Positions 1 through 64,000 of a DNA stretch of 64,000 nucleotides are shown here, one piece after another. Numbering within the stretch: the first letter of the stretch is position 1; the number at the start of each line of letters is the position of its first letter. The stretch is from an uncultured Nostocoides sp. GTDB lineage: Bacteria > Actinomycetota > Actinomycetes > Actinomycetales > Dermatophilaceae. The notes below the pieces were generated by a model. The model worked only from the letters and a program-made list of their open reading frames with translations, did no database searches and was not told the DNA's origin. The position numbers were made by a program, and so were the translations under genes. Where the stretch lies: NCBI GenBank assembly GCA_937873315.1, contig CALMQX010000033.1, forward strand, positions 124,001 to 188,000. The letters are read 5' to 3'.

Positions 1-630
1 GGTGTCGACTATTCGCGGGCTCGGCTCGAGCGTCCGGTAGCTCGGCAAGTTCGACGGAGCGGCGCGGTAATCCGCCCGGTATCAACGTCGGCGACGACGC
101 TCACGGCATACGGGCGGGCCGTTGATCCCGAGGTTGCTTGCGTGCAGGTCGCGCTCGATCACGGTGCGATTGCCGGCGTCGTGGTCACCGACTCCGCCTT
201 GCATCGCCAACTCGTGGACCTGCCGCGGGTGGAGGCTGAGATCATGCGACGAGCGGGGAACCGTCGCATTCAGCATGCCTTGGCGATGCTCAGCCTCGTG
301 GACGCCGGATCCGAGAGCGTCGGCGAATCCCGTACCAGGGTCATCCTGACCTCCCATGGCTTCGAGATCGAGACCCAGGTGGTGGTTCGCGATCAGTGGG
401 GCGTGATCGGACGTGCGGACATGCAGATCAAAGGCACCAACGTGCTCGTTGAGTTCGACGGTGCGCTGAAGTATGCCGATGACCCGCGGGCACTGTTTAG
501 GGAGAAGCGCCGCGAGGACCGCCTGCGTCGACTGGGATATGTCGTCATCCGGGTGACCTGGGCTGATCTTGAGGCACCGGGCCGATTGATCGCGCTCGCG
601 CGTGAAGCGCTGGGAACGTCGGCCGCCTGA
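1..630 (+). CDS. DUF559 (VSR-like endonuclease fold) protein, 5' end outside window
   Basis: The reading frame is open from the first base, so the true start lies upstream and 209 residues are visible. The C-terminal part matches the DUF559 pattern of actinobacterial proteins related to very-short-patch-repair endonucleases: a Glu in GESRTR, an Asp in GRADMQ, the core VLVEFDGALKY, then EKRREDRLRRLGY and RVTWADL. These residues resemble a PD-(D/E)xK nuclease site. Family members are usually about 300 residues, often with an N-terminal AbiEi-type helix-turn-helix, which would fall outside the window. The cellular role of the family is unclear. The fold assignment is sound; nuclease activity is inferred. 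The next gene starts 140 bases downstream on the same strand. Confidence 0.8.
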   Translation, partial: GVDYSRARLERPVARQVRRSGAVIRPVSTSATTLTAYGRAVDPEVACVQVALDHGAIAGVVVTDSALHRQLVDLPRVEAEIMRRAGNRRIQHALAMLSLVDAGSESVGESRTRVILTSHGFEIETQVVVRDQWGVIGRADMQIKGTNVLVEFDGALKYADDPRALFREKRREDRLRRLGYVVIRVTWADLEAPGRLIALAREALGTSAA

Positions 631-757
631 GCGACGCTGGCGAACTCCTGCTGAGACAAGACTTCCCCGAGAACTGACGACAAGGAAAGTCCGACCAACC
701 GGGGATTTCGGGGTGACCCCGAAATCCAGAGGCGGGAGGGGTGTCGGGGAGGCCGCA

Positions 758-763
758 TACAGT
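758..763 (+). promoter_or_regulatory. -10 hexamer of uvrC, leaderless type
   Basis: TACAGT ends seven bases before position 770, next to the GTG at 771. No convincing -35 is seen. Confidence 0.5.
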
Positions 764-770
764 TGGCATC

Positions 771-2810
771 GTGGCTGACCCGTCGACCTACCGGCCCGCG
801 ACCGGCGAGATCCCGAACCAGCCAGGGGTCTACCGCTTTCGCGACAAGGATCGGCGCGTTATCTACGTCGGTAAGGCCAAGAACTTGCGTTCCCGCCTCA
901 CCTCCTACTTCCAAGACATCACTGCCCTGCACCCCCGCACGGCCACGATGGTGCGCACCGGGGCCAGCGTGGAGTGGACGGTGGTCGGGACCGAGGTCGA
1001 GGCCCTCCAACTTGAGTACGCCTGGATCAAGGAGTACGACCCCCGGTTCAACGTCCGCTACCGGGACGACAAGTCCTATCCCTATCTCGCGGTCACCATG
1101 GGGGAGGAGTTCCCGCGGGCGATGGTCTTGCGCGGCGCAAAACGTAAGGGCACCCGCTACTTCGGCCCGTACGCCCACGCGTGGGCGATCCGCGAAACGC
1201 TCGACCTGGCCATGCGGGTCTTTCCCATGCGCACCTGTTCGGCAGGCGTATTCCGCCGGGCCGGCCAAGTGGGGCGCCCATGCCTGCTCGGCTATATCGA
1301 CAAGTGCAGCGCGCCCTGTGTCGGTCGGGTGGACGCCGAGCACCATCGCGCCATCGCCGAAGAGTTCTGTGACTTCATGGCGGGGGAGAGCGCTCGATTC
1401 GTCACCCGACTTACCGCTCAGATGCGCGCGGCATCCGCGGCCTTGGAGTTCGAGCAGGCGGCCCGGATCCGCGATGATCTAGGCGCCCTGAACCGGGTCC
1501 TTGAGCGCTCCGCGGTGGTGCTCCCGGATGCCACCGATGCCGACGTCTTCGGCCTGGCCGAGGACGAGCTCGAAGTGGCCGTGCAGGTCTTCCATGTGCG
1601 CGGCGGACGGGTACGCGGCCAGCGTGGTTGGGTTGCCGAGCGGGACGCCGAGAGCACCGCCGAGGTGGTGGCCGGACTTGTTCAGCGGTTCTATGGCGGA
1701 CAAGAACCCGAAGACATCCCGAAGGAAGTCCTGGTGCCCTTCCTCCCCGAGGACCACGTCGCAGTGGCGAGTTGGCTCACCGACCTGCGAGGCTCTGCGG
1801 TCGACCTGCGGGTACCCCGGCGAGGCGACAAACGCACGCTGATGGAGACCGTCGAACACAATGCGACTCAATCCCTCGCCCGGCATAAGGTCGCCCGCGC
1901 CGGAGACCTCACCGCCCGCAGCCAGGCGATGCAGGAGCTCCAAGACCACCTGGACCTGGATGGCGCGCCCCTGCGAATCGAGTGCTACGACATCAGTCAC
2001 ATCCAGGGCGCCCATCCGGTCGGGTCGATGGTGGTCTTCGAGGACGGCATAGCCCGGAAGAGCGAATATCGCAGTTTCATCATCCGCAGCGCCGAAGCCG
2101 CTGGCCCGGAGGGGGTGGACGACTCGGCCGCTATGCGCGAGGTCCTCACCCGGCGTTTCCGGCGTGCGCGGGCCGAAGAGGACCGCGAAGACAGCGAGGG
2201 CCGCGAGGGTCGCGAAGGCCGCGAGGGTCGTAAGGACAGTGAGAACAGCGAGAACAGCGAGAACAGCGAAGATCTGGGGACCCAAACCACCTCACGGGCC
2301 GCCCGCTTCGCTTACCCGCCGCAGCTACTCGTCGTCGACGGAGGGCTTCCCCAAGTCACCAGCGCCGCAGAAGTCCTCGCTGACCTCGGGATCGTGGATC
2401 TGCCGGTGATCGGTCTGGCGAAGCGCTTAGAGGAGGTGTGGGTGCCCGGCCAGGAGTTCCCGCTGGTCCTCCCACGGACCAGTGAGGGCCTGTACCTCCT
2501 TCAGCGTGTGCGGGACGAGGCTCACCGATTCGCCAACACCTTCCACCGCAAGCGTCGCAGCAAGGCCATGACCGCGAGCCGGCTGGACGGCATTGCGGGC
2601 CTTGGGGACGCCAAACGCGCCGCATTGTTGGCGCACTTCGGCTCGGTGAAGCGGATTCGCCTAGCTAGCGAGGACGAGCTGACGGAGGTTCGGGGCATCG
2701 GCCCTGCGTTGGCCCGGGTGATTAGGGCAGAGTTGGGCGCACAGTCGGCCCCGGAGCCGGCGGTCAACCTCAGCACCGGCGAGGTGCTCGACGACGGAGA
2801 TTCCAGGTGA
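771..2810 (+). CDS. uvrC: UvrABC system protein C (excinuclease subunit)
   Basis: UvrC makes both incisions of nucleotide excision repair with UvrA and UvrB. The 679-residue protein has an N-terminal GIY-YIG nuclease (GVY at 19-21, YVG at 32-34), four cysteines at 156, 171, 179 and 183 matching the Fe-S cluster positions known for the family, a UVR helical motif near 205-240, the RNase H-like nuclease domain ([16 protein letters not shown]) and two helix-hairpin-helix motifs near 605-665. An in-frame GTG at 741 would add ten residues, but its purine-rich tract abuts the codon; the 771 GTG matches the usual actinobacterial N-terminus and sits behind a -10 hexamer. A charged low-complexity insert, about residues 476-500, is unusual. 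The stop overlaps rapZ. Confidence 0.97.
2196..2270 (+). repeat. Nine-base tandem repeats inside uvrC
   Basis: Two adjacent runs of degenerate 9-base units encode Gly-Arg-Glu triplets and then Glu-Asn-Ser triplets (SENSENSEN). They lie inside the second nuclease domain of UvrC, where other actinobacterial proteins usually have a short variable loop. Replication slippage is the likely origin, and the frame is kept. Confidence 0.75.
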
Positions 2811-3694
2811 GTGGCTCGACCCCCTATCCCGAAGACTTCCTCATCCTGACCGGGATGTCGGGCGCTGGCCGCTCCACGGCGGCCAAGGTCTTGGAGGATC
2901 AAGGGTGGTATGTCGTGGACAACCTGCCGCCACAACTCTTGGTTCAGGTGGCCGAACTGGCTACCGCCGCCCGCACATCCGGTTTCGACACCCTCAAGAT
3001 CGCGGCCGTCGTGGACGTTCGCGCCGGGCGCTTCTTCACGGCCCTGCGCTCCTCGGTCAAGGAGCTCCGGGACGGTGGCTGGCACCCGCACGTGATCTTC
3101 CTGGACGCCTCGGATGAGTCCCTCGTGCGCCGATTCGAAAGTGTTCGACGACCGCACCCGCTTCAAGGAGAGGGCCGGCTCCTCGATGGCATCGTCCGAG
3201 AGCGTGCCCTGCTCTCCGACTTGCGGGCCGAGGCGCAGGCGATCATCGATACCTCGGGCCTGAATGTGCACCAACTCTCGCGCAAGCTCGTACCCATGCT
3301 GGGGGAGGAGCGGGGCCCTGCCCTGCGCCTGGCGGTGATGTCCTTCGGCTTCAAGTACGGCATTCCCTTGGACGCGGACTTCGTCTTCGATATGCGCTTC
3401 CTGCCCAATCCATTCTGGATTCCTGAGTTGAAGGCGCAGACCGGCAAGGACTCGGCCGTGGCCGACTTCGTGCTCGCTCAGGCGGGGGCGCAGGAGTTTC
3501 TCGACCGAGTCGTCGACCTCATGGCCCCGATCACCGAGGGCTACCTCAGCGAGGGCCGCCGTTATGCCACGATCGGGGTGGGGTGCACCGGTGGCAAACA
3601 CCGTTCGGTGGCCATCGCCGAGGCACTCTTGGCGCGCTTGGCTAGTGACCGGATCGCCACCTTCGTGGTCCACCGGGACTTGGGGCACGAGTGA
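2807..3694 (+). CDS. rapZ: RNase adapter / nucleotide-binding protein RapZ
   Basis: A 295-residue P-loop protein of the RapZ/YvcJ family. The Walker A motif is GMSGAGRS near residue 15; the C-terminal half holds the family signature [12 protein letters not shown]. In Escherichia coli RapZ senses glucosamine-6-phosphate and steers the GlmZ small RNA to RNase E. In Gram-positive bacteria the homolog binds and hydrolyses nucleotides and its target is less clear. GTG at 2807 overlaps the uvrC stop by four bases, and its own stop overlaps yvcK by four. The order uvrC-rapZ-yvcK-whiA is conserved across Actinobacteria, which supports both the call and the start. Confidence 0.96.
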
Positions 3695-4647
3695 GCGCTC
3701 CGATCGTTGCTGCCCTCGGTGGGGGGCACGGGCTCTCGGCCACCCTCTCGGCTCTACGGCTGCTCACAGACGAGATCACCGCCATCGTCACGGTGGCGGA
3801 CGATGGCGGCTCCAGCGGCCGACTTCGTGAGGAGTTCAGCGTCCTGCCACCCGGTGACATCCGCATGGCGCTCTCGGCCTTGTGCGCCGACTCAGAGTGG
3901 GGGCAGACCTGGCGCGATGTGCTCCAACACCGATTCCGGGGTGATGGGCCGCTAGCCGGGCACGCGGTCGGCAACCTGCTCATCGTCGCCCTCTGGGATC
4001 TGCACGATGATCCGGTGGCCGGACTCGACCTCGTGGGCAGGCTGCTGCATGCCCGGGGCAGAGTGCTGCCGATGGCCGCGGTCCCACTCACCATCGAGGC
4101 CGAGGTCGTGGGCTTGGATGCGGCCGCCCCAGAGCGCGTGCGGAGGGTCACTGGCCAAGCCAAGGTGGCGGTCACGGAGGGCCTGGTGAGCCGGATTCGA
4201 CTCCTCCCGGAGGACCCGCCGGCGTATCCGGAGTCGGTCGCGGCGGTGCGGTCGGCCGACTGGGTGATCGTGGGTCCGGGGTCGTGGTTCACCTCGGTCA
4301 TGCCTCATCTGCTCGTGCCCGAACTGCGCGAAGCGCTGACCGTGACGCGGGCCGGTCGGGTCCTGGTCCTCAACCTTGAGCCAGGCACGGGAGAGACGCG
4401 CGGGTTCAGCGCGATCCAGCATCTTGAGACCTTCATCGACCTGGCACCCGAGGTGCGCTTCGACTATGTCCTGGTCGATCCGGCCGTCGTTGAGGACGAA
4501 GCGGAACTCGACTCCGCCTGCCGACGCATTGGTGCCCGGCCGCACATCGTTCCGGTCGCGGCACGGCATACCGCAGGGGTGCATGACCCGCTCCGACTGG
4601 CGGCAGCTTTCCAGGACGTCTTCACCGCGCCTCGAGAGCGGCGCTGA
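3691..4647 (+). CDS. yvcK: YvcK-type gluconeogenesis factor (CofD-like)
   Basis: A 318-residue member of the YvcK/CofD family. The N-terminus carries [12 protein letters not shown], followed by [14 protein letters not shown] and [12 protein letters not shown], the conserved nucleotide-binding surfaces. Bacillus subtilis YvcK binds UDP-sugars and is needed for growth on gluconeogenic carbon sources and for normal wall synthesis. Despite the CofD fold it is not the F420 enzyme, because the surrounding order is the YvcK one. GTG at 3691 overlaps the rapZ stop. The gene ends 19 bases before whiA. It is probably part of the uvrC transcript. Confidence 0.95.
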
Positions 4648-4666
4648 CCGTGGCAGGATGACCGTC

Positions 4667-5647
4667 ATGGCGTTGACCGCACGCGTGAAGGACGAGCTGA
4701 GCAGGCACCCGGTAACCAAGCCGTGCTGCCGCAAGGCCGAGGTGTCGGCGCTATTGCGCTTCGCCGGCGGGCTGCACATTGTCGGCGGCCGCATCGTGGT
4801 GGAGGCCGAGCTCGATACCCCCAACGTCGCTCGGCGCCTGCGTCGAGAGATTGCCGAGTTGTACGGCCATACTCCGGAGGTCCTCGTGCTAGCGGCCGGC
4901 GGGCTTCGACGGAGCAGCCGGTATGTCGTGCGCGTCGTTCAAGACGGCGAGGCGTTGGCCCGGCAGACCGGACTGATCGACGGGCGCGGTCGCCCCGTGC
5001 GCGGGCTGCCCCCGAAGATCGTGTCCGGAAGCGTGTGTGACGCTGAGGCCGCCTGGCGGGGCGCCTTCCTCGCGCATGGATCCTTGACCGAGCCCGGCCG
5101 ATCCTCGGCCCTCGAAGTCACCTGTCCCGGGCCCGAGGCGGCCCTCGCGCTCGTGGGTGCGGCCCGTCGCCTCGACATCTCCGCCAAGGCCAGGGAGGTG
5201 CGGGGGGTGGATCGGGTGGTCATCCGCGATGGTGACGCCATCGGGGCCATGCTGACTCGTCTTGGTGCGCACGACACGGTCCTGGCCTGGGAAGAGCGCC
5301 GAATGCGCCGTGAGGTCCGGGCGACGGCCAACCGGCTGGCCAACTTCGATGACGCCAACCTGCGCCGATCGGCACGGGCCGCGGTGGCAGCGGGGGCCCG
5401 CGTCCAGCGCGCCATGGAAATTCTCGGTGAGGACATCCCCGACCACCTGCTGGAGGCCGGTCGGCTCCGGATGGACCACAAGCAGGCATCTCTGGAAGAG
5501 CTCGGTCAGTTGGCGAGTCCTCCGATGACCAAGGATGCGGTCGCCGGACGGATTCGCCGCCTGCTGGCGATGGCCGACAAGCGCGCCTCGGACGAGGGCA
5601 TCCCCAACACAGAGGCGGGCCTGTCCGCCGACCTACTCGACGGCTGA
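4667..5647 (+). CDS. whiA: DNA-binding regulator WhiA
   Basis: WhiA (326 residues) has an N-terminal LAGLIDADG homing-endonuclease-like domain and a C-terminal helix-turn-helix, here around [20 protein letters not shown]. In Streptomyces it controls sporulation septation with WhiB; in unicellular actinobacteria and firmicutes it affects division and growth. ATG at 4667 gives the usual N-terminus [11 protein letters not shown] and has a GGCAGGA ribosome site about eight bases upstream. An ATG at 4658 would add three residues and would overlap that site. It is the last gene of the uvrC-rapZ-yvcK-whiA run; 161 bases follow before gap. Confidence 0.95.
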
Positions 5648-5736
5648 CGACGAGACTCGGTCCATGCCCGCGCAAGCGGACGCTCGTTACTCTCCCGTAC
5701 GCCGGACTCCCGGCTGGTGGCGGAGGCGATCAGGAC

Positions 5737-6813
<1,077 letters not shown>

Positions 6814-6829
6814 GGCGGCTGCATTCATC

Positions 6830-8032
6830 ATGAGTGACCTGGCCTCGTTGGGGGACGTGCGCGGCAAGCGCGTCCTTGTCCGCTCCGACCTGAATGTGCC
6901 CCTCGATGGCACGACGATCACCGATGACGGTCGGATCCGCGCGTCGGTCCCCACGATCCAGGCCCTCGCCGAGGCGGGCGCACGCGTCATCGTGTGCGCC
7001 CACCTCGGTCGCCCTAAGGGTGCGCCCGAGGACCGCTACTCGCTCGCGCCGGTCGCCGGTCGGCTCGCTGAATTGCTCGGCCGCCCAGTCGCTTTCGCCA
7101 CCGACACGGTGGGCGAGAGCGCGCACGCGATCGTCGGTGCGCTCGGCGATGGCGAGGTCGCCCTGCTGGAGAACCTGCGATTCAATCCAGGGGAGACCGC
7201 CAAGGCCGAGGAGGATCGCGCGGCCTTCGCCGATGCCCTTGCCTCACTCGCGGACGCCTACGTCTCTGACGGGTTCGGCGTCGTCCACCGGGCACAGGCT
7301 TCGGTCTACGACATCGCCACCCGCCTCCCGGCTGCCATGGGTGGCCTGGTCGCGGCCGAGGTCGATGTTCTGCGTCGGCTGACCAAAGACCCGCAACGTC
7401 CGTATGCCGTGGTGCTCGGCGGCGCCAAGGTCGCCGACAAGCTCGCGGTCATCGACAACCTCCTGGGCAAGGCCGACCGGCTGTTGATTGGCGGCGGCAT
7501 GCTCTTCACCTTCTTGGCCGCTCAGGGCCATGAAGTCGGCACCAGCCTGCTGGACACCGAGTCCATTGAGGCCTGTAAGGGCTACCTGCAGCGTGCTGCT
7601 GAGACCGGTGTGCAGATCATCTTGCCGACCGACATCGTGTGCGGTCGCACCTTCTCGGCCGACACCGAGACTGCGGTAGTCGCGGCCGATGACATCCCCG
7701 CCGACATGATGGGCCTGGACATCGGACCGGAGTCGGCTGCGGCCTATGCCGCGGCGCTGGCCGATGCTCGCACCGTCTTCTGGAATGGCCCGATGGGGGC
7801 CTTCGAGATGGCGCCCTTTGCGGCCGGCACCAAGGCGCTCGCCCAGGCACTGGTCGAGGCAACCGAAGCGGGTGCGCTGACCGTGGTGGGCGGCGGCGAT
7901 AGCGCTGCCGCGGTCCGCCAGCTCGGCTTTGCCGACGAACAGTTCAGCCACATCTCCACCGGTGGCGGCGCCTCCCTGGAGTATCTCGAGGGTAAGGAAC
8001 TACCCGGCCTCGCCGTCCTCAACGCGCACTGA
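6830..8032 (+). CDS. pgk: Phosphoglycerate kinase
   Basis: PGK (400 residues) transfers phosphate from 1,3-bisphosphoglycerate to ADP. Recognisable blocks are [12 protein letters not shown] at the N-terminus, the substrate-binding AHLGRPKG, the [11 protein letters not shown] segment, [11 protein letters not shown], the nucleotide-site [10 protein letters not shown] and the C-terminal GGGDSAAAV and STGGGASLE loops. Length is normal and every catalytic segment is present. ATG at 6830 is preceded only by a weak ribosome site, so coupling to gap translation is likely. tpiA follows after 56 bases with a strong ribosome site of its own. Confidence 0.98.
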
Positions 8033-8088
8033 CTGCTGGACTACCCAGTCCCGTAGCCCCACGAACTCCCCACACCAAGGAGCACCTC

Positions 8089-8886
8089 ATGGCCACCGGC
8101 CGCACCCCGCTCATGGCGGGCAACTGGAAGATGAACCTGGACCACCTCCAGGCGACCCACCTCGTGCAGAAGCTCGACTGGACCCTGCGCGATGGGCGGC
8201 ATGACTTTGCTGCCGTCGAGGTCGCGGTGCTCCCGCCCTTCACCGATATCCGCAGCGTGCAGACCCTGATCGACGGGGACCGCCTCGAGCTCAAGCACGG
8301 CGCCCAGGACCTGTCGATGTACGACAGTGGCGCGTACACCGGCGAGATCAGTGGGGCCTTCCTGGCCAAGCTCGGTTGCAGTTATGTCACGGTCGGCCAC
8401 AGTGAACGCCGGGAGTACCACAATGAGACCGATGCGATCGTGAACGCGAAGATCGCCGCGGCCTACCGCCACGGCATCACGCCGATCTTCTGCTGCGGCG
8501 AGGGCTTGGAGATCCGGCAGGCAGGCACCCATGTCGAGCACGTCCTCGGCCAGATCGAAGCCGGCCTGGAGGGCCTGTCGATCGAGCACGCCCGGAGCAT
8601 CGTGGTGGCCTACGAACCCATTTGGGCCATCGGCACCGGTGAAGTCGCCACCCCGCAGGACGCGCAAGAGGTCTGCGCGGCGATCCGCGGCAAGCTGGCC
8701 GACCTGTACGGCCAGGATGTCGCCGACGGCATCCGGGTGCTCTATGGCGGTTCGGTCAAGTCCGGCAATGTCGCCGCGATCATGGCGCAAAGCGATGTCG
8801 ACGGCGCCTTGGTGGGTGGCGCTTCCTTGGAGGCCGGCGAATTCGCTGCTATTTGCCGCTTCCGGGACCACCTCACCACGGGCTGA
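8089..8886 (+). CDS. tpiA: Triosephosphate isomerase
   Basis: TIM (265 residues) interconverts dihydroxyacetone phosphate and glyceraldehyde-3-phosphate. The N-terminal MAGNWKMN holds the Asn and Lys active-site residues, the catalytic His is in VGHSERR, the catalytic Glu is in [11 protein letters not shown], and the phosphate loop is YGGSVKSGN followed by GALVGGASL. An AAGGAG ribosome site lies seven bases before the ATG. It is the third gene of the lower-glycolysis cluster. A bulged hairpin follows the stop, before secG. Confidence 0.98.
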
Positions 8887-8891
8887 CGGCA

Positions 8892-8911
8892 GGGACCAGG
8901 TATCCTGTCCC
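8892..8911. terminator. Bulged hairpin between tpiA and secG
   Basis: GGGA-C-CAGG / TAT / CCTG-TCCC folds into an eight-pair stem with one bulged C and a three-base loop, just after the tpiA stop. There is no T-tract, so it could be a partial terminator or an mRNA 3' stabiliser. The loop and 3' arm contain TATCCT, so a -10 for secG is an alternative reading. Confidence 0.35.
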
Positions 8912-8950
8912 GAGCACCACTGACCACTTCCCGAAAGTGAAGCCCCCGCG

Positions 8951-9196
8951 TTGAACATCGCTCGCATTGGCCTGCAGGTCCTCATCGTCCTGGGCGGCCT
9001 CTTCTTGACCCTGCTCATCCTGCTGCACAAGGGCAAGGGCGGCGGCCTGTCCGACATGTTCGGCGGCGGCATGTCGACCTCGCTGGGTGGCTCGTCGGTG
9101 GCCGAGCGCAACCTCGACCGGATCACGGTGGGCGTTGCTGTGGTCTGGTTTACGGCCATCGTGGGCCTCGGGGTTCTTGAGCGATTCTCGGCCTGA
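8951..9196 (+). CDS. secG: Preprotein translocase subunit SecG
   Basis: An 81-residue SecG, the small third subunit of the SecYEG channel. Two membrane segments are visible: about residues 3-24 (LQVLIVLGGLFLTLLILLHK) and 56-75. The conserved loop between them is GKGGGLSDMFGGGMSTSLGGSSVAERNLDR. The start is a TTG at 8951, which gives the usual NIARIGLQ N-terminus; upstream purines are only a weak ribosome site. Position directly after tpiA and before rbpA is the standard actinobacterial arrangement. Confidence 0.94.
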   Translation: MNIARIGLQVLIVLGGLFLTLLILLHKGKGGGLSDMFGGGMSTSLGGSSVAERNLDRITVGVAVVWFTAIVGLGVLERFSA

Positions 9197-9218
9197 CCGG
9201 GACTAGAACGGAGCGATC

Positions 9219-9569
9219 ATGGCTGGTGGAAACGCGATTCGTGGGTCTCGAGTCGGCGCTGGACCGATGGGTGAGGCCGAGCGTGGCGACATTGCTCCGC
9301 GCGTCCGGGTGACCTTTTGGTGCGCCAATGGCCACCAGACCACGCCGAGCTTCTCCACTGAGGCGGGCATCGCTGTGCCCACGGTGTGGGACTGCCCTCG
9401 CTGCGGCTTCCCGGCCGGTCCGGATCAGGACAACCCGCCGTCACCGGCCCGCGTCGAGCCATACAAGACGCACCTGGCGTATGTGAAGGAGCGTCGCTCC
9501 GACAAGGATGGCGCGCAAATCCTCGACGAGGCCTTGAGCACCCTGCGGGACCGCGGCCTCATCCAGTAA
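9219..9569 (+). CDS. rbpA: RNA polymerase-binding protein RbpA
   Basis: RbpA (116 residues) binds the group I and some group II sigma factors and RNA polymerase core, stabilising open complexes; it is restricted to Actinobacteria. The N-terminal tail MAGGNAIRGSRVGAGPMGE, the zinc-ribbon-like core with FWCANGH and WDCPRCGFPAG, and the C-terminal sigma-interaction helix (HLAYVKERRSDKDGAQILDEAL) are all present. Its presence firmly places the genome in Actinobacteria. It converges on pgl across a short hairpin. Confidence 0.96.
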   Translation: MAGGNAIRGSRVGAGPMGEAERGDIAPRVRVTFWCANGHQTTPSFSTEAGIAVPTVWDCPRCGFPAGPDQDNPPSPARVEPYKTHLAYVKERRSDKDGAQILDEALSTLRDRGLIQ

Positions 9570-9581
9570 GGCCGGGCGCAC

Positions 9582-9597
9582 CTGGGCTATGGCCCAG
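9582..9597. terminator. Hairpin between convergent rbpA and pgl
   Basis: CTGGGC-TATG-GCCCAG forms a perfect six-pair stem with a four-base loop in the 17-base gap between the two stops and overlaps the pgl stop codon. Because it is symmetric it could act on both strands. No U-tract is present. Confidence 0.45.
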
Positions 9598-10315
9598 CGG
9601 CGGCCATATCGAGGAACCACACGGTTTCACGGCTACCCCTCGGCACACTGGCCGGCACGTCCCAACCGGTGACGCCGGGACGATGCGCTGCGGCAACCGC
9701 GTCCGCCTTCTCCGCTCCAGCGACGAGCAAAAGCACCGACTGGGTTCGTTCGAGGCACTCAAAGGTCAGTGACACGCGGGTTGGCGGGGGCTTGGGGGAG
9801 TCATGCACCGCCACGGTCAGCGCGTCGGTGACCCGCTGCGCCGGGTGCCTCGGGAAGAGCGAGGCGATGTGCCCGTCGGGGCCCATGCCGAGCAGAACGA
9901 CATCCCAGCTGCCTTTGCCGTGGGCCTTGATCGTCGCCGCATATGCCGCAGCTGACTCCTCGGCGGTGCTGACCTGATCGGGGCCGAGGACCCGGTGAAC
10001 CATGGCGGGATCTAGGCCGAGTCGCTCCAGACCCGCAGCGTCATTCTGCGTGTCATTGCGATCGGGGTCGCCGAGAGGCAGCCACCGCTCATCACCCCAC
10101 CAGACGCGCACCCGCGACCAGTCGATGAGCTCGCTACGAGGGTCATCGAGAACACTGCGCCACAGCGCCGATCCGAGCGAGCCGCCGGTGAGGGCGAGCT
10201 GAGCCTCCGGATCGCGTGCCAGGACCTCGTCGATCCGCAGCAGAAGGTGCGCAGCCGCAGCGTCGGCGACCGCCCGCGGTGTCGGCAGGACCAGGCGCGT
10301 CGGCTCCGGCGTCAT
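9587..10315 (-). CDS. pgl: 6-phosphogluconolactonase
   Basis: A 242-residue DevB-type lactonase that hydrolyses 6-phosphogluconolactone in the oxidative pentose-phosphate pathway. Family blocks are LALTGGSLGSALW (sugar-phosphate binding), VRVWWGDERWLP, and VVLLGMGPDGHIASLFP with the catalytic histidine. ATG at 10315 overlaps the opcA stop as ATGA. It is the last gene of the minus-strand operon tkt-tal-pgi-zwf-opcA-pgl and converges on rbpA. Confidence 0.95.
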   Translation of the reverse strand: MTPEPTRLVLPTPRAVADAAAAHLLLRIDEVLARDPEAQLALTGGSLGSALWRSVLDDPRSELIDWSRVRVWWGDERWLPLGDPDRNDTQNDAAGLERLGLDPAMVHRVLGPDQVSTAEESAAAYAATIKAHGKGSWDVVLLGMGPDGHIASLFPRHPAQRVTDALTVAVHDSPKPPPTRVSLTFECLERTQSVLLLVAGAEKADAVAAAHRPGVTGWDVPASVPRGSRETVWFLDMAAAGP

Positions 10316-11448
10316 GCCGAGGGCTTTGCCTGAGCAGGGGGACGTTTGCGGACGACCTTGGGGACTACGGCGCGCTCTGCCGCCGCTGGCGCCGCGGGCT
10401 TCGCTTCGACCATGGCGCTGCTGGCACCTGTTCGGGCCTTGCGGCGCAGGCGGGCTGCCGTTCTGGCGGAATCCTTGACCGACGGTGCTTTCCCCGCGCG
10501 CTCGGCCTGCGCTGCGCTTTGCCGTGACGTGGATACTTTCGGCAGGCCCTTGGTGAGGGCGTCCTGGTAGACCTCGTCGGGATCGAGGCGGCGCAACTCG
10601 TCGGCCAGGCACTCGGCATCGGAGCGATGTGGCAGCGCAATAGTGCGATCCGGCTGCCCGCTCTGGTGCAGCGTGGCGACATTGCCGTCCTGCGGCCGAA
10701 CGAGATCGACAGGACCACTGGCGCGATCCAAGCGCACCGAAATGATGCCGCTTCGGTTGGCGGACCGAGTGAGATCGACCGGGACCTTGAGGCGAACGGC
10801 GAGCCAGCCCGCGAGCAAATCACCGGAGGGGGAGTCTGGGGCGGCAACCACCCGCGCCCGAGTGACCGCCTCATAGGGCGCCTGATCCAGGGCAGCCGCA
10901 AGCAGCCCACGCCAGAGGGTGATCCGCGACCAGGCGAGGTCGGTGTCGCCGTCCAGATAGGCATCGGCAAACTTGCCCAGCACCGTGCGGGGCTTGCCCG
11001 GGGTGCGGGCGGCATCGGTGATCCGGCGTTGGGCGATCGCGCCGACCGGATCGGCGCCGGGGTCCGCCGGGGCAGCACCCGGCCACCAGGCCACGATGGG
11101 CGAATCGGCCAGGAGAAGGGGAGTGACCACGCTGCGTCCTTGGCTTGCCAGCGGGCCGTACAAGCGCAGCACGACGACCTCGCTGGCCCCCGCGTCACCG
11201 CCGACGCGGATCTGGGCGTCCAAGCGCACCGCGCCACGGCGGTTGCCCGTGACCACGACGAGGATGCGGCAGGGGTGCTGTCGGCTGGCGGCCATGGCGG
11301 TCGTGATTGCGCTCTCCGCGCCGTTGTCGTCAACGACGACGATCAGGGTGAGCACCCGGGAGAGCGCCATCGAGCCGACGTCTTCACGGAGAGCGACCAG
11401 CTTCTTGCTCACCGATGACGTGGTGGTGCTGGGCAGGTCGACGATCAT
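10312..11448 (-). CDS. opcA: Glucose-6-phosphate dehydrogenase assembly protein OpcA
   Basis: OpcA (378 residues) is needed for full activity of the actinobacterial and cyanobacterial Zwf. The N-terminus MIVDLPSTTTSSVSKKLV is the usual one, and the central block has VVTPLLLADSPIVAWWPG. ATG at 11448 overlaps the zwf stop and has GGAGG five bases upstream; a GTG at 11460 would add four residues. The C-terminal 60-70 residues are Ala/Lys/Arg-rich (ARLRRKARTGA, ending VVRKRPPAQAKPSA), a positively charged tail likely to be disordered. Function is inferred from the family and from its position beside zwf. Confidence 0.93.
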   Translation of the reverse strand: MIVDLPSTTTSSVSKKLVALREDVGSMALSRVLTLIVVVDDNGAESAITTAMAASRQHPCRILVVVTGNRRGAVRLDAQIRVGGDAGASEVVVLRLYGPLASQGRSVVTPLLLADSPIVAWWPGAAPADPGADPVGAIAQRRITDAARTPGKPRTVLGKFADAYLDGDTDLAWSRITLWRGLLAAALDQAPYEAVTRARVVAAPDSPSGDLLAGWLAVRLKVPVDLTRSANRSGIISVRLDRASGPVDLVRPQDGNVATLHQSGQPDRTIALPHRSDAECLADELRRLDPDEVYQDALTKGLPKVSTSRQSAAQAERAGKAPSVKDSARTAARLRRKARTGASSAMVEAKPAAPAAAERAVVPKVVRKRPPAQAKPSA

Positions 11449-12989
11449 GGAAGCCTCCACTCGCGGCCGTCGCGACGCATGAGTTCATCGGCGCTGCGCG
11501 GACCCCACCCCCCGGAGGGATAGGGATCCGGTCGGGCACCCTTGGTCGCCCAGTACCTCTCGATGGGATCCAAGATCTGCCAGGACAATTCGACCTCTTC
11601 GTGTCGTGGGAAGAGCGGCGGCTCCCCCAGCAGCACATCGAGAATGAGGCGCTCGTAGGCCTCGGGGGAGGACTCGGTGAAGGCGCGTCCGTAGCCGAAG
11701 TCCATGGTGACATCGCGGACCTCCATCTGCGCCCCCGGGACCTTGGCGCCGAAGCGCAGCGTGACGCCTTCATCGGGCTGGACCCGGATAACGACGGCAT
11801 TCTGGCCCAATTCCTCGGTTGCCGTATCGGCGAAGGGCAGGTGCGGTGCCTTCTTGAAGACCACCGCGATCTCGGTGACCCGCTTGCCTAGGCGCTTGCC
11901 CGTGCGCAAATAGAAGGGGACTCCAGCCCACCGACGGGTCTCGACGTCGAGTCGGACTGCGGCATAGGTCTCGGTGGTGGAGTGCGCCCCCACGCCCTGC
12001 TCCTCGAGATAGCCCAGGACCTCTTCTCCGCCTTGCCAGCCGGCGGCATACTGACCTCTGGCCGTGCCCTTGCTGAGGTCCTTGGGGATCCGGACCGCCC
12101 CCAGCACCTTTTCTTTCTCCAGCCGGAGTCCCTTGGCGTCGAAACTCGCGGGCTCCTCCATGGCCGTCAGGGCCAGCAACTGGAGTAGGTGGTTCTGGAT
12201 GACATCGCGCGCGGCGCCAATGCCGTCGTAGTAGCCGGCCCGGCCACCAATCCCGATGTCTTCGGCCATGGTGATCTGCACGTGGTCGACGTAATTGGCA
12301 TTCCATACGGGCTCAAAGAGTTGGTTGGCGAAGCGCAGAGCCAGGAGGTTTTGGACGGTCTCCTTGCCGAGGTAGTGGTCGATCCGGAAGACCGAGTCCG
12401 CCGGGAAGACCCCCTCGACGATCGCATTCAGCTCGCGGGCGCTCTTGAGGTCGTGGCCGAAGGGCTTCTCGATGATCACGCGGCGCCAGGAGTCGCCCGT
12501 GCCGGTCGACAGGCCGGAGCGCTCGAGTTGCTGGCACACCTGGGCAAAGAATCCAGGCGGGATGGAGAGGTAGAACGCATGATTGCCGCCAGTTCCGCGC
12601 TGCTCGTCCAACTCACGGACGGTGGCAGCGAGCAGGTCGAATGCCGCGTCGTCATCAAAGGTCCCCGGAACGAAGCGGATGCCCTCGGCCAGCGAGCGCC
12701 ACACCGACTCCCGGAAGGGTGTGCGTGCGCGTTCCTTGACCGACTCGTAGACGATCTTGCCGAAGTCCTGATCGGCCCAATCACGCCGCGCGAAACCGAC
12801 CAACGAGAAGCCAGGCGGAAGCAGGCCGCGGTTTGCGAGGTCGTAGATGGCCGGCAGCAACTTCTTGCGCGCGAGGTCGCCGGTCACCCCAAAGAGCACC
12901 ATGCTGCAGGGCCCGGCGATCCGGGGGAGACGCTTGTCCCGAGGGTCCCTCAGCGGGTTGTGCGTGGCGCTGATCCGGGCGGGGCTCAT
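11445..12989 (-). CDS. zwf: Glucose-6-phosphate 1-dehydrogenase
   Basis: G6PD (514 residues) catalyses the first, NADPH-producing step of the pentose-phosphate pathway. The nucleotide-binding motif is VLFGVTGDLARKKLLPA, and the signature RIDHYLGKE contains the catalytic His region and substrate Lys. Other conserved pieces are EKPFGHDL and FYLRTGKRL. ATG at 12989 overlaps the pgi stop (ATGA). It is directly followed by its assembly factor opcA, also overlapping, so coordinated stoichiometry is likely. Confidence 0.97.
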   Translation of the reverse strand: MSPARISATHNPLRDPRDKRLPRIAGPCSMVLFGVTGDLARKKLLPAIYDLANRGLLPPGFSLVGFARRDWADQDFGKIVYESVKERARTPFRESVWRSLAEGIRFVPGTFDDDAAFDLLAATVRELDEQRGTGGNHAFYLSIPPGFFAQVCQQLERSGLSTGTGDSWRRVIIEKPFGHDLKSARELNAIVEGVFPADSVFRIDHYLGKETVQNLLALRFANQLFEPVWNANYVDHVQITMAEDIGIGGRAGYYDGIGAARDVIQNHLLQLLALTAMEEPASFDAKGLRLEKEKVLGAVRIPKDLSKGTARGQYAAGWQGGEEVLGYLEEQGVGAHSTTETYAAVRLDVETRRWAGVPFYLRTGKRLGKRVTEIAVVFKKAPHLPFADTATEELGQNAVVIRVQPDEGVTLRFGAKVPGAQMEVRDVTMDFGYGRAFTESSPEAYERLILDVLLGEPPLFPRHEEVELSWQILDPIERYWATKGARPDPYPSGGWGPRSADELMRRDGREWRLP

Positions 12990-14599
12990 CCGCGGCTCCG
13001 AGTCAGCGCAGCCGACACCTGGGACACGCCCGCGTCATGATCGGTGAGATGCAGGCGCAGCACCGGCCGGCCGTGATCGGCCAGAACGCTCGCATCACCG
13101 CCAGCCTGCGAGGCGATGAACTGCCCCAGCGTGAACTCGCGCCCGGGGATGTCCAGGTCAGCGCTGGGGCTGGCCGTCAGCTGCAGGTAGACCCCGGTGG
13201 CCGGGCCACCCTTGTGGTACTGGCCGGTGGAGTGCAGGAAGCGTGGCCCCCAGCCGAATGTGCATGGGCGGCCGGTGCGTTCGAAGATCGCTCGGGCAAC
13301 GCCCTCGAGCGCGGCATCGCCCTCGCGGTCGAGATAGGCCATGACGGCGACATAGCCTGAGGTCTCATCGAGTTCGCTCAACAGAGCGTCGATCGCTTGA
13401 TCGAGCGTGCTCGCCGAACCCAGCCAGTCCCCACCCATGCTGCGCACTTCAACGGCACCGTCCACGAAGGCCGCTGCCTCGCCGCCGGAGATCCCGGCGT
13501 CCAGTAGGTCGCGAGCGGCCGCTTTGGCGCTCTCCACGTCGGGCTGATCGAAGGGGTTGATGCCCAGAAGACGACCGGCCACCGCCGTGGCGACCTCCCA
13601 CAGGAGGAATTGGGCCCCCAGCGATCCGTCAACGATCACCTGACCCCCGGTCGCATCCTCGGCCGCATCGGAGGAGACCAGACGGACCACCAGCCCATCG
13701 GCATACATCCGACCGGGCTCGGCCCCGTCGGCAACCACCGGGAGAATGCCGGTGCCATCTTTACCGGTCGACTCGGCGATGAGCTGCTCGGCCCAGGCAC
13801 CGAACCCGCGGTTCGGCGTGCCATCGTCGACGAGAACGAGCTTGTCGCGCAGGGGAGAGGTCCCGGCCATGGCGGCCCCCAACTGAAGGGCAGGGTTGTC
13901 CGGCTCGTCGGCGGCCAGCGAGTCCGCTACGGCCTCAGCGTCATCAAGCAAGGCCTCAATGTCAGCGCCCGCCAGCCCGCTCGGAACCAGCCCGAATGCG
14001 GTCAGCGCCGAATACCGTCCACCGACGCTCGGATCGGCGTTGACCACGCGATAGCCCGCTTCACGAGCAGAAGCGTCCAGTGGACTGCCGGGGTCGGTCA
14101 CGATCACCATGCGGGTCGTCGGATCGATGCCAGCGTCGCGGAAGGCGCCCTCGAAGATGCGCTTCTGGCTGTCGGTCTCCACCGTGGAGCCAGACTTCGA
14201 GGACACCACAACCACGGTCCGATCCAGGTCGACCACGGCCGCGCGAACCACATCAGGGTCCGAGGAGTCCAAGATGACGATCGGTACGCCTGCAGTCGCG
14301 CAGATGACTTCCGGGGCCAAGGACGACCCGCCCATGCCGCACAACACCACGCGGTCGTAAGGCGAGTGCTCGGCGAGGTCAGCGCGCAGGGCCGAGATCT
14401 CGCCCACGAGTGGCCGTGACGTGCGATGCAGACCGACCCAACCGAGTCGCTTGCTCGACTCATCCTCGGCCGCCGGCCCCCACAGGGTGTAGTCGCCAGC
14501 GAACAGCCGGCTGGCGAAACGGTCCGCGACCAGTGCTGGCACGTGAACCGCCGCGGCTTGCTCGGCGACGCCCGAAAGGGCTAGTCCTAGGACGCTCAT
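12986..14599 (-). CDS. pgi: Glucose-6-phosphate isomerase
   Basis: PGI (537 residues) interconverts glucose-6-phosphate and fructose-6-phosphate. Sugar-phosphate-binding SIS segments are visible: [15 protein letters not shown] and [14 protein letters not shown]. The C-terminal half resembles the fused isomerase found in Micrococcales pentose-phosphate clusters more than the classical long enzyme. ATG at 14599 overlaps the tal stop and has a GGAGG tract upstream; a longer frame to 14650 would run into tal. Its position between tal and zwf would return fructose-6-phosphate to the oxidative branch. Confidence 0.93.
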
Positions 14600-15708
14600 G
14601 CCGAGGCCTCCTTCAGGGCGCGATCGACGCCGGCGAGCAAGTCCGACCAAGAGGCCTCGAACTTCTGCACACCCTCTTGCTCGAGTTGGTCGGTGACCTG
14701 CGTATACGAAATGCCAAGCCGCTCTAGGTCATCCAGTACCTGGCTGGCCTGCGCGTAGGCACCCGTGATGGTGTCCCCGGTGACCTCGCCGTGGTCTGCC
14801 ACCGCGAGCAGCGTCTTCTCGGGCATGGTGTTGACCGTGCCCGGGGCGACAAGTTCGGTGACATACATGGTGTCGGGGTAGCTCGGGTCCTTCACCCCGG
14901 TCGACGCCCACAGCGGCCGTTGCGGGCGTGCGCCGTCTGCCTGGAGGGTGTGCCACCGGGGTGTGGAGAAGACCTCTTCGTAGGCCTGATAGGCCAGGCG
15001 GGCGTTCGCAATGGCTGCCTTGCCGCGCAGCCGTTCACCGACCTCGGCGGGAACTGCGGCGAGTCGCTTGTCGACCTCGCTGTCCACCCGGCTGACGAAG
15101 AAGGACGCCACCGAGTGAATGGTGGACAGGTCGAAACCGTTGGCCCGCGCCTGCTCCACGCCGGCCAGGAAGGCATTCATGACGGCGCGATAGCGATCCA
15201 GTGAGAAGATCAGCGTGACATTGACCGAAATGCCGGCGGCAAGGACGGCGGTAATCGCCGGGAGCCCCTCGATGGTGGCCGGAATCTTGATCAGCACGTT
15301 GGGTCGATCGACGGCCGCGTGCAGCGCCTTGGCCTGCTCAATGGTGGCGTCGGTGACGTGCGCCAGTCGCGGATCCACCTCGATCGACACCCGGCCGTCG
15401 ACCCCGTTGGTGGCCTGGTAGACCGGCAGGAAGAGGTCGCAGGCGGCTCGGACATCGTCGGTCGTCATCGCAAAGACGGCGTCTTCGACCCCGGCGCCGG
15501 AGGCCGCCAGGGCAGCCACCTGGTCGGCATAGTCGTCGCCATCAGCCAGGGCCGCTTGAAAGATCGACGGGTTAGTGGTCACGCCGGTAATGGCGCCCTC
15601 GGCAATCATGGCCGCTAGCCCACCGGAGGTTAGCCGCGCGCGCGAAAGGTCGTCGAGCCATACCGAGACGCCAGCCTGCGCCAGGGCCATCAGAGGGGCA
15701 GCAGCCAT
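14596..15708 (-). CDS. tal: Transaldolase
   Basis: A 370-residue actinobacterial-type transaldolase, which moves a three-carbon unit between sedoheptulose-7-phosphate and glyceraldehyde-3-phosphate. The Schiff-base lysine lies in [15 protein letters not shown]; upstream signatures are [10 protein letters not shown] and [14 protein letters not shown] chose ATG at 15708, about ten bases after AAGGA. A GTG at 15717 overlapping the tkt stop would add three residues and is the alternative. The stop overlaps pgi. Confidence 0.96.
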
Positions 15709-15713
15709 GAGGG

Positions 15714-17873
15714 TCACTTCCTTGCGTCTTTGAGGGAGGCCTTGGCGGCCTTGACGACGGCCTCCGTGGTGAAGCCGAACTTCTCGAAGAGGACCGGCCC
15801 GGCGGCAGAGGCGCCGAAGTGGTCGATACCGATGACGCGGCCAGCGTCACCGACCCATTCGCGCCATCCGGTCGGCACCCCGGCCTCGACCGAGACCCGG
15901 GCCTTGACCGCGGCCGGGAGCACCTTCTCGCGGTAGGCGGCGCTTTGCGCCGTGAACCATTCCTGGCAGGGCATGGACACCACACGGGTGCCGATGCCGG
16001 CCTTCTCGAGGGTTTCGCGAGCAGCCAAGGCGAGGTGCACCTCGGAGCCGGTGCCGATCAAGATGACCTCCGGGGTCGAGGTGCTGGATTCCCGCAGAAT
16101 GTAGGCGCCCTTCGCGACTCCGCTCACGGATCCGGCCGCACCGGACCCACGTTCGAGAACTGGCAGATTCTGGCGAGACAGCGCAAGGCCAGCGGGGCGG
16201 CGGTTGCGCAGGATCGCGGCCCAGGCCGCAGCAGTCTCATTGGCGTCGGCGGGGCGGACCACGTCGAAGTCGGGAATGAGGCGAAGCGAGGCGATGTGCT
16301 CAATGGGCTGGTGCGTCGGACCGTCCTCGCCCAGGCCAATGGAGTCGTGCGTCCACACAAAGGTCACGGGCAGCTTCTGGATCGCGGCCAACCGGACCGA
16401 CGCCCGCATGTAGTCGGAGAAGACCAAGAAGGTCCCGCCATAGGGACGGGTCAGGCCCTCCAACGCTATGCCGTTGAGGATCAGGCCCATCGCGAACTCA
16501 CGAATGCCGAAGTGCAGCGTCCGGCCCAGGGGAGAGCCCGACCACTCGTGGGTCTGCTTGCTCTTGGGGATGAACGATGGCTGGCCGTCCATCGTGGTGT
16601 TGTTGGACTCGGCGAGATCGGCCGAGCCACCCCAGAGCTCCGGCATGACCGGGGCCAGAGCGGTCAGGATCTTGCCGGAGGCCGCGCGCGTGGCGATGCC
16701 CTTGGGGTCCGCCGGGAAGACGGGGAGGGCCTTGTCCAGGCCAGCAGGGAGTTGGCCTGCCACGAGACGATCCAGCAGGGCCGCGCGCTCGGGCTGGGAG
16801 CGGCGCCACGCGGCATACGTCTTGTTCCAGGCAGTGTGTGCGGCCTTGCCCCGCTTGCGAACTCCGCGAGCGTGCGTGAGCACATCGCGATCGACGGCGA
16901 AGCTCTTGCTGGGGTCGAAGCCGAGAAGCTCCTTGGTGCTTCGGATCTCCTCGTCGCCGAGCGCGGAGCCATGCGACTTGCCGGTGCCCTGCTTGGTCGG
17001 CGCCGGCCAGGCGATAACCGTGTGCAGGCGAATCATCGTGGGGCGCTTGCTGGCGCGGCTCCGGTTCAACGCCGTGTACAGGGCATCGATGTCTTCGACG
17101 TACTCGCCCGCAGCCAAGGGGGAGTCGCTGCGCCGCCAATCGACATCGACGACCTCCCAGCCGTAGGCCGCATAGCGCGCCCCGACGTCCTCACTGAAGG
17201 AGATTTCGGTGTCATCTTCGATAGAGATTCGGTTGGCGTCATAGACGACTGTGAGATTGCCCAACTCGTGGTGGCCGGCCAGTGAACTCGCCTCGCCGGA
17301 GACACCTTCCATGAGGTCACCGTCGGAGGCCAACACCCAGATGTGGTGGTCGAAGGGGCTCTCGCCGGCCTTGGCCTCAGGGTCGAGCAAAGCCCGCTGG
17401 CGTCGCTGGGCCATCGCCATGCCCACGGCCGAGGCAAGGCCCGAGCCCAGCGGGCCCGTGGTGATCTCGACGCCTGCCGTATGGTGCACCTCGGGGTGGC
17501 CGGGGGTGAGCGAACCCCAGGTGCGCAGCGCCTTGAGATCGGACAGCTCCAGGCCGTAGCCGCTTAGGTAGAGCTGCACGTACTGCGTGAGCGAGGAGTG
17601 CCCGCAAGACAAGACGAATCGGTCACGACCGAGCCACTGAGGGTCAGCGGGGTCATGGCGCATGACGTTCTGGTACAGCAGGTACGCCACGGGCGCGAGC
17701 GACATCGCCGTGCCCGGGTGACCATTGCCGCAGTTCTGAACTGCATCGGCCGCGAGGAGTCGCGCGGTGTCCGCAGCGCGCACATCGAGCGGAGACCACC
17801 CTGCCCGGCGGGCCTTGGGGGCAGGAACGGAACGGGCAGTACGCAGTGAGCGGGCCACCGGGACCTCTTTCAT
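15714..17873 (-). CDS. tkt: Transketolase
   Basis: A thiamine-diphosphate transketolase (719 residues), first gene of the minus-strand pentose-phosphate operon. Recognisable pieces are [13 protein letters not shown] at the N-terminus, the Mg/ThDP motif [48 protein letters not shown] and a C-terminal domain with [14 protein letters not shown] at 17873 lacks a close ribosome site. A GTG at 17858 has AAAGAGG five bases upstream and would trim five residues; the choice is open. The gene is divergent from ctaB, and each has its own -10 in the gap. Confidence 0.97.
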
Positions 17874-17903
17874 GGGGTCGAGAGCGACGAGCGGATGCCG
17901 CCC

Positions 17904-17909
17904 ACCTTA
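17904..17909 (-). promoter_or_regulatory. -10 hexamer of the tkt operon
   Basis: TAAGGT on the minus strand gives a predicted start near 17897 and a leader of about 24 bases to ATG 17873. Confidence 0.45.
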
Positions 17910-17926
17910 GTGGCTCAACCGGCCGG

Positions 17927-17932
17927 TAGACT
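17927..17932 (+). promoter_or_regulatory. -10 hexamer of ctaB
   Basis: TAGACT places a predicted start near 17939. It lies where the tkt -35 would be, so the divergent promoters probably overlap. Confidence 0.45.
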
Positions 17933-17973
17933 GGCCCGGACCAGGCCATCGACTTGCTGTGAAGGACACCTCT

Positions 17974-18924
17974 GTGGGAAGCACTCCGGTCCGGGCGCCT
18001 GCACCTGTGAGCGCCACGACCAGCGGGTGGCGCCATACCGCGGCGAACTACCTAGCGCTCACCAAGCCACGGATCATTGAGTTGCTGCTGGTCACCACCG
18101 CGCCGGTGATGTTCCTTGCTCAGCGCGGCGTCCCCAACCTGTGGCTGTTGGCGGCCACGCTCATCGGGGGAATCCTCTCAGCCGGTTCTGCGAATACCTT
18201 CAACTCGGTCTACGACCGGGACATCGACGCGGTCATGCATCGCACGAGCAACCGGCCGATGGTGACAGGGCAGATCAGCCCGCGGGCGGGGGTCATCTTT
18301 GGGCTCGTGCTGGGAGTGATCTCGACGGCCTGGTTCGTAGCCTTCGTGAACGTGCCAGCCGCACTGCTCTCCGTGCTGGCGATCCTGATGTATGCCGTCG
18401 GCTACACCATGCTGCTCAAGCGGCGGACCTCGCAGAACATCGTCTGGGGCGGTGCCGCCGGATGCATGCCGACACTGATCGGGTGGGCCGCCGTCACCGG
18501 CACGGTGCAGTGGCCGGCCGTGATCCTCTTCCTCGTCATCTTCTTCTGGACGCCTCCGCACTATTGGCCGCTCTCGATGGCCTTCCGCGATGAATACGCC
18601 AGCGCCGAGGTCCCGATGCTTCCGGTCGAGAAGGGCGACGAGGCTGTTGGACGGCAGATCGTCATCTACTCGTGGGTGATGGTGGCGTGCTCGCTAGCAC
18701 TCATTCCGGTCGCGTCCATGGGCTGGGTGTATGCCGTCAGCGCCGTGCTCGCGGGCGGACTCTTCTTGGCGGAGGCGCATCGCCTGTGGTCGGCTGCCCG
18801 CGCCCAGGCGCCGGTGAACGTGCTCAAGCCCATGCGGCTCTTTCACTACTCGATCAGCTATGTCACGATCGTCTTTCTTGCGGTGGCGATCGATCCGATC
18901 GCGCACCTTTCACTTCCCTGGTAG
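17974..18924 (+). CDS. ctaB: Protoheme IX farnesyltransferase (heme O synthase)
   Basis: CtaB (316 residues) is a membrane prenyltransferase that attaches farnesyl to heme B, giving heme O for cytochrome oxidase. The two Asp-rich signatures of the UbiA family are visible: [20 protein letters not shown] and, after FFWTPPHYW, the [15 protein letters not shown] region. About eight to nine hydrophobic segments are present. GTG at 17974 has AAGGA seven bases upstream; GTG at 17959 would add five residues but lacks a ribosome site. ctaA, the next enzyme of heme A synthesis, lies 2 kb downstream on the other strand. Confidence 0.95.
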
Positions 18925-18966
18925 GCAAGTCAGCGTCACGTCCACGACGCGCTGACCCCAGTGAAC

Positions 18967-18972
18967 TATGGT
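18967..18972 (+). promoter_or_regulatory. -10 hexamer of the LtrA-like gene, leaderless type
   Basis: TATGGT predicts transcription from 18979, the first base of a GTG. Confidence 0.5.
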
Positions 18973-18978
18973 GTCGCA

Positions 18979-20106
18979 GTGCCGACGCCACATGCCACCA
19001 CCGGACCACGCTGGGTTGTTCCCGAGCGCACCTGGGTCGATCTGTTCTACGACCTCGCCTTCGCTGCGGGGATCATCGCGCTGTCCGGATCCTTCGCGGA
19101 TGATCATTCGGGCATCGCGGTGATCTGGTACTCCATTGCCTACGCAATGATGTGGTGCGCGTGGCTGCTGACCGGTTGGGCGACGGGCTCGTTGACGACA
19201 ACGCAAGCTCCGCACTCGGTGGCCTCGATTGGCCTGCTGGTGACGCAGATGGCGGCGCTGCTCCTGCTGGCACTCGTGGCCGGTGACTCCATCGTCGACG
19301 CCGAGTTCTATTTTGATGTCCTGCTCGGCGCGGTCATGGTGACCACGCTGATCCTGGCACTTCGCCGCCGGCGCAGCGGCCCGATGAGGTGGCGGGTGCC
19401 GGCCTCGGTCGCCTTTGCCTGCCTGGCCCTGGCTTTGTCTTGGTATGTGGAGGGGACGGCCAGCCTGGTGGTGTGGCTCGTCGCTTTGGCGAGTGTGGCG
19501 CTGGCGGCGTGGTCGGTGGCCTCAGATCGCGAGACCGACGGCCACCGGGCCGCTCATCGGCTAGGGGAGCTCTCGGTCATCGTGATCGGGGAAGTCCTGG
19601 TCAAGCTCACCCTCACGCTCACCGATGAGTCCATGGAATCCCTGCGGTTGGCCGCCCTGCCGGGGATCTTGCTGACGCTCGCGGGGGTGTGGTGGATCTA
19701 CTTCGTCAACCTGCCGCAGGCAAGCCGGTTGACCGGTCCGCGGCGTGCCTGGTGGATCGTCCTGCACGTGCCGCTGCACTTGGGCCTCTTGGGGCTGGCG
19801 GTCGGGCTGGCTAAGGTCGCGGTGAACTCCGCTGCCGTGGTTGAGCACCCGACCTTGCTGACCTTGCCGATAGTGCTCACCATGGCGTCGCTGGCGCTGA
19901 TGGCTTGGCTCGCGACTGCGCGTTGGTGGATTCCGGCGGTCGGCTTGGCGGCGCTGAGCGCGGTGGCCGCCGTCACCGGTCATGGTGCCGACCCGCTCTG
20001 GGCGGCCGTCGCCATCGCGGCCATCACGGTCGCGACGGCCGGGGGTCTGGCGATTACTCCGAAGCGGTCCGCGCCCGCTCAGACAGCAACGCCCGCGTCA
20101 CCATAA
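18979..20106 (+). CDS. LtrA-family (low temperature requirement A) membrane protein
   Basis: A 375-residue polytopic membrane protein with roughly ten hydrophobic segments. Two LtrA-family signatures are seen: the N-terminal WVDLFYDLAFAAGIIALS and, mid-protein, HRLGELSVIVIGEVLVKL. The family was named from a Listeria mutant with poor growth in the cold; its biochemical function is unknown. GTG at 18979 coincides with a predicted transcription start; a GTG at 18961 would add six residues but lies upstream of it. The 3' end overlaps ctaA on the opposite strand by 53 bases, which is unusual. Confidence 0.8.
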   Translation: MPTPHATTGPRWVVPERTWVDLFYDLAFAAGIIALSGSFADDHSGIAVIWYSIAYAMMWCAWLLTGWATGSLTTTQAPHSVASIGLLVTQMAALLLLALVAGDSIVDAEFYFDVLLGAVMVTTLILALRRRRSGPMRWRVPASVAFACLALALSWYVEGTASLVVWLVALASVALAAWSVASDRETDGHRAAHRLGELSVIVIGEVLVKLTLTLTDESMESLRLAALPGILLTLAGVWWIYFVNLPQASRLTGPRRAWWIVLHVPLHLGLLGLAVGLAKVAVNSAAVVEHPTLLTLPIVLTMASLALMAWLATARWWIPAVGLAALSAVAAVTGHGADPLWAAVAIAAITVATAGGLAITPKRSAPAQTATPASP

Positions 20107-20944
20107 CCACGAGCAGTCCGGCCAAGAGCATGTGGACGATGACCAACGGCTCGGGAAGCTTCGTGAGGTACTGCACGTAACCGACCACCCCTTGAAGCAC
20201 GGTGACGTGCAGGACACCGGTCCAGCCGGAGCGGGCTCGTGGAGTCTGGCCGGTCAGGCGCGTGGCTACAACCATGCCGATCACCAGGCCCAGGAAGATC
20301 ATGACCGCATCGGCATGCAGCCAGGAGATGGTGCGGGGGTCGAAGCCGAAGCGTGCGGGTGTATCCGCATCGCCTGAGTGTGGTCCGGATCCGGTCACCA
20401 CCGTGCCCAGAGCTAGCACGAGGCCCGCGACCGCCGCCGTGCCCCATCCCAGGCGGGAAACCAGCGGCGGCACGGTGAGTTGAGTGGGTCCACCTGGCTC
20501 GTGCCTGGTGAAGTACAGGTACGACGCTGCCGCGACCAAGCCCGCCGAGACCAGGAAGTGCGCGGACACCGTGGCCGGGTGGAGTCCCGCCCAGACGGTG
20601 ATGCCGCCCAACACCGCCTGAATGAGCACGCCAACCAAGACCAACGCGGCGGACACCACGAGGTGCCGATGACGGGCATACCTCAGGACAGCCAAGAGCG
20701 AGGCCACGGCCAGGATGCCGAGGACGCCGGTCAGCGTTCGATTCCCGAACTCGATGTACTTGTGGAAGCCCTCGGCCTGCTCGACGGTCGGGGTGTACGA
20801 CCCGGGGACACACTGGGGCCAGCTCGGGCACCCCAGGCCGCTGCCCGTGACCCGCACCAGACCACCGGTGACGATGATGCCGATCTGGGCAATGAGATTG
20901 GCGAGGAGCAGGGGGGAGAACCAGCGCGGTTGGGCAGGGGTCAC
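20054..20944 (-). CDS. ctaA: Heme A synthase (COX15/CtaA)
   Basis: CtaA (296 residues, about eight membrane helices) oxidises the C8 methyl of heme O to give heme A. The conserved VTGSGLGCPSWPQC loop with its cysteine pair follows helix 1; heme-ligand histidines are expected in FHKYIEFGNR, HPATVSAHFLVS, the WLHADAVMIF segment and VHMLLAGLLVV. I prefer GTG at 20944 because a TAGCCT -10 predicts a start near 20946; a TTG at 20953 would add three residues. Together with ctaB and the SURF1 gene at 38253 it belongs to cytochrome aa3 assembly. The 3' end overlaps the LtrA-like gene. Confidence 0.94.
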   Translation of the reverse strand: MTPAQPRWFSPLLLANLIAQIGIIVTGGLVRVTGSGLGCPSWPQCVPGSYTPTVEQAEGFHKYIEFGNRTLTGVLGILAVASLLAVLRYARHRHLVVSAALVLVGVLIQAVLGGITVWAGLHPATVSAHFLVSAGLVAAASYLYFTRHEPGGPTQLTVPPLVSRLGWGTAAVAGLVLALGTVVTGSGPHSGDADTPARFGFDPRTISWLHADAVMIFLGLVIGMVVATRLTGQTPRARSGWTGVLHVTVLQGVVGYVQYLTKLPEPLVIVHMLLAGLLVVMVTRALLSERARTASE

Positions 20945-20952
20945 AGCAGTCA

Positions 20953-20958
20953 AGGCTA
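20953..20958 (-). promoter_or_regulatory. -10 hexamer of ctaA
   Basis: TAGCCT on the minus strand; predicted start near 20946, two bases before GTG 20944. Confidence 0.45.
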
Positions 20959-20981
20959 GGCGATCGTGCCGGCTGGCCGGT

Positions 20982-21728
20982 TCACGGGGTCCACCGGAAG
21001 AGGCCCCGCACCAGGCTGCCGGCGACCAGCGCCCAGAGCGCCAAGACGATGAGCTGAACCCAGGGAAAGCCGCCGTGGATCAACGCGATCCGCAGCGCAT
21101 CGCCCAAGGCGCCGGAGGGCAGGAATGCTGCTAGTGGGCCGATCGCCCCGAGGCGGTCGGTGGGCGTGAGCAGGCCGAGTCCCAACAGGACCACCCAGAT
21201 CAGGTTGGCGACGGCGAGTACGGCCTCCGCCCGCATGGTGCCGGCTAGGAGCAGCGCGAGGGCTACAAAGGCCGCGCTGCCCACCACCATGGTGACGAGG
21301 GCAGCCGGTATGCCGGGCGGCGCTGGCCGCCAGCCCAAGATCAGGGCGAGTCCACCCAGGATGACGACTTGGATCGCCAAGACGCTGAGGACCGCCATCG
21401 CCTTGCCGAGCAGCAGCCCCGTGCGCCCGAGCGGAGTCACGCCCAGGTAGCGCAGCACGCCATACCGCCGGTCAAAGCCGGTCGAAATGGCCTGCCCGGT
21501 GAAGGCCGTGGACACCACAGCCAGCGCCAGGACTCCGGGGGCCGCGGTATCGATGCGCTGGCCAGGTCCCAGGTCAGGGAAGGAGGACATCGTCAAACCC
21601 ACCAGCGCCATGGCCGGCAGGATGATCGCGACCAAGAGCTGTTCGCCGTTGCGCAGGAGTGTGCTGGTTTCAAAGCGGGCCTGGCTCAGGACCCGCTGCC
21701 GGGGGGCTGCTGCCCGGGTGGAGCTCAT
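20982..21728 (-). CDS. ABC-2 type transporter permease
   Basis: A 248-residue permease with about six hydrophobic segments after a short basic N-terminus (QARFETSTLLRNGEQ). It has the usual ABC-2 exporter layout, including FDRRYGVLRYLGVTPLGRTGLL between helices 2 and 3. ATG at 21728 overlaps the ATPase gene stop by four bases, so the two form one exporter. Genes of this type sit beside ctaA in many actinobacteria; the substrate is unknown, although a link to cytochrome or heme export has been suggested from the neighbourhood. Confidence 0.85.
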   Translation of the reverse strand: MSSTRAAAPRQRVLSQARFETSTLLRNGEQLLVAIILPAMALVGLTMSSFPDLGPGQRIDTAAPGVLALAVVSTAFTGQAISTGFDRRYGVLRYLGVTPLGRTGLLLGKAMAVLSVLAIQVVILGGLALILGWRPAPPGIPAALVTMVVGSAAFVALALLLAGTMRAEAVLAVANLIWVVLLGLGLLTPTDRLGAIGPLAAFLPSGALGDALRIALIHGGFPWVQLIVLALWALVAGSLVRGLFRWTP

Positions 21729-22435
21729 CCGCCACCTCCGCGCCCGGTCAACGCAAAGTAGCGCTCCTCCAACGACCTGCCGGCGCTGACCTCGGCCAGG
21801 CTGCCATCGGCCACCACTGCGCCATGCGCCATGATGACGATCCGGTCGGCCAGACGCTCGGCTTCCTCGAAGGAGTGGGTCGTGAGGACCACAGCCACTC
21901 CGCGTGCGGCCTCGGAGCGAACGAGATCCCAGACGTCCAGCCGGGCATGCGGATCCAACCCGGCGGTCGGTTCATCCAAGAAGAGCACCTCCGGCCGGCC
22001 GATGATGGCCGCGGCCAAGGCCACCCGCTGCTTTTGTCCACCGGACATCCGTCGCAGCGGCGTGCGGGCAAAGTCCACAATCCCCAGCCGCGCGGCCAGC
22101 CCGAGGACCGGCAGCGGGTCGGCATACAGGCTGGCCAAGTGGCTGAGGAGCGGCAGGGGAGTGGCGGTATTGGGCAGGCCCCCGTCCTGCAGCATGACGC
22201 CGACCCTGGCGCGATGCTCCGCCCCAGCCCCCCAAGGATCGGTATCCAACACCCATACCGTGCCCGAGTCTGGGCGCTGGAGGCCCTCGAGGCACTCGAT
22301 CGTGGTGGTCTTGCCTGCGCCATTGGGGCCGAGCAGCGCGGTGATCTGGCCAGCGTGGGCCTGCCAGGAGGCTCCGGCCACCGCCTCGACGGGGCCAAAG
22401 GCGCGACGGACCTCGCGCACCTCAACCGCTGCCAT
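21725..22435 (-). CDS. ABC transporter ATP-binding protein (ABC-2 exporter)
   Basis: A 236-residue nucleotide-binding subunit: Walker A GPNGAGKTTT, signature MSGGQKQR, Walker B VLFLDEPTAGLD and a switch histidine in LTTHSFEEAERLAD. ATG at 22435 gives the natural N-terminus MAAVEVREV; a frame extending to 22798 would cross psd and is not real. A TAGGAT -10 ends nine bases before the ATG, and this box shares its TA with the psd -10 on the other strand. Works with the overlapping permease; substrate unknown. Confidence 0.93.
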   Translation of the reverse strand: MAAVEVREVRRAFGPVEAVAGASWQAHAGQITALLGPNGAGKTTTIECLEGLQRPDSGTVWVLDTDPWGAGAEHRARVGVMLQDGGLPNTATPLPLLSHLASLYADPLPVLGLAARLGIVDFARTPLRRMSGGQKQRVALAAAIIGRPEVLFLDEPTAGLDPHARLDVWDLVRSEAARGVAVVLTTHSFEEAERLADRIVIMAHGAVVADGSLAEVSAGRSLEERYFALTGRGGGG

Positions 22436-22443
22436 GACTCGAC

Positions 22444-22453
22444 ATCCTAAGGT
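22444..22453. promoter_or_regulatory. Bidirectional -10 element, ABC transporter / psd
   Basis: Within ATCCTAAGGT the plus strand reads TAAGGT (22448-22453), predicting a start at 22460 next to the psd ATG. The minus strand reads TAGGAT (22449-22444), predicting 22437 next to the ABC ATG. The central TA is common to both, and only 25 bases separate the two start codons. Confidence 0.5.
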
Positions 22454-22460
22454 GGTACCC

Positions 22461-23126
22461 ATGCTCCGCATCGATCGGGAGGCCATCCCGGCTGCTGCCA
22501 TCTCAGCCCTGCCCGCCGCCGTGGCCGCCGCCACAGGACGACGCGGGCTGGCTGCCGTGCTCTGCGCGCTTCCGGTGGGGGTGACGCTCTTCTTCCGCGA
22601 CCCTGACCGGCTGCCCGATGTCGGCACCACCCACGAGGACGATGTGCTCTCGCCGGCCGATGGCAAAGTCATGTATGCCGGGCCCGGGCAACCCCAGGTG
22701 GCGCCCGAGGGGGACTGGCAGCAGGTGAGCATCTTCCTGTCCGCTTTCGACGTGCACATCAACCGGTCTCCGGTCGCGGGCACGGTCACCGAGGTCACCT
22801 ATCGACCGGGCAAGTGGCTAGCGGCCTATAAGCATGAGAGTGCCTATCTCAATGAGCGCAGCGATCTGACCGTGGAGGCCGTCGTCCGTGGCCAGCGCAG
22901 GGTGGTCAAGTTCCGACAAATCGTCGGTCTGATGGCCCGCCGGGTGGTGACCCGGGTGAAGGTTGGTCAAGAGATCGCGGCCGGAGAACGCATTGGGCTG
23001 ATGAAGTTCGGCTCGCGGATGGACATCTTCGTTCCGTTGGAGTGCGAGGTCCTGGTCAGCAAGGGGGATCGGGTCGTGGCCGGAGAGAGCGTCATCGCTC
23101 GCTGGCCGGCCGGTGGTGCCTCGTGA
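22461..23126 (+). CDS. psd: Phosphatidylserine decarboxylase (short, archaetidylserine type)
   Basis: A 221-residue pyruvoyl-dependent decarboxylase that makes phosphatidylethanolamine from phosphatidylserine. Visible features are a hydrophobic N-terminal stretch, VLSPADGKVMYAG, the catalytic FLSAFDVHINRSPVAG segment and the self-cleavage site in MKFGSRMD, where the Ser after Gly becomes the pyruvoyl group. GSR instead of the GST of long bacterial Psd is typical of this short group. ATG at 22461 sits at a predicted transcription start. The stop overlaps pssA, so the pathway is encoded as one unit. Confidence 0.93.
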   Translation: MLRIDREAIPAAAISALPAAVAAATGRRGLAAVLCALPVGVTLFFRDPDRLPDVGTTHEDDVLSPADGKVMYAGPGQPQVAPEGDWQQVSIFLSAFDVHINRSPVAGTVTEVTYRPGKWLAAYKHESAYLNERSDLTVEAVVRGQRRVVKFRQIVGLMARRVVTRVKVGQEIAAGERIGLMKFGSRMDIFVPLECEVLVSKGDRVVAGESVIARWPAGGAS

Positions 23127-24094
23127 GCAGCGCTGATCGGTACGACCCGGTCCGGGATGGCCACCAACGCCGAATCCTGGGGCGCTGGCGGCTGGTGTCG
23201 CCCACAGGTGCGCGAGTGGTCTCGCTGCGGCAGATACCACCCAAGGACCGGATCCGGGTGACCCTGCCGAGCATCTTCACCACGCTCAACATGTTCAGCG
23301 GCTTCTCGGCGGTGCTGCTGGCGTTCGACCAGCAATTCCGCCTTGCCGCGGTGCTCATCGCGGTGTCAATCGTCTTCGACATCGCCGATGGCTATGTCGC
23401 CCGACTGGTGGGCGCCACCTCACCCTTTGGCCTGCAGCTCGACTCCCTGGCCGACTTGATCTCGTTCGGCTTAGCCCCGGCCGTCCTGGTCCATACGTGG
23501 GCGCTCGACGGTTGGCCGGTGCTGGCCTGGTTGGTGGCCTTCTTCTGGCTGGGCTGCGCGGCATTCCGGCTGGCCAGGTTCAATGTCACCATCGATCCGG
23601 CGGCCGACAAGCGGTACTTCGTTGGACTGGCCAGCCCGGGAGCGGCAGCTGTCGTCATTGCGACCATCTTTGCGCTCGATAGCCCGGATGTCGGCCCTTG
23701 GGAGGGGCCTTGGAAGGTCTGGTTCCCGCTGACTGTCAGCGTGATCCCGGCCCTGCTGATGGTCATGACCATCCGCTTCCGGTCCTTCCGGAATCTCCTG
23801 GCGCCCACCACGCCGCGGGCCCGGCTGACCACCGTCGCGGTCGCGCTGGCGATCCTGCTGGGGATGATTGTCGCCCCGGGATTGACCGGTCTCGTGGTCG
23901 CCTACGGTTACGTGCTCACCGCGCCGCTCGGCGTGCTCACCGCACCCTTGCGCCGTCGGTTCCTGGGCGAGGACTCGGTGGCACCGCCACGGCTACGGAT
24001 GCCCTCGGTCTTCCTTCCCCTAGCCGAGGACGCGGTGCCGGTCGAGGTCGAGGTCGAGGATGTTGACTGTGAGGGTTTGCCACCCACCCCCTGA
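23123..24094 (+). CDS. pssA: CDP-diacylglycerol-serine O-phosphatidyltransferase
   Basis: A 323-residue membrane enzyme that condenses CDP-diacylglycerol and serine. The CDP-alcohol phosphotransferase signature DG-x2-AR-x8-G-x3-D-x3-D is complete in ADGYVARLVGATSPFGLQLD followed by SLAD. About eight hydrophobic helices follow a basic N-terminus. The C-terminal tail is strongly acidic (VPVEVEVEDVD). GTG at 23123 overlaps the psd stop as GTGA. The psd-pssA pair lies between the ABC exporter and the suf operon. Confidence 0.92.
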   Translation: MSSADRYDPVRDGHQRRILGRWRLVSPTGARVVSLRQIPPKDRIRVTLPSIFTTLNMFSGFSAVLLAFDQQFRLAAVLIAVSIVFDIADGYVARLVGATSPFGLQLDSLADLISFGLAPAVLVHTWALDGWPVLAWLVAFFWLGCAAFRLARFNVTIDPAADKRYFVGLASPGAAAVVIATIFALDSPDVGPWEGPWKVWFPLTVSVIPALLMVMTIRFRSFRNLLAPTTPRARLTTVAVALAILLGMIVAPGLTGLVVAYGYVLTAPLGVLTAPLRRRFLGEDSVAPPRLRMPSVFLPLAEDAVPVEVEVEDVDCEGLPPTP

Positions 24095-24100
24095 ATTACC

Positions 24101-24106
24101 TAACAT
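24101..24106 (+). promoter_or_regulatory. -10 hexamer of the suf operon, leaderless type
   Basis: TAACAT predicts transcription from 24113, the first base of the sufR GTG. A SufR operator would be expected to overlap it; I see only a weak ACC/GGT symmetry around the box. Confidence 0.5.
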
Positions 24107-24112
24107 GGGTGT

Positions 24113-24799
24113 GTGCTAAAAGATGAGCCCCAGGAGGACACCCGCCATCGGGTGCTCCGGCTCATCAGCGAGCGCGGCCCGATCAAAGCGGCCGCTATCG
24201 TCGCCGAGTTGGGACTGACCGAGACAGCGGTCCGCCGTCACCTGGACAACCTGCAGGAGGCGCAATTGATCGAGCCACGGGAGTCGCATGGCTCCCGGGG
24301 TCGCGGTCGCCCGGCCCGCTCCTGGGTCGTCTCCACGGCCGGCCACCGGGCGCTGGTCTCGGACTACGACGACTTGGCGGGAGATGCCCTGCGGTTTCTC
24401 GCCGACACGCTGGGCGAGGACGCGGTGGCGGCATTCGCGGCTCGGCGGGTTGCCGACCTCGAGGGCCGGTATGCCGCTCGCCTCGCCGCCGTGGGCAGTG
24501 ACCCCGCCGCCCGGGCCAACGCCTTGGCGCAGGCATTGAGCGAGGAGGGCTTCGCCGCCACCGCCCGACCCGTAGGGGACCCACGCGCGGATGGCCAGAC
24601 GCACGGCATCCAGGTCTGCCAAGGGCACTGCCCGGTGCAGCACGTGGCCAGCGAGTTTCCCCAGTTTTGTGATGCCGAGACCGAGGCCTTCTCGCGATTG
24701 CTCGGCGTCCATGTGCAACGGCTGGCGACCTTGGCGCATGGCGATCACGTCTGCACCACGTTCGTGCCCACCCCCTCCATTGGAAGGCGCCCGTCATGA
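24113..24799 (+). CDS. sufR: Fe-S-dependent transcriptional repressor SufR
   Basis: A 228-residue winged-helix regulator that heads the SUF operon. The helix-turn-helix is near residues 20-50 ([20 protein letters not shown]). The C-terminal domain has cysteines in [18 protein letters not shown] and DHVCTTFV, matching the [4Fe-4S]-binding residues of SufR; holo-SufR represses the operon in known species. The GTG at 24113 coincides with the predicted mRNA 5' end, so the message is probably leaderless. The stop overlaps sufB by four bases (ATGA). Confidence 0.94.
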
Positions 24800-26217
24800 C
24801 GAGCAGCATCGAGGATCTCAACCCCGGCCTGAAGGACCTGGGCCGCTATGAGTACGGCTGGGCCGACCCGGATTCGGCCGGCTCCACCGCGCGCCGTGGT
24901 CTCTCCGAAGAGGTCGTGCTGGACATCTCGGGACGCAAGAACGAACCGCAATGGATGACGGACCTGCGGCTGAAGTCGCTGCGCCTCTTTGACCGCAAGC
25001 CCATGCCGGCCTGGGGCGCCGACCTGTCGGGCATCGACTTCCAGAACATCAAGTACTTCGTGAAGTCCACCGAGAAGCAGGCAACCTCCTGGGAGGACCT
25101 GCCCGAGGACATCAAGAACACCTACGACCGGCTCGGGATACCGGAGGCCGAAAAGCAGCGGCTGGTCGCAGGCGTGGCCGCCCAGTACGAGTCCGAGGTG
25201 GTGTACCACCAGATCCGGGAGGACCTGGAGGAGAAGGGTGTCATCTTCGTCGACACCGATACCGGCCTGCGTGAGCACGAGGAGCTCTTCAAGGAGTACT
25301 TCACCACCGTCATTCCGGCCGGCGACAACAAGTTCGCCTCGCTGAATACCGCTGTATGGAGCGGCGGTTCGTTTATCTATGTCCCACCGGGTGTCCATGT
25401 GGACATCCCGCTGCAGGCATACTTCCGGATCAACACCGAGAACATGGGGCAGTTCGAGCGCACCCTGATCATCGCGGACGAGGGCTCCTACGTGCACTAC
25501 GTCGAGGGCTGCACCGCGCCGATCTACAAGTCCGACTCCCTGCACTCGGCCGTGGTTGAAATCGTCGTGAAGAAGGACGCGCGGGTCCGCTACACGACCA
25601 TTCAGAACTGGTCCAATAACGTCTACAACCTGGTGACCAAGCGGGCGACCTGTGAGGCCGGAGCCACCATGGAGTGGATCGACGGCAATATCGGCTCCAA
25701 GGTCACCATGAAGTACCCGGCGGTCTTCCTCCTCGGCGAGCACGCCAAGGGGGAGACCTTGTCCATCGCCTTCGCCGGCGAGGGCCAGCACCAGGACGCT
25801 GGCTCCAAAATGGTTCACGCCGCCCCCAACACCTCGAGCTCGATCGTCTCCAAGTCAGTCGCCCGCGGAGGCGGCCGGACCTCCTATCGCGGCCTGGTGC
25901 AAATCAACGAGGGCGCCCACGGCTCCAAGAGTTCTGTGGTTTGCGATGCCCTCCTGGTCGACACGATCAGTCGGTCGGACACCTACCCCTATGTCGACAT
26001 CCGCGAGGACGACGTCCAGATGGGCCACGAGGCGACGGTCTCCAAGGTGTCCGAGGACCAGTTGTTCTACCTGATGTCGCGGGGCCTGGCAGAGGAGGAA
26101 GCGATGGCCATGATCGTGCGCGGATTCGTCGAGCCGATCGCGAAGGAGCTTCCCATGGAGTACGCCCTCGAACTCAACCGGCTGATCGAGCTGCAAATGG
26201 AAGGAGCAGTTGGCTAA
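24796..26217 (+). CDS. sufB: Fe-S cluster assembly protein SufB
   Basis: SufB (473 residues) forms the SufBC2D scaffold on which Fe-S clusters are built. The right-handed beta-helix core is recognisable from [20 protein letters not shown]; the conserved cysteine needed for cluster assembly is in [12 protein letters not shown], and the C-terminal helices hold [20 protein letters not shown]. No intein interrupts it, unlike the mycobacterial homolog. ATG at 24796 overlaps the sufR stop; the stop TAA directly abuts the sufD ATG. Confidence 0.97.
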
Positions 26218-27396
26218 ATGTCGCTGCTGACCCCCCAGCGCCCCAGCGAGGGCGCTCACTCTCATGGCGCCGCGACGATGGTCCCCGACCAGTCGCGTGC
26301 TGAGCGCACTGCGTCCTTCGACGTTTCCGCGTTCCCGATCCCGCACGGCCGCGAGGAGGAGTGGCGTTTCACTCCGGTCGGCCAGCTCGGGGCCTTCTTC
26401 CGGGACGAGTCGACCGGCGCGTGCTTGGACTGGGACGAGCAGGTGCCTGCGGGGGTGACCGTCACGACCATGTCGGTCGAGCAGTGGCGCGCCGCTGGGC
26501 TGCCCATGCCGGCCGATCGGGCAGCGGCGGTGGCGGCCGCGCACAGCGGCGGAGTCGCCCTTGTCGATGTGCCTGCCGAGCTCGAGCTGACCGACCCGGT
26601 GCGGATCACGCTCTCGGGCAACGACTCTCAGCTCGTGCACGGACATCTCTGGCTCCGCGTCGGTGCGCATGCCCGAGCCACGATCATTCTCGGCCACACC
26701 GGTCGAGCGGACTACAGCGAGTTCCTCACCATCACGGCCGGGGACGGCTGCGAGGTCACCGTGGTCACCCTCCAGGAGTGGGCCGACGGCTCCACACACC
26801 TCGGTCAGCATGACGTGGTCGTTGGCCGCGATGCCCGCGTCCGGCATATCGCGGTCACTTTGGGTGGCGGGTTGGTCCGGCTGAACACCAATGCCTCCTA
26901 TGGCGGCCCGGGTGGGTCTTTCGATGGCTATGGCGTCTACTTCGCCGACGCTGGACAGCACCTTGAGCATCGCCTTTTCGTCGATCACGAAGCGCCGCAC
27001 TGCCGGAGCAATGTGGAGTACAAGGGCGCACTCCAGGGCGAGACTGCCCGCACCGTTTGGGTGGGTGATGTCCTCATCCGGGCGAGCGCCGAAGGTACCG
27101 ACACCTATGAGCTCAACCGGAACCTGCTCCTGACCGACGGAGCCCGCGCTGACTCGGTGCCCAATCTGGAGATCGAGACTGGCGAGATCGAGGGTGCCGG
27201 GCATGCCTCGGCCACTGGCCGTTTCGATGACCAGCAACTGTTCTACTTGATGGCACGCGGCATTCCGGAAGGCGAAGCCCGCCGACTGGTGGTGCGGGGC
27301 TTCTTCGCTCAGGTGGTCGCCCGGATTGGCGTACCCGAAGTCGAGGAGCACCTGATGGCTGCCATTGAGCGCGAGTTGGCCGGTGCCCAGGCATGA
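26218..27396 (+). CDS. sufD: Fe-S cluster assembly protein SufD
   Basis: SufD (392 residues), paralog of SufB and second scaffold subunit. The N-terminal helical part includes REEEWRFTPV; the beta-helix core includes LFVDHEAPHCRSNVEYKG with the conserved histidine, and the C-terminal DDQQLFYLMARGIPEGEAR mirrors SufB. The ATG follows the sufB stop with no spacer, and the stop overlaps the Rieske gene by four bases, so expression is translationally coupled. Confidence 0.96.
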   Translation: MSLLTPQRPSEGAHSHGAATMVPDQSRAERTASFDVSAFPIPHGREEEWRFTPVGQLGAFFRDESTGACLDWDEQVPAGVTVTTMSVEQWRAAGLPMPADRAAAVAAAHSGGVALVDVPAELELTDPVRITLSGNDSQLVHGHLWLRVGAHARATIILGHTGRADYSEFLTITAGDGCEVTVVTLQEWADGSTHLGQHDVVVGRDARVRHIAVTLGGGLVRLNTNASYGGPGGSFDGYGVYFADAGQHLEHRLFVDHEAPHCRSNVEYKGALQGETARTVWVGDVLIRASAEGTDTYELNRNLLLTDGARADSVPNLEIETGEIEGAGHASATGRFDDQQLFYLMARGIPEGEARRLVVRGFFAQVVARIGVPEVEEHLMAAIERELAGAQA

Positions 27397-27716
27397 GTGA
27401 GCCCATCCGCATCTGTCGTCTCGACGAGTTGCCCACCGTCGGGGCGGCCGCCGCTGAGGTCGAGGGCCGCCGGATCGCCCTGGTCCACACCGAGGATGGC
27501 GAGGTCTATGCCATCGACGAGTTGTGCACCCACGCCAATATCTCGCTCACCGAGGGCGACCTCGTCGGCTGCCACATCGAATGCTGGCTGCATGGCTCGC
27601 GCTTCGATGTGCGCACCGGCGAGCCGGACTCCCCGCCAGCGACCGAGCCCGTCGCTGTCCACACCGTGACCATTGAGGGTGATGACGTCTACGTCACTCT
27701 CGCCGAGAGGAACTAA
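27393..27716 (+). CDS. Rieske-type [2Fe-2S] ferredoxin of the SUF operon
   Basis: A 107-residue protein with both Rieske cluster boxes: C45-T-H47 in DELCTHAN and C64-WL-H67 in ECWLHGSRFD. It is the size of the ferredoxin subunits of ring-hydroxylating oxygenases, but no oxygenase is nearby. Its fixed place between sufD and sufC in actinobacterial operons suggests electron supply or a client role in cluster assembly; that is inference. ATG at 27393 overlaps the sufD stop, and sufC follows after five bases. Confidence 0.92.
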   Translation: MSEPIRICRLDELPTVGAAAAEVEGRRIALVHTEDGEVYAIDELCTHANISLTEGDLVGCHIECWLHGSRFDVRTGEPDSPPATEPVAVHTVTIEGDDVYVTLAERN

Positions 27717-27721
27717 GGACG

Positions 27722-29792
<2,071 letters not shown>

Positions 29793-29793
29793 G

Positions 29794-30240
29794 ATGGACC
29801 TCTACCAAGAACTGATCCTCGAGCACTACAAGCGACCGGTTGGCGCGGGTTTGCGCGATCCCTTTGACGCCGAGGTGCACCACGTCAACCCGACCTGCGG
29901 CGACGAGGTGACCCTGCGAGTTCACGTCGAGCAGGGCGCCGATGGGCCGGTGGTGACCGATGTGTCGTATGACGCCACCGGGTGTTCGATCTCGGTAGCG
30001 AGCACCTCGATCCTGGCCGAGGAGGTCACCGGGACCTCGGTCGCGCATGCCCGCCGGACCATCGCCGCGATGCGTGACATGCTCACCTCGAAGGGCGAGA
30101 GCGCCGGGGATGAGGATCTGATCGGCGACGGCGTCGCGTTGGCCGGCGTCGCCAAATACCCCGCGCGCGTCAAGTGCGCTCTCTTGGGCTGGATGGCCCT
30201 GACCGATGCTCTCCACCAGAGCGAAGGAGTTCAGTTGTGA
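29794..30240 (+). CDS. sufU: Zn-dependent sulfurtransferase SufU
   Basis: SufU (148 residues) is an IscU-fold zinc protein that accepts persulfide from SufS in Gram-positive bacteria. The zinc ligands known from Bacillus correspond to NPTCGDE (Cys and Asp), the Cys in ATGCSIS and the Cys in RVKCALLGW; all are present. The N-terminal DLYQELILEHYKRP is typical. ATG at 29794 is one base after the sufS stop, and the stop overlaps sufT. The insertion between the second and third cysteines separates it from IscU. Confidence 0.95.
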   Translation: MDLYQELILEHYKRPVGAGLRDPFDAEVHHVNPTCGDEVTLRVHVEQGADGPVVTDVSYDATGCSISVASTSILAEEVTGTSVAHARRTIAAMRDMLTSKGESAGDEDLIGDGVALAGVAKYPARVKCALLGWMALTDALHQSEGVQL

Positions 30241-30554
30241 CCATGCCTGCCAATGTTGCCGACGTCGAAGAGGCCATGCGCGATGTCGTTGACCCCGAGC
30301 TGGGGATCAATGTCGTTGACCTCGGTCTGGTGTATGGCATCACGGTCGACCCGCAGAATCACGCGGTCGTCGACATGACGCTCACCTCGGCCGCCTGCCC
30401 GCTGACCGATGTCATCGAGGACCAGACTGCTCAAGCCCTGGAGGGCCTGGTGAGTTCGCACCGGATCAACTGGGTGTGGATGCCGCCCTGGGGCCCGGAC
30501 AAGATCACCGATGACGGGCGCGAGCAGCTGCGCGCGCTCGGTTTCAACATCTGA
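30237..30554 (+). CDS. sufT: SufT / MIP18-like Fe-S assembly factor (DUF59)
   Basis: A 105-residue DUF59 protein with the family core VVDPELGINVVDLGLVYGI and the conserved cysteine in TSAACPLTDVIEDQ. Members help mature Fe-S proteins, especially at high demand; the exact step is unsettled. GTG at 30237 has AAGGAG seven bases upstream and overlaps the sufU stop; an ATG two codons later would be too far from that site. Last clear suf gene of the operon. Confidence 0.92.
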   Translation: MTMPANVADVEEAMRDVVDPELGINVVDLGLVYGITVDPQNHAVVDMTLTSAACPLTDVIEDQTAQALEGLVSSHRINWVWMPPWGPDKITDDGREQLRALGFNI

Positions 30555-30559
30555 GCACC

Positions 30560-31096
30560 ATGTCATCCTCGCGTCTGGTGCCCGTCGCACCGGAGCGATT
30601 CGACGGCTGGCTCGCCAGGTTCGAAGCGTCGAACCCTGATGGGCCCCAGCGGATTATCGCGATCGAGCGGTTCGATCATTCGCCCCTTGCGGTCATCCTG
30701 ATCCGACGCGGAGGGTATGCCGTAGCGCTCACCGACGGGGCCCGCTTGAGCGCACACAAGGTCGGCACCAGACACGTGCAGTCGAGGACCGCGGCCGGTG
30801 GCTGGAGTCAGCAGCGCTTTGCCCGGCGCCGGGCCAACCAGGCCGATGAGTTGGTCCGCGCGGTGCGCGATCACGCCGCTCGCATTCTGGGTGGCGTCAC
30901 CTGCCGCGCTCTCGTGGTCGGAGGTGACCGGTCTCTGGTTGCCGAGGTCTTGGAGGACCCGCGACTGGGGGGCGTAGCCGATCTGCCGCGCCGCGAACTC
31001 TACGACCTAGCCGACCCGAATCGAGCCGTCCTGGACGCGGCCCTGGAGCGGGCTCGCGCCGTGTGGGTGCGCGTCGAGGACGCTGCGATCAGTTGA
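30560..31096 (+). CDS. acVLRF1-family peptidyl-tRNA hydrolase (release-factor-like)
   Basis: A 178-residue protein with the fold and loop of actinobacterial Vms1-like release factor 1: the GGxxQQRF-type loop at residues 80-88 (AAGGWSQQRFARRRANQ) is the expected catalytic GGQ-like element. Homologs cleave peptidyl-tRNA on stalled large subunits; activity here is inferred from the loop. It starts five bases after sufT and is probably co-transcribed with the suf genes. The last eight bases overlap the convergent zinc-peptidase gene. Confidence 0.82.
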   Translation: MSSSRLVPVAPERFDGWLARFEASNPDGPQRIIAIERFDHSPLAVILIRRGGYAVALTDGARLSAHKVGTRHVQSRTAAGGWSQQRFARRRANQADELVRAVRDHAARILGGVTCRALVVGGDRSLVAEVLEDPRLGGVADLPRRELYDLADPNRAVLDAALERARAVWVRVEDAAIS

Positions 31097-32003
31097 CCGA
31101 GTCCACCGCGAAGGTGTCGCACTGGTTGAGATTGCCGGACTTGTACCCCTGAAGGAACCAGCGCATGCGCGCCTCGGAGGACCCATGCGTCCAGGATTCG
31201 GGGTTCACCCGGCCCTGGGTGGTCTCCTGAATGTGGTCATCACCGACGGAGGCCGCTGCCGAAAGGGCATCCCGGATGTCCTGCTCGCTGAGCGGGGCCA
31301 AGAAGGGCGTATTGGTGTCTGCGTCGGGCACCGTGGATGCGTGCTTGGCCCAGACACCACCCAGGCAGTCGGCCATGAGTTCCGTGCGGACGGCGCCGGA
31401 CTCGGCCCCCTGCGGGTCCTGCTGGGCTCGCCCGAGCAAGCCGAGCTGGTCTTGGAGGGCGTGACCGTACTCGTGAGCGACGACATACTCCTGCGCCAAC
31501 GGGCCACCGCTGCTCCCGAACTGCTGCTCGAGGATCTGGAAGAAGGACGCATCCAGGTAGACCTTCTTGTCCAACGGGCAGTAGAACGGCCCGACCTGGT
31601 TGCTTGCGGTCCCGCAGGCCGACGAGGTTGATCCTCGGTAGAGGACGGTCTTCACCGGGGTCCACTCACGCTTGTAGCGGGGGAGTTCGGTTGCCCAGTA
31701 CTGCTGGACCGAGTTCACCGTGCCGATGATGCGGCATTCCGTGCTCTTGTTGGCGTCCGCCCCGGTCTTGCACTCCGAGAAGGCATTGGCGCTCTGCTGG
31801 CCGGCGGTGTCCACCTGGCCCGGGTCGATCTGTCCAGTACCGCCGGTGGCATCTCCCGGGTTGATCCCGAAGATCAGCGCCAGGATGAGCATGATGATGC
31901 CGCCGATCCCACCACCGACCACCATGCCGCCTGGGGCGCCACCACCGCGGCCACCTGACTCGATCTGCGAGGTGTCGAGAGTGACATTCTCGTTGAAACT
32001 CAT
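31089..32003 (-). CDS. Neutral zinc metallopeptidase (YpfJ family), membrane-anchored
   Basis: A 304-residue member of the putative neutral zinc metallopeptidase family. A Gly-rich cytoplasmic segment (about 17-34) precedes one hydrophobic helix (GIIMLILALIFGI, about 35-47), so the catalytic part should face outside. The zinc site is HEYGH at 177-181, and further family blocks are ELMADCLGGVWAKH and HGSSEARMRWFLQGY. Four extracellular cysteines could form disulfides. ATG at 32003 has GGAAGG nine bases upstream. The physiological substrate is unknown. Confidence 0.9.
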   Translation of the reverse strand: MSFNENVTLDTSQIESGGRGGGAPGGMVVGGGIGGIIMLILALIFGINPGDATGGTGQIDPGQVDTAGQQSANAFSECKTGADANKSTECRIIGTVNSVQQYWATELPRYKREWTPVKTVLYRGSTSSACGTASNQVGPFYCPLDKKVYLDASFFQILEQQFGSSGGPLAQEYVVAHEYGHALQDQLGLLGRAQQDPQGAESGAVRTELMADCLGGVWAKHASTVPDADTNTPFLAPLSEQDIRDALSAAASVGDDHIQETTQGRVNPESWTHGSSEARMRWFLQGYKSGNLNQCDTFAVDSVN

Positions 32004-32052
32004 GGTGGAGACCTTCCCTGGACCACAGTGGTGCCGCCGCACAACGCGACGG

Positions 32053-32063
32053 ACCCTAGACTA
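32053..32063. promoter_or_regulatory. Bidirectional -10 element, zinc peptidase / ABC-F
   Basis: ACCCTAGACTA contains TAGACT on the plus strand (32057-32062) and TAGGGT on the minus strand (32058-32053), sharing one TA; a second minus-strand option is TAGTCT (32063-32058). Predicted leaders are about 75 bases for ABC-F and about 40 for the peptidase. Confidence 0.45.
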
Positions 32064-32145
32064 GACGGCGCACGAGCCGACCGGCCCCCCAAATGCGCCT
32101 GAGTGATCGGCGCGTCGCGTGCCAGCCATCATCGGAAGGACCTTT

Positions 32146-33744
32146 GTGATCACCGCCGCTGGTGTGGAGTTGCGCGCGGGCTCTCGCCTGCTCCTGCAGG
32201 ACGCGACCTTTCGGGTAGCACCGGGTGACCGGATCGGTCTGGTCGGTCGCAATGGCGCAGGCAAAACCACCCTGACCAAGGTGCTCGCAGGTGTCGGCCT
32301 CCCGGCCGCCGGAACGGTGACCCGCAGCGGCGAGGTCGGCTACCTGCCCCAGGATCCGCGCACGGGCGACCTGCATGTCACGGCCCGGGACCGGGTGCTC
32401 TCGGCGCGCGGCCTGGACGGGATTGTGCGCGACCTTCGGGCTACCGAACTCAGCATGGCCAGCGAGTCGGGGGAGAAGCAAGAGCGTGCCATGCGGCGCT
32501 ACGACCGGCTTACCGCGGAGTTCACCGCTGCCGGCGGGTATGCCGCCGAGTCCGAAGCGGCCGCTATTGCCGCAGCCCTGGGTTTGGAGGAGCGCATCCT
32601 CGAGCAGACCTTGAGCACGCTCTCCGGCGGTCAGCGGCGCCGGATCGAGCTGGCCCGGATCCTCTTCTCGGGTGCCCAGACCCTGCTTCTCGACGAGCCC
32701 ACGAACCACCTGGACGCCGACTCCATCGCGTGGCTGCGGGACCACCTCAAGAGCTATAAGGGCGGCCTCATCGTCATCTCGCATGATGTCGACCTGCTGG
32801 ACGTTGTGGTCAACAAGGTCTTCCACCTCGATGCCAATCGGGCCGCCATGGATCAGTACAACCTGGGCTGGAAGGCCTACCTCTTGCAGCGCGAGACGGA
32901 CGAGCGCCGCAGGCGTCGCGAGCGCGCCAATGCCGAGAAGAAGGCCGCCGCCCTGATGGCGCAGGCCGACAAGATGCGCGCCAAAGCGACCAAAACCGTG
33001 GCCGCGCAGAATATGGCCCGCCGGGCGGAGCGGCTGCTCTCTGGCCTGGAGGCCGAAAGGGCCCATGACAAGGTGGCCCGGTTGCGTTTCCCCGATCCGT
33101 CACCTTGCGGACGCACCCCCTTGCGTGCGTCGGGGCTCTCGCGATCCTATGGCTCGCTGGAGATCTTCACCGACGTGGATCTGGCGATTGACCGGGGCTC
33201 TCGGGTCGTGGTGTTGGGGCTCAATGGAGCGGGCAAGACCACCCTGCTCCGCATTCTGGCCGGGGTGGACACTCCAGACACCGGCGAGGTCGAGCCCGGC
33301 CACGGCCTCAAGGTCGGCTACTACGCCCAGGAACACGAGAACCTGGACGTGGCCCGAACCGTCCTGGAGAACATGAAGTCAGCGGCCCCAGACCTAGGGG
33401 AGACCGAGGTCCGCAAGGTTCTCGGTTCTTTTCTCTTCGTCGGCGATGACGTCGACAAGCCAGCCGGGGTGCTCTCCGGCGGTGAGAAGACGCGCCTCTC
33501 CTTGGCGTTACTGGTGGTATCGGCCGCGAACGTCCTGCTGCTCGATGAGCCGACCAACAACTTGGATCCAGCCTCCCGGGGTGAGATCCTGGGGGCGTTA
33601 CGGACGTTCAAAGGGGCGGTGGTCCTGGTGACGCACGACGAAGGAGCGGTCGAAGCCCTCGAGCCTGAGCGAGTCCTCTTGCTGCCTGACGGCGTCGAGG
33701 ACCTATGGGGCGCCGACTACCAGGACCTCGTCGCGCTGGCATGA
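32146..33744 (+). CDS. ABC-F family ATPase (ribosome-associated type)
   Basis: A 532-residue soluble protein with two ABC domains and no membrane segments. Domain 1 has GRNGAGKTTLTK, LSGGQRRRIELA and LLLDEPTNHLD; domain 2 has GLNGAGKTTLLR, LSGGEKTRLSLA and LLLDEPTNNLD. Between them is a charged helical linker (RRRRERANAEKKAAALMAQA), the part that reaches the peptidyl-transferase centre in ABC-F proteins. GTG at 32146 follows GGAAGGA at ideal spacing and gives the usual N-terminus ITAAGVELRAGSR; an upstream GTG at 32119 would add nine residues. Whether it is housekeeping or antibiotic-protective cannot be told from sequence. Confidence 0.92.
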   Translation: MITAAGVELRAGSRLLLQDATFRVAPGDRIGLVGRNGAGKTTLTKVLAGVGLPAAGTVTRSGEVGYLPQDPRTGDLHVTARDRVLSARGLDGIVRDLRATELSMASESGEKQERAMRRYDRLTAEFTAAGGYAAESEAAAIAAALGLEERILEQTLSTLSGGQRRRIELARILFSGAQTLLLDEPTNHLDADSIAWLRDHLKSYKGGLIVISHDVDLLDVVVNKVFHLDANRAAMDQYNLGWKAYLLQRETDERRRRRERANAEKKAAALMAQADKMRAKATKTVAAQNMARRAERLLSGLEAERAHDKVARLRFPDPSPCGRTPLRASGLSRSYGSLEIFTDVDLAIDRGSRVVVLGLNGAGKTTLLRILAGVDTPDTGEVEPGHGLKVGYYAQEHENLDVARTVLENMKSAAPDLGETEVRKVLGSFLFVGDDVDKPAGVLSGGEKTRLSLALLVVSAANVLLLDEPTNNLDPASRGEILGALRTFKGAVVLVTHDEGAVEALEPERVLLLPDGVEDLWGADYQDLVALA

Positions 33745-34826
33745 GCGGATCGCGGGGGCGATGGACCATCCTGGCACTGTCCGGGCTCCTCGCCCTGGGG
33801 GCTGCGGCCTGTTCGCCAGCACCGTCCCCGCACCCTGCCGCGCCAACGACCAGCTCCGTTCCCGCGACGGAATCGCCCCGTCCGATCGCGACCGATACCC
33901 GCGAGCTGCGATTCTCGGCGGCCGGAGACTTCGACAGCACGGCACAGACCCGCAAGGTGCTCAGCGCCATTGGAGCGCGAAGAGATGACCTGACCCTCGC
34001 GCTGGGGGACCTGTCTTACGGTCGCTCAGGTGAAGAGGCGCAGTGGTGCCGATTGGTCACCGATCGGGTCACCGCCGCGTACCCCTTTGAGTTGCTGGCG
34101 GGTAACCACGAGAGCAACGGACGCAATGGCGACATCCGGGCCTTCGCGCGCTGTCTACCCAATCGGCTTCCCGGACTCGTGGGTGACTACCCGCGGCAGT
34201 GGTATGTCGACCTTCCGGCCAACGAACCCCTGGTCAGGTTCGTGATGATCGGCCCCGCCATTGAGTTCCCGGACGGCATCGCCAGCTATGCCGCGGGCAC
34301 CGCGGAGTACGACTGGACGCGTAACGCACTGCGAGACGCGCGGGCTAAGGGCATCCCCTGGACGGTCGTCGGCATGCATACCCCGTGCCTGAGCGTGGGG
34401 GAGTACTCCTGCGAGCCCGGACGGGATCTGGTCGATCTCCTGGTCAGCGAGCGGGTGCCGCTGGTCCTCTCGGGGCATGAGCATGGCTATCAGCGGACTG
34501 CTCAGATCACGTCATCCACGCGGTGCCCACGCCTGGTTCTCGATGCCTTTGAACCCGCCTGCGTGGCCGACCGGGATGCTGACCTCGCCCTGGGAGCGGG
34601 CACGACATTCGTCACTGTGGGCACTGGCGGCCGCGCCCTGCGCGAAGTCCACCGCAAGGATCCCGAGTTCCGCTACTTCGTGGTGACCTCGGGCTCAGAC
34701 GAGACGCCGACCTGGGGTTCGCTCGCAGTCACGGTGAGGCCCGACCGGCTCGTAGCCTCCTTCGAGCCCGCGCAAGGGCACCTGCGCGACGCCTTCGTCA
34801 TCGATCGGTCCGCGCCAGCCCAGTGA
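33741..34826 (+). CDS. Calcineurin-like metallophosphoesterase, probable lipoprotein
   Basis: A 361-residue exported phosphoesterase. The N-terminus has a signal segment (TILALSGLLALGAAAC) ending in a Cys at a plausible lipobox, then a Pro/Ser/Thr-rich linker. All dimetal motifs are present in order: GDFDST, LGDLSYG, AGNHES, GMHTP and SGHEHGYQR, closest in style to purple-acid-phosphatase-like enzymes. ATG at 33741 overlaps the ABC-F stop. Substrate unknown; phosphate scavenging at the cell surface is a reasonable guess. Confidence 0.88.
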   Translation: MSGSRGRWTILALSGLLALGAAACSPAPSPHPAAPTTSSVPATESPRPIATDTRELRFSAAGDFDSTAQTRKVLSAIGARRDDLTLALGDLSYGRSGEEAQWCRLVTDRVTAAYPFELLAGNHESNGRNGDIRAFARCLPNRLPGLVGDYPRQWYVDLPANEPLVRFVMIGPAIEFPDGIASYAAGTAEYDWTRNALRDARAKGIPWTVVGMHTPCLSVGEYSCEPGRDLVDLLVSERVPLVLSGHEHGYQRTAQITSSTRCPRLVLDAFEPACVADRDADLALGAGTTFVTVGTGGRALREVHRKDPEFRYFVVTSGSDETPTWGSLAVTVRPDRLVASFEPAQGHLRDAFVIDRSAPAQ

Positions 34827-34838
34827 GCCGCGGCTCAC
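34823..34838. terminator. Palindromic hairpin between convergent phosphoesterase and trpB2
   Basis: GTGAGC-CGCG-GCTCAC is a perfect 16-base palindrome beginning at the phosphoesterase stop codon (34824-34826) and lying before the trpB2 stop. It lacks a T-run on either side. Confidence 0.5.
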
Positions 34839-34850
34839 CGGGCGTGCGAC

Positions 34851-36215
34851 TCAGGCCGGGATTGAGGGCAGCCGAGTAAGTGCCGTCGCAACGGACTCCT
34901 GAAGTTCGGCATCCGCCCAGGTGTGATCCTCGAGATCTCCGTCAAGATAGGCGGCATAGGCGCCCAGGTCGATGATGCCGTGACCCGAGAGCCCGATCAG
35001 GATCGACTCTGCCTCCCCGGCCTTGGCCGCGCGGATGGCCTCGGCGATGGCGTGCGTGGACTCGGGCGCCGGGATGATCCCCTCGGCGCGGGCGAAGAGC
35101 ACGCCGGCCTCGAAGCACTCCCGCTGCGTCTTGGCAACCGCCTCCAGCTCGCCGGTCTCCTTGAGCAGCGAGATGATCGGGCTCATGCCGTGATAGCGCA
35201 ATCCACCCGCGTGAATCGGGTCTGGGATGAAGTCGTGCCCCAGGGTGTGCATCTTCATCAGCGGGGTCATGCCGATGGTGTCGCCGAAGTCGTAGGCGTA
35301 GGTGCCCTGAGTCAGCGACGGACAGGACGCCGGCTCCACAGCGCGAATCGTTGTTTGCTTGCCGTTGAGCCAACGCTCCCGGAAGAAGCTGAAGGTGAGT
35401 CCCGCCAGATTCGACCCGCCACCGGCGCAACCCACCACGAGCTCGGGGTAGTCGTCGAAGCGCTCGAACTGCAGCAACGCCTCCTCGCCAATGATGCTCT
35501 GGTGCAGCATCACGTGGTTGAGCACCGAGCCCAGGGCGTAATTGGTGTCAGCGCTCTGTGCGGCCACCTCCACGGCCTCAGAGATCGCGATGCCGAGCGA
35601 GCCGGTGCTCTGCGGATCCTGAGCCAGAATCGCCCGCCCGGCCTCGGTGAGATCAGAGGGGCTGGGGTGAATGACGCCGCCCAGGGTTTCGATCATGACC
35701 TTGCGGTACGGCTTGCCGTCATACGAGGCCCGCACCTGCCAGATCTCGCAGGTCATCCCGAACTGCGCACAGGCGAAGGAGAGCGCGGTGCCCCACTGGC
35801 CCGCCCCGGTCTCGGTGGTCAATCGGGTGATTCCGGCCTTCTTGTTGTAGAACGCCTGCGGGACCGCGGTGTTCGGCTTGTGCGAGCCTGCAGGGGAGAC
35901 GCCCTCGTACTTGTAGTAGATCCGGGTCGAGGTGCCCAGAGCCTTCTCCAAGCCATAAGCCCGGATCAGCGGGGATGGCCGCCAGATCTTGTAGATGTCC
36001 TGGACCTCCTGCGGGATCTCGATGTACTGCTCGGTGGAGACCTCCTGCATGATCAGGTCCATCGGGAACAGCGGTGCGAGATCCTCCGGACCGACCGGCT
36101 GACCGGTGCCGGGGTGCAGTGGTGGCGGCAACTCGTGAGGCAGGTCGGCCAGGATGTTGTACCAGCGGGTGGGCATCTCGGCCTCGGTGAGGACGATCTT
36201 TCGGGTCTCGGCCAC
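34851..36215 (-). CDS. trpB: Tryptophan synthase beta chain-like protein TrpB2
   Basis: A 454-residue TrpB2-type PLP enzyme, longer than classical TrpB1 (about 400). The PLP lysine is K113 in [13 protein letters not shown]; the phosphate-binding loop is [11 protein letters not shown]. TrpB2 proteins catalyse serine plus indole to tryptophan and often work without TrpA; no trpA or other trp gene is nearby. ATG at 36215 has an AGAGGT tract that directly abuts it, so the start is likely but not certain. The 151-base upstream gap shows no T-box or leader peptide. Confidence 0.94.
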
Positions 36216-36366
36216 GACATACCTCTTCGGTGAGGGCCACTGCGTCCTCGTGGCCTGATGGCCATATCGTGCCTGCGTGACGGTCGTCAGGCAAGCACAT
36301 GGTCAGGAATAACTCACCCCACGCCCCGTGATTGACTATGGCGTCGGTCGCGGAGGAGGTGAGTAG

Positions 36367-38229
36367 ATGAGCATGCAGGGCAACTGGCATTCCATGCGCA
36401 GCCTCACCAAGGACGCCAGCGTCAAGGATGTCCGCCTCAAGGACGGCACCACCCGGCGAGTGCTGGGCTACGCCGGTCCCTATCGCGCTGCGATCACGGC
36501 CTTCGTCGCCCTGAACGTGGTTGAGGCGCTGCTGGTGGTCGCCACCCCGCTCATTCTCCGGAGCCTCATCGACGACGGGGTGATCCCTGGGGATAGGTCG
36601 GTGGTCATCCGGCTCGCGGTCCTGGCCGCGGTGATCGCATTGGTCTCAGGCGCCGTGACCCTGGTCGAGCGATGGTTCTCCTCGCGGATCGGCGAGGGCC
36701 TGATCTATGACTTGCGCACACAGGTCTTTGCGCACGTGCTGCGCCAGCCGATTGCCTTCTTCACGCGCGCCCAGACCGGCGCCCTGGTCTCGAGGTTGAA
36801 CTCCGATGTGATGGGCGCTCAGCAGGCGTTCACTTCGGTGCTCGCCTCGGTGGTCGGCAATGGGATCTCCCTGGTCCTGATCCTCATCGCCATGGCCACG
36901 CTGTCCTGGCCGCTGACCTTGGCCTCGCTGGCATTGGTGCCCTTCTTCCTCTTTCCGGCCCGCTACATGGGTCGGCGGCTCTCCGCGCTTACCCGCGAGC
37001 AGATGACGCTCAATGCGGACTTGGGTACCCGGATGACCGAGCGCTTCAACGTGGCGGGCGCGCTGCTGGTTCGGCTCTTCGGCCAACCCGCGCGCGAAGA
37101 CGCCGAGTATGCCGACCGCGCGGGGCGGGTCCGCGATATCGGGGTGCGGATCGCGGTCAATCGCTCGGTCTTCTTTGTCGCCCTCACCGTGGTCGCCTCG
37201 CTCGCCACCGCCATGGTGTACGGCGTGGGTGGCCTGTATGCCGTGAACGGCTCGCTCACCGTCGGAACCTTGCTAGCCCTCACCGCGCTCCTTGGACGGC
37301 TCTACGGCCCGCTGACCGCCATGTCGAACGTCCGGGTGGATGTGATGACCGCCCTGGTGTCCTTCGAGCGGATCTTCGAGGTCGTCGACCTGCAGCCGCT
37401 GGTGCAGGAGTCGCCGAACGCCCGGGATATCCCACTCGGTCCGGCGCGGGTCGAGGTCGAGGGCGTCTCCTTTGCCTACCCGAGCGCGGACGAGGTCTCT
37501 CTGGCCTCGCTGGAGAGCGTCGACAGCGGCGATCGGGGCGCGGGCGAGCCGGTCCTTCGAGGGATCTCCTTCACGGTCCAGCCCGGCGAGGTGACCGCGA
37601 TCGTGGGACCCAGTGGCGCGGGCAAGACCACCATCACCGGTCTGGTGGCTCGGCTGTATGACCCCACTTCTGGCACGGTCCGGATCAATGGGGTGGATCT
37701 GCGTGCGGCCACCTTTGCCTCCGTGCACGACACCGTGGGCATGGTGACTCAGGAGGCCCACCTCTTCCACGACACGATCGCCGCCAACCTGCGCTACGCC
37801 GACCCTGACGCCTCGGATGCCGATCTGGAGCGGGTCTTGCGGGCCGCCCAAGTGTGGGGTTTGGTGAGCGGCCTTCCATCCCGCTTGGACACGGTGGTGG
37901 GGGATCGTGGCCATCGCCTGTCCGGGGGCGAGAAGCAGCGCCTGGCCATTGCCCGGCTGCTGCTCAAAGAGCCCGCGGTCCTGGTGCTCGATGAGGCGAC
38001 CGCTCATCTCGACAGTGAGTCCGAGGTGGCTGTGCAACGGGCCTTGGATGATGCTCTGGTCGGGCGCACCGCCATCGTCATCGCGCACCGACTGTCCACG
38101 GTCCGTCGCGCCCACCAGATCCTCGTGGTCGAGGATGGCCAGATCGTGCAGCGTGGGACGCACGCCCAGTTGCTGGCAGCTGGTGGGTTGTACGCCGATC
38201 TCTATCGGACGCAGTTCACTGACGACTGA
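36367..38229 (+). CDS. ABC transporter, fused permease and ATPase (exporter type)
   Basis: A 620-residue half-transporter: six predicted membrane helices in the first 340 residues, followed by an ATPase domain with GPSGAGKTTITG, the Q-loop, LSGGEKQRLAIARL, VLVLDEATAHLDSESE and the switch His in IAHRLSTVRRA. It should work as a homodimer, since no partner lies next to it. An acidic insert (SADEVSLASLESVDSGDRGAG) at the start of the ATPase domain is unusual. ATG at 36367 is preceded by GGAGGTGAGTAG, a strong ribosome site. Substrate unknown; lipid or drug export is typical of the group. Confidence 0.93.
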   Translation: MSMQGNWHSMRSLTKDASVKDVRLKDGTTRRVLGYAGPYRAAITAFVALNVVEALLVVATPLILRSLIDDGVIPGDRSVVIRLAVLAAVIALVSGAVTLVERWFSSRIGEGLIYDLRTQVFAHVLRQPIAFFTRAQTGALVSRLNSDVMGAQQAFTSVLASVVGNGISLVLILIAMATLSWPLTLASLALVPFFLFPARYMGRRLSALTREQMTLNADLGTRMTERFNVAGALLVRLFGQPAREDAEYADRAGRVRDIGVRIAVNRSVFFVALTVVASLATAMVYGVGGLYAVNGSLTVGTLLALTALLGRLYGPLTAMSNVRVDVMTALVSFERIFEVVDLQPLVQESPNARDIPLGPARVEVEGVSFAYPSADEVSLASLESVDSGDRGAGEPVLRGISFTVQPGEVTAIVGPSGAGKTTITGLVARLYDPTSGTVRINGVDLRAATFASVHDTVGMVTQEAHLFHDTIAANLRYADPDASDADLERVLRAAQVWGLVSGLPSRLDTVVGDRGHRLSGGEKQRLAIARLLLKEPAVLVLDEATAHLDSESEVAVQRALDDALVGRTAIVIAHRLSTVRRAHQILVVEDGQIVQRGTHAQLLAAGGLYADLYRTQFTDD

Positions 38230-38241
38230 GCTGGCCGATGC

Positions 38242-38263
38242 CCCAGGGGCGGCTACTCCTGGG
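38242..38263. terminator. Possible hairpin between convergent ABC exporter and SURF1 gene
   Basis: CCCAGG and CCTGGG are separated by a ten-base loop, partly inside the SURF1 3' end. Weak without a U-tract. Confidence 0.25.
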
Positions 38264-39065
38264 CGTAGTGACGATCGAGTTCGGCGTCCTCTTCGTCCTC
38301 AAGGCTCGGGCTCCTGCGGCGTACGGCAGGGCGCGTTGGGCCGGCGGTACCCGCAGGGTTGGCGAGGGCTTCCTCCTGCAATTCCCGCTTGATGCCGAAC
38401 CACACGAAGGCAAAGCCAGCCACCGTGGTCAGCCACCATTGAATGGCATAGGCCAAGTGCGGACCCAGACTCGTGGATGGGGCTTCAAGCTCGGCCAAGC
38501 CGGTGAGCGGGGTCTTGGCGCGCACGTAGAAGTCGAGCAGCGGACCCACCGCAGGCTCGGCGTCGGCCGGTGTGATCGAGGCCAGTTGACCGGCCGGCAG
38601 TTCACGCCCACGTGAGGCCTCCGGGAGCCGGACCCAGCCAGTGAGATCAGTTCGACCCGAGGGCAAGGAAGCGACCGCCGGCAACTCCCGGGCATCGCCG
38701 CCAGCCAGGGCGTAGCCCAGGTCGACCAGTACGGCGCCCAGGGCGGGCACATCGAGCACACCAAGCACCTCGGTCCCCGGCTCGCCATTGTTCGTTCGGT
38801 TGCGCACGAAGATCGGATCCGGCCGGTAGCTGCCGCTTAAGGTCACCGCCGTCCAGTCGTCATCCGGCTTCAGGCTCTGGTTCGTGATGACGTCGGTGAT
38901 AGGCCGCGCCGGTGCGCTGTAGTGGGTGTCGACCCGATCGGCGTAGGCGGAGCGCTGCTCATGGCGGCCGAACTGCCAGCGACCGAGCTGGACACAGGCT
39001 GCGGCGAAGACGAAGGCCGCGAGCAACATTCCCAACCACCGAGGAGTCAGCAAGCGGCGAAACAC
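38253..39065 (-). CDS. SURF1-family cytochrome oxidase biogenesis protein
   Basis: A 270-residue SURF1 homolog with one N-terminal helix (LGMLLAAFVFAAACVQLGRWQ) and one C-terminal helix (AIQWWLTTVAGFAFVWFGIKRE) flanking an outer-face domain with VDLGYALAGGD. SURF1 proteins help insert heme A into cytochrome c oxidase, which fits ctaA and ctaB in this window. The C-terminal tail is highly charged. GTG at 39065 is chosen because TACGGT predicts a start at 39066; GTGs at 39071 and 39074 are alternatives, and longer frames run into moaA. Confidence 0.9.
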   Translation of the reverse strand: MFRRLLTPRWLGMLLAAFVFAAACVQLGRWQFGRHEQRSAYADRVDTHYSAPARPITDVITNQSLKPDDDWTAVTLSGSYRPDPIFVRNRTNNGEPGTEVLGVLDVPALGAVLVDLGYALAGGDARELPAVASLPSGRTDLTGWVRLPEASRGRELPAGQLASITPADAEPAVGPLLDFYVRAKTPLTGLAELEAPSTSLGPHLAYAIQWWLTTVAGFAFVWFGIKRELQEEALANPAGTAGPTRPAVRRRSPSLEDEEDAELDRHYAQE

Positions 39066-39072
39066 GTGCACC

Positions 39073-39078
39073 ACCGTA
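39073..39078 (-). promoter_or_regulatory. -10 hexamer of SURF1 gene, leaderless type
   Basis: TACGGT (minus strand) predicts a start at 39066. Confidence 0.4.
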
Positions 39079-39085
39079 CCCGTCG

Positions 39086-39091
39086 TACCCT
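39086..39091 (+). promoter_or_regulatory. -10 hexamer of moaA, leaderless type
   Basis: TACCCT predicts a start at 39098, two bases before the ATG. Confidence 0.45.
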
Positions 39092-39099
39092 GGTGGTCT

Positions 39100-40101
39100 A
39101 TGACCTCCTTGCCGCAACCGCGCCTCATCGACCGATACGGCCGATTTGGACGGGACCTGCGCGTCTCGGTGACGGATCGCTGCAATCTGCGGTGCACCTA
39201 CTGCATGCCCGAGGAGGGCTTGGCCTGGCTGGAAAAGCCAGGAATGCTCAGCGATGACGAATTGGTGCGCCTCGTGCGTGTCCTGGTGGGGCTGGGCATC
39301 ACCGCCGTGCGGTTGACCGGCGGTGAGCCGCTGCTGCGTCGTTCGCTGCCTGACATCGTGCGGCGGATCGCGGCCCTGGAGCCTCGACCCACGATCGCGA
39401 TGACGACCAATGGCATCGGCCTGGACCGGCTGGCGGCGCCATTGGCAGCGGCCGGCCTGGATCGGGTCAACGTCAGTTTGGACACGGTCGATCCCGATCA
39501 CTTCGCTCGTCTGACGCGTCGTGACCGCTTCGGTGACGTGGTCGCGGGCCTCAAGGCCGCCGCCGACGCCGGCCTGGCGCCGGTGAAGGTCAATGCCGTG
39601 GCCATGCGGGGCGTCAATGACACCGATGTGGCCGATCTGCTCCAGTGGTGCCTGGATCGTGGCTACGCCTTGCGGTTCATCGAACAGATGCCGCTGGATG
39701 CGCAGCACGCCTGGGACCGCCGCGCCATGGTGCCCCAGGCCGAAATCCTCGAACGACTGGGTGAACGCTTCGCCTTGACCCCGGTCGCCGAACGCGGCAG
39801 TGCGCCCGCGGAGCTCTTCCTCGTCGACGGTGGCCCGCAGACCGTGGGCGTGATCGCCAGCGTGACTGCGCCCTTCTGTGCGCGGTGCGATCGGGTGCGG
39901 CTCACCGCTGACGGTCAGTTGCGCAATTGTCTCTTTGCCCGACGCGAGATCGACCTCTTGAGTCCACTGCGCTCAGGTGCCTCGGATCCGGAGATCGAGG
40001 AGCTGATCATGGGCGAGATGGCCCGCAAAGGCCCGGGACACGGGATCGACAGCCCCGACTTTGAACAGCCTGACCGCCCGATGTCTGCTATCGGCGGGTA
40101 G
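39100..40101 (+). CDS. moaA: GTP 3',8-cyclase MoaA
   Basis: MoaA (333 residues) is a radical-SAM enzyme that rearranges GTP in the first step of molybdenum cofactor synthesis. The N-terminal cluster cysteines are C28, C32 and C35 (RCNLRCTYCMPEEG); the C-terminal GTP-side cluster is in CARCDRVRLTADGQLRNC. The conserved C-terminal Gly-Gly needed for activity is present (MSAIGG). ATG at 39100 follows a -10 hexamer and has no ribosome site, so the message is probably leaderless. No other moa gene is in the window. Confidence 0.97.
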   Translation: MTSLPQPRLIDRYGRFGRDLRVSVTDRCNLRCTYCMPEEGLAWLEKPGMLSDDELVRLVRVLVGLGITAVRLTGGEPLLRRSLPDIVRRIAALEPRPTIAMTTNGIGLDRLAAPLAAAGLDRVNVSLDTVDPDHFARLTRRDRFGDVVAGLKAAADAGLAPVKVNAVAMRGVNDTDVADLLQWCLDRGYALRFIEQMPLDAQHAWDRRAMVPQAEILERLGERFALTPVAERGSAPAELFLVDGGPQTVGVIASVTAPFCARCDRVRLTADGQLRNCLFARREIDLLSPLRSGASDPEIEELIMGEMARKGPGHGIDSPDFEQPDRPMSAIGG

Positions 40102-40117
40102 GCGCGCGGAGCAGGGG

Positions 40118-40414
40118 TCAGCGGCCCAGTAGCCGGCGCCCGGGCTCGGGGGCGATCCTCCTGAGCCGACCTGGCGAACTAGGCCCCACAGCATTGGCCA
40201 GGGTCACTGCGATGAAAGGCAGGACAACGGCAAAGAGGGCAAAAGACCAACGCAGCCAGCCCGAGGACACCATCGCCAGGATGAAGCACAGGGTGCGCAC
40301 TCCCATGGTCCATAGGTAGCGCGTGCGGCGTGCCTCGATGTCCAGGGCGCGCGAGGTGGGTGCCGTGGTCACCGTGTGGACCACCGGCTCCTCTCGCCTT
40401 CGGCGCGCAGTCAT
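40118..40414 (-). CDS. DUF3099 small membrane protein
   Basis: A 98-residue protein with two hydrophobic helices (about 34-52 and 55-73: [16 protein letters not shown] and [17 protein letters not shown]), matching the actinobacterial DUF3099 family with its [13 protein letters not shown] lead-in. Basic ends suggest a hairpin in the membrane with both termini inside. Function unknown. ATG at 40414 coincides with the start predicted from TACAGT on the minus strand; longer frames overlap fabG. Convergent with moaA. Confidence 0.85.
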
Positions 40415-40420
40415 ATCTCT

Positions 40421-40426
40421 ACTGTA
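40421..40426 (-). promoter_or_regulatory. -10 hexamer of the DUF3099 gene, leaderless type
   Basis: TACAGT (minus) predicts a start at 40414, the A of the ATG. Confidence 0.5.
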
Positions 40427-40457
40427 CGGCGGGCGGCAAGCGGCTACCCACCGGTAG

Positions 40458-41204
<747 letters not shown>

Positions 41205-41264
41205 GCCGCCCGGCCCTTGCGCCCTGCACTTCCCTTCAGCCCTCCCGAAAGGCACACTGCCCCC

Positions 41265-42023
41265 ATGCTCTTGCACGGTAAGACCCTCCTGGTCACCGGT
41301 GTCCTGATGGACTCCTCGATTGCTTTCCACGTCGCCCGCTTGGCGCAGGAACAGGGTGCCGAGGTGGTGCTCACCTCCTTCGGGCGCACCATGAAGATCA
41401 CCTCGACGATCGCCCGACGGCTGCCCCGCACGCCACCCGTGGTCGAGCTCGACGTCTCCAGCGAGGAAGATCTGAGTGCCCTCGCCGATCGGGTGCGAGA
41501 GCATGTGCCGCACCTGGATGGCGTCGTGCACTCGATCGGCTTTGCCCCGCAAGGCGCATTCACCTTCATGGACGCCTCCTGGGAGGACGTGTCCACGGCG
41601 GTGCAGATCAGTGCCTTCTCGCTGCAGGCGCTGGCCAAGGCGGCGCTGCCGCTGATGTCAGCGGGCGGCAGCATCGTGGGATTGACCTTCGACGCGCGCT
41701 ACGCCTGGCCGGTCTACGACTGGATGGGCGTCGCCAAAGCAGCCTTCGAGGCCACCAACCGGTACCTGGCCCGTGATCTCGGACCGCAGGGCATTCGGGC
41801 CAACCTGGTTTCGGCCGGCCCGATCCGCACCACGGCCGCCAAATCCATCCCTGGTTTCGAGCGCTTCGAGCAGGAGTGGGGCACTCGCGCGCCATTGGGA
41901 TGGGATGTCAATGACGCCGAGCAGGCTGCCCGCGCCTGCGTCGCGTTGCTGTCGGACTGGTTCCCCGCCACGACCGGCGAGATCGTTCACGTGGACGGCG
42001 GTTTCCACGCCATGGGCGTGTGA
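41265..42023 (+). CDS. fabI: Enoyl-[ACP] reductase (NADH), FabI/InhA type
   Basis: A 252-residue enzyme that completes each elongation cycle of fatty-acid synthesis. N-terminal nucleotide site LLVTGVLMDSSIAFHVA lacks the classical TGxxxGxG, as is normal for this family; the active-site Tyr and Lys are in YDWMGVAKAAFEA. The mycobacterial homolog is the isoniazid target. ATG at 41265 is preceded at about 13 bases by GAAAGG. A Mur-ligase gene begins one base after its stop. Confidence 0.95.
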   Translation: MLLHGKTLLVTGVLMDSSIAFHVARLAQEQGAEVVLTSFGRTMKITSTIARRLPRTPPVVELDVSSEEDLSALADRVREHVPHLDGVVHSIGFAPQGAFTFMDASWEDVSTAVQISAFSLQALAKAALPLMSAGGSIVGLTFDARYAWPVYDWMGVAKAAFEATNRYLARDLGPQGIRANLVSAGPIRTTAAKSIPGFERFEQEWGTRAPLGWDVNDAEQAARACVALLSDWFPATTGEIVHVDGGFHAMGV

Positions 42024-42024
42024 G

Positions 42025-44211
42025 ATGACCGGGACCGAGCTGCGCGAACTGCGGGTTCTCGAAGGACCGAATCTCTATTTCACCAAGCCAGCGGTCAAGG
42101 TGCGTCTCGGACTGCAGGCACTGGCAGCGCTCTCGCCCTCAGCGATGCGAGCGGTCTGCCGCGAGGTCGGTTTGGACCGGGCTCAGGTCGGTGCGGCCGA
42201 TTCTGGTCAACGACAGCGGGCCCTGTTGCGCGTCACCGAGCGGGCGCTGCGCACGCTGGCGGCCGATGCTGGCGTACGGCGACTGGGGGTTCGGGTGCGG
42301 CCCGGCGGCGACCCCACGGAGGTAGTTGCGGCATTCGTCTGGCGCCATCGGGGCCGTTCCGAGCAGTTGGGCAGATCCCTGGCCGAGGTGCTGGACGGGG
42401 TAGCGACGGGGGGTCGGCTCGCCGAACTCGTCGCCGCGCAGCGGGACGCCTTGACTGCGGCATCAGGCGGCCCGCCGCCGCGAGTGATCACCCCGCGTAT
42501 CCCGGTTGCCTCGATCACCGGGACCAATGGCAAGACCACGACGACTCGCCTGCTCGCCCACCTGGGCATGACGGCCGGGCTCACCACCGCCTGGAGCTCG
42601 ACTGACGGCGTCGTGGCGATGGGCGCCATGGTCGAGCCCGGTGACTACTCCGGTCCCGCGGGCGCTCGGGCTGTGCTGGAGACGCCGGGAGTTCAGCTCG
42701 GCATCCTGGAGACTGCCCGTGGAGGCATGCTGCTCAAGGGTCTGGGCGTGACGCACAATGACGTTTCGGTCGTCACCAATGTCTCCGCCGACCACCTGGG
42801 CATGCAAGGCATCGACACCGTCGACCAACTCGCTGAGGTCAAGGCCATCGTCACCAAGGTCACCCGGCCGCGGGGCTGGTCGGTGCTCAATGGCGATGAC
42901 CCGCGGGTGTGGGCGATGCGCACCGGGACGCGGGCTCGTCCTTGGGTGTTCACCCTCGATCCGGCGTCGCCGGCGATCCGCGAGGCGCTCAGCGTGGGCG
43001 GGCGTGCGATCACGGTCCTCGATGATCACGTCACGGTGCTCTCGGCCGATGCCGTCCCGGATCGCTTGGTGCCTGTCCTGGACTTGCCAATGACTCTCTC
43101 CGGACTCTCGGTTCACAATGTCGCCAATGCCCTCGCCGGCGCGGCGGCCGGACTGGCGCTTGGGCTGCCACGCGAGGCCGTCGTTGCGGGGCTGCGCAGC
43201 TTCGCTCCCGATGATGTGCTGAATCCGGGCCGGATGAACACCTACTCGGTGCCGGTGGAGGGCGGTGAGGTGACGGTTATCGTCGACCTCGCCCACAACG
43301 AGGCGGGCCTTGAGGCCCTCATGGATGTCTGCCGGGGGCTCGTCGCTCCCGGTGGCCGCGTGCACTTGGGCCTCGGCACAGCGGGGGACCGGACCGACGA
43401 CATCCTTCAGGCGCTAGGCGAGATTGCTGGCGCGCGCGCAGACCACATTGTCGCCGCCCACAAGACGAGGTACCTCAGGGGTCGCACGGTCGAGGATATG
43501 GAGGCGCAGTTGCGCATCGGTCTCGCCCGCTCTGGGGTGGCCGACATCGCCTCCTACCTGACCGAGCTTGAGGGCCTGCAAGCGTGCGTTCAGGCGGCCA
43601 GCGATGGGGACGTCGCAGCCATCATGTGCCACGCCGACCGGGAACTCATTGCCGAGTGGATAGGCGCAGCTGGCGGTCGCGCGGACACCGCCGTGGACAT
43701 CCGACGCAAGGTCATTCGCGCGCGCGGAGAGCATCCGGCCGAGGCGGACATTGTGGCCCTGTGGGAGCTCGATGACGAGGACGCCCTGGTTGCCCAGGGG
43801 GCCCGGCTGTATGCCGCCTATCCCGGGGATGCCCGGGTGGCTTATGAATACGGCGGGACGATGGACAGCAGCGGGCATGGTGAGCAAGCGGTGCCCTTGT
43901 ACCGCGAGGCGCTGGCGGGCGACCTGCGCGAGCCCTATCGACACCGCTGCTCGATCCAACTGGCGTCGACCTTGCGCAATCTGGGCCGTCTCGATGAGGC
44001 GAGGGCCGAGATCGAGCAGGTGGTCGTCGCCTATCCCGACAGCCTCGGAGTGCTGGCCTTTGCCGCGCTCATTCGCCACGACTGCGGCGAGGCCACCCTG
44101 GCCCTCAGCGGCCTGTTGGCGGCCTTGGCCGCGACCTCGACCGACCCCGACGTGGCGAGGTACCGCCGATCGATCGGGCGCTACGCCCAATCACTCGGCA
44201 GTGACCGCTGA
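42025..44211 (+). CDS. Cyanophycin synthetase-like Mur ligase lacking ATP-grasp, fused to TPR domain
   Basis: A 728-residue protein of unusual build. Residues 1-145 resemble the N-terminal domain of the CphA encoded next door (RVLEGPNLY at the start; ERALRTLAADAG and the VVAAFVWRHRGRSEQLGRSL segment align with CphA 94-150). The ATP-grasp domain, about 270 residues in CphA, is absent. Residues 158-570 are a Mur ligase: GTNGKTTTTR, SGPAGARAVLE, ETARGGML, VTNVSADHLGMQGIDT, VLNGDDPR and DLAHNEAG, each with a close counterpart in CphA. From about 590 a TPR domain follows (YEYGGTMDSSGHGEQAV, then ASTLRNLGRLDEAR). ATG is one base after fabI. The 3' end overlaps cphA by 21 bases. Amide-ligase activity is inferred; substrate unknown. 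Confidence 0.82.
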   Translation: MTGTELRELRVLEGPNLYFTKPAVKVRLGLQALAALSPSAMRAVCREVGLDRAQVGAADSGQRQRALLRVTERALRTLAADAGVRRLGVRVRPGGDPTEVVAAFVWRHRGRSEQLGRSLAEVLDGVATGGRLAELVAAQRDALTAASGGPPPRVITPRIPVASITGTNGKTTTTRLLAHLGMTAGLTTAWSSTDGVVAMGAMVEPGDYSGPAGARAVLETPGVQLGILETARGGMLLKGLGVTHNDVSVVTNVSADHLGMQGIDTVDQLAEVKAIVTKVTRPRGWSVLNGDDPRVWAMRTGTRARPWVFTLDPASPAIREALSVGGRAITVLDDHVTVLSADAVPDRLVPVLDLPMTLSGLSVHNVANALAGAAAGLALGLPREAVVAGLRSFAPDDVLNPGRMNTYSVPVEGGEVTVIVDLAHNEAGLEALMDVCRGLVAPGGRVHLGLGTAGDRTDDILQALGEIAGARADHIVAAHKTRYLRGRTVEDMEAQLRIGLARSGVADIASYLTELEGLQACVQAASDGDVAAIMCHADRELIAEWIGAAGGRADTAVDIRRKVIRARGEHPAEADIVALWELDDEDALVAQGARLYAAYPGDARVAYEYGGTMDSSGHGEQAVPLYREALAGDLREPYRHRCSIQLASTLRNLGRLDEARAEIEQVVVAYPDSLGVLAFAALIRHDCGEATLALSGLLAALAATSTDPDVARYRRSIGRYAQSLGSDR

Positions 44212-47046
44212 ACTCTCCACGTCACCGCGTGATGCGGTGTCACCGTCCTCCTGAGCCTGGCTCTGCAGCGCGTCCACATCGAGGTCCGGATCGCCCACGC
44301 CATCCTTGGAGTGCGAACCCGGTTGGGCCTGCTGGGTCATGGACTCCAACTCGTTCATCACGGCCGCGTGCTGGTCGACGCTGAGCACGACGATGTCGCC
44401 CGGGTTCGCGCGCGCCATCACGTGACGAACCGCCTCGACCTCGTCGAGCACGATCTCCACCTGGCGGCAGTGCACGCCTTCCTGACCGATCCGCGAACGG
44501 ACGCCCTCAGCGATCAGGCCAGCCGTCTCACCAGGCTTGCGCCCCCGCAGGCGGGAGTCCTCGCGGACGACGATCACATCGAAGTGGCCAGCGGCGACCG
44601 CGCCGAGTTCACGCATATCGTCGTCCCGCCGATCGCCGGCCGTGGCGATCATGCCGATTCGCGAGATCCGGCCGAGGTCCGCCGCGCCGGCCTTGGCGGC
44701 GGCATACCGCTCGACGAACTCGCCGAGCACGCGCATCCCAGGAGCGTTGTGGCAGTAGTCGACAATGACATCGACGTTGTGCACGCTCACCTGGTTCATC
44801 CGGCCGGGGGAGAGGTAGTACGACGTGGTGAAGGTGCGCAAACCCTGACGAATCTCGTGCAGACCAGCACCCGTCGCGAATGCCGCCCCCGCGGCGGCCA
44901 TGGCATTGGCGACATTGAACATCGCCGTGCCACCGAAAGTTGCGGGAAGCAGGTGAGTCCAGGCGAGCTGCATGGAGCGGCGGCCGTGCCGAATGACGAT
45001 CATGTCGCCCTTGTCGGTCGGCTCCAGGACGATGGCTCGGCCACCCCGACGACAGTGGTCGTCGACAAGTTCGCGGACCTTGGAGCCCGGTGCAGCGATG
45101 GTGAACCAAATGACCTCGCCCGAGCAACGGCGACGCATCTTGCGCACCAGCGGGTCATCGGCGTTGAGTACCGCCACACCATCGCGCGGCACGGCCTCGA
45201 CGACGACGGCCTTCACATCGGCCAGTTGCTCCAAAGTGTCGATCCCGCGCAAACCCAGGTGGTCGGGCGCCACATTGGTGACCACCGCGACGTTATTGCG
45301 GTCGTAGCCCAGACCCTCGCGCAGGATCCCGCCGCGGGCGACCTCCATCACGGCGAAGTCGACGCGCGGATTCTGCAGGACCATTCGCGCGGACTTGGGG
45401 CCGGAAGCATCGGCCTTGAAGACCAGGCGCTCATCGATGACGATGCCGTCGGTCGAGGTCATACCGACCTTGCGGCCCAGACCCTTCATGATGTGCGCGA
45501 TCATCCGGGACGTGGTGGTCTTGCCATTGGTGCCGGTCACCGCCACGATCGGCACGCGGGAAGGGGTGCCCGGGGGGAAGAGCAGATCAATCACCGGCTT
45601 GGCGATGAACTGGGGCTCGCCCACCGTGGGGTGAGTGTGCATCCGGAAGCCCGGTGCGGCATTCACCTCGCAGATCGCACCCCCTGACTCACGCACCGGA
45701 GCGGCAATATCGGGGCAGATGAAGTCGATCCCCGCGACATCCAGCCCGACCAGGCGGGCGGCCTCCTCGGCGATCTCGATGTTGTCCGGGTGGGCGTCGA
45801 AGGTCCGGTCGATCGAGATACCACCGGTCGACATATTGCCGGTGAGAGCGAACTTGACCATGGTCCCGGCCGGCGGCACATCGGCCATCGTGAAGCCCTG
45901 TTCGCGGACCAACTCCAGTGCCGCGTCATCGACCTTGATCTTGGTCAGCACCTTCTCGTGCCCGACGCCGCGGCGAGGGTCGGCATTGGTGATGTCCACC
46001 AGTTCGGTGAGCGTGTGGCTGCCATCGCCCATGACGTGGGCGGGCACGCGCTCGGCGATCGCTTGCATGCGGCCACCCACGATCAGGCACCGGTAGTCCT
46101 TGCCGGTGACGAAGGATTCGACGATGACGTACCCGCGACGGCTCTGCTCCTCGGCCACCGTGAAGGCTGCGCGCACGTCGTCATCGGACTGCAGGTCCAG
46201 ACAGACGCCCCGGCCGTGGTTACCATCGAGCGGCTTGACGACGACGGGGAAGCCGATCCGACGGGCCGCGGCCACCGCGCCATCGACCGTGCGCACGCTC
46301 TCCTGCTTGGGCACGGGCAGTCCGGCGGAGGCGAGGAGTTTGGTGGTCAGGTCCTTGTCACTGGCGATGTCGACCGCGAGGGCGCCGGTCTTGCTGGTCA
46401 TGGTGGCGCGGATGCGCTGCTGATGCACGCCCTGCCCGAGTTGGACCAGGCTGGCGCTGTTGAGCCGAATGAAGGGGATATCGCGGCTGACGGCTTCCTC
46501 GATGATGGCGCCGGTCGAGGGCCCGAATGCCGTGCGCTCGGCGCGTCGCAGGAAGTACTCCAACTCGGTGTCCCAGTCGAAACCCTCCTCGGCCGACACC
46601 AGGTGGTTGACCAAGCGAACCGCCAATGCGCCGGCAGCCAGGCCCACGCCCTCGTCGGTGTAGCCGTAAATCACGTTGTACCGGCCAGGCTGGCCCTTGA
46701 CCATCCGGGTCTTACCGCGGCGCTGATCGTGTCCGGCCTCTTGCTGCAACTGCAACGCGATGTGCTCGGCGACATGCCCGAGCCAGGTGCCTTCGCGCAG
46801 CCGGTCGACGAAGCCACCGCGGACACCCCGCGAGCAGGTGTGACTCCAGATCCCTGGAAGCATCTCCAGGAGCCGATCGGTGAAGCCGTCAATGGTGTCA
46901 CTGGGGTAACCCTCGAGCACCCCGAGGTCGACGACGAGATGGATGGACGGCTCATAGGACCAGATATTGCCGCCGCGGTAGACGCGGGATTCGACGATGC
47001 TCAACTCGGGAGCGAGAGGTCCTGTGGGGGTGGGGCGCTCGGGCAT
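44191..47046 (-). CDS. cphA: Cyanophycin synthetase
   Basis: CphA (951 residues) builds the storage polymer multi-L-arginyl-poly-L-aspartate. Domain order is N-terminal domain (1-160), ATP-grasp (about 220-488; KPLDGNHGRGVCLDLQ and CEVNAAPGFRMH), which adds Asp, and Mur ligase (from about 498; VTGTNGKTTTSRM at 503-515), which adds Arg to the side chain. All motifs are intact. A low-complexity acidic tail of about 50 residues (DPDLDVDALQSQAQEDGD) follows the conserved part and is partly encoded opposite the end of the Mur-TPR gene. ATG at 47046 lies one base from a start predicted by a TAGCCT box that overlaps the cphB stop codon. Confidence 0.96.
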   Translation of the reverse strand: MPERPTPTGPLAPELSIVESRVYRGGNIWSYEPSIHLVVDLGVLEGYPSDTIDGFTDRLLEMLPGIWSHTCSRGVRGGFVDRLREGTWLGHVAEHIALQLQQEAGHDQRRGKTRMVKGQPGRYNVIYGYTDEGVGLAAGALAVRLVNHLVSAEEGFDWDTELEYFLRRAERTAFGPSTGAIIEEAVSRDIPFIRLNSASLVQLGQGVHQQRIRATMTSKTGALAVDIASDKDLTTKLLASAGLPVPKQESVRTVDGAVAAARRIGFPVVVKPLDGNHGRGVCLDLQSDDDVRAAFTVAEEQSRRGYVIVESFVTGKDYRCLIVGGRMQAIAERVPAHVMGDGSHTLTELVDITNADPRRGVGHEKVLTKIKVDDAALELVREQGFTMADVPPAGTMVKFALTGNMSTGGISIDRTFDAHPDNIEIAEEAARLVGLDVAGIDFICPDIAAPVRESGGAICEVNAAPGFRMHTHPTVGEPQFIAKPVIDLLFPPGTPSRVPIVAVTGTNGKTTTSRMIAHIMKGLGRKVGMTSTDGIVIDERLVFKADASGPKSARMVLQNPRVDFAVMEVARGGILREGLGYDRNNVAVVTNVAPDHLGLRGIDTLEQLADVKAVVVEAVPRDGVAVLNADDPLVRKMRRRCSGEVIWFTIAAPGSKVRELVDDHCRRGGRAIVLEPTDKGDMIVIRHGRRSMQLAWTHLLPATFGGTAMFNVANAMAAAGAAFATGAGLHEIRQGLRTFTTSYYLSPGRMNQVSVHNVDVIVDYCHNAPGMRVLGEFVERYAAAKAGAADLGRISRIGMIATAGDRRDDDMRELGAVAAGHFDVIVVREDSRLRGRKPGETAGLIAEGVRSRIGQEGVHCRQVEIVLDEVEAVRHVMARANPGDIVVLSVDQHAAVMNELESMTQQAQPGSHSKDGVGDPDLDVDALQSQAQEDGDTASRGDVESSAVTAE

Positions 47047-47053
47047 GCGAGCC

Positions 47054-47059
47054 AGGCTA
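47054..47059 (-). promoter_or_regulatory. -10 hexamer of cphA, overlapping the cphB stop
   Basis: TAGCCT (minus) predicts a start at 47047. Its TAG is the cphB stop codon, so cphA could be read both from the cphB promoter and on its own. Confidence 0.4.
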
Positions 47060-47914
47060 TGCCTTGGCCAGGGCCCGCGTCACCACCAGATCAGGATGCA
47101 TCTCAACGAATCCCGTGAGGGACATGGTGGTGAGGTCAAAAGTGGCGCCCGCAGGCAAGGTGTGGACCACCGCACCCGAGACCAGTAGCGGCGCACCGCG
47201 GCGTGCGTCCGGGGCATCGGTGTGCGCGAAGCGAGCGTCCACCACGAAGACCGCCCCCCTGCCGCGCACGGTGAACTCACGGCCGTCGGTCACGATGATC
47301 GCGGTGTCCTCGTCGATGCCGATTCCGACCAACTGGGGGGAGGGCGCGATCACCGACATGAGTCGGCCGTAGCGCGAACGCTGATCGAAGTGCTGGTCGA
47401 TGACGCACCCGGTGATGAGCCCCAGGCCGGCCGAGAGTTGGCTGGTTCGCTGCTTGGGCGTGGTGCCCTCTTCCCCCAGGGAGATCATGTAGTCACTCAT
47501 GATCGAGGCGCCCGCTGAGGTGCCGCCGATGATCGCCCCGCGGGCATACGCGCGGTGGATCGCGTCCCCCGCGGGCGTCCCCAGGAAGAACTGCGACAGT
47601 TTGAGCTGGCTGCCGCCGCCCATGAAGATCCCGGTCGCCGCGTCCAGCGTGGCCACCATCTGCGGATCGTGTGCCGCATGCCGACTTGTCGGATTGACCG
47701 AGGTCACCTCGGCCGCACCGAATGCCGTGAACGCGGCGGTGTAGGCCGTGACCACCTCGTCCTGGAAACTCGAGGCCGTCGGGATCACCGCGATCCGCGC
47801 GCGCTTGCCGCCCGCTAGTTTGACGAACCGGCGCAGCAGACTGCCGCGGCCAGTGCGCGCCTCGGCGCCGCCGATGATGAACAGGGTGGGTTGATGACGC
47901 TCGCGAGACGGCAT
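47057..47914 (-). CDS. cphB: Cyanophycinase
   Basis: A 285-residue serine exopeptidase (peptidase S51-like) that cuts cyanophycin to beta-Asp-Arg dipeptides. The nucleophile is S133 in IGGTSAGASIMSDYM; Q103 in MGGGSQLKLSQF matches the substrate-binding loop; the rest follows CphB, including GLGLITGCVIDQHFDQRSR. No signal peptide, so it acts inside the cell. ATG at 47914 coincides with a start predicted from TAGGCT. cphA follows after ten bases. No isoaspartyl dipeptidase gene is in the window. Confidence 0.94.
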   Translation of the reverse strand: MPSRERHQPTLFIIGGAEARTGRGSLLRRFVKLAGGKRARIAVIPTASSFQDEVVTAYTAAFTAFGAAEVTSVNPTSRHAAHDPQMVATLDAATGIFMGGGSQLKLSQFFLGTPAGDAIHRAYARGAIIGGTSAGASIMSDYMISLGEEGTTPKQRTSQLSAGLGLITGCVIDQHFDQRSRYGRLMSVIAPSPQLVGIGIDEDTAIIVTDGREFTVRGRGAVFVVDARFAHTDAPDARRGAPLLVSGAVVHTLPAGATFDLTTMSLTGFVEMHPDLVVTRALAKA

Positions 47915-47920
47915 TGGCTC

Positions 47921-47926
47921 AGCCTA
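47921..47926 (-). promoter_or_regulatory. -10 hexamer of cphB, leaderless type
   Basis: TAGGCT (minus) predicts a start at 47914, the A of the ATG. Confidence 0.5.
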
Positions 47927-47927
47927 G

Positions 47928-49151
47928 TCAGAGGCTCGCAGGGATCGCAGGTAGCGACATGGGCGCGGTGGTGGGATCTGCGGCGTCGGCCTCTTCCACT
48001 TCCTCACGGGAGATCCCCAACAGGTAAAGGACTGCGTCGAGATAGGGCACATTGACCGCGGTATCGGCTTGGGCGCGCACCAGTGGTTTGGCATTGAAGG
48101 CGATCCCGAGGCCGGCGGCTTCGAGCATGTCCAAGTCGTTGGCCCCGTCGCCAATGGCGACCGTCCGGCTGAGCGGCAGTCCCTCCAGCTGCGCAAAGTC
48201 CCGCAACGCCTCGGCCTTGGCCGCTCGATCGATCACCGGCCCGACGACGCGCCCGGTGAGTCGCCCGTCGACCACCTCAAGCCGGTTTGCGCGCGCGTGC
48301 GGAATGCCGAGTTCGTCGGCGACGTCGGCGACCACCTCGATAAAGCCTCCGGAGACCAGAGCGATGCTGAAGCCCAATCGGCGCAGGGTGCGGATCAGGG
48401 TGCGCGCTCCCGGGGTCAGGGTGATCGACCGTCGGACATCATCCAGCGCCGAGACCGGTAGCCCCGCCAGGGTGGCCACTCGTTCGTGCAGGCTCTCGGC
48501 GAAGTCGATCTCGCCGCGCATGGCCCGGGCGGTCACCTCGGCCACGTCCTGCTCGCGCCCGGCGTGCCGCGCCAGGAGCTCGATGACTTCCTCGTGGATC
48601 AGCGTGGAGTCCACATCCATGACCACCAGCCGACGGCCGCGGCGAGCTAGCCCCGAACGCGCAACGGCGATATCGACCTTGTGCTCGCTGGACACCAGGG
48701 CCAACTCCCGCCGCAGGCGGAGCAGGTCGGCGCCGGAGACATCCAACTCGATGGTCGTGACCGGGAATCGGGAGAGCCGCCGAATGCGGTCGATATTGGC
48801 GCCGTGCTCGGCAATCGCTTTGGACACTGCGGCCAGGTGAGTGGCCGTGATCGGTGCGCCAAGGACGGCCACCGCGGCGCGGCCCGTGGGACGGGAACGG
48901 TTGTCTCCCCGGCCGGAGTGCACCTGCACCTGCATCCCGAGGCCCGTACCGGTCTCGTGGACGACCTGTCGGAGTTGGGGCTCGACACCGTCGACGGCGA
49001 GCAGCACGGCCAGGGTGAGTTGCCCACGCAGGACCACCTGCTCGAGGTCAATCACCTCGGCACCGACGGCGCTGATCCGGTCGAAAAGGGTGCTGGTCAC
49101 GCCCGGACGGTCAGGTCCGGTGAGCGTGACAAGCAGGGTTGGCTGGTCCAC
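47928..49151 (-). CDS. serB: Phosphoserine phosphatase SerB with ACT domains
   Basis: A 407-residue SerB, last step of serine synthesis. Two N-terminal ACT-type regulatory domains (LLVTLTGPDRPGVTS; then VAVLGAPITATHLAAVSKA) precede the HAD domain with VVMDVDSTLIHEE, the SGGF motif and GDGANDLDML. The two-ACT layout is the actinobacterial form, usually serine-feedback controlled. GTG at 49151 lies two bases from a start predicted by TACCGT; a TTG at 49160 would add three residues but lies upstream of it. The stop is 13 bases from the cphB start. Confidence 0.94.
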   Translation of the reverse strand: MDQPTLLVTLTGPDRPGVTSTLFDRISAVGAEVIDLEQVVLRGQLTLAVLLAVDGVEPQLRQVVHETGTGLGMQVQVHSGRGDNRSRPTGRAAVAVLGAPITATHLAAVSKAIAEHGANIDRIRRLSRFPVTTIELDVSGADLLRLRRELALVSSEHKVDIAVARSGLARRGRRLVVMDVDSTLIHEEVIELLARHAGREQDVAEVTARAMRGEIDFAESLHERVATLAGLPVSALDDVRRSITLTPGARTLIRTLRRLGFSIALVSGGFIEVVADVADELGIPHARANRLEVVDGRLTGRVVGPVIDRAAKAEALRDFAQLEGLPLSRTVAIGDGANDLDMLEAAGLGIAFNAKPLVRAQADTAVNVPYLDAVLYLLGISREEVEEADAADPTTAPMSLPAIPASL

Positions 49152-49159
49152 GCCTGCCA

Positions 49160-49165
49160 ACGGTA
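49160..49165 (-). promoter_or_regulatory. -10 hexamer of serB, leaderless type
   Basis: TACCGT (minus) predicts a start at 49153. Confidence 0.4.
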
Positions 49166-49196
49166 GTTCCAGCGTGGCGTCAGGGACGGCGGTATC

Positions 49197-50033
49197 TCAG
49201 GAATCGTCCCCGGTGTGTCGCGCATCTCGCCAGGCCAAGAGGTCTCGCACCGGACCAAGGTCGTAGTCCGGACCGTTGAGCCCGACGGTGAACAGTCGGG
49301 TGCCAACGGCATACAGTTCCTCGGCGCTCGCGGCATAGTCCTCGACGTCCTCAGGGAATCGTCCGGGCTTGGGGGAGACTCCGGCCGAGCGCTCGATCTC
49401 GGCTGGCTCCCGGCCCAGGCGTGCACACCACTGGTCAAGGACCGCATGCTTGTGCGCGATCGTCTCGGCACCGCCGAAGCCATGCCAGATATCCGCGTGC
49501 TCCGCCACGATGCGCAAGGTCTTGCGCTCGCCGCCACCACCGATGAGCACCGGGATGTCCCGCGTTGGTGCGGGATTGAGTTGCGCCCACCGACCCTTGA
49601 TCAGCGGCAGGTCGCGGGCGAGGGCATCAAGCCGTCCGCCAGCGGTGCCGAAGTCGTAGCCGTACTCGGCGTAGTCCCGCTCGAACCAGCCTGAGCCAAT
49701 CCCCAGAATGAGGCGGCCCGGGCCGCCGTCGCGAGCGCTGATGTGATCCACGGTGCGTGCCATGTCGGCGAGGAGCTGCGGGTTGCGATAGCTATTGCAG
49801 GTCACCAGCGCGCCGATCTGCGCGCGCTGCGTGGCTTCGGCCCAGGCAGCCAACATGGTCCAACACTCGAAGTGCGCGCCATCGGCTTCGCCGTACAGCG
49901 GGTAGAAGTGATCCCAGTTGAAGATGACATCCACGCCCAGGTCATCGAGTTGGGCGCAAGCTCGCCGCAGATCGGCATAGGCCGCATGCTGTGGGTGCAA
50001 CTGCACGCCAATGCGGATCGGGCGCACGGTCAT
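49197..50033 (-). CDS. LLM-class (F420-dependent type) oxidoreductase
   Basis: A 278-residue luciferase-like monooxygenase-fold protein. Family segments are [46 protein letters not shown] and [18 protein letters not shown]; the last two are typical of the F420-dependent subfamily. Cofactor choice is inferred from subfamily. ATG at 50033 overlaps the glgC stop (ATGA), so it should be translated from the glgC message, although no functional link to glycogen is known. Confidence 0.88.
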
Positions 50034-51283
50034 GAGGTGATCACGCTGCCCTTGCCGACCACGGTCAGGCCACTCTCGGTCACCGTGAACCCGCGGGCGA
50101 GATCGTGTTCCCGATCAAAGCCGATACTCGTGCCATCGGGGACGTTGACATTCTTGTCGATGATCGCTCGCTGGATCCGACAATTGCGGCCCACCTCTAC
50201 GCCGTCGAGCAAGACGCTGGTATCGATCTCGGTGTAGCTGTGCACATGCACATCGGGGCTGACCACCGAGGAGTTGACCCGCGCACCCGAGATCACGACG
50301 CCGGGGGAGACCGCGGAATTGAGTGCCTCGCCGACGCGACCATGCTGACCGTGCACAAACTTGGCCGGTGGGTAGGGACCGTAGGAGGTGTAGATCGGCC
50401 AGTCGTAGTTGTAGAGATTGAAGACCGGGTGGATCGAGACAAGATCCATGTGCGCCTCGAAGTAGGAGTCCAGAGTCCCGACGTCGCGCCAATAGCCCTG
50501 GTCTCGCTCGGTGCCGCCGGGAATGACGTTGTCCTTGAAGTCATAGGTGTACGCACGTTCCTGCGCGACCAGTGCGGGCACGATGTCGCCGCCCATGTCG
50601 TGTTTGCTGTCCGCGTCCTGCGCGTCCTTGGTGACCGCGTCGATGAGCTCCTTGGCGTCGAAGACGTAGTTGCCCATGCTGGCCAGGACCTCGTCGGGAG
50701 AGTCCGGCAAACCCTTGGCGTCGGTCGGCTTCTCCCGGAAGGCCGCGATCTTGGAGTGGTCCTCGGCGTCGACCTCGATCACCCCGAACTGATCCGCGGT
50801 GCTGATCGGCTGCCGAATCGCGGCGACCGTGACCCCGGCACCCGAGGCGATGTGCTGGTCGACCATCTGGGAGAAGTCCATCCGGTACACGTGGTCGGCG
50901 CCCACCACGACCACGATGTCGGGCTTCTCATCGGTGATGGTGTTCAGGCTTTGGTAGATCGCGTCCGCGCTGCCCGAGTACCAACTCTTGTCGATGCGCT
51001 GTTGCGCCGGGATCGGCGCCACATAGTTGCCGAGCATGGTCGACATCCGCCAGGTCTTGGTGACATGCCGGTCCAAGCTGTGGGACTTGTACTGCGTCAG
51101 CACCACGATCTTGAGATAGCCCGAGTTCACGACATTGGACAGCGCGAAGTCGATGAGCCGGTAGATGCCCCCGAAGGGCACCCCCGGTTTGGCGCGATCT
51201 CGGGTCAACGGCATCAACCGCTTGCCCTCGCCGCCGGCCAGCACAATCACGAGAATCTTCGGTCCACCACGTCGCAGGGCCAT
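50030..51283 (-). CDS. glgC: Glucose-1-phosphate adenylyltransferase
   Basis: GlgC (417 residues) makes ADP-glucose for glycogen synthesis. The N-terminal nucleotidyltransferase motif is [20 protein letters not shown] with [28 protein letters not shown] and a C-terminal left-handed beta-helix follow. These enzymes are allosteric (fructose-6-phosphate, pyruvate or similar activators). ATG at 51283 coincides with the start predicted from TAGGTT. Divergent from the GT4 synthase gene across 75 bases, the same pairing as glgC and glgM of mycobacteria. Confidence 0.96.
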
Positions 51284-51289
51284 GACTCC

Positions 51290-51295
51290 AACCTA
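51290..51295 (-). promoter_or_regulatory. -10 hexamer of glgC, leaderless type
   Basis: TAGGTT (minus) predicts a start at 51283, the A of the ATG. Confidence 0.5.
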
Positions 51296-51346
51296 GTGGC
51301 GCAGCCCGGTCAGCGGGAGACCCTGTCTCGTGCCGAGCGCCCTCGA

Positions 51347-51352
51347 TAGGCT
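51347..51352 (+). promoter_or_regulatory. -10 hexamer of the glycogen synthase gene, leaderless type
   Basis: TAGGCT predicts a start at 51359, the G of the GTG. Confidence 0.5.
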
Positions 51353-51358
51353 GACGGT

Positions 51359-52570
51359 GTGCGTGTAGACATCCTGACCAAGGAGTACCCCCCGACGATC
51401 TACGGCGGGGCCGGTGTCCACGTCGCCGAGCTCACCCGTGCGCTGCGGGCCCGCGGAGACCTTGAGGTTCGGGTTGAGGCCTTCGGGCCACCGCGAGACG
51501 AGGCCGGCACCACCGGCTTCGCCGACCCGGTCGAACTGGCGGGCGCGAATGCCGCCCTGGTCACCATGGGCGTCGACTTGGCGATGGCTGCCGCGACCGA
51601 AGGCGCCTCACTGGTGCACTCGCACACCTGGTATGCCAATTTTGCCGGCCACACTGCGGCGCTGCTGCACGGCATACCTCACGTGGTCTCGGCCCACAGC
51701 CTGGAGCCCATGCGGCCCTGGAAGGCCGAGCAATTGGGGGGTGGTTATCGGCTGTCGTCCTGGATCGAGCGCACGGCCTATGAGACTGCCGATACGGTGA
51801 TCGCGGTCAGCGATGGGATGCGGCAGGACGTCCTGCGCAGTTATCCGCAGGTGGACCCGGACAAGGTCAGGGTCATCCACAACGGCATCGACGCTCAACT
51901 GTGGCAACGCCATCGGGACGAGGACACGGTGCGCCGGCACGGTGTGAACCCCGATCAGCGCAGTGTGATCTTCGTGGGTCGGATCACCCGGCAAAAGGGG
52001 CTGCCCTATCTGCTGCGGGCGGTGGCCCAGTTGCCGCCCGATGTCCAGGTCGTGCTCCTGGCGGGGGCGCCCGATACGGCGGAGATCAAGGCCGAGGTCG
52101 AGGGCTTGATTGCTGAGCTCCGACTTACCCGGGATGGTGTCGTGTGGATCCCCGACATGCTTCCTCGCGCCGAGGTGATTGCCTTGCTTTCCGCAGCCAC
52201 CGTCTTTGTGTGCCCGAGCGTCTATGAGCCACTGGGCATCGTCAATCTCGAGGCGATGGCCTGCGAGGTGCCCGTGGTCGGCACCGCTACCGGGGGCATT
52301 CCCGAAGTCGTCGTGGATGGCGAGACCGGTTGGCTGGTCCCGATCGAGCAGGTTCAAGATGGCACCGGCACCCCGGTCGACCCGGATCGCTTCGTCGGCG
52401 ACTTGGCAGCCGCTCTCAACGAGGCGGTCAGCGATCCTGCCCGCGCCGACCGGATGGGTCTGGCGGGCCGTCAGCGGGCCATCGACCACTTCTCGTGGCA
52501 GCGGATCGCCGAGACCACGAACCAGCTCTACCTGGATGTGCTGCGTCGTCGACTCCTTGGGTCCATGTGA
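51359..52570 (+). CDS. glgA: GT4 glycogen synthase (actinobacterial GlgA / GlgM type)
   Basis: A 403-residue GT-B glycosyltransferase of family 4. The donor/acceptor motif EYPPTIYGGAGVHVAEL opens the N-terminal domain; the C-terminal domain has VGRITRQKGL and CPSVYEPLGIVNLEAMA. It is shorter than the GT5 GlgA of enterobacteria and matches mycobacterial Rv1212c, shown to be the maltose-1-phosphate synthase GlgM of the GlgE pathway; either naming is possible without seeing glgE. The GTG lies exactly on a predicted transcription start. The stop overlaps the next ATG. Confidence 0.92.
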   Translation: MRVDILTKEYPPTIYGGAGVHVAELTRALRARGDLEVRVEAFGPPRDEAGTTGFADPVELAGANAALVTMGVDLAMAAATEGASLVHSHTWYANFAGHTAALLHGIPHVVSAHSLEPMRPWKAEQLGGGYRLSSWIERTAYETADTVIAVSDGMRQDVLRSYPQVDPDKVRVIHNGIDAQLWQRHRDEDTVRRHGVNPDQRSVIFVGRITRQKGLPYLLRAVAQLPPDVQVVLLAGAPDTAEIKAEVEGLIAELRLTRDGVVWIPDMLPRAEVIALLSAATVFVCPSVYEPLGIVNLEAMACEVPVVGTATGGIPEVVVDGETGWLVPIEQVQDGTGTPVDPDRFVGDLAAALNEAVSDPARADRMGLAGRQRAIDHFSWQRIAETTNQLYLDVLRRRLLGSM

Positions 52571-53364
52571 TGAGCGATGTCCTCGCCTTCGCGAGCGTTG
52601 GGGTCGTGCGTGGCCAGACCACCCTGCTGGACGATGTCAGCTGGGAGGTGGAGGAGGGGCAGCGCTGGGTGATCCTCGGGCCCAATGGCGCGGGCAAGAC
52701 CACCTTGCTTCAGCTCGCCTCGGGACGCATGCACCCCACCACCGGCGTGGCCGGCATCCTGGGTGAGGTGCTCGGCGCGGTCGATGTCTTCGAACTCCGC
52801 CCCCGCATCGGGTTGGCCAGCGCCATTCTCGCCGAGCGCATTCCCGGGGGAGAGCGGGTCGGCGATGTCGTGGTCACCGCCTCCTACGGGGTGGTTGGTC
52901 GGTGGCGCGAGCGATATGACCGCCTGGATGAGTCGCGGGCCGTGGAGTTGCTCTCGGCGCTGGGGGCCGGACACCTCGTGGACCGCACCTTTGGCACCTT
53001 GTCCGAGGGGGAGCGCAAGCGGGTTCAAATCGCGCGGGCGCTGATGACCGACCCTGAGTTGATGCTCTTGGACGAGCCCGCCGCGGGCTTGGACCTTGGC
53101 GGACGTGAGGACCTGGTGATCCGGCTGGGTGACATCGCGGCCGACCTGATGGCGCCCGCCTTGGTGCTGGTCACCCATCATGTCGAGGAGATCCCACCGA
53201 ACTTCACCGACGTCCTGCTGCTGCGCGAGGGCCGCATCGTCGCCCAGGGACCGATCGAGATCACGTTGACCGAGGGGAACCTGGAAGCCACTTTCGGCGT
53301 CCCTATTGCGTTGGAGATGCACAGCACCAGCCACGGGCGGCGCTATGCGGCTCGTGCCCGATGA
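52570..53364 (+). CDS. ABC-type ATP-binding protein
   Basis: A 264-residue single ABC domain: GPNGAGKTTLLQLASG, LSEGERKRVQIARAL (signature with SEG for SGG), LMLLDEPAAGLDLGG and a switch His in VTHHVEEIPP. This variant resembles ModF or iron-chelate-like ATPases lacking a neighbouring permease. ATG overlaps the glgA stop (ATGA). No membrane partner is adjacent, so the role is open: an orphan transporter ATPase or a soluble regulatory ATPase. Confidence 0.85.
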   Translation: MSDVLAFASVGVVRGQTTLLDDVSWEVEEGQRWVILGPNGAGKTTLLQLASGRMHPTTGVAGILGEVLGAVDVFELRPRIGLASAILAERIPGGERVGDVVVTASYGVVGRWRERYDRLDESRAVELLSALGAGHLVDRTFGTLSEGERKRVQIARALMTDPELMLLDEPAAGLDLGGREDLVIRLGDIAADLMAPALVLVTHHVEEIPPNFTDVLLLREGRIVAQGPIEITLTEGNLEATFGVPIALEMHSTSHGRRYAARAR

Positions 53365-53401
53365 CGACCACGTATCGTCTAACCCTGAAAGGGTGGGAGT
53401 C

Positions 53402-53875
53402 ATGACCTGGTTGAGCGAGAACGTGTGGGTTGCCTGGATCGCGCTCGCGATCGTCCTGGCCGCCATCGAAGCCCTCACCGTGGACTTCGTCTTCCTGATG
53501 TTTGCCGGCGGGGCGCTCGGTGGCGCTTTGACGGCCGCCTTGGACCTGCCATTCCTGGCCCAGTGCGTGGTCGCGGCTATCATTGCGGTGCTTCTGCTGG
53601 TCGTCGTGCGACCGATCATCAAGCGGCATTTCACCGATGGGGAGACCGACCACGGCATCGGGGTGGCTGGGCTGGTGGGCCGCGAAGCCGTTGTCCTGGA
53701 CACGGTCACGCCGCACGTTGGAGGCCGGGTTCGCCTCGGGGGCGAGGTCTGGTCAGCGGTCCTTGCCGAGGGTAGCCCCGTGTGTGAGGCCGGCTCCGAG
53801 GTTCAGGTCAAGAGCATCTCGGGCGCGACCGCCATCGTCGCGGCCCTCCCTGGCGCTGATCACCGCGCCCTGTAG
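53402..53875 (+). CDS. NfeD-family membrane protein
   Basis: A 157-residue short NfeD protein: two or three N-terminal hydrophobic helices (WIALAIVLAAIEAL, VFLMFAGGALGGAL, VVAAIIAVLLLVVV) and a C-terminal OB-fold beta-barrel (VGREAVVLDTVTPHVGGRVRL). NfeD partners stomatin-type proteins, and the next gene encodes one. ATG at 53402 has an AAGGGTGGGAG ribosome site. The pair matches Rv1487-Rv1488 of mycobacteria. Confidence 0.9.
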   Translation: MTWLSENVWVAWIALAIVLAAIEALTVDFVFLMFAGGALGGALTAALDLPFLAQCVVAAIIAVLLLVVVRPIIKRHFTDGETDHGIGVAGLVGREAVVLDTVTPHVGGRVRLGGEVWSAVLAEGSPVCEAGSEVQVKSISGATAIVAALPGADHRAL

Positions 53876-53916
53876 TCCTGCTTTGCCCATATCCCTGTGA
53901 GCGATTGGTTCAGCTG

Positions 53917-54963
53917 ATGTTCGAATCCGACTTCCCCAGCGCAGCCCTCCTGCTGCCCTTGCTGGTCATCATCTTCGCGGTCGTGGTGCTGCTTCGGGCC
54001 GTCCGCATCGTCCCGCAGCAGAGCGCGCTCATCATCGAGCGGCTCGGCCGTTACTCGCGCACCCTCGAGGGTGGCTTCCACATCATCGTGCCCTTCGTTG
54101 ACCGGGTCCGGGCCTCCATCGACCAACGCGAGCAGGTGGTCTCTTTCCCACCCCAGCCGGTGATCACCAGCGACAACCTCGTGGTCTCCATCGACACCGT
54201 CATCTACTACCAGGTCATCGATCCCAAGTCCGCCGTCTACGAAATCGCGAACTTCATCCAGGGCATTGAGCAGCTCACCGTCACCACGCTGCGTAATGTC
54301 ATCGGTTCGCTGGATCTGGAACAAACCCTGACCAGCCGCGATCAGATCAACGGACAGTTGCGTGGCGTCCTGGACGAGGCCACCGGCAAGTGGGGGATCC
54401 GGGTAAACCGCGTTGAGCTCAAGGCCATCGACCCGCCGATGTCGGTGCAGGAGTCGATGGAGAAGCAGATGAAGGCCGAGCGGGACCGTCGCGCGGCCAT
54501 CCTCAACGCCGAGGGCATCAAGGCTTCCCAGATCCTGACCGCCGAGGGCGAGAAGCAGTCCCAGATCCTGCGCGCTGAGGGTTCGGCCCAGGCGCGGATC
54601 CTGGAGGCCCAAGGGCAGGCGCGGGCGATTCAACAGGTCTTTGAGGCTATTCACCGTGGCCGTCCCACCGAGAAGCTCTTGGCCTACCAGTACCTGCAGG
54701 TGCTTCCGCAACTGGCCAGGGGCGATAGCAACAAGATGTGGATCATCCCCAGCGAACTCACCGATGCGCTCAAGGGCATTGGCGGCATGCTCGGCAAGGC
54801 TGCCCCTGGAGGGCTGGACGGTGGCGATCACTACGAGCCCGAGTCCACCATGGCCACCGCCTTCGAGGAGGCCACGCTGGAGGACCCCGCTACAGCGCTA
54901 GCGCAGGCGCGGGAGCAGGCCGAGCAGGCCAAGCCGCCGGCCGAGGGCCGTCCGACCACCTGA
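53917..54963 (+). CDS. SPFH / band-7 (stomatin-like) membrane protein
   Basis: A 348-residue stomatin/QmcA-like protein: one N-terminal helix (LLLPLLVIIFAVVVLLRAV), the SPFH domain (VPQQSALIIERLGRYSRT, VISIDT-type strands) and a coiled C-terminal region rich in Ala, Glu and Gln (KQSQILRAEGSAQARILEAQ). Such proteins form rings that organise membrane domains and act with NfeD, encoded just upstream. ATG at 53917 is chosen over a TTG four codons earlier. The last 40 residues are acidic and Ala-rich, possibly disordered. Confidence 0.93.
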   Translation: MFESDFPSAALLLPLLVIIFAVVVLLRAVRIVPQQSALIIERLGRYSRTLEGGFHIIVPFVDRVRASIDQREQVVSFPPQPVITSDNLVVSIDTVIYYQVIDPKSAVYEIANFIQGIEQLTVTTLRNVIGSLDLEQTLTSRDQINGQLRGVLDEATGKWGIRVNRVELKAIDPPMSVQESMEKQMKAERDRRAAILNAEGIKASQILTAEGEKQSQILRAEGSAQARILEAQGQARAIQQVFEAIHRGRPTEKLLAYQYLQVLPQLARGDSNKMWIIPSELTDALKGIGGMLGKAAPGGLDGGDHYEPESTMATAFEEATLEDPATALAQAREQAEQAKPPAEGRPTT

Positions 54964-54999
54964 GCTGAACACCCGGCATTCGCCAGACACCCCGCGAGA

Positions 55000-55005
55000 T
55001 AGCAT
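55000..55005 (+). promoter_or_regulatory. -10 hexamer of the TauE/SafE gene, leaderless type
   Basis: TAGCAT predicts a start at 55012, the G of the GTG. Confidence 0.5.
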
Positions 55006-55011
55006 CGCGGG

Positions 55012-55776
55012 GTGTCTTGGCTGGAGGCGCTTGCCGTCGTGCTCGCCGGCGTCGCCGCGGGGACCATCAATACGATCGTTGGCTCGGGCACGTTGGTGAC
55101 CTTCCCGACCCTGCTCATGGTGGGCCTGCCGCCGATCACCGCGAATATGTCTAACAACATGGGCCTGATCCCGGGCAGCATCACCGGAACTCTCGGGTAC
55201 CGGGCAGAGATGGTGGGCGGGGCCAAGGACCTGAAGCGGATCGTGCCGGCCGCCTTTATCGGTGGGCTGATCGGGGCGCTTCTGGTCTTGGTGCTCGATC
55301 CCGCATGGTTCCGGTCGGTGGTGCCGGTGTTGATCGGCTTCGGCATCCTGCTCGTGCTCTTTGGGAAGCGTTTGGGTGCCTGGGCGTCCACTCGCCATGC
55401 CCCCGAATCACCTCGACGTCTGCGGATGCTGCAGGCCAGCGTCGGCGCGGCTGGGGTGTATGGCGGCTATTTCGGCGGGGCGCAGGGCGTGATCCTGATG
55501 GGGGTCTTCACAGCGCTCACCGACCATCCACTCCAGCGGCTCAATGGGTACAAGAATGTGTGCGCGACGACCGCGAATCTCGTTGCTGCCGTCGTCTTCG
55601 TGGTGTTCGCGGGGGATCGGGTGGACTGGGGTGCGGCCGGCTTGATCGCTATCGGGTCGGTGATCGGCGGGGTGATCGGCTCCACGGTCGGGCGACGGAT
55701 TCCACCAGAGGTGCTTCGCGCGATCATCGTTGCGGTCGGCACGATCGCGATCATCCGCCTGGTCTTCTTCCCGTGA
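55012..55776 (+). CDS. TauE/SafE family membrane permease
   Basis: A 254-residue, eight-helix permease of the sulfite exporter TauE/SafE family. The twin repeats start at GVAAGTINTIVGSGTLVTFP and GVYGGYFGGAQGVILMGV, each with the Gly-rich motif typical of the family. Members export sulfite, sulfoacetate or other anions; the substrate here cannot be told. GTG at 55012 sits on a predicted transcription start. A decayed second copy of the same family follows, overlapping by four bases. Confidence 0.9.
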   Translation: MSWLEALAVVLAGVAAGTINTIVGSGTLVTFPTLLMVGLPPITANMSNNMGLIPGSITGTLGYRAEMVGGAKDLKRIVPAAFIGGLIGALLVLVLDPAWFRSVVPVLIGFGILLVLFGKRLGAWASTRHAPESPRRLRMLQASVGAAGVYGGYFGGAQGVILMGVFTALTDHPLQRLNGYKNVCATTANLVAAVVFVVFAGDRVDWGAAGLIAIGSVIGGVIGSTVGRRIPPEVLRAIIVAVGTIAIIRLVFFP

Positions 55777-56127
55777 GTGTCACCTGGGGCGTACTGGCGA
55801 TCCTGGGTGTGGTGGTCGCCGTGGGCTCGCTGATCCAGGGGACCATCGGATTCGGGGTGGCCGTGATCGCCGCGCCGGTGACAGTGATGCTGGCGCCGAG
55901 CCTGCTTCCTGGGTCTGTGCTCATCTGCGGCTTCACCCTCGCGGTGGTGCAGCTGGCCCATAGCCGGGGTGGTGGCCGGTCTGGTCTGGATGCCCTGCGT
56001 CCTGGCCGGGTATGCCGCTGCGGCGCCACTGCGAGCCCGGGTGGACGCCGACCGCTTCCGCCGTTGGGTGCTGATCTTCTGCGTGCTCGCCTCGGTCAGT
56101 GTGTTGGCCCGGGCCGCAGTAGGCTGA
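55773..56127 (+). pseudogene. Remnant of a second TauE/SafE permease
   Basis: From GTG 55773 the frame encodes a good TauE/SafE N-terminus (GSLIQGTIGFGVAVIAAP, then LLPGSVLICGFTLAVVQLAHS) up to about 55970. The sense then moves to the +1 frame, which reads a typical TauE/SafE C-terminus (VWMPCVLAGYAAAAPLRAR, FRRWVLIFCVLASVSVLARA) and ends at a TGA at 56125-56127. Together only about 118 residues remain of the usual 250, so an internal deletion with frameshift is the simplest reading. The original frame stays open to 56177 inside the next gene; a 134-residue product is possible but its second half has no membrane character. Confidence 0.75.
56120..56125 (+). promoter_or_regulatory. -10 hexamer of the SpoU methyltransferase gene
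   Basis: TAGGCT, inside the end of the TauE/SafE remnant, predicts a start at 56132, two bases before the GTG. Confidence 0.45.
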
Positions 56128-56133
56128 CGCGCT

Positions 56134-56949
56134 GTGCCTCAGCCCATAGTCTCGGCGGACGATCTCGCGCTCCATGACTACGTCGGGCTCACCGATGTCG
56201 CGCTGCGGCGCCGGGTAGAGCCCGAACGCGGGTTGTACATAGCCGAGTCCGAGAAGGTCATCCGGCGAGCGCTGGCCGCGGGGCACCGACCTCGATCCTT
56301 CCTGATGGCCGAGCGCTGGCTCACCGACCTCGCGGATGTCGTGGGGCGGGCGGAGGCGGACGGCATACCGGTCTATGTCGGGGACCACGAGGTCATCGAG
56401 AGCCTGACCGGCTTCCATCTGCATCGCGGGGCCTTGGCGGCCATGCACCGACCAGTCCTGCCCAGCGTCGGAGACCTCGTGGCGAAGGCAAACCGGGTGT
56501 TGGTGCTGGAAGACGTCGTCGATCACACCAATGTGGGCGCCGTATTTCGGTCCGCAGCGGCGCTCGGGATCGATGCGGTCTTGGTGACCCCTCGGTGTGC
56601 TGATCCGTTGTACCGCAGGTCCATTCGAGTCTCCATGGGCACGGTATTTCAGGTGCCGTGGACACGCATCGACCCCTGGCCCGATGGCATCGAGAGCCTA
56701 CGCGCGGCGGGTTTCGCGGTCGCGGCGCTGGCGCTATCCGATGAAGCAGTCACTCTCGAAGAATTGGCATCGGCGCCGCCTGCCCGGTTGGCCTTGGTAT
56801 TGGGGACCGAGGGCGATGGACTCTCTCGCCGCACCTTGGCCGCGGTCGACCTCACCGTGACCATCCCCATGGCTGGGGGAGTGGACTCGCTCAATGTCGC
56901 CGCAGCTGGCGCCGTGGCGGCGTATGCCTTGCGGTCTCGGTTGTCCTAG
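56134..56949 (+). CDS. TrmH/SpoU-family RNA 2'-O-methyltransferase
   Basis: A 271-residue SPOUT methyltransferase. The three SpoU motifs are present: VVDHTNVGAVFRSAAALG (Asn and Arg), LALVLGTEGDGLSR, and VTIPMAGGVDSLNVAAAGAV. The N-terminal 100 residues form an L7Ae-like RNA-binding part (EKVIRRALAAGHRP). The target is likely a ribose in rRNA or tRNA; the exact site cannot be read. The stop codon TAG interlocks with that of the convergent DUF3037 gene (CTAG). Confidence 0.92.
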   Translation: MPQPIVSADDLALHDYVGLTDVALRRRVEPERGLYIAESEKVIRRALAAGHRPRSFLMAERWLTDLADVVGRAEADGIPVYVGDHEVIESLTGFHLHRGALAAMHRPVLPSVGDLVAKANRVLVLEDVVDHTNVGAVFRSAAALGIDAVLVTPRCADPLYRRSIRVSMGTVFQVPWTRIDPWPDGIESLRAAGFAVAALALSDEAVTLEELASAPPARLALVLGTEGDGLSRRTLAAVDLTVTIPMAGGVDSLNVAAAGAVAAYALRSRLS

Positions 56950-57335
56950 TCGGTGTCGAGGCGGACCAGGCGTCGCAGCAGACGCTCGGCCTCATCTTCA
57001 GGGTCCGCGCAGAGGCCCGAATGCACGGGTCCTGGCTGGAGCACCGTCGAGCGTGGGGCCGCGATCCAGCCAAAGCGCTTACCCAAGGTCGCCAGCCGGG
57101 GCGTGGCCTCGGGCTGATCGGTACACACCCCGAGCACCGCGGTGAGGGCGGCCGCCAAGGCGTCGAGATCCACGCTGGGGTCGAGGGCCAGCAGCCGGTC
57201 CTGGTCCAGGTGCGAAGCGCAGACCAAGGCGTCCGCGGATTGAGAATGCAGCACGACGCCGACGTTGAGGAATTCCTCGCGATCCACCCTGGGCACATAA
57301 CGCAAGACGACGTACTGGTAGGGGTGCATGCTCAT
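56946..57335 (-). CDS. DUF3037 protein
   Basis: A 129-residue protein matching DUF3037: HPYQYVVLRYVPRVDREEFLNVGVVL at the N-terminus and GWIAAPRSTVLQPGPVHSG later. Function unknown. It is regularly paired with a HipA-like kinase gene, as here: ATG at 57335 overlaps the kinase stop (ATGA). A direct physical or regulatory tie between the two is inferred from this pairing. Confidence 0.9.
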   Translation of the reverse strand: MSMHPYQYVVLRYVPRVDREEFLNVGVVLHSQSADALVCASHLDQDRLLALDPSVDLDALAAALTAVLGVCTDQPEATPRLATLGKRFGWIAAPRSTVLQPGPVHSGLCADPEDEAERLLRRLVRLDTD

Positions 57336-58099
57336 GCCGTCACCCACCACCGCTGCGGCGTGGCCAGGCGGGCCCGAAGGTGATCGACGTACGCCGCCCG
57401 GACGGCATCGGTGTCCAGCAGCCAGGGCGTGAGCTCGAGCCATTCGCTGGGGACGGCGCTGACGATGTCGTCGATGGCTGCATGGCTCAGCCGGTCGCGC
57501 ATCTGGTCGTGGATGGCGAGGGTGGGCTCCGCCACCGACCGCAGTAGGTGACTGTCGGCGGCATACGGCAGGCTCGCGAAGCGCTCGGCGTCGGGGGCCT
57601 TCGAGGGCCAGGAGTGGTGCACATAGAGCGCCGCGCCATGGTCGATGGCCCAGACTTGGCGGTGCCAACGCAGCAGATTCGGGTTGGACCAGGTGCGATC
57701 GACATTGAGCGTGAAGGCGTCCAGCCACAGGATAGCGGTGGCCTCCTGGGTGGGCGGCGGTGTGCCGCCGTCGTAGCCGAAGGCGCCGGGCAGCAGGTCG
57801 ACCCCGAGGTTGCTGCCGTGGCTGGCGTTGAGCAGATCCTGAACCTCTTCATCGGCCTCATATCGCGCGATGTCCGCCGGGAGGTCAAGCTCCACCAGCT
57901 CGGGAGTTCGGATGCCGATGTGCCGAGCGAGTTGGCCGACGATGACTTCGGCGACGAGGACCTTCAGACCCTGGCCGGCGCCACGGAACTTGGCCACATA
58001 GGTGCCCAAATCGTCGGCCTCGACCACGCCGGGAAGTGACCCGCCTTCACGCAGGGGCGTGACATAACGGATCGCGCGGACGCGGGGAAGGTGGGGCAC
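57332..58099 (-). CDS. HipA-like kinase
   Basis: A 255-residue HipA-family protein, much shorter than toxin HipA (about 440). The N-lobe holds GTYVAKFRGAGQGLKVLVAE with the ATP lysine; the catalytic loop looks like DAFTLNVDRTWSNPNLL (Asp with downstream Asn), and the metal Asp lies in WAIDHGAAL. No HipB-type antitoxin is encoded beside it; the partner is DUF3037. GTG at 58099 lies exactly on a start predicted from TACCTT; the frame upstream runs into tRNA-Leu and is not coding. Kinase activity is inferred from conserved residues. Confidence 0.85.
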   Translation of the reverse strand: MPHLPRVRAIRYVTPLREGGSLPGVVEADDLGTYVAKFRGAGQGLKVLVAEVIVGQLARHIGIRTPELVELDLPADIARYEADEEVQDLLNASHGSNLGVDLLPGAFGYDGGTPPPTQEATAILWLDAFTLNVDRTWSNPNLLRWHRQVWAIDHGAALYVHHSWPSKAPDAERFASLPYAADSHLLRSVAEPTLAIHDQMRDRLSHAAIDDIVSAVPSEWLELTPWLLDTDAVRAAYVDHLRARLATPQRWWVTA

Positions 58100-58105
58100 G
58101 AAGCC

Positions 58106-58111
58106 AAGGTA
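58106..58111 (-). promoter_or_regulatory. -10 hexamer of the HipA-like gene, leaderless type
   Basis: TACCTT (minus) predicts a start at 58099, the G of the GTG. Confidence 0.5.
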
Positions 58112-58168
58112 TCCGACGGCGGCCGGTGGCCTGCCCGGGAGCACCACGCTGAGCGTGGATCTGCTGAG

Positions 58169-58253
58169 TGTCCGAGGGGGGACTTGAACCCCCATGCCCT
58201 ATACGGGCACTAGCACCTCAAGCTAGCGCGTCTGCCAATTCCGCCACCCGGAC
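58169..58253 (-). tRNA. tRNA-Leu, anticodon GAG
   Basis: The 85-base minus-strand sequence folds as a class II tRNA. The acceptor stem pairs GTCCGGG with CTCGGAC (one G-U) plus discriminator A; the D-arm is GGCGGAATTGGCAGACGC, the anticodon stem-loop is CTAGC-TTGAGGT-GCTAG with GAG at positions 34-36, a long variable arm (TGCCCGTATAGGGCA) follows, and the T-arm holds GGTTCAAGTCC. The long arm and anticodon identify leucine, reading CUC/CUU. CCA is not encoded. Confidence 0.95.
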
Positions 58254-58264
58254 GAGTGGTGTCC

Positions 58265-58283
58265 GGCACCGTGGGGCGGTGCC
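58265..58283. other. Hairpin in the tRNA-Leu leader
   Basis: GGCACC-GTGGGGC-GGTGCC gives a six-pair stem just upstream of the tRNA on its strand. TATCGT at 58303-58298 (minus) could be the tRNA -10, with a start near 58291. Either a processing determinant or a block to antisense reading; weak evidence. Confidence 0.3.
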
Positions 58284-58366
58284 AGCGACGTCCCGGAACG
58301 ATACACGTTCGCCATCGAAAACCTGAAACCGACCGGCCGGCCCGAGCGGCATGCGCTCTGAGCACT

Positions 58367-58372
58367 TACAGT
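58367..58372 (+). promoter_or_regulatory. -10 hexamer of the M20 peptidase gene, leaderless type
   Basis: TACAGT predicts a start at 58379, one base before the ATG. Confidence 0.5.
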
Positions 58373-58379
58373 GCCAGTC

Positions 58380-59738
58380 ATGAGCTCCGACGATCTTCAC
58401 CCGGCGCCCACTGCGCCTCCGGCCGCCCCCACCGCCGAGTCCGAGGTCACCCGGCTCTGCCAGGAGCTCATCCGGATCGACTCCAGCAACTATGGCGACG
58501 GCAGCGGACCGGGCGAGGCGCAGGCTGCGGCATATGTGGTCCAGTCGCTGCGTGAGGTGGGCCTGGACGCACAGACCTACGAGAGCGACCCCGGCCGAGT
58601 CAGCGTCGTTGTGCGCATCCCCGGCGCCGACCGCAGCCGAGGTGCGCTCTGTATTCACGGTCACTTGGACGTCGTGCCCGCGCACGCGCAGGACTGGCAG
58701 CACGACCCCTTCGGCGGCGAGCTGATCGACGGCCTGATTTGGGGCCGCGGGGCGGTCGACATGAAAGGTATGGACGCGATGATCCTGGCGGTGATCCGGG
58801 AGCTCGCCCGCACCGGCACCATCCCGCCCCGCGACCTTGTGGTGGTCTTCTTTGCCGATGAGGAGGCCGGTGGCCGCCAGGGCAGCCACTTCATGGTCGA
58901 GCAGCACCCAGAGGTCTTCGCCGGCGTCACCGAGGCCATCTCCGAGGTCGGCGGCTACTCGGTTACGGTGCCCGCCAAGGAGGGTGGTGAGCGCCGTGCC
59001 TACTTGCTGCAAAGCGCCGAGAAGGGCATCGCCTGGCTCCGCCTGACCGCTCGCGGCCGGGCCGGCCACGGCTCGGTCCCCAATGACGAGAATGCTGTGG
59101 TCCGGCTCGCTCAGGCGCTCACCAGAATTGCCGCCCACGAGTGGCCCCGGGAGATCATCCCCAGTGTCCGCATGCTGCTGGACGGCCTCTCCGAGGTCAC
59201 CGGAACCCCGTACACCGACCACGATCTGGATGCGCTGCTCGACCACCTGGGCGGGGCCAAGGGCTTCGTCTTGGGTACCCTGCGCGACACCAGTAACCCG
59301 ACCATGCTCGAGGCCGGATATAAGCACAATGTCATCCCTCAGCAGGCGCATGCGAGCGTTGACTGCCGCTTCCTTCCCGGTCACCAGGAGGTGCTCCTGA
59401 AGACCATCGATGACCTCGTGGGCGATGACGTCGACGTGGAGGTGCTGGTCGGGGATATTTCCCTGGATGCACCCTTCGATGGCCCGCTTGTGGAGGCCAT
59501 GGTGGCGGCGATCAGCGCCGAGGATCCCGGAGCGGTCGTCCTGCCCTACTGCCTCTCCGGAGGCACCGATAACAAGGCGCTCTCGCTGCTCGGCGTCACG
59601 GGCTACGGCTTTGCGCCCCTGCAATTGCCCGCCGATCTCGACTTCGCCCCGATGTTTCACGGCATTGACGAGCGGGTCCCGGTGAGTGCGCTGACCTTTG
59701 GCGTGCGAGTGCTCCGCCGATTTATCGCAGCGTGCTGA
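58380..59738 (+). CDS. M20-family metallopeptidase (ArgE/DapE-like)
   Basis: A 452-residue dizinc hydrolase. Metal-binding motifs are in order: IHGHLDVVPA (His, Asp), GRGAVDMKG (bridging Asp), FADEEAGG (catalytic Glu and metal Glu) and a late His in FHGIDERVP. The dimerisation lid domain lies between about 200 and 320. Family members hydrolyse peptides or N-acyl amino acids; the actinobacterial ortholog (Rv2141c position) has no proven substrate. ATG at 58380 lies one base past the predicted transcription start; a GTG at 58371 would add three residues but lies upstream of it. The 3' end overlaps the DUF5703 gene. Confidence 0.93.
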   Translation: MSSDDLHPAPTAPPAAPTAESEVTRLCQELIRIDSSNYGDGSGPGEAQAAAYVVQSLREVGLDAQTYESDPGRVSVVVRIPGADRSRGALCIHGHLDVVPAHAQDWQHDPFGGELIDGLIWGRGAVDMKGMDAMILAVIRELARTGTIPPRDLVVVFFADEEAGGRQGSHFMVEQHPEVFAGVTEAISEVGGYSVTVPAKEGGERRAYLLQSAEKGIAWLRLTARGRAGHGSVPNDENAVVRLAQALTRIAAHEWPREIIPSVRMLLDGLSEVTGTPYTDHDLDALLDHLGGAKGFVLGTLRDTSNPTMLEAGYKHNVIPQQAHASVDCRFLPGHQEVLLKTIDDLVGDDVDVEVLVGDISLDAPFDGPLVEAMVAAISAEDPGAVVLPYCLSGGTDNKALSLLGVTGYGFAPLQLPADLDFAPMFHGIDERVPVSALTFGVRVLRRFIAAC

Positions 59739-59916
59739 AACCCGGCACGCGGATGATCTTGCGGCGCAGCCAGGTACGGGTCGTGCCGCCCAGGTAGACA
59801 ACAGTGCGGTGTAGCTCCCAATGCGCGTACTCGGCTTGGTCGGTCAAGGCGCGCCGAATCTCGCGCGTCGATGTGCCCCGCGCGAAGGTCAGTGTGCGGT
59901 ACTCGTACTCGACCAT
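59722..59916 (-). CDS. DUF5703 small protein
   Basis: A 64-residue protein matching the actinobacterial DUF5703 family: EYEYRTLTFARGTS, AEYAHWELHRTVVYLGGT, then WLRRKIIRVPG. Function unknown. ATG at 59916 is preferred; an ATG at 59925 would add three residues. A TTGACG with 17-base spacing to ACAATG is a weak promoter candidate that would put the mRNA end at the 59916 ATG. The last 17 bases overlap the M20 peptidase gene end. Confidence 0.85.
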   Translation of the reverse strand: MVEYEYRTLTFARGTSTREIRRALTDQAEYAHWELHRTVVYLGGTTRTWLRRKIIRVPGFSTLR

Positions 59917-59942
59917 CCGTGCCATTGTGCGCCGAAAGCCGA

Positions 59943-59948
59943 TACCGT
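59943..59948 (+). promoter_or_regulatory. -10 hexamer of the acidic-protein operon, leaderless type
   Basis: TACCGT predicts a start at 59955, the A of the ATG. Confidence 0.5.
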
Positions 59949-59954
59949 CAAGGC

Positions 59955-60338
59955 ATGAGCGCCGACCCGCGTGCCGCACTAGACCAGCTCTTCGCCGCCT
60001 TCGAGCGGCACCTCGAGGCGTGTGCACGTCGGGGCGGTGAAGATGACCCCAGCGTGGTGGCCGCCTATGACGACCTTGCGGACGCCTTCGAGGCCTATGA
60101 CGCCGCCCTCTATGACGCGTACGAGGAGATGACCCCGCTCGACATCTATGCGGGCGCCGATGAGGACGCTGAAGATGACGTCGACGATGACGAAGACGAC
60201 GACATCGACGATGACGATGGCGAGGTTGAGGACACCGACGAGGCCCTCGAAGACCACGACGAGGATGGCGACGACGCCCACCTGTACTCCGGGCTCGACG
60301 ACGAGGAGTTCGACTACGAAGACGCCCCCCGCGCATGA
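59955..60338 (+). CDS. Conserved acidic protein of unknown function
   Basis: A 127-residue protein. The first 65 residues look helical and conserved among actinobacteria (ALDQLFAAFERHLEACARR; DDLADAFEAYDAALYDAYEE). Residues 68-105 are almost all Asp and Glu, encoded by simple gac/gat/gaa repeats. Homologs are sometimes labelled primosomal protein, without evidence I can see. ATG lies exactly on the predicted transcription start, and the stop overlaps the next LLM gene (ATGA), so the two are coupled. Confidence 0.8.
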   Translation: MSADPRAALDQLFAAFERHLEACARRGGEDDPSVVAAYDDLADAFEAYDAALYDAYEEMTPLDIYAGADEDAEDDVDDDEDDDIDDDDGEVEDTDEALEDHDEDGDDAHLYSGLDDEEFDYEDAPRA

Positions 60339-61390
60339 GGCTCGCCCTGGGTCTGGGGTATGCCGGCGGCGGACTGGACCTGGATGCTCCGGCGCTGGCT
60401 CAGCTTGCCGAGGAGTGCGGGTATGCCGCGGTGTGGGTCGCCGAGGCCTATGGCTCGGATGCCGCCAGCGTCCTGGGGTGGCTGGGGGCTAGCACGCAGC
60501 AGATTGGACTCGGCTCGGCTGTCTTCCAAATCCCGGGCAGAACCCCTGCGATGACGGCGATGACGGCCGCGACCCTGGATTGGTTCTCGGGCGGTCGAAT
60601 GCTCCTGGGCCTGGGAGTCTCCGGCCCTCAGGTCAGCGAGGGCTGGCACGGCGTCGGCTTTGAGGCGCCGCTGGCCCGCACCCGCGAGTACCTCGCCATC
60701 GTGCGGGCCGCGCTAAACCGGGAGCTCGTGGCGAGCCCCGGACCGTACTACCCGCTGCCATTGCCCGGTGGCGCGGGCAAGGCCCTCAAACTCACCGTGC
60801 GCCGTACCCGGGCACACCTGCCGATCTACCTCGCCGCCGTCGGCCCGCGCAACCTGCGACTTGCCGGCGAGATTGCCGATGGCTGGCTGGGCATTTTCGT
60901 CAGTCCGGAGCACAGCGACGACATCTTCGCCGCCCTTCGCCAGGGGCGTCGCGACGCCGGCTACGGGAGCGAGGACCAGGACCCGCTCGACGGCTTCGAT
61001 GCGGTCGCCGCGGTGCCGGTGTGCATCCATGACGACCTCGAGGCCGCCCGCGCGCGCATTGCGCCGCATGTGGCCTTGTACGTGGGCGGGATGGGATCGC
61101 GCGCCGCGAACTTTTATCACGCAAGCGCCACCCGGATGGGTTTCGGTGACGCCGCCGGGCAGATCCAAGAGCTCTATCTCTCGGGCCGGCCGCGGGAGGC
61201 GGCCGACGCGGTGCCGCTGGACCTGGTCGATGCGGTCGCGCTGATCGGGCCGCATGAGCGCATCCGCGAGCGGATGCGCCGCTATGCCGCAGCCGGCGTC
61301 ACCACCCTGACCGTCAACCCGGTCGGCGCGGTGGGCGAGGAACGCGAAGCGATCGTGCGTACGATGGCCAGACTCATCGCTGACCTCTGA
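60335..61390 (+). CDS. LLM-class F420-dependent oxidoreductase
   Basis: A 351-residue luciferase-like (TIM-barrel) oxidoreductase. Recognisable parts: LALGLGYAGGGLDLDAP, WVAEAYGSDAAS, GSAVFQIPGRTPAMTAMTAA, MLLGLGVSGPQVSEGWHG and PIYLAAVGPRNLRLAGEIAD, all usual for the F420 subfamily. Substrate unknown. It overlaps the acidic-protein stop by four bases and is followed by uppP after 11 bases, as in other actinobacteria with the M20-DUF5703-LLM-uppP order. Confidence 0.9.
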   Translation: MRLALGLGYAGGGLDLDAPALAQLAEECGYAAVWVAEAYGSDAASVLGWLGASTQQIGLGSAVFQIPGRTPAMTAMTAATLDWFSGGRMLLGLGVSGPQVSEGWHGVGFEAPLARTREYLAIVRAALNRELVASPGPYYPLPLPGGAGKALKLTVRRTRAHLPIYLAAVGPRNLRLAGEIADGWLGIFVSPEHSDDIFAALRQGRRDAGYGSEDQDPLDGFDAVAAVPVCIHDDLEAARARIAPHVALYVGGMGSRAANFYHASATRMGFGDAAGQIQELYLSGRPREAADAVPLDLVDAVALIGPHERIRERMRRYAAAGVTTLTVNPVGAVGEEREAIVRTMARLIADL

Positions 61391-61401
61391 AAGGCCCTCC
61401 C

Positions 61402-62265
61402 ATGCCCGTGGAGCTGAGTTACCTCCAGGCCATCATCCTTGGCATCGTCGAGGGCCTCACTGAATTCCTGCCGGTGTCCTCGACCGGCCACCTGACCATC
61501 ACCGAGCAACTCTTGGGCTTGCCGGTCGACGCGCCTGCAGTCACGGCATACACGGCCATCATCCAGATCGGTGCCATCGCGGCGACTTTCATCTACTTCG
61601 CCAGGAAGATTGCCCGCCTGCTGATCGCCTGGGTCACAGGAATGGTGAACCCGCAGGCTCGCCAGCAGCATGATTACCAGTTGGCCTGGGCAGTCATCGT
61701 CGGCTCGATCCCCGTGGGCTTGGTCGGCTTTGCGCTCAAGGACGTGATCGGGGGGCCGCTGCGCAGTCTCTGGGTGGTGGCCGGCGCGCTGATCGCGTGG
61801 TCCGCGGTGATGTGGTGGGCCGAAGGCCGGCATGACCAGATCGCGTCCGCCGGGGAGCAGCGAGGCGAGGGCGCGGTGACTCTGCGCGATGGCGTCATCA
61901 TCGGGTTGGTGCAGTGTTTCAGTCTGATCCCCGGAGTCTCCCGATCCGGCGCCACTATCTCGGCCGGTATCGCCCGGGGCATCGATCGGGTCACCGCCAC
62001 TGAGCTGTCCTTCTTCCTCGCGATTCCGGCACTCACGGCGGCCGGGATCTTCGAAGCGGTCGACAACCGTGATGCGGTCATGGACCTCGGCGTCGGCCAG
62101 ATGCTCGTCGGCATCGTCGTCGCTTTCGCGGTGGCCTATGCCTCGATCGCCTGGCTCCTGCGCTTCGTGGCGGGGAACTCGCTGCGTTCGTTCGTCTGGT
62201 ACCGCATCGGTCTGGGCATCCTGCTCGTCGGTGCCCTCTGGGCCGGTGGAATCAGCGCGACCTGA
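61402..62265 (+). CDS. uppP: Undecaprenyl-diphosphatase UppP (BacA type)
   Basis: A 287-residue, about eight-helix membrane enzyme that dephosphorylates undecaprenyl pyrophosphate, recycling the lipid carrier of wall synthesis. Both active-site motifs are intact: GIVEGLTEFLPVSSTGHL near the N-terminus and LIPGVSRSGATISAG near residue 175. High levels give bacitracin resistance in other bacteria. ATG follows GAAAGG. It converges on corA with a 26-base gap that shows no clear terminator. Confidence 0.95.
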   Translation: MPVELSYLQAIILGIVEGLTEFLPVSSTGHLTITEQLLGLPVDAPAVTAYTAIIQIGAIAATFIYFARKIARLLIAWVTGMVNPQARQQHDYQLAWAVIVGSIPVGLVGFALKDVIGGPLRSLWVVAGALIAWSAVMWWAEGRHDQIASAGEQRGEGAVTLRDGVIIGLVQCFSLIPGVSRSGATISAGIARGIDRVTATELSFFLAIPALTAAGIFEAVDNRDAVMDLGVGQMLVGIVVAFAVAYASIAWLLRFVAGNSLRSFVWYRIGLGILLVGALWAGGISAT

Positions 62266-62291
62266 GCGCGTGCCCCTGGCGACCCGCCCGG

Positions 62292-63269
62292 CTAGAGCCA
62301 ACCGGAGCGCTTGAAGGCGCGATAGAGCATCCCGCAGGCGCCGAACATCACCGCCAGCACCAGGAAGTAGCCATACGTCCAGCGCAACTCCGGCATATTG
62401 TCGAAGTTCATGCCGTAGACCCCGGCGATCATCGTCGGGAGGGCAGCGATCGCGACCCAAGCCGAGATCTTGCGCATATCGGAGTTCTGCTGAACCGAGA
62501 TCTGGGCCAGATGCGCGCCCAAGACATCGGTGAGCAGCCGATCATAGGACTCGACATGGTCAATCACCGCGTGCAGGTGGTCCGAGACATCGCGGATCAG
62601 CAACTTGATCTCGTCCTCCTGGATGGGCGAGATCGTGGCGTGGTGGAGCATCTGGAGCGGCGCCGACAGCGGTGAGGTGGCCCGTTTGAACTCGAGCACT
62701 TCCCGCTTGAGCCGATAGATGTTCTCGGAACTGACGGTTTCACCCCCGAAGACCGCGGTCTCGATCTGCTCCAGGTCCAAGGCGATTTCGTCGTCGATGG
62801 CGCGGTAGGTGTCGACCACACTGTCCACGATCGCGTGCAGCGCACCCATGGGCCCGAGGCGCAGCCGTTCGGGCTCGGCCTCCAGGGCTAGGCGGATCGA
62901 GGACAGCGGCGCGGCTTCGCCCCGCCGCACCGTGACGATGAACTGCTCGCCGACGAAGATCATCATCTCGCCGGTCTCGATATCGCTGGTCTCTTCGACA
63001 TAGCGCAGCGGCTTGAAGACAAAGAAGATCGAACCCTCGTAGACCTCCACCTTGGCGCGCTGTCCGCCATGAAGGGCATCCTCCACGGCCAGCGGGTGCA
63101 ACTTCAGCTCGTCACGGACGAGGTCGAACTCCGCTTCGGTGGGGTCCTTGAGACCGATCCACACATAGGAGGATCGGTCGCCGGCGGCGCGGAGTTGGTC
63201 CAACTCATTGCTGAGGTCCCCACAGGGATGACGCTGGCCCTGCGCATAGACGGCCTGATCCACAATCAC
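62292..63269 (-). CDS. corA: CorA-family magnesium/cobalt transporter
   Basis: A 325-residue CorA. The long N-terminal cytoplasmic funnel domain ends in two C-terminal helices, the first closing with the selectivity motif YGMN (AGVYGMNFDNMPEL) and the second being YFLVLAVMFGACGMLYRAF. It forms a homopentameric divalent-cation channel. GTG at 63269 is chosen, with GTG 63263 as alternative; longer frames overlap the divergent phosphomutase. CACGAT at 63281-63276 (minus) is a weak -10. Confidence 0.93.
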   Translation of the reverse strand: MIVDQAVYAQGQRHPCGDLSNELDQLRAAGDRSSYVWIGLKDPTEAEFDLVRDELKLHPLAVEDALHGGQRAKVEVYEGSIFFVFKPLRYVEETSDIETGEMMIFVGEQFIVTVRRGEAAPLSSIRLALEAEPERLRLGPMGALHAIVDSVVDTYRAIDDEIALDLEQIETAVFGGETVSSENIYRLKREVLEFKRATSPLSAPLQMLHHATISPIQEDEIKLLIRDVSDHLHAVIDHVESYDRLLTDVLGAHLAQISVQQNSDMRKISAWVAIAALPTMIAGVYGMNFDNMPELRWTYGYFLVLAVMFGACGMLYRAFKRSGWL

Positions 63270-63285
63270 GTCCCTATCGTGGCCG

Positions 63286-63291
63286 TACAGT
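63286..63291 (+). promoter_or_regulatory. -10 hexamer of the phosphomutase gene, leaderless type
   Basis: TACAGT predicts a start at 63298, the G of the GTG. Confidence 0.5.
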
Positions 63292-63297
63292 GCCGAT

Positions 63298-63975
63298 GTG
63301 ACCACCGTCTTGCTGATCCGACACGCCGAATCGGCCTCAAACGCCGCGGGAACCCTTTCCGGGCGGATGCCCGGGGTCGCTTTGACCGATCGGGGTCGGG
63401 AAGCGGCGGTGGCATTGGGGGACCGGTTGGCCGGGCTGGACTTGGTGCTGCGCGCCAGCTCGCCGATGGAGCGCTGCCGTGAGACCGCGGCGCTGGCCGG
63501 CTTGGAGCAGGTGGAGGTGGTGGCCGGGTTCACCGAGTGCGGCTATGGCGCGTGGACCGGACGCGCCCTGCGCGACTTGGCCGAGGATCCGCTCTGGCGC
63601 GTCGTTCAGGACAGTCCAGGCGAGGCGTACTTCCCCGCTTCACCCGAGTATGCCGCCGAGTCACTGACGCAGATGGGGGAGCGCATCTGGGCGACCCTGA
63701 CGGGGCTTGATGCTGACCTGTCCAACGAGCACGGCGAGGGTGTGCTCTGGGCAGCGGTCACCCATGGGGACCCGATCAAGGCCGCACTGGCCCACGCCAG
63801 CGGCGCCGGGATCGGCGCGCTACAACGCTTTCGGGTGGATCCGGCATCGATCAGCGTGATCACCTGGGCCTCCGGTCGGCCGACCATCGCGGCCGTCAAC
63901 ACGCACTCCGGCGGGCTGGCGGCATTCCGGCCACGTCGCCACACCGAGGAGGTCGGCGGCGGCTCGGGAGACTGA
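63298..63975 (+). CDS. Histidine phosphatase superfamily protein (MSMEG_4193 phosphomutase-like)
   Basis: A 225-residue member of the histidine phosphatase superfamily: LLIRHAESASNAAG carries the catalytic RH, SSPMERCRETA the second Arg, GYGAWTGR the acid Glu/Cys area and AVTHGDPIKAAL the second His. It corresponds to the MSMEG_4193 group found with DUF3090 and mycothiol gene mshC in actinobacteria; those should lie just beyond the window. Substrate unknown. The GTG lies exactly on the predicted transcription start. The protein ends in a Gly-rich tail (EEVGGGSGD). Confidence 0.9.
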   Translation: MTTVLLIRHAESASNAAGTLSGRMPGVALTDRGREAAVALGDRLAGLDLVLRASSPMERCRETAALAGLEQVEVVAGFTECGYGAWTGRALRDLAEDPLWRVVQDSPGEAYFPASPEYAAESLTQMGERIWATLTGLDADLSNEHGEGVLWAAVTHGDPIKAALAHASGAGIGALQRFRVDPASISVITWASGRPTIAAVNTHSGGLAAFRPRRHTEEVGGGSGD

Positions 63976-64000
63976 GACACCACTCATGGGTCGTTATTGC

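Follow-up and report, generated by a model that had tools for sequence, protein, structure and literature searches.

A CphA-like Mur ligase without an ATP-grasp domain is conserved beside cyanophycin synthetase in Actinomycetota

Introduction

Cyanophycin is a bacterial nitrogen-storage polymer that has been studied for a century and is used in biotechnology. CphA2, a relative of the cyanophycin synthetase CphA1, retains the ATP-grasp domain and has lost the Mur function. In the Mur ligase MurE, the incoming amino acid is bound by the DNPR loop. The zinc peptidase site in the N domain of CphA1 makes primers and is present in about 83% of CphA1 proteins (PMC9262961), and a chain analog sits between the N domain and the Mur core of CphA (PMC9427784). 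The ATP/Mg ligands of TeCphA1 are Lys499, Thr500, Thr522 and Glu558 (PMC9427784); in SuCphA1, Glu607 contacts the polymer and the D585A/H586A replacement inactivates the M site (PMC9262961). In the Tetrasphaera MAGs TET1 and TET2, an activated-sludge study found two copies of cphA; it saw lower expression of the shorter copy and summed the expression of both (PMC10687191). Here we describe a gene that converges on cphA in many Actinomycetota and encodes a CphA-like protein consisting essentially of the N and Mur domains, which we term the CphA-associated N-Mur ligase.

Results

The window analyzed is a 64,000-nucleotide stretch of DNA from an uncultured Nostocoides sp. of the Dermatophilaceae. 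An open reading frame at 42025..44211 on the plus strand, with an ATG start, encodes an N-Mur ligase of 728 aa with a C-terminal TPR domain (Pfam, NCBIfam). It begins two bases past the stop of a fabI-like enoyl reductase gene (41265..42023, plus strand), itself preceded by a fabG-like SDR gene (40476..41204, plus strand). On its other side lies a complete cphA-cphB pair, and the convergence on this pair noticed in the first-pass annotation is confirmed: cphA (44191..47046, minus strand) encodes cyanophycin synthetase 1 in full, its N, ATP-grasp and Mur domains all present and its CxnHxxEH site intact (Pfam, TIGR02068), and cphB (47057..47914, minus strand) is assigned to cyanophycinase from its sequence, its conserved place beside cphA and the name cyanophycinase in annotated relatives. 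The 3' ends of the N-Mur gene and cphA share 21 bases. The convergent order with cphA is constant, and the upstream genes vary between classes. We considered the fabG-fabI pair as a functional partner and rejected it, since it is conserved in Actinomycetes only and distant classes differ upstream while keeping the cphA side. The pair (40476-42023 of the window), preceded by moaA and a SURF1-like gene, is kept in Dermatophilaceae-type genomes and in Nocardioides and not in the distant classes.

The 728-aa protein matches the Pfam families Mur_ligase_M (residues 164-375, 1.2e-15) and Mur_ligase_C (residues 402-534, 2.5e-10) and has no Pfam match to ATP-grasp at E<=1, whereas the neighboring CphA gives RimK/ATP-grasp matches. 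Against the NCBIfam cyanophycin synthetase profile TIGR02068, its residues 157-537 align with profile positions 477-850 at 335.2 bits, below the 850-bit cut-off, and the neighboring CphA scores 1149.6 bits across its entire length; the Mur domains of the two proteins are 38% identical. Both sequence and structure alignments show the N domain running directly into the Mur domain. The AlphaFold model (mean pLDDT 85.6) superposes through residues 4-550 on CphA1 residues 1-877 with Z 47-48 over 522-527 residues at about 3 A (7wae: Z 47.9, 522 residues; 7lgq: 523 residues, 3.0 A), while chains of MurE, MurC and MurD match only about 320-385 residues with Z about 27-32 (MurE about 330-385, Z about 30). 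Because the superposition spans both domains, the N and M domains keep their CphA arrangement, and the protein as modeled is a CphA1 from which the ATP-grasp domain has been excised. Thus the build claimed by the first-pass annotation, an N domain and a Mur domain with no ATP-grasp and a TPR at the C-terminus, is borne out by Pfam, profile-profile and structure comparisons, the CphA superposition that it had proposed matches over residues 4-550, and every motif that it listed is present in the protein by sequence and alignment. The CphA-type Mur domain it described is there too, with limits that need adjusting: core and lid occupy residues 156-550 (42490..43674, plus strand; Pfam, TIGR02068, structure) rather than 158-570.

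The CphA N-like domain comprises residues 1-150 (42025..42474, plus strand; hhalign, structure). The Pfam model of the CphA N domain, PF18921, does not match residues 1-145, but a comparison of residues 1-150 with CphA N domains by hhalign gives a probability of 86.9% and E=4.2e-6 over 133 columns, and the structural match to CphA begins at residue 4. A chance resemblance is therefore excluded in spite of the silence of PF18921, and the likeness of residues 1-145 to CphA-N, previously aligned by eye, stands. The domain lacks the Cx19HxxEH zinc site. The HxxEH zinc peptidase motif is found in 0/70 family members, as against 29/29 of the neighboring actinobacterial CphAs.

The Mur domain retains its catalytic equipment. 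The P-loop GTNGKTT occupies residues 166-172 (42520..42540, plus strand), and K170, T171, T193, E229, D256, H257, K273, D421, H424 and R485 are invariant in 70/70 members; the catalytic residues are also kept throughout an alphaproteobacterial sister clade. In TeCphA1, the P-loop Lys and the Mg ligands correspond to K170, T171, T193 and E229; in SuCphA1, D585/H586 correspond to D256/H257. Since the TeCphA1 ATP/Mg ligands and the SuCphA1 DH residues are all kept, the N-Mur proteins are expected to be active ligases.

The surroundings of the active site have been remodeled. Gly213 (42661..42663, plus strand) aligns with Ser542, which is present in 27/27 CphA1 proteins; glycine is found in 25/25 N-Mur proteins and in 70/70 of the actinobacterial set. 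K278 (42856..42858, plus strand) occupies the position of the polymer-contacting Glu607 of SuCphA1 and is Lys/Arg in 63/70 members. Across the actinobacterial and alphaproteobacterial groups together, Tyr483 and Gly213 are found in 25/25 proteins and Arg/Lys replaces Glu607 in 22/25. Further replacements relative to CphA1 are His650 to Ala/Val, Arg778 to Thr/Ser and Phe793 to Ala/Ser. The amino-acid loop, HKTRYLRGR (residues 479-487; 43459..43485, plus strand), aligns with DNPR of MurE and ED..RGR of CphA; the ED..RGR of CphA has become YLRGR, with an invariant Tyr483 and the acidic residue gone, and the Arg that aligns with that of DNPR is retained. The altered loop is compatible with the addition of a different amino acid, which would be one other than arginine, presumably held via its carboxylate. 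The non-arginine reading rests on the alignment with MurE, because the papers that we examined do not map the arginine pocket of CphA1.

The C-terminal TPR domain (TPR_5; residues 605-724; 43837..44196, plus strand) matches PF12688 at 87 bits (1.4e-24; cut-off 24.2 bits). It is a lineage-specific fusion. The basic form of the family is about 560-580 aa long without a TPR, and 37/70 members are shorter than 600 aa and TPR-less; the TPR occurs in families f1 and f5, which belong to the order of the window, although some genera of f1 have only a weak TPR or none. It resembles free-standing TPR proteins encoded on Streptomyces plasmids (43.7%, L129), and no stand-alone TPR homolog was found near the unfused N-Mur genes. 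As a late addition that most of the phylum lacks, the TPR cannot have a central part in the family. Binding of CphA or the granule by the TPR was suggested when the sequence was first read; the domain does not, however, define or target these proteins as a family.

The distribution of the gene follows that of cphA. The figures given here are raw genome counts that ignore shared ancestry. In 29 named loci of Dermatophilaceae/Intrasporangiaceae and Nocardioides, the N-Mur gene lies near cphA and is convergent with it wherever both are present on the stretch. A sample of 149 genomes of the order contains 11 with both genes, 138 with neither and 0 discordant. In the class sample, 38 genomes have a match, with 31 encoding both, 7 cphA alone and 0 the N-Mur gene alone; the seven belong to f29 (two full CphAs each) and to f35 and f22 (divergent or alphaproteobacteria-like CphA). 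Among 149 genomes of the window's own family, 93 have a match, about 91 of these with a second CphA-type match among the matches listed, and 56 have neither. Rescoring found a CphA-type match besides the N-Mur gene in each of two genomes, G652 and G786, and one 58%-complete genome (G897) matches the N-Mur query and has no CphA match. Elsewhere in the phylum, the N-Mur gene extends to other classes and nearly always accompanies cphA; one matching genome without CphA is a 67%-complete bin. Some genomes of genera such as g407 and g446 have neither gene, which looks like joint loss. The tie to cphA suspected at the outset is thus upheld by near-perfect co-occurrence in order, class and family, and the family is not one found mainly in cphA-less genomes. 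Since f35 and f22, and f29 with its second full CphA, carry cphA without the N-Mur gene, cyanophycin can be made without the N-Mur ligase.

Several individual genomes depart from the common pattern. In the one-contig genome G924 (L136, L137) the N-Mur gene and cphA are far apart and both retained. The f29 genomes G157, G180 and G197 (L101, L103, L105), in which the N-Mur gene is absent, each have two complete cphA-cphB sets; the second CphA has lost the acidic ED pair and its loop reads PSxx.LRGR, a hint, suggestive only, that a full CphA may have acquired a second side-chain specificity. At L110 (G409) an actinobacterial CphA clusters with the alphaproteobacterial CphAs and has lost the zinc site of its N domain.

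Related proteins occur outside the Actinomycetota. Plasmids of Ruegeria and Shinella, and an unverified record labeled Roseateles, carry cphB-cphA-'Mur ligase family protein' operons (L123, L130, L119, L124). The Mur proteins encoded there are 578-601 aa long, have no ATP-grasp domain and bear the GDYSGP..GA and YLRGR signatures. Together with the actinobacterial family they form one clade apart from the CphA1s (SH-aLRT 98, with a UFBoot value of 94 that lies just below the usual 95 line). We propose a clade of CphA-associated N-Mur ligases, the members of which are separate from CphA1, carry YLRGR and GDYSGP..GA, lack ATP-grasp and have a cphA partner. The N-M build may have arisen by loss of the ATP-grasp domain or may descend from an ancestral N-M form, the root among the CphA1s not being fixed by the tree. 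One genome of the window's own family, G944 (L135, G944:C255:1-9000), lacks the usual set and carries in its place a cphB-cphA-mur operon like that of the alphaproteobacteria, which it probably acquired by horizontal transfer.

The 'Mur ligase family' proteins of Deinococcus and Legionella were considered as members and rejected, as the tree places them outside the clade. The Deinococcus plasmids (L121:4975-7149, L125:4699-7215, L120:4636-6717) encode CphA paralogs with a missing or degenerate ATP-grasp domain and an EGPDGRGR sequence in the RGR loop; this is a loss separate from the N-Mur family. A Legionella adelaidensis plasmid (L122:4275-6143) encodes a 622-aa CphA-like protein with an N domain in which HxxEH is intact and a Mur domain, and without ATP-grasp. 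Genes for cyanophycinase and isoaspartyl peptidase then follow, and the stretch examined has no full cphA close by.

Discussion

CphA1 alone suffices for cyanophycin, and a second ligase that accompanies it almost invariably across the Actinomycetota and recurs in Alphaproteobacteria points to an unrecognized step. Our preferred reading, which we advance tentatively and with a little less than even confidence, is that the N-Mur protein is catalytically active alongside CphA, using ATP to attach an amino acid other than arginine to the side chains of cyanophycin or its primers. By analogy with CphA1, a cyanophycin chain or short primer would place its C-terminal Asp in the space between N domain and Mur core; ATP would activate the free beta-carboxylate of this Asp as an acyl phosphate, and attack by the amino acid would create an isopeptide bond. 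Without an ATP-grasp domain the enzyme could not lengthen the Asp backbone, and without the zinc site its N domain would hold the chain and have no means of cleaving it. With an amino acid other than arginine, as the remodeled loop suggests, the enzyme would cap or decorate chains made by CphA. We infer catalysis, acceptor and amino acid alike, together with any role that the TPR may have, from the comparisons given above, and an acceptor other than cyanophycin is conceivable.

The replacement of Glu607 by a residue of opposite charge in most members may mean that polymer binding has been lost, and in the loci compared the gene invariably lies close to both cphA and cphB. Both features would suit a ligase acting on a small molecule or breakdown product instead of the polymer, for example one that remakes beta-Asp-X dipeptides released by cyanophycinase; we regard this as unlikely, since the N domain, which binds the chain in CphA, is kept across the phylum and superposes with the M domain as a unit. 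Retention of the N and M domains and not of the elongating ATP-grasp domain, together with the strict co-occurrence with cphA and the requirement of CphA polymerization for primers (PMC9262961), could also be explained by a starter enzyme that supplies CphA with short beta-Asp-X primers for new chains, either making them from free amino acids or trimming them. This is less likely still, because the Asp backbone cannot be built without an Asp-adding domain and the self-priming HxxEH site is kept in every neighboring actinobacterial CphA examined. A non-catalytic role, in which a decayed cphA copy serves to regulate CphA or the granule or acts as a scaffold for either, is very improbable: the lower expression of the shorter Tetrasphaera copy (PMC10687191) and the repeated emergence of ATP-grasp-less paralogs, as in Deinococcus and Legionella, would agree with it, but the divergence is specific and conserved, and catalytic residues that are invariant in the family and kept in the alphaproteobacterial sister clade rule out decay.

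If N-Mur proteins are side-chain ligases of the kind that we prefer, a wider consequence can be entertained, and we consider it possible but doubtful: the cyanophycin of Actinomycetota and some Proteobacteria may not be plain multi-arginyl-poly-aspartate, a second ligase, retained together with CphA across a phylum, adding another amino acid to the side chains of Asp or to the ends of the chain. Such an addition would change the charge, the solubility or the speed of attack by cyanophycinase. The question raised is what cyanophycin outside the cyanobacteria really consists of and how it is capped, for instance in the Tetrasphaera relatives that accumulate phosphate in wastewater, for which the transcripts of the short and the long 'cphA' were pooled.

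The N-Mur family is real and conserved and has a functional tie to cyanophycin, and it is apparently uncharacterized. Literature on Nocardioides cyanophycin synthetase, on the cyanophycin 'Mur ligase family protein' and on H16_A0774 yielded nothing on the gene, with subscription journals incompletely covered. The second cphA copies of betaproteobacteria may also be of the N-Mur type. One paper, citing Adames 2013, gives R. eutropha two CphA homologs and reports that the wild type does not produce cyanophycin (PMC11362209), and the accessible part of a bioinformatic survey of cyanophycin genes does not mention the N-Mur gene (PMC10206079). Its only prior sighting was most probably as the 'shorter copy of cphA' in the Tetrasphaera MAGs. 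As the TET1 contig (L022) carries exactly an N-Mur gene and cphA, the shorter TET1 copy is, on gene content, most probably the N-Mur ligase gene. The published TET1 'cphA' expression (PMC10687191) probably sums cphA and this distinct gene.

Comparison with the described systems places the N-Mur ligase closest to CphA1 (TIGR02068; 7LG5, 7LGQ, 7WAE), with which it shares the fold and placement of the N domain, the Mur core and lid, the ATP/Mg and DH residues and about 38-40% identity across the Mur domain. It differs from CphA1 in lacking ATP-grasp and Cx19HxxEH, in the replacement of Ser542 by Gly and Glu607 by Lys/Arg, in the YLRGR loop and, in one order, in the additional TPR. The alphaproteobacterial Mur proteins have the same N-M build without ATP-grasp, the same signatures and a place beside cphB-cphA, but their N-terminus is strongly diverged (the hhalign match to CphA-N is not significant), their genes are co-directional with cphA and they have no TPR. 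In the Tetrasphaera TET1 contig the N-Mur gene (731 aa) is likewise convergent with cphA (927 aa), whereas the TET1/TET2 paper treats the shorter gene as a copy of cphA and does not recognize it as lacking the Asp-adding domain (PMC10687191). MurE shares the Mur fold and has a DNPR loop equivalent to residues 481-485, but the N-Mur ligase has no UDP-MurNAc domain and scores 80.3 bits against TIGR01085, for which the cut-off is 257.3; the window's genome has a separate murE of its own. CphA2 is likewise a specialized CphA relative without the zinc motif of the N domain (PMC9262961), and the N-Mur family is its reverse, having no ATP-grasp domain and keeping the Mur residues.
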